Shown in pieces: positions 1 to 10,190 of a DNA stretch of 10,190 nucleotides. The position numbers and the translations under genes are program-made. The notes under the pieces are model-generated. The model saw only the letters and a list, made by a program, of their open reading frames with translations. It was not told the DNA's origin and ran no database searches. Every line of letters begins with the position of its first letter. The stretch's first letter is position 1. The stretch is from NCBI GenBank assembly GCA_002482405.1, contig DLFX01000195.1:1465-11654 (forward strand). The letters run 5' to 3'. This DNA is from Firmicutes bacterium UBA7709 (GTDB lineage Bacteria > Bacillota_A > Clostridia > Peptostreptococcales > Anaerovoracaceae).

Positions 1-508
1 CGTGTTTATGAAGGTATTCCAAAGGATCCTCCAGGGTGATGATATGAGCTTCTCTCATTTTGTTGATCTTGTCTATGATACAGGCCAAGGTCGTGGATTT
101 GCCGCTTCCGGTGGGTCCGGTCACCAGCACAAAGCCCTTAGTCTTCTCATACAGATCGATGACCTGCTTTGGAATCCTGAGGGTTTCGGGATCCGGCAGC
201 TTGAATAATACGACCTTCAGCACCGCGGCCAGAGAGCCTCTTTGCATAAACGAATTTACCCGGAACCTTCCGACATTTGGGAGGGAAAAGGAAAAATCGT
301 CGTCCATGCACTTCTTCAAGGTCTCGACATCTCTTCCGGCAAAATCATAAATCTGGCGGATCATCATTTCCGTATCCGGCGGCAGAAGCCGTCCGCCCAC
401 CGTGATAATGCTGCCGTTTGACGTATAGGACAGCGCTTTGCCCGCAACGATGAATATATCAGCCGCGTGGCCGCTTACGGCGTCCTCCAGAAATTTTTTC
501 AGATCCAC
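1..508 (-). CDS. pilT: PilT-type pilus ATPase, 3' end cut by window edge
   Basis: This is the N-terminal 169 residues of a PilT/GspE-family secretion ATPase, the motor that in type IV pilus systems powers pilus retraction from the cytoplasmic face of the membrane. An N-terminal domain contains AADIFIVAG (residues 15-23), the counterpart of the PilT ASDxHxxxG stretch. Walker [10 protein letters not shown], is at about 131-139, and the Asp-box region [15 protein letters not shown] at about 155-169, where the window ends. Length up to Walker A fits PilT rather than the longer PilB/GspE. The start is a GTG at 508, chosen because GGGAGGA (516-522) lies 7 bases upstream; no in-frame ATG fits. It is the last visible gene of the minus-strand operon, 18 nt behind its neighbour. 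The C-terminal half, with Walker B and the His box, is not visible, so retraction rather than assembly function rests on the N-terminal match. Confidence 0.88.
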
Positions 509-526
509 AATATAATCCTCCCTGCT

Positions 527-931
527 TTATTCCACAATTGTATCATCAAACTCTGTTTTATATTGGTCATAGTCCCACTGGGATTTGGGGACGAGGGTTC
601 GGTGAGTGACGGTGTATCTGCTGCCGTTCACTTTCAGAACCATGACCAGATCCTGGGTAGCGGTGGCCGGAATTGTAAAGGAGCTCGTCTCCAAGGCCTG
701 CCCGGCGCTTAGGGACGCGTCGGCAGACGCCAGGATCTCCTCGGCTTTACTGTCGGCGGAATAATAGCCCGTGACCGCTTCCGTCGCTTTCTTCGTCAGC
801 TTCCAGTCTGCGTTCGCAGTCATCAGAGAAAGCGCGGCCAGGGTTGTCAGGCATAGGACGACGAAAATCATGATGATGGAAGGCCCGCCGATTCCGACGC
901 TCATTTTCAGCTTTTTATCCATTCGACTCAC
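527..931 (-). CDS. small single-pass membrane protein of the pilus-like operon
   Basis: This 134-aa protein has one N-terminal membrane helix (about residues 16-38, IIMIFVVLCLTTLAALSLMT) followed by an extracytoplasmic region that begins NADWKLTKKA and is rich in Ala and Ser. The layout, a short cytoplasmic tail, one helix and a helical extension, resembles minor pilins or pseudopilins. There is no canonical G|FTLxE prepilin site, although glycines precede the helix. From memory, similar proteins with an IFVVLCL helix and NADxKL motif occur next to T2SSF genes in other Clostridia, without a known function. The start is uncertain: GTG at 931 overlaps the upstream TGA by 4 bases, while ATG at 922 sits behind GAGGTGA and would shorten the protein by 3 residues. 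A structural or accessory pilus subunit is an inference from position. Confidence 0.8.
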   Translation of the reverse strand: MSRMDKKLKMSVGIGGPSIIMIFVVLCLTTLAALSLMTANADWKLTKKATEAVTGYYSADSKAEEILASADASLSAGQALETSSFTIPATATQDLVMVLKVNGSRYTVTHRTLVPKSQWDYDQYKTEFDDTIVE

Positions 932-1380
932 CTCGCTCCGCGGAAATACTTCTTTGTGTCCAGCTCGTAAATGATTTTATTGCCAGAGGCCGCCGCATAA
1001 TGAAAGACCGCCATAACACCGGCCGGCCGCTCCTCTAAAACGACCTCGGAGGTCAGGACATATACGGCTCCGTCTGGATCTGTCAACCTCCAGTCGGCGT
1101 CAAAATAAACGGGCGCGCGGGCGTTTGCCATGCCGGATGCGCCGTCCGCAGGTGCTTTCGTGGCGTCGAAGGACGCGTCGATTTCCCCAAATTGCGCAGC
1201 CTTATCCGCTTCCGCGGCCGACTGGACCGCCAGGGTCGCACCGTTCAGCGCTTCCGTATCATGCGCCAGTTCATGGGCCTTAGCAAAGACCTGGACCGTG
1301 ACGGCGCCCGCGAAAGCGAAAAACAGGATGACGACGATCAGCTCGATCAGAAAAAGGTGGGACCGTGACATCGATTTCAT
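928..1380 (-). CDS. pseudopilin-like membrane protein, non-canonical prepilin site
   Basis: The 150-aa product starts MKSMSRSHLFLIELIVVILF, a hydrophobic N-terminal helix with a Glu placed as in type IV pilins (FxxxE-like, LFLIE). Aligning that Glu as position +5 puts His, not the usual Gly, at -1 of the prepilin peptidase site. The helix (about residues 9-33) is followed by an Ala-rich extension with VFAKAHELAHDTEALN and a globular C-terminal part ending in KYFRGAR. It is therefore probably a pilus or pseudopilus subunit, but processing by a standard PilD is doubtful. The ATG at 1380 overlaps the upstream stop as ATGA and is preceded by GGGAGGTGG; its own TGA overlaps the next gene. It belongs to the four-gene block of small membrane proteins between the platform protein and the ATPase. 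Confidence 0.82.
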   Translation of the reverse strand: MKSMSRSHLFLIELIVVILFFAFAGAVTVQVFAKAHELAHDTEALNGATLAVQSAAEADKAAQFGEIDASFDATKAPADGASGMANARAPVYFDADWRLTDPDGAVYVLTSEVVLEERPAGVMAVFHYAAASGNKIIYELDTKKYFRGAR

Positions 1381-1865
1381 CGGGAGCCACCTCCCTGATC
1401 CGTTCGGAAGGAGAGGGCAAGAGTGCGGGTTTTCCCCCTATGGTCCGAAGCCGTGATCTGCAGCAGATCGCCCTTCAGCTTGAATTTCAGCCCGTGGCTC
1501 GGAATCATGGCGAGTCCGTCCTCAAGGCGAAAGGAAGTCCCCTTTTCGAGATAGACCTCATAAAGAGAATTCTGATATTCGTAAATCCACGTTTCACAGG
1601 TCACGCCGTTGTCGGGAGTTTCCAGCACAAGAGCGTCGGTTCCTTCCTTATTGATGATGCGGATCGAATCGATCCGGTCGTTTTGCCTTATCTTTGTGGC
1701 GATATAGGAAAGGGGCGTCCGGAATTCAAAGTTTGAATCCATGTCCTCTTTGATCCCCTTATATGTATTTGAACCCAGGATTGCGGTCATCAGCGCGCCG
1801 AAGGCGAAGACGCAGAGGAGTGCCAGGATAAAGATAAAGTCAAGGGGCGCGTGATTACGTTCCAT
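1377..1865 (-). CDS. DUF4860-like single-pass membrane protein
   Basis: This 162-aa protein has one N-terminal membrane helix (about residues 9-31, within FIFILALLCVFAFGALMTAI) and an external domain with the order TPLSYIATKIRQND, ETPDNG, TWIYEYQNSLYEVY, and a hydrophobic beta-rich tail. This arrangement, and the R-Q-N-D segment followed by an extended-strand region, recalls the DUF4860 family that I associate with clostridial pilus-type clusters. That family assignment is from memory and needs an HMM search. Minor pilins of the GspJ/ComGF type have a similar layout of a helix followed by beta strands that include a W-x-Y strand, so a minor-pilin role is possible. The ATG at 1865 has AGGAGGG 5 bases upstream. 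It starts 13 nt after the previous stop and overlaps the next gene by 4 bases, so translation is probably coupled. Confidence 0.82.
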   Translation of the reverse strand: MERNHAPLDFIFILALLCVFAFGALMTAILGSNTYKGIKEDMDSNFEFRTPLSYIATKIRQNDRIDSIRIINKEGTDALVLETPDNGVTCETWIYEYQNSLYEVYLEKGTSFRLEDGLAMIPSHGLKFKLKGDLLQITASDHRGKTRTLALSFRTDQGGGSR

Positions 1866-1878
1866 TGCTTCCCTCCTG

Positions 1879-2184
1879 TCACATCGAAAGATCGATCACG
1901 GTGATGTCGGGCAGGATATTTCCGGCGAAGACCTCGTAGTGAACGATAAAACGGTTATGGTCGATGACCAGTCCGTAATTGTCCTCAAGATATTTGATAT
2001 TGGGGGGATACATCCCCTCGATGGCATAGCACTGAACCGTCGCCCGCAGAACGGCGTCCTGAAGAATATTCCGGCTTTCCGCCTCCCCCGCGGCGGATAC
2101 GTTTCCGACTCCCACGGATAAAAAGGCAAGAAGGCAAATAAAAATAAGGACCGGCACGATAAGGCTCTTCCAAAAATGACCCAC
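1879..2184 (-). CDS. small membrane protein, pseudopilin-like C-terminal part
   Basis: With the start used here the product is 101 aa. GTG at 2184 is chosen because a perfect AGGAGGT ends 6 bases before it. A TTG at 2202, overlapping the stop of the upstream gene, would add 6 residues but lacks such a site. The helix (roughly residues 5-25, WKSLIVPVLIFICLLAFLSV) is followed by AESRNILQDAVLRATVQCYAIEG, then YPPNIKYLEDNYGL. A long helix followed by a Tyr-x-x-x-Gly-x-Tyr-Pro turn is seen in GspG-like major pseudopilins, which suggests, but does not prove, a short pilin relative. No prepilin cleavage motif is visible. It lies directly behind the platform protein gene. The function is unknown. Confidence 0.75.
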   Translation of the reverse strand: MGHFWKSLIVPVLIFICLLAFLSVGVGNVSAAGEAESRNILQDAVLRATVQCYAIEGMYPPNIKYLEDNYGLVIDHNRFIVHYEVFAGNILPDITVIDLSM

Positions 2185-2198
2185 GATAGCACCTCCTG

Positions 2199-3227
2199 TC
2201 AACCGATGGCGGAAAGGACTCCCAGAAGCGGGAACATCACCGACATCAGAACGGAGCCGATGAGAATGGAGACCGCCACGATGGAGACCGGCTCGATCAA
2301 AGCAACCCTTCTCATCAGGGCCGACTGGTATTCTTCCTCATAAAGGTCGGCTATGTATTCCAGCGCGGAATCCATCGATCCCGACAGATTTCCCATGGAA
2401 AGCAGGCCCGTCATGGTGTTGGAGAGCAGGCTGACCTTTTCCAGCGCTTCTATGAAAGACACGGATTGGCTGTTCATCAGCGCTCTGGCCTTTTCCACCT
2501 TGCTCTTTACGGTCCGGTTAAACACAGCCTGGGAGGAAAGCCGGAAGGAGAGGTCCAGGTCGAGGCCGCTGGAAAGCATAAGGGCCATAGACGAAGTAAA
2601 GGTCGCAACAGCGAACTTCTCAGCGATTTTTTTCCCCATGAGAAAACCGGAGACGGCCGCCTTTCCCGCCTCGGTGCGCATGATGAAAAGGCAAAGGACC
2701 AGCAGTACCAAAAACAGCACGATGAATATGGCGGAATAGCGGCTGAACAGAGAGCCGGTATTCATAATATAGACGGCAAAGGGAGACATCTGGGCGCCCA
2801 GGCTGTTGAAGACCTGTCCAAAAACAGGAAGCACCTTGGCGGCCAAAAAGATAAGGACGATGAGCATCATGAAAATCAGTACGAGAGGGTAAACCACGGC
2901 GCTTTTGATGTTTTCCCGCATGGATTGCTGACGGCTGTAATATGCGGACAGCGCGGTCATAACCGCGTCCAGTTTGCCGGATTTCGTTCCGATTTCAACG
3001 ATATGTACCATATATTCCGGGAATACGCCGGTTGACTTCAAAGCGGTTTCCAGCAGTTCGCCCTTGGACAGCTGATTGGCAATGTTCTGAAGAATCGCTT
3101 TTTTCTGCGGGCTCGCCGTGTCGTCGGCGATGAGCTGAACGCCGGAGTGGAGCAGGATACCGGACCGGATCATCATGGAGATCTGCTCACAGAAAACGGC
3201 CAGATCCCTGTACGAAAGCTGTTTCAT
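2199..3227 (-). CDS. pilC: type II secretion F family / PilC-like inner-membrane platform protein
   Basis: This 342-aa polytopic membrane protein is the platform on which the pilus ATPases act in type IV pilus and type II secretion systems. Two T2SSF domains are visible. The first (about residues 5-130) has FCEQISMMIRSGILLHSGVQ and the characteristic VEIGTKSGKLDAVM. The second (about 205-330) has the parallel FTSSMALMLSSGLDLDLSF and the GNLSGSMDSALEYIADLYEEE stretch. Hydrophobic segments follow YPLVLIF (about 110-135), lie around 155-180, and end the protein (about 312-340), the usual three-helix pattern. The length matches short Gram-positive PilC/ComGB proteins rather than the roughly 400-aa Gram-negative ones. 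The ATG at 3227 follows GGAGG with a rather long spacing of about 10. It begins 19 nt after the sortase stop, so the two genes are almost certainly co-transcribed. Confidence 0.92.
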   Translation of the reverse strand: MKQLSYRDLAVFCEQISMMIRSGILLHSGVQLIADDTASPQKKAILQNIANQLSKGELLETALKSTGVFPEYMVHIVEIGTKSGKLDAVMTALSAYYSRQQSMRENIKSAVVYPLVLIFMMLIVLIFLAAKVLPVFGQVFNSLGAQMSPFAVYIMNTGSLFSRYSAIFIVLFLVLLVLCLFIMRTEAGKAAVSGFLMGKKIAEKFAVATFTSSMALMLSSGLDLDLSFRLSSQAVFNRTVKSKVEKARALMNSQSVSFIEALEKVSLLSNTMTGLLSMGNLSGSMDSALEYIADLYEEEYQSALMRRVALIEPVSIVAVSILIGSVLMSVMFPLLGVLSAIG

Positions 3228-3246
3228 GACTAGATTTCCTCCATTG

Positions 3247-3888
3247 CTATGAGATAAGTTTTCCGTGGATAATGAGCCTATGGGTATTGGAGCCCTTCGG
3301 AGCGCAGGTGATCAGCGTCACGATGGCGCCGTCCTTCGGCTGCGCCAGCACGGAAGTATCATCGGGCAGTACGGTCAATATTTCGTAGGCTTCGTAGGTA
3401 TATGAATTTTTATTATATTCTACTGTGATCCGGTCTCCGATTTGAACTTCCCCCAGCCTGCTGAAGTAGGAGCCGAAGGTGTAGTTGCGGTGTCCTGCAA
3501 TAGCGCAGTTGCCGGCTTCTCCCGGCATCGGAGTCGCGGTGAGATGACCGGCGCCCCAGTTGAGATCCTTGGATGTGGAGCCTTCAACCAAAAGCAGGTC
3601 GATGTCTGCGCTGGGGATCTTGATGCGCCCGATAACGGTAGGCTTGTAGGCCGGAGCGGACTTCTCGGCTGCAGGGGTAACAGCTTCCGGTGATGCGACG
3701 GCTGCGGGCGTCGTCTGGTTTTCCGAAAAAGCGCTGTCCAGATCGTGGATAGAGTTTTCCAGTTCCTGGCTGTTCATGTACTCTTCATACAGCTTATCCT
3801 GCTGATAATTTGTATATACGGCTCCGACGATGGGAACCAAAATGATGATGACCCCCAAAACAATAAGCCAGGTTGAAAATTTTTTCAT
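3247..3888 (-). CDS. class D sortase
   Basis: This is a 213-aa membrane-bound cysteine transpeptidase that cleaves LPxTG-type sorting signals and joins the protein to peptidoglycan or another acceptor on the cell surface. An N-terminal anchor helix (about residues 5-25) is followed by a charged and Ala/Pro-rich linker (about 27-82) and the sortase barrel. Catalytic residues are all present: His133 in AIAGHRNYTFGSYFSRL, Cys195 in TLITC, and Arg204 in THRLIIHGKL. The TLxTC plus HRNYTFGxxF signature indicates class D rather than A, B or C. The ATG at 3888 is preferred over one 12 codons upstream because GGGGAGAGG lies 5 bases before it. It is the first gene of the pilus-like operon, an unusual partner for such genes. 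A candidate substrate with LPKTG is encoded at the right end of the window. Confidence 0.93.
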   Translation of the reverse strand: MKKFSTWLIVLGVIIILVPIVGAVYTNYQQDKLYEEYMNSQELENSIHDLDSAFSENQTTPAAVASPEAVTPAAEKSAPAYKPTVIGRIKIPSADIDLLLVEGSTSKDLNWGAGHLTATPMPGEAGNCAIAGHRNYTFGSYFSRLGEVQIGDRITVEYNKNSYTYEAYEILTVLPDDTSVLAQPKDGAIVTLITCAPKGSNTHRLIIHGKLIS

Positions 3889-3922
3889 GAGATCCTCTCC
3901 CCGCCCTTTGGTATCTATTAGC

Positions 3923-3951
3923 ATTATAAGGAATTATGTGGAAAGAAACAA
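3923..3951 (-). promoter_or_regulatory. putative sigma-A promoter of the sortase/pilus operon
   Basis: On the minus strand TATAAT (3923-3928) is separated by 17 bases from TTGTTT (3946-3951). The -10 box is perfect; the -35 box matches the consensus at three of six positions. The start of transcription would fall near 3915, leaving a leader of about 27 nt before the sortase ATG, too short to hold a riboswitch. Confidence 0.6.
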
Positions 3952-4027
3952 GTTTATTTCTCTCTTTTAGATCAAAAAAGCCACCATTTGTAAGTAATTC
4001 GTTTTTTTGTCAAGTTTTAAAAATGAG

Positions 4028-4056
4028 TTGATTTTTCAATGGAAATAGTACATAAT
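4028..4056 (+). promoter_or_regulatory. putative sigma-A promoter of the BTAD regulator operon
   Basis: TTGATT (4028-4033) and CATAAT (4051-4056) are 17 bases apart on the plus strand. The expected start near 4063 gives a leader of about 105 nt before ATG 4171. It faces away from the pilus-operon promoter, with about 75 A/T-rich bases between the two -35 boxes, so one bound regulator could act on both. Confidence 0.55.
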
Positions 4057-4170
4057 GTTAGAACCGGAAACGATAGAGTTCTACATCCATAAATGCATCC
4101 AATATTCAACTGTTTCAAAGGTCACATATTTATTTTCAGTTCATTATTGAACAAAATAAGAGGCAACTTT

Positions 4171-5406
4171 ATGGAAAAACCCGAAGCAAAGACGAATCAA
4201 GGAATATTGGAAATCCAGATGCTTGGCGATTTTTCACTGCGGTATGGCGATCGCATGCTCTCCGGCGACAAGGCCAGAGGAAAGCAAATTTGGAATTTCC
4301 TGGAATACATAATGGTGAACCGCCACAAAGAAATCTCCATGGACGGCCTGATTCAGGCCCTGTGGAGCGAAGATGAGACCGAGGACCCCGCCAACGCGTT
4401 AAAAAATCTGGCTTATCGCCTGAGAACGACGCTGAAGCAGTCCCTTGGCCTGGAGGCGGAAAACTGCATCGTTTACAAGCATGGCGCTTACGTCTGGAAT
4501 AAGGACGTCGCGTGCAGCATAGACGTGGACGAGATGGAAGCAGCTTACAAGGTGGCGCAGCAGCGCCCGCGAAATCAGGACGAGCAGATGGCCCATTACA
4601 GAAAAGCCATCGACACGTACAAGGGGAATTTCATGCCCCAGTCCTCTTTTAAAGAATGGATCGTGCCGCTGGCCGTCTATTACCAGCGTATCTTCATGGA
4701 ATCCGTCGCCGCATACTGCGAGCTCCTGATGGAAAAAGAGGATTACAGGACGGTGGAGGAGGTGTGCCGCAGGGCCATCGCCGTCGATCCGTTTGTAGAA
4801 GCGAATCACGCGATGCTGATCAGAGCTTTTATCGGATCAAACAGCCATGATAAGGCCATCGCTCATTACAACTATGTAAATAAGCTGTTTTATGACGAAT
4901 TGGGCGTCAGACCTTCCGATGCCCTTGCGAAGCTTTACCATGAAGCGACCAAAAAAAGCGCGGCGCCGGAGATAAATATTGCGCTGATCAAGGACGACCT
5001 AAAGGAGTCGAAGGAAATTCTGGGGGCTGTCTACTGCAATTACGAAGAGTTCAAGATGGTCTATCAACTGGAGGCGAGAGCAGCCCTGAGATCGGGAAAA
5101 TCCGTGTTCCTCGGGTTGATTACCGTGACGGGAAAACAGAAAAAAGAACTCTCTAGGGATAACTTTGAAAGAACCTTTGAAAGAATACAAAAGGCTATCG
5201 TTTCATCTCTGCGAAAGGACGATCTCGTTACGAGACATGGCCGGACGCAGTTTCTGGTCCTGCTTGCAAACCTGACCTATGAAAACAGCAATATGGTTCT
5301 GGGCAGGCTGGTGGAAAAAATCAACGGCAGCGGAATCAGCGGCATAGAAGTTTCCGGCCAGCTGCAGGCTTTGGACCCGGTAGAGCTGGAGGAGAGATAT
5401 GTTTGA
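4171..5406 (+). CDS. BTAD/SARP-like transcriptional regulator with degenerate GGDEF-like C-terminus
   Basis: This 411-aa cytoplasmic regulator has three parts. Residues about 12-110 form an OmpR/SARP-type winged helix: LEIQMLGDFSLRYGDR at the start, the helix around MDGLIQALW, the NALKNLAYRLRTTLKQ recognition segment, and a YKHGAYVWN wing. Residues about 115-265 are a bacterial transcriptional activation (BTAD) domain of TPR-like helices, with CSIDVDEMEAAYKVAQ, IDTYKGNFMP, and HYNYVNKLFYDELGVRPSDA. Residues about 280-395 resemble a GGDEF fold: FLGLITVTG, FERIQKAIVSSLRKDDLVTRHGRTQFLVLL. Here GRTQF (357-361) replaces GGDEF, so cyclase activity is not expected. ATG 4171 is preferred over an upstream ATG at 4093 because the extra 26 residues precede the domain start and AGAGG lies 7 bases before 4171. 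The gene overlaps the next by 8 nt. Its targets are unknown; the divergent pilus operon is the obvious candidate. Confidence 0.85.
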   Translation: MEKPEAKTNQGILEIQMLGDFSLRYGDRMLSGDKARGKQIWNFLEYIMVNRHKEISMDGLIQALWSEDETEDPANALKNLAYRLRTTLKQSLGLEAENCIVYKHGAYVWNKDVACSIDVDEMEAAYKVAQQRPRNQDEQMAHYRKAIDTYKGNFMPQSSFKEWIVPLAVYYQRIFMESVAAYCELLMEKEDYRTVEEVCRRAIAVDPFVEANHAMLIRAFIGSNSHDKAIAHYNYVNKLFYDELGVRPSDALAKLYHEATKKSAAPEINIALIKDDLKESKEILGAVYCNYEEFKMVYQLEARAALRSGKSVFLGLITVTGKQKKELSRDNFERTFERIQKAIVSSLRKDDLVTRHGRTQFLVLLANLTYENSNMVLGRLVEKINGSGISGIEVSGQLQALDPVELEERYV

Positions 5407-5869
5407 GTTTGAGAAAAAAACCATATCAAGCAACATCTCCCGGTTCAAACTAGTCATGGAAGAGACGGAGCGCTTTGATATTGCCGGCACACTGTATAAC
5501 GACTTTTACGGGTTTGCCATCGATTTTCAGGGAGTCAGGCAAATGTTGGGCCGCTTGGACGAGTTCTTTGACTATGTGGACTTCCCCCAGGCGACTCACG
5601 AAGGGAGAAGCTTCCGCGAGAAACCACCCGGCAGGAAAAAACATCCTCCGGCAGGGCTTAGAGAAGTTTCGGCTGAGGAGATGAAGGGCAGGCGGACGAC
5701 TTTTTTGCTGCATGTACAGTTCCGCAGGAATTCAACATGGCAGGGCGCCCTTGGCTGGGTCGCTGAAAATAAGACAAAACGGTTCCTCAGCGAGCTGGAG
5801 CTGATCGGGTTGATAGTGGAAGCCCTGAAAAGGGAAGCCGATGGCGAAGGCATTGAAAAAATAGATTGA
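5399..5869 (+). CDS. protein of unknown function with C-terminal TWQG domain
   Basis: This 156-aa soluble protein begins inside the end of the regulator gene, with GGAGGAG just upstream of its ATG, so translation is probably coupled. The N-terminal part (about 20-72) holds FDIAGTLYNDFYGFAIDF and LGRLDEFFDYVDFPQAT. A Lys/Arg/Pro-rich linker follows (73-98). The C-terminal domain (about 101-143) reads TFLLHVQFRRNSTWQGALGW and continues through RFLSELELIGLIVEAL, a pattern of two or three strands and a helix. The same domain makes up most of the next gene (19 of 44 aligned residues identical by hand count). I do not recognise a named family, though small clostridial proteins with QFRxNxTWQGxxxW are familiar. 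Co-expression with the BTAD regulator suggests a partner or co-regulator role; this is inference only. Confidence 0.8.
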   Translation: MFEFEKKTISSNISRFKLVMEETERFDIAGTLYNDFYGFAIDFQGVRQMLGRLDEFFDYVDFPQATHEGRSFREKPPGRKKHPPAGLREVSAEEMKGRRTTFLLHVQFRRNSTWQGALGWVAENKTKRFLSELELIGLIVEALKREADGEGIEKID

Positions 5870-5991
5870 AAAAATATGGTTTATGACCCGATTGTGACTG
5901 AACGGTATCATAATAAAACAGAGTAGTATGAATCACAGTATTTTTTAAAGCAAACCAATTAGATGGAATATCGTCGCAAGGGGGAACTCAG

Positions 5992-6207
5992 ATGAACGTT
6001 CTGACGAAAAAGGACGACTGTAAAGCAACGTTTACCATACAGATACAGTTTCAGCAGAATGCCACCTGGCAGGGCTCGATCGCGTGGGCGGAAGGCGACA
6101 GGTCGCAGCGGTTCCGGAGCGAGCTGGAAATGCTGAAGCTGATGATGGAAGCGGTAGCTTCCGACAGTTCTGCAGAGGACAAAGAAGTTTTGAGTACCTG
6201 GGAATAG
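5992..6207 (+). CDS. small TWQG-domain protein
   Basis: This 71-aa soluble protein is almost entirely one domain (about residues 12-55): FTIQIQFQQNATWQGSIAWAEG, with a gap before RFRSELEMLKLMMEAV. It is a stand-alone version of the C-terminal domain of the gene before it. The ATG at 5992 lies 8 bases behind AAGGGGG, a good ribosome binding site, and conservation with the neighbour covers the whole domain, so it is very likely a real gene despite its size. The 122-nt gap before it shows no convincing promoter or terminator, so read-through from the regulator operon is likely. The function is unknown. The shared, isolated domain suggests protein binding or dimerisation, but nothing in the sequence proves it. 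Confidence 0.8.
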   Translation: MNVLTKKDDCKATFTIQIQFQQNATWQGSIAWAEGDRSQRFRSELEMLKLMMEAVASDSSAEDKEVLSTWE

Positions 6208-6280
6208 GCAGAGCTTGAACATATTTAAACGCATGGAACTGGAAAGAGTTTAATCATGGCAATGGAGGAGGCAGTATATT

Positions 6281-7081
6281 ATGAAGAGAAAGCTTTTGCT
6301 TTGCCTGTCGGCGCTGTTGATATGGACGACCGCCGGGGCCTCGGCAGCATTTGCCGCCGACTATTTTGATACGAAGGATATCGGAAGCGGTGTGATCCAT
6401 GTTACATATGACGGCGGCGGCAAGACAAAGGTGATCATCGAAAAAGGGGACAAGAAGTATACCTACGATATCAACAGCTCCGGAACGACGGAGAGCTATC
6501 CGTTGCAGCTTGGCAACGGCACCTATAAGGTCAGCCTGTTTGCCAACACTTCCGGAAATTCCTATCGGCTGATCTCGTCAAAGAGCATCGACGTGAAGCT
6601 TACCAACCCGAATTCAGTATATCTGACTTCGATTCAGAATATAAATTGGAACGTGGATTCAAAGGCGGTTGCAAAAGCGGTGGAGCTCACGAAGGGCGTG
6701 GACGATCTGCAGCAGAAAGCGAAGATATTATGGGATTACATGGTGAAAAACAACTCCTATGATTATCAAAAACTTGCCGCGGTATCCACGGGATACATAC
6801 CGGTCATCGATCAGACCCTGGCCGACAAAAAAGGGATCTGTTATGACTTTTCTTCTTTATACGCGGCAATGCTGAGAAGCGAGGGAACGCCGGCAAAGCT
6901 GATCAAGGGTTACGCGCCGAAAAACGCCTCAGGCTATCACGCATGGAACGAGGTTTACGATAAGAACAAGGGCCAGTGGGTCATCATCGACACCACCTAC
7001 GACCTTCAGGTGTTCCCTAAAAACCCGAATGTTCCGATGGAAAAGGATTCGAAGGATTTCAACAAGGTATACGAGTACTGA
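6281..7081 (+). CDS. secreted transglutaminase-like protein
   Basis: The 266-aa product has a signal peptide (KRK, hydrophobic core residues 5-20, likely cleavage after AFA or AFAA near 25-26). A beta-rich region (about 30-108) follows, with TYDGGGKTKVIIEKGDKKYTYDI and PLQLGNGTYKVSLF, like a small Ig-type or C2-like domain. A transglutaminase-like domain (about 125-266) completes it. The papain-type triad is intact: Cys187 in KKGICYDFSSLYAAMLRSEG, His220 in GYHAWNEVY, and Asp237 in WVIIDTTYD. Such proteins act outside the cell as proteases, amidases or cross-linkers. Which reaction applies here cannot be told from sequence. GGAGGAGG precedes the ATG by 9 bases. The 73 nt before it lack a terminator, so it probably belongs to the same transcript as the TWQG genes. 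No terminator follows it either, so transcription may enter the riboswitch leader. Confidence 0.9.
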   Translation: MKRKLLLCLSALLIWTTAGASAAFAADYFDTKDIGSGVIHVTYDGGGKTKVIIEKGDKKYTYDINSSGTTESYPLQLGNGTYKVSLFANTSGNSYRLISSKSIDVKLTNPNSVYLTSIQNINWNVDSKAVAKAVELTKGVDDLQQKAKILWDYMVKNNSYDYQKLAAVSTGYIPVIDQTLADKKGICYDFSSLYAAMLRSEGTPAKLIKGYAPKNASGYHAWNEVYDKNKGQWVIIDTTYDLQVFPKNPNVPMEKDSKDFNKVYEY

Positions 7082-7090
7082 TAAAAATAA

Positions 7091-7120
7091 TTGACTTTCG
7101 GTATGAGTAAAGGCCATAAT
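7091..7120 (+). promoter_or_regulatory. putative promoter of the riboswitch-controlled surface protein gene
   Basis: TTGACT (7091-7096) and CATAAT (7115-7120) are separated by 18 bases; each box matches the consensus at five of six positions. It begins 9 bases after the transglutaminase stop. Transcription would start near 7127 and give a leader of about 580 nt with both aptamers. Confidence 0.65.
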
Positions 7121-7197
7121 ATGGGTACAAATAAAAAAGAAAGCTTGCGGAATATTTTTCGGCTATAGTGTAGAAACTCAACATAAACATATTAATG

Positions 7198-7313
7198 CGA
7201 TATTGAAAGGGCAAACCCCCCGAAAGGGTGGGGCGCAAAACCAGGAGCCTAAAGCGGTCGTCCGGTGAGCCGGATATGTTTGCTATGGCGGTCCGGTTGC
7301 CACATATTTCATT
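7198..7313 (+). promoter_or_regulatory. cyclic-di-GMP class I (GEMM-I) riboswitch, first copy
   Basis: The conserved core of the GEMM-I aptamer is present in order: GGGCAAACC (7209-7217), a P2 hairpin capped by GAAA, GGGGCGCAAAA, then CCAGGAGCCTAAAGC, a variable P3 arm with a CCGG/CCGG hairpin, GGCGGTCCGG and finally GGTTGCC (7295-7301). By comparison with the Vibrio Vc2 aptamer, the ligand-contacting G20, A47 and C92 correspond to G7211, A7238 and C7300. Where the consensus has a G-C pair opening P3, this copy appears to have A7240-U7292. The outer P1 stem is only approximate, using TGAAA (7204-7208) and TTTCA (7307-7311). It precedes an intrinsic terminator, so it most likely controls transcription elongation. 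Confidence 0.93.
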
Positions 7314-7352
7314 ACCCGAAATGAAACAGGATATGAAACATGTGGCTTTTTT
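7299..7352 (+). terminator. intrinsic terminator serving as expression platform of riboswitch 1
   Basis: Bases 7299-7312 (GCCACATATTTCAT) pair with 7333-7346 (ATGAAACATGTGGC), 13 of 14 positions, followed by six T (7347-7352). The left arm includes the last GCC of the aptamer core, with C7300, which should contact the ligand. Terminator and ligand-bound aptamer are therefore mutually exclusive, which predicts that c-di-GMP favours read-through. A competing hairpin, TTTCATT (7307-7313) with AATGAAA (7320-7326), could act as an anti-terminator. Confidence 0.85.
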
Positions 7353-7444
7353 ATTTGGGAGAACGCTCTCGGGGGTGTATTTTGCCACTCTGCGCCATGG
7401 TCACAGAAAAAAACAAAAAACCGGTAAAAACTAGAAATTTATGA

Positions 7445-7472
7445 CTGACATGTGACCGGTGAGTGGGATAAT
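7445..7472 (+). promoter_or_regulatory. possible internal promoter between the riboswitches
   Basis: CTGACA (7445-7450) and GATAAT (7467-7472), each five of six to consensus, are 16 bases apart. If active, it would make a shorter transcript that carries only riboswitch 2. The spacing is one base short of optimal and the sequence could be chance. Confidence 0.35.
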
Positions 7473-7561
7473 GGCGGCAACAATAAAGATATCGACAGCT
7501 ATACGGGGAATTTTTCAAAATCAACCGCATCAAAGTGTGGTTAGATAGATCAAAGAGAAAA

Positions 7562-7675
7562 TAGTGAAAAGGGCAAACCTGCCGAAAGGAAGGGGCGCAA
7601 AGCCAGGAGCCTAAAGCGATGGCCCGAGGATTCGGACCGATCTGTCATGGCAGTCCGGTTGCCACATATTTCATT
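7562..7675 (+). promoter_or_regulatory. cyclic-di-GMP class I (GEMM-I) riboswitch, second copy
   Basis: The same core as the first copy is seen: GGGCAAACC (7571-7579), P2 with a GAAA loop, GGGGCGCAAAGCC, CCAGGAGCCTAAAGC, a P3 arm with CCCGA/TCGG, GGCAGTCCGG and GGTTGCC (7657-7663). G7573, A7600 and C7662 correspond to Vc2 G20, A47 and C92. This copy is closer to consensus than the first, with GCAAAGCC and GGCAG where the first has GCAAAACC and GGCGG. There is no terminator after it; the coding start follows within 45 nt, which points to control of translation. Confidence 0.94.
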
Positions 7676-7715
7676 CTCAAAAAAGTGTGTGTAAGGAGAG
7701 ATGAAAAATGATGGC
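7661..7715 (+). promoter_or_regulatory. start-codon sequestering hairpin, expression platform of riboswitch 2
   Basis: Bases 7661-7674 (GCCACATATTTCAT) can pair with 7701-7715 (ATGAAAAATGATGGC), 13 pairs with one bulged A (7711) and one mismatch. CTC (7676-7678) may add three pairs with GAG (7698-7700). The ATG at 7708 would be inside the stem and the AAGGAG site (7693-7698) in, or partly closed by, the loop end. The left arm includes the ligand-contacting C7662, so ligand binding should release the start codon. This predicts a translational ON switch; the pairing is by eye, not folded. Confidence 0.6.
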
Positions 7716-10190
7716 TCATTTTAAAGGAAAGAAGAAACCGAAAATTTTACTGGTCACAGCATTAATCTTAACCCTCCTTGTGACCTACGCCGTTCCGCTG
7801 ACCGTTTTTGCGGACGACACCCTTCCCACGGGACAGCGACTGGAACAGCAGAATACGTCGGCTGATCCCGGCACAACGGATCCGGGAACGACTGATCCTG
7901 GCACAACCGATCCTGGAACGACTGATCCTGGCACAACCGATCCGGGAACGACTGATCCCGGCACAACCGATCCGGGAACGACTGACCCTGGCACAACCGA
8001 CCCGGGAACGACTGACCCTGGCACAACCGACCCGGGAACGACCGATCCCGGCACAACGGATCCTGGAACGACTGATCCCGGCACAACCGATCCTGGCACA
8101 ACTGACCCTGGAACGACTGATCCCGGCACAACTGACCCGGGAACAACGGATCCCGGCACAACCGATCCAGGAGCGCTTGATCCCGGCACAGTCGAGCCTG
8201 AAGGCGTTCAGATGTTAATGGCATTGCCAAAACCCGGGCTATCGCTGGAAGTCACCGCATCCGTCGATCCAGCATATCAAGGTGACGAGGTAACCTATAC
8301 TTATAAGCTTCAGAATACTGGAAATATAGATCTTTCAAGTGTTATTATTACAGATCGGTTCCCAAAAGAGATCTCACGGCAAGTCATTTGGGGGGACCTT
8401 TTTACTACCTTGAAAGTTGGAGCAAAAGTAGAAGCAACTTATACGTATAAGATATCCGACGGGTACGATAAAAGCAGTCTGAAAAATGATGCACAAGTAA
8501 CTGGAGCATATTGGGGAGTTGTGCCTGTATCTGGCGGAGCATCGGTTACCATCCAGATAAAAGAGAAACCGGATTATGACATCACCTTTACGAAGGAGGC
8601 TTCTGTGGCTTCTGCGGAGCCTGGAGATGTGATTCAATATACTTTTACAGTGGAGAATACCGGCAAGAAAAATTTGGGAAGCGTAATCCTGACAGATAAA
8701 TTGTTTGGCGACGATTGGTCCTATGATTTGGGCAGCTTGCAAAAGGATAAAGAGGTCAGCTGGACTACGAGCTATGCTATTTCAGCGGAAGCGAGCGGAG
8801 TTCTGACAAACACGGCCGCCGCTACGGCGTTCGGAAAAGCGGTTCCCAAAACTTGGCTGGCGGCAGTGGTACAGTGGATTAATGATGAGATACTTGAGCT
8901 GCCCCAATGGCTTTTAAATATTTTAGGGATTGGCAAGGACGACATGGTGAAGGCAGAGGCTTCGGCAACTGTGACGATTTCTTCCCAAGAGGAACCGACA
9001 ACACAGGTACCTGTCACATTCTATGTTTTGAAACATGGCAACCCAAGGCCGGACACTGAAGGAAGCCAGGATGAAAACAAATATACGGAACGGGGAATTT
9101 TGACGATTACGGCTCCCGGAGTGACAGTTGATAAAGGTAGGAGCCTGATCAATGAATTTACCTCTTCCGGAAATGACAAGGATGCTGTTGAAGGCAAAAT
9201 CGTTGAGCTGAGCAGCCAGGAAGCGTATGAAGGCCTGATGAGCTCCATCAACGAGGAGATGAATGATGCGGCATATGGCGCCGTGCTGCCGACAGGCTGG
9301 TATATCGACTGGTATGACTTTAAATGGGAGGACGACGGATGGCATGTAGACGGAGATATTAAAGTAGATCAAGGTCAAGAGCCTCAGGACCCGGAAACGA
9401 AATATGAATATACGGTTTATTATAAGGTAGAAGGAACCGAGGAGCTTATTCATACAATATCGGGTTCCACAACAGCCGGCTCCATCACCATCCCCGAACC
9501 TGCTGACATTGATCATAGTAAATATAAATTTGCTGCTGGCTCTACTACCGGTGCTGTGACTTTCGATTTTGCCAACGATGAACCATCAGAAGGTTTATAT
9601 GTTAAAACCGTCTGGTATGAGCCTGTTGGTAAAGAGGAGGATCAGATCGTCGGATATTATCATATTTGGTATTTGGTCAGCGGAAGCGGAATTAGCATTT
9701 ATGACAGGGACAACACGGACTGCTGGGCTGCAGACGATTGGGATGATGAGACCGACGCGAGTTCTGTAACGGTAACCGGTCCCGCGCTATATGAGAAATA
9801 TAAAAAATACGTGCCTGTAGCAAGTGAATTTGTTCCTGAGGAAGAGGGACCGGTATATTTTATGCTTAAAGGCATTGCATCAGGAATCTCTGATGGACCT
9901 GCGTTTGATAAGGATGGAGCAGTGACAATTAATTGGGATGATCCCGATCCAGGATATCATCAAGTAATCGTATGGTATGATCTGGAGAAATCGGATGAAC
10001 CCAATACGCCAGATAATCCCATTAATCATGGCGGCAGAGGGAACAAACATAGCAGCACCCCAGACACGACGATCACTCCCGAGCAGGTTCCTGCCGCTCC
10101 TGTTGAGCAGGAATCACAGAAACCAGCGGATCCGGTGATCATGGATGACGCGGCAGTTCCCGCAGGCCCGCTGCCGAAAACCGGCGGTTT
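7708..10190 (+). CDS. LPxTG-anchored repeat surface protein (probable adhesin), 3' end cut by window edge
   Basis: The reading frame is open for 827 codons from ATG 7708 (AAGGAG 9 bases upstream) to the window end. The layout is: signal peptide (KGKKKPK, hydrophobic core about 13-30, cleavage likely after VFA at 35); a TDPGT stalk of 22 pentapeptides (52-161); two DUF11-like repeats (about 174-289 and 291-428) with YTYKLQNTGN and YTFTVENTGK signatures followed by VIxTDxF/L; three related Tyr/Trp-rich beta modules (about 434-553, 566-640, 649-763); a Pro/Thr/Gln linker; and LPKTGG at 822-827. Anchor helix and charged tail lie beyond the edge. It is exported by Sec, and attachment to the wall by sortase is expected. 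Adhesion is inferred from architecture and from c-di-GMP control, not from a known ligand-binding domain. Its leader carries two riboswitches. Confidence 0.92.
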   Translation, partial: MMAHFKGKKKPKILLVTALILTLLVTYAVPLTVFADDTLPTGQRLEQQNTSADPGTTDPGTTDPGTTDPGTTDPGTTDPGTTDPGTTDPGTTDPGTTDPGTTDPGTTDPGTTDPGTTDPGTTDPGTTDPGTTDPGTTDPGTTDPGTTDPGTTDPGALDPGTVEPEGVQMLMALPKPGLSLEVTASVDPAYQGDEVTYTYKLQNTGNIDLSSVIITDRFPKEISRQVIWGDLFTTLKVGAKVEATYTYKISDGYDKSSLKNDAQVTGAYWGVVPVSGGASVTIQIKEKPDYDITFTKEASVASAEPGDVIQYTFTVENTGKKNLGSVILTDKLFGDDWSYDLGSLQKDKEVSWTTSYAISAEASGVLTNTAAATAFGKAVPKTWLAAVVQWINDEILELPQWLLNILGIGKDDMVKAEASATVTISSQEEPTTQVPVTFYVLKHGNPRPDTEGSQDENKYTERGILTITAPGVTVDKGRSLINEFTSSGNDKDAVEGKIVELSSQEAYEGLMSSINEEMNDAAYGAVLPTGWYIDWYDFKWEDDGWHVDGDIKVDQGQEPQDPETKYEYTVYYKVEGTEELIHTISGSTTAGSITIPEPADIDHSKYKFAAGSTTGAVTFDFANDEPSEGLYVKTVWYEPVGKEEDQIVGYYHIWYLVSGSGISIYDRDNTDCWAADDWDDETDASSVTVTGPALYEKYKKYVPVASEFVPEEEGPVYFMLKGIASGISDGPAFDKDGAVTINWDDPDPGYHQVIVWYDLEKSDEPNTPDNPINHGGRGNKHSSTPDTTITPEQVPAAPVEQESQKPADPVIMDDAAVPAGPLPKTGG
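7861..8190 (+). repeat. 15-bp tandem repeat encoding (T/A)DPGT, 22 units
   Basis: Twenty regular 15-bp units (7861-8160) are followed by two diverged ones (8161-8190, TDPGA and LDPGT). Units mostly alternate between GGA ACG and GGC ACA for Gly-Thr, giving a 30-bp higher period. All are in frame, so gain or loss of units would change stalk length without a frameshift. The Pro/Thr-rich sequence should be extended and could carry O-linked sugars; that is inference. Confidence 0.97.
10171..10185 (+). other. LPKTG sortase sorting signal
   Basis: Codons CTG CCG AAA ACC GGC give Leu-Pro-Lys-Thr-Gly, followed by another Gly at the window edge, after a Pro-rich linker. This is the position and form of a cell-wall sorting signal. 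The membrane segment and positive tail that should follow are outside the window. Confidence 0.85.

Follow-up and report, generated by a model that had tools for sequence, protein, structure and literature searches.

Two class I c-di-GMP riboswitches follow one another upstream of a surface-protein gene in the 10 190-nt stretch of DNA analysed here (the window), the first running into a predicted intrinsic terminator and the second into a hairpin predicted to enclose the start codon. This observation, made in the original prediction, is confirmed by covariance searches, structure predictions and related loci. We consider it rather probable that the surface-protein locus carries a duplicated ON-switch module of this class in which the second copy has a promoter of its own (P2). 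The same order of elements, namely a transglutaminase gene, an aptamer with terminator, a box promoter, and an aptamer with start-codon hairpin, is common to the window and two other genomes. Uncultured Firmicutes OKU13 (G001) was the one relative that a search of the genome collection recovered when alignment A1, made of four related surface proteins, served as the query; on a contig other than that of the surface-protein match, it has two aptamers behind an orthologue of the transglutaminase (75% identity). The second genome, G196 (probably Anoxybacterium hadale), has its genes and aptamers in the same order as G001. The features of the window are as follows; the copy 2 hairpin has counterparts also in G067, a relative that carries four aptamers across an array of surface genes.

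4171 to 5406, plus strand: SARP/BTAD regulator, 411 amino acids, with a C-terminal degenerate GGDEF domain (domain and homologue searches)
5882 to 5914, plus strand: putative promoter of the P2 design, upstream of a small gene and the transglutaminase gene (box scan)
6281 to 7081, plus strand: transglutaminase-like protein, 266 amino acids (PF01841, E 2.8e-21)
7091 to 7120, plus strand: uncertain promoter-like site ahead of copy 1, TTGACT-18-CATAAT (promoter scan)
7200 to 7304, plus strand: c-di-GMP-I aptamer, copy 1 (RF01051, 69.7 bits)
7299 to 7352, plus strand: predicted OFF hairpin of copy 1, an intrinsic terminator (folds; counterparts in G001 and G196)
7440 to 7472, plus strand: putative promoter P2 between the copies, TATGACT-N4-TGTGACC-N9-GATAAT (same design in nine sites of four relatives)
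7563 to 7667, plus strand: c-di-GMP-I aptamer, copy 2 (best clan match RF03167, c-di-GMP-I-GGC, 63.8 bits)
7661 to 7715, plus strand: predicted OFF hairpin of copy 2 around the Shine-Dalgarno sequence and start codon (folds; counterparts in G001, G196 and G067)
7708 to 10188, plus strand: surface protein with DUF7507/DUF11 domains, open at the window edge

The surface protein has DPGTT repeats and an LPKTGG motif (LPKTG-type) near the window end, and at 7860-8190 the DPGTT repeat has long open frames on both strands. The minus strand of 2-3924 contains, as judged by eye, ORFs resembling a type IV pilus ATPase, assembly and pilin-like proteins, together with a sortase (PF04203). The small ORFs at 5399-5869 and 5992-6207 had no match in Pfam or NCBIfam; ORFs that resemble them by eye follow the promoter box in other genomes. 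A search for relatives of the transglutaminase in viral contigs was without result.

Two aptamers and their predicted OFF hairpins

The original prediction had placed two GEMM-I aptamers near 7205-7305 and 7565-7665, and the Rfam covariance search returned matches above the cut-off at both places: copy 1 with 69.7 bits to RF01051 (cut-off 35, E 2.2e-12) and copy 2 with 63.8 bits to RF03167 (cut-off 59, E 1.6e-13). Up to E 1, Rfam found no further RNA family in the window. Since the output gives the top-scoring clan member for each site, the score of copy 2 stands under RF03167, the clan sister of RF01051. We take the GGC in the name of that family to mean that CGCGAA replaces CGCAAA. In the Rfam alignments copy 2 reads CGCAAA, as RF01051 does, instead of the RF03167 consensus CGCGAA, so its pocket reads as that of an ordinary class I aptamer and its assignment to the GGC variant is rejected. 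The pocket bases, comprising the GG of GGCAAA, the first A of CGCAAA and the 3' GCC, which we take to be the ligand contacts of class I, are present in both copies, in agreement with the full core claimed for each. The copies are paralogous, with a gap-free alignment from GGGCAAACC through an identical GCCACATATTTCATT, and their 15-base 5' OFF arms are identical.

In the minimum free energy (MFE) fold of copy 1, GCCACATATTTCATT pairs with AUGAAACAUGUGGC in a stem at 7299-7346 that is followed by a U6 tract (7347-7352), as expected for the Rho-independent terminator that had been proposed. In copy 2, GCCACATATTTCATT pairs with a segment spanning GAGA to AUGAUGGC, the GCC being part of a stem closed at AUGAUGGC with GGAGA inside, and the hairpin contains both the Shine-Dalgarno sequence (7693-7699) and the ATG start codon (7708-7710). 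These are ligand-free ViennaRNA folds, and the MFE structures of the aptamer pieces are without the P1 of the bound form. Shuffling everything except the 5' arm gave hairpins that matched the real one in 1 of 300 trials for copy 1 (slice from 7300) and in 9 of 300 for copy 2. The z-scores of whole-region folds are modest (-1.65 and -1.50, respectively).

Both OFF arms start with the GCC that forms the 3' end of the respective aptamer, so that ligand-bound aptamer and OFF hairpin should be mutually exclusive and each copy is expected to be an ON switch. This logic, together with the concealed start codon, had been part of the original prediction and is borne out by the predicted folds and by the two orthologous loci, where the hairpins have counterparts. 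The predicted structures have the make-up of a bi-mechanism tandem, with a terminator platform first and a ribosome-site platform second.

The promoter between the copies

Copy 1 starts 118 nt after the transglutaminase stop codon in the window, 54 nt after it in G196 and 29 nt after it in G001, where its terminator ends in U7. From this position and its predicted structure, copy 1 looks like a c-di-GMP-gated operon end. In each of the three loci (window, G001 and G196), the two copies are separated by a heptamer-repeat promoter of activator type, so RNA started at P2 would meet the second gate only. The original prediction had both switches acting as serial gates in one leader. That part stands for read-through RNA, which would meet both, but as stated the simple sharing of one leader is not supported, because the conserved promoter between the copies speaks against it. 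A transcript common to both switches could arise by read-through or from the promoter-like site at 7091-7120, with the conserved promoter intervening. The terminator scan found none at 7082-7199, a weak absence given that it also missed the terminator of copy 1.

If the site at 7091-7120 were the promoter of a single bi-mechanism leader, every surface-protein mRNA would pass through both gates and the response would be steeper. The site does have promoter-like elements, and serial mixed gates are described for SAM switches in the accessible text of a tandem riboswitch review (PMC9481103). We nevertheless consider such a leader unlikely: three promoter-like sites were found in the region versus 1.4 expected in shuffles, this one is not conserved, the short gaps ahead of copy 1 in G001 and G196 leave no room for a counterpart in the former, and the promoter that is conserved is the box promoter between the copies.

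Relatives also contain copies with remnants of a Shine-Dalgarno sequence and AUG that have no gene behind them (G067 at 21065, 15398 and 26632; locus L001 at 2999, with an 11-codon frame). The copy 1 terminators may accordingly have arisen from start-codon hairpin modules. Taken further, these remnants and the paralogy of the copies could mean that copy 1 is a relic, a switch and terminator left from a lost surface gene and now an unregulated end of transcription. The full aptamer is, however, kept in copy 1 in the window (69.7 bits), G001 (67.9 bits) and G196 (69.8 bits), and we regard a mere relic as quite improbable.

With a duplicated module and P2 serving copy 2, as we favour, the 3' GCC of copy 1 would in the absence of c-di-GMP pair downstream, forming a terminator that stops RNA from the transglutaminase operon, and the GCC of copy 2 would likewise pair downstream, in a hairpin that conceals where ribosomes bind and start on the surface-protein mRNA. 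P2 RNA would be made at low c-di-GMP without being translated. When c-di-GMP is present, the aptamer would keep its GCC and P1 strand, making read-through and translation possible. Read-through RNA would then be subject to two gates and P2 RNA to one.

A SARP-GGDEF neighbour and the spread of the promoter box

P2 shares its design with the promoter upstream of the transglutaminase gene. The neighbouring regulator (4171-5406) has the hallmarks of a SARP, with a winged-helix and a BTAD domain and with heptamer-repeat operators at the locus; in the available part of PMC10972967, the operators of SARP proteins are direct repeats of heptamers that overlap the -35 element. We infer that P2 is most likely driven by this adjacent regulator. 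Its C-terminal domain retains the GGDEF fold with the active site lost and RxxD kept, as in a degenerate-GGDEF effector. Homologue searches found 102 homologues, and among 100 homologues GG(D/E)EF occurs in none and RxxD in 99, which makes a third, protein-based layer of c-di-GMP control plausible. It is likewise plausible from these sequences that the SARP-GGDEF protein represents a candidate family of c-di-GMP-responsive transcription factors. In the open-access literature search, the text available to it contained no relevant description of BTAD, GGDEF and c-di-GMP together, and no combination of SARP with GGDEF was found among the matches listed.

A regulator that requires c-di-GMP would make P2 a third gate. 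We put forward tentatively the possibility that the ligand controls the surface protein at three successive levels: initiation, through a SARP activator responding through the product site of its dead GGDEF domain; elongation, through a gated terminator; and translation, through a start-codon hairpin whose versions in relatives double as terminators.

The window and the fetched loci gave 11 hits to the promoter box, each with 0 mismatches where up to two were allowed, and a scan of 10 whole genomes found nine sites in four of them (reversed control, 0), all nine at this locus, with one of the G001 sites on the contig that starts with the surface gene. Across the family, we found 25 sites in 14 of 349 genomes (control, 0), and in a class-wide sample the box was present in 4 of 391, G001 among them. 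A scan of 20 further box loci found no c-di-GMP aptamer at 19 of them, so the box is wider than the arrangement described here; in the remaining one, G213, the box is accompanied by a transglutaminase-like ORF and by an aptamer truncated where the contig ends. At several of the further box loci, the downstream ORFs begin like exported proteins, as judged by eye.

At one other box locus (G049; L060:5188-5352, minus strand), a class II c-di-GMP aptamer (RF01786, 63.9 bits) lies downstream of the box, ahead of an ORF with an apparent signal sequence. The use of another aptamer class, from a different RNA family, at the corresponding place may point to selection that favours control of this position by c-di-GMP. 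At L001:2831-3180, the box is followed by a class I aptamer and a hairpin with U7, and then only by the 11-codon frame, which starts like the surface proteins.

Related loci and known tandem riboswitches

The relatives blur the line between the transcriptional and translational mechanisms, at least in predicted structures. In G067 (23985 and 26866) and G196 (1947029) the start-codon stem is directly followed by U7, and in G001 (9037), where the copy 2 hairpin buries the start of MMAFFKGSKRSK, by UUUCUUU. These U-rich tracts lie in Ala-Phe-Phe codons of the coding sequence, and with them the start-codon hairpin may also terminate transcription in these genomes. In the window, the counterpart tract is broken (UCAUUUU), so that copy 2 probably acts on translation here. 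Start-codon hairpins without a U-tract are common in the family, as at the similar locus in G036, where the hairpin is followed by AACAAACGA. Extending the relatives' U-tracts to the window, copy 2 could mainly terminate at the start codon, with both gates transcriptional, but given the broken tract in the window and the G036 hairpin we find this very improbable.

The layout of the locus is not fixed, as the surface gene downstream of copy 1 in G067 starts approximately 150 nt behind the aptamer and no box separates the two. To see how tandems are composed more broadly, we included 133 of the 150 aptamer matches listed in a census, leaving out the 17 weaker ones, and found at least 19 tandem groups in 17 of 54 genomes among the matches listed. 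By heuristic, only G001 and G196 among these matches combine a terminator that has a U-tract with a hairpin over the start codon; because the heuristic mis-scored G067 26632 and the copy 2 U-tract of G196, both of which were refolded, the class counts are rough. After refolding by hand, G067 26632/26866 joins the mixed pairs, and G086 contig C19 may do so too, with three copies, U7 after the second and a last hairpin that contains a Shine-Dalgarno sequence. The idea that the mixed arrangement is common among the tandems of the family is rejected by this rough census, in which it accounts for few of the at least 19 groups.

The comparisons with published systems draw on the portions of the cited papers that were accessible. 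Class I c-di-GMP doublets outnumber every other tandem class in one survey, which counts 347 doublets and 12 triplets (PMC9481103), and in the Bc3-5 triplet more copies give tighter control (PMC4759541). The locus resembles these systems in having a repeated aptamer class before one gene, predicted to be ON (PMC9481103, PMC4759541). Bc3-5, however, consists of three transcriptional units (PMC4759541), whereas the second unit here is predicted to be translational, with its own promoter. In the SAM-II/SAM-V and SAM-II doublet tandems, the first member terminates and the second controls ribosome access, as we predict here, but those bi-mechanism tandems are OFF switches (PMC9481103), in contrast to a predicted ON pair with a second messenger as the ligand, both members of one class, and an internal promoter. 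According to the accessible text of this review, the only source on bi-mechanism control with c-di-GMP found in the open-access literature search, tandems have not been comprehensively evaluated for mixed mechanisms, and which of them mix output levels is left open (PMC9481103); the present locus, conserved in three genomes or more, is a case of this kind.

Bc1 of Bacillus thuringiensis is likewise a c-di-GMP-I riboswitch acting on transcription and translation, although it is not a tandem, and its single aptamer works through two terminators, with effects that oppose each other (PMC11218506). A hairpin with dual action is not new in principle. In the pT181 repC attenuator, the ribosome site lies in the 3' half of the terminator hairpin, so that one hairpin serves both levels, but it is run by an antisense RNA and not by a ligand, and the coding U-tract with a buried start codon seen in our relatives does not appear in the portion of the pT181 description available (PMC5435934). 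Class I c-di-GMP doublets are listed as regulating COG1305 transglutaminase genes in Bacillota (PMC12452182); the riboswitch class and gene family are those found here, but the listed doublets regulate the transglutaminase, whereas ours follows it and precedes the surface gene. Aptamers do precede a transglutaminase gene in G095 and G023. Within the open-access literature search, we judge the combination of a mixed ON/ON pair, an activator promoter between its members and a SARP-GGDEF neighbour to be new. The locus suggests how such tandems may originate, through loss of a surface gene behind a switch of which the aptamer and terminator remain, and its SARP-GGDEF protein is a candidate c-di-GMP transcription factor linked to these same genes.

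Two further tandem loci were observed. In G182 (L072:1947-2311), class I aptamers are closely packed, with three identified by cmscan versus four overlapping matches in another search. The tandem class I aptamers ahead of the transglutaminase gene in G095 (L066:69-297) include a second member with AGCAAA instead of the class I GGCAAA, a difference at the position that the accessible text of PMC9481103 links to a preference for c-AMP-GMP.
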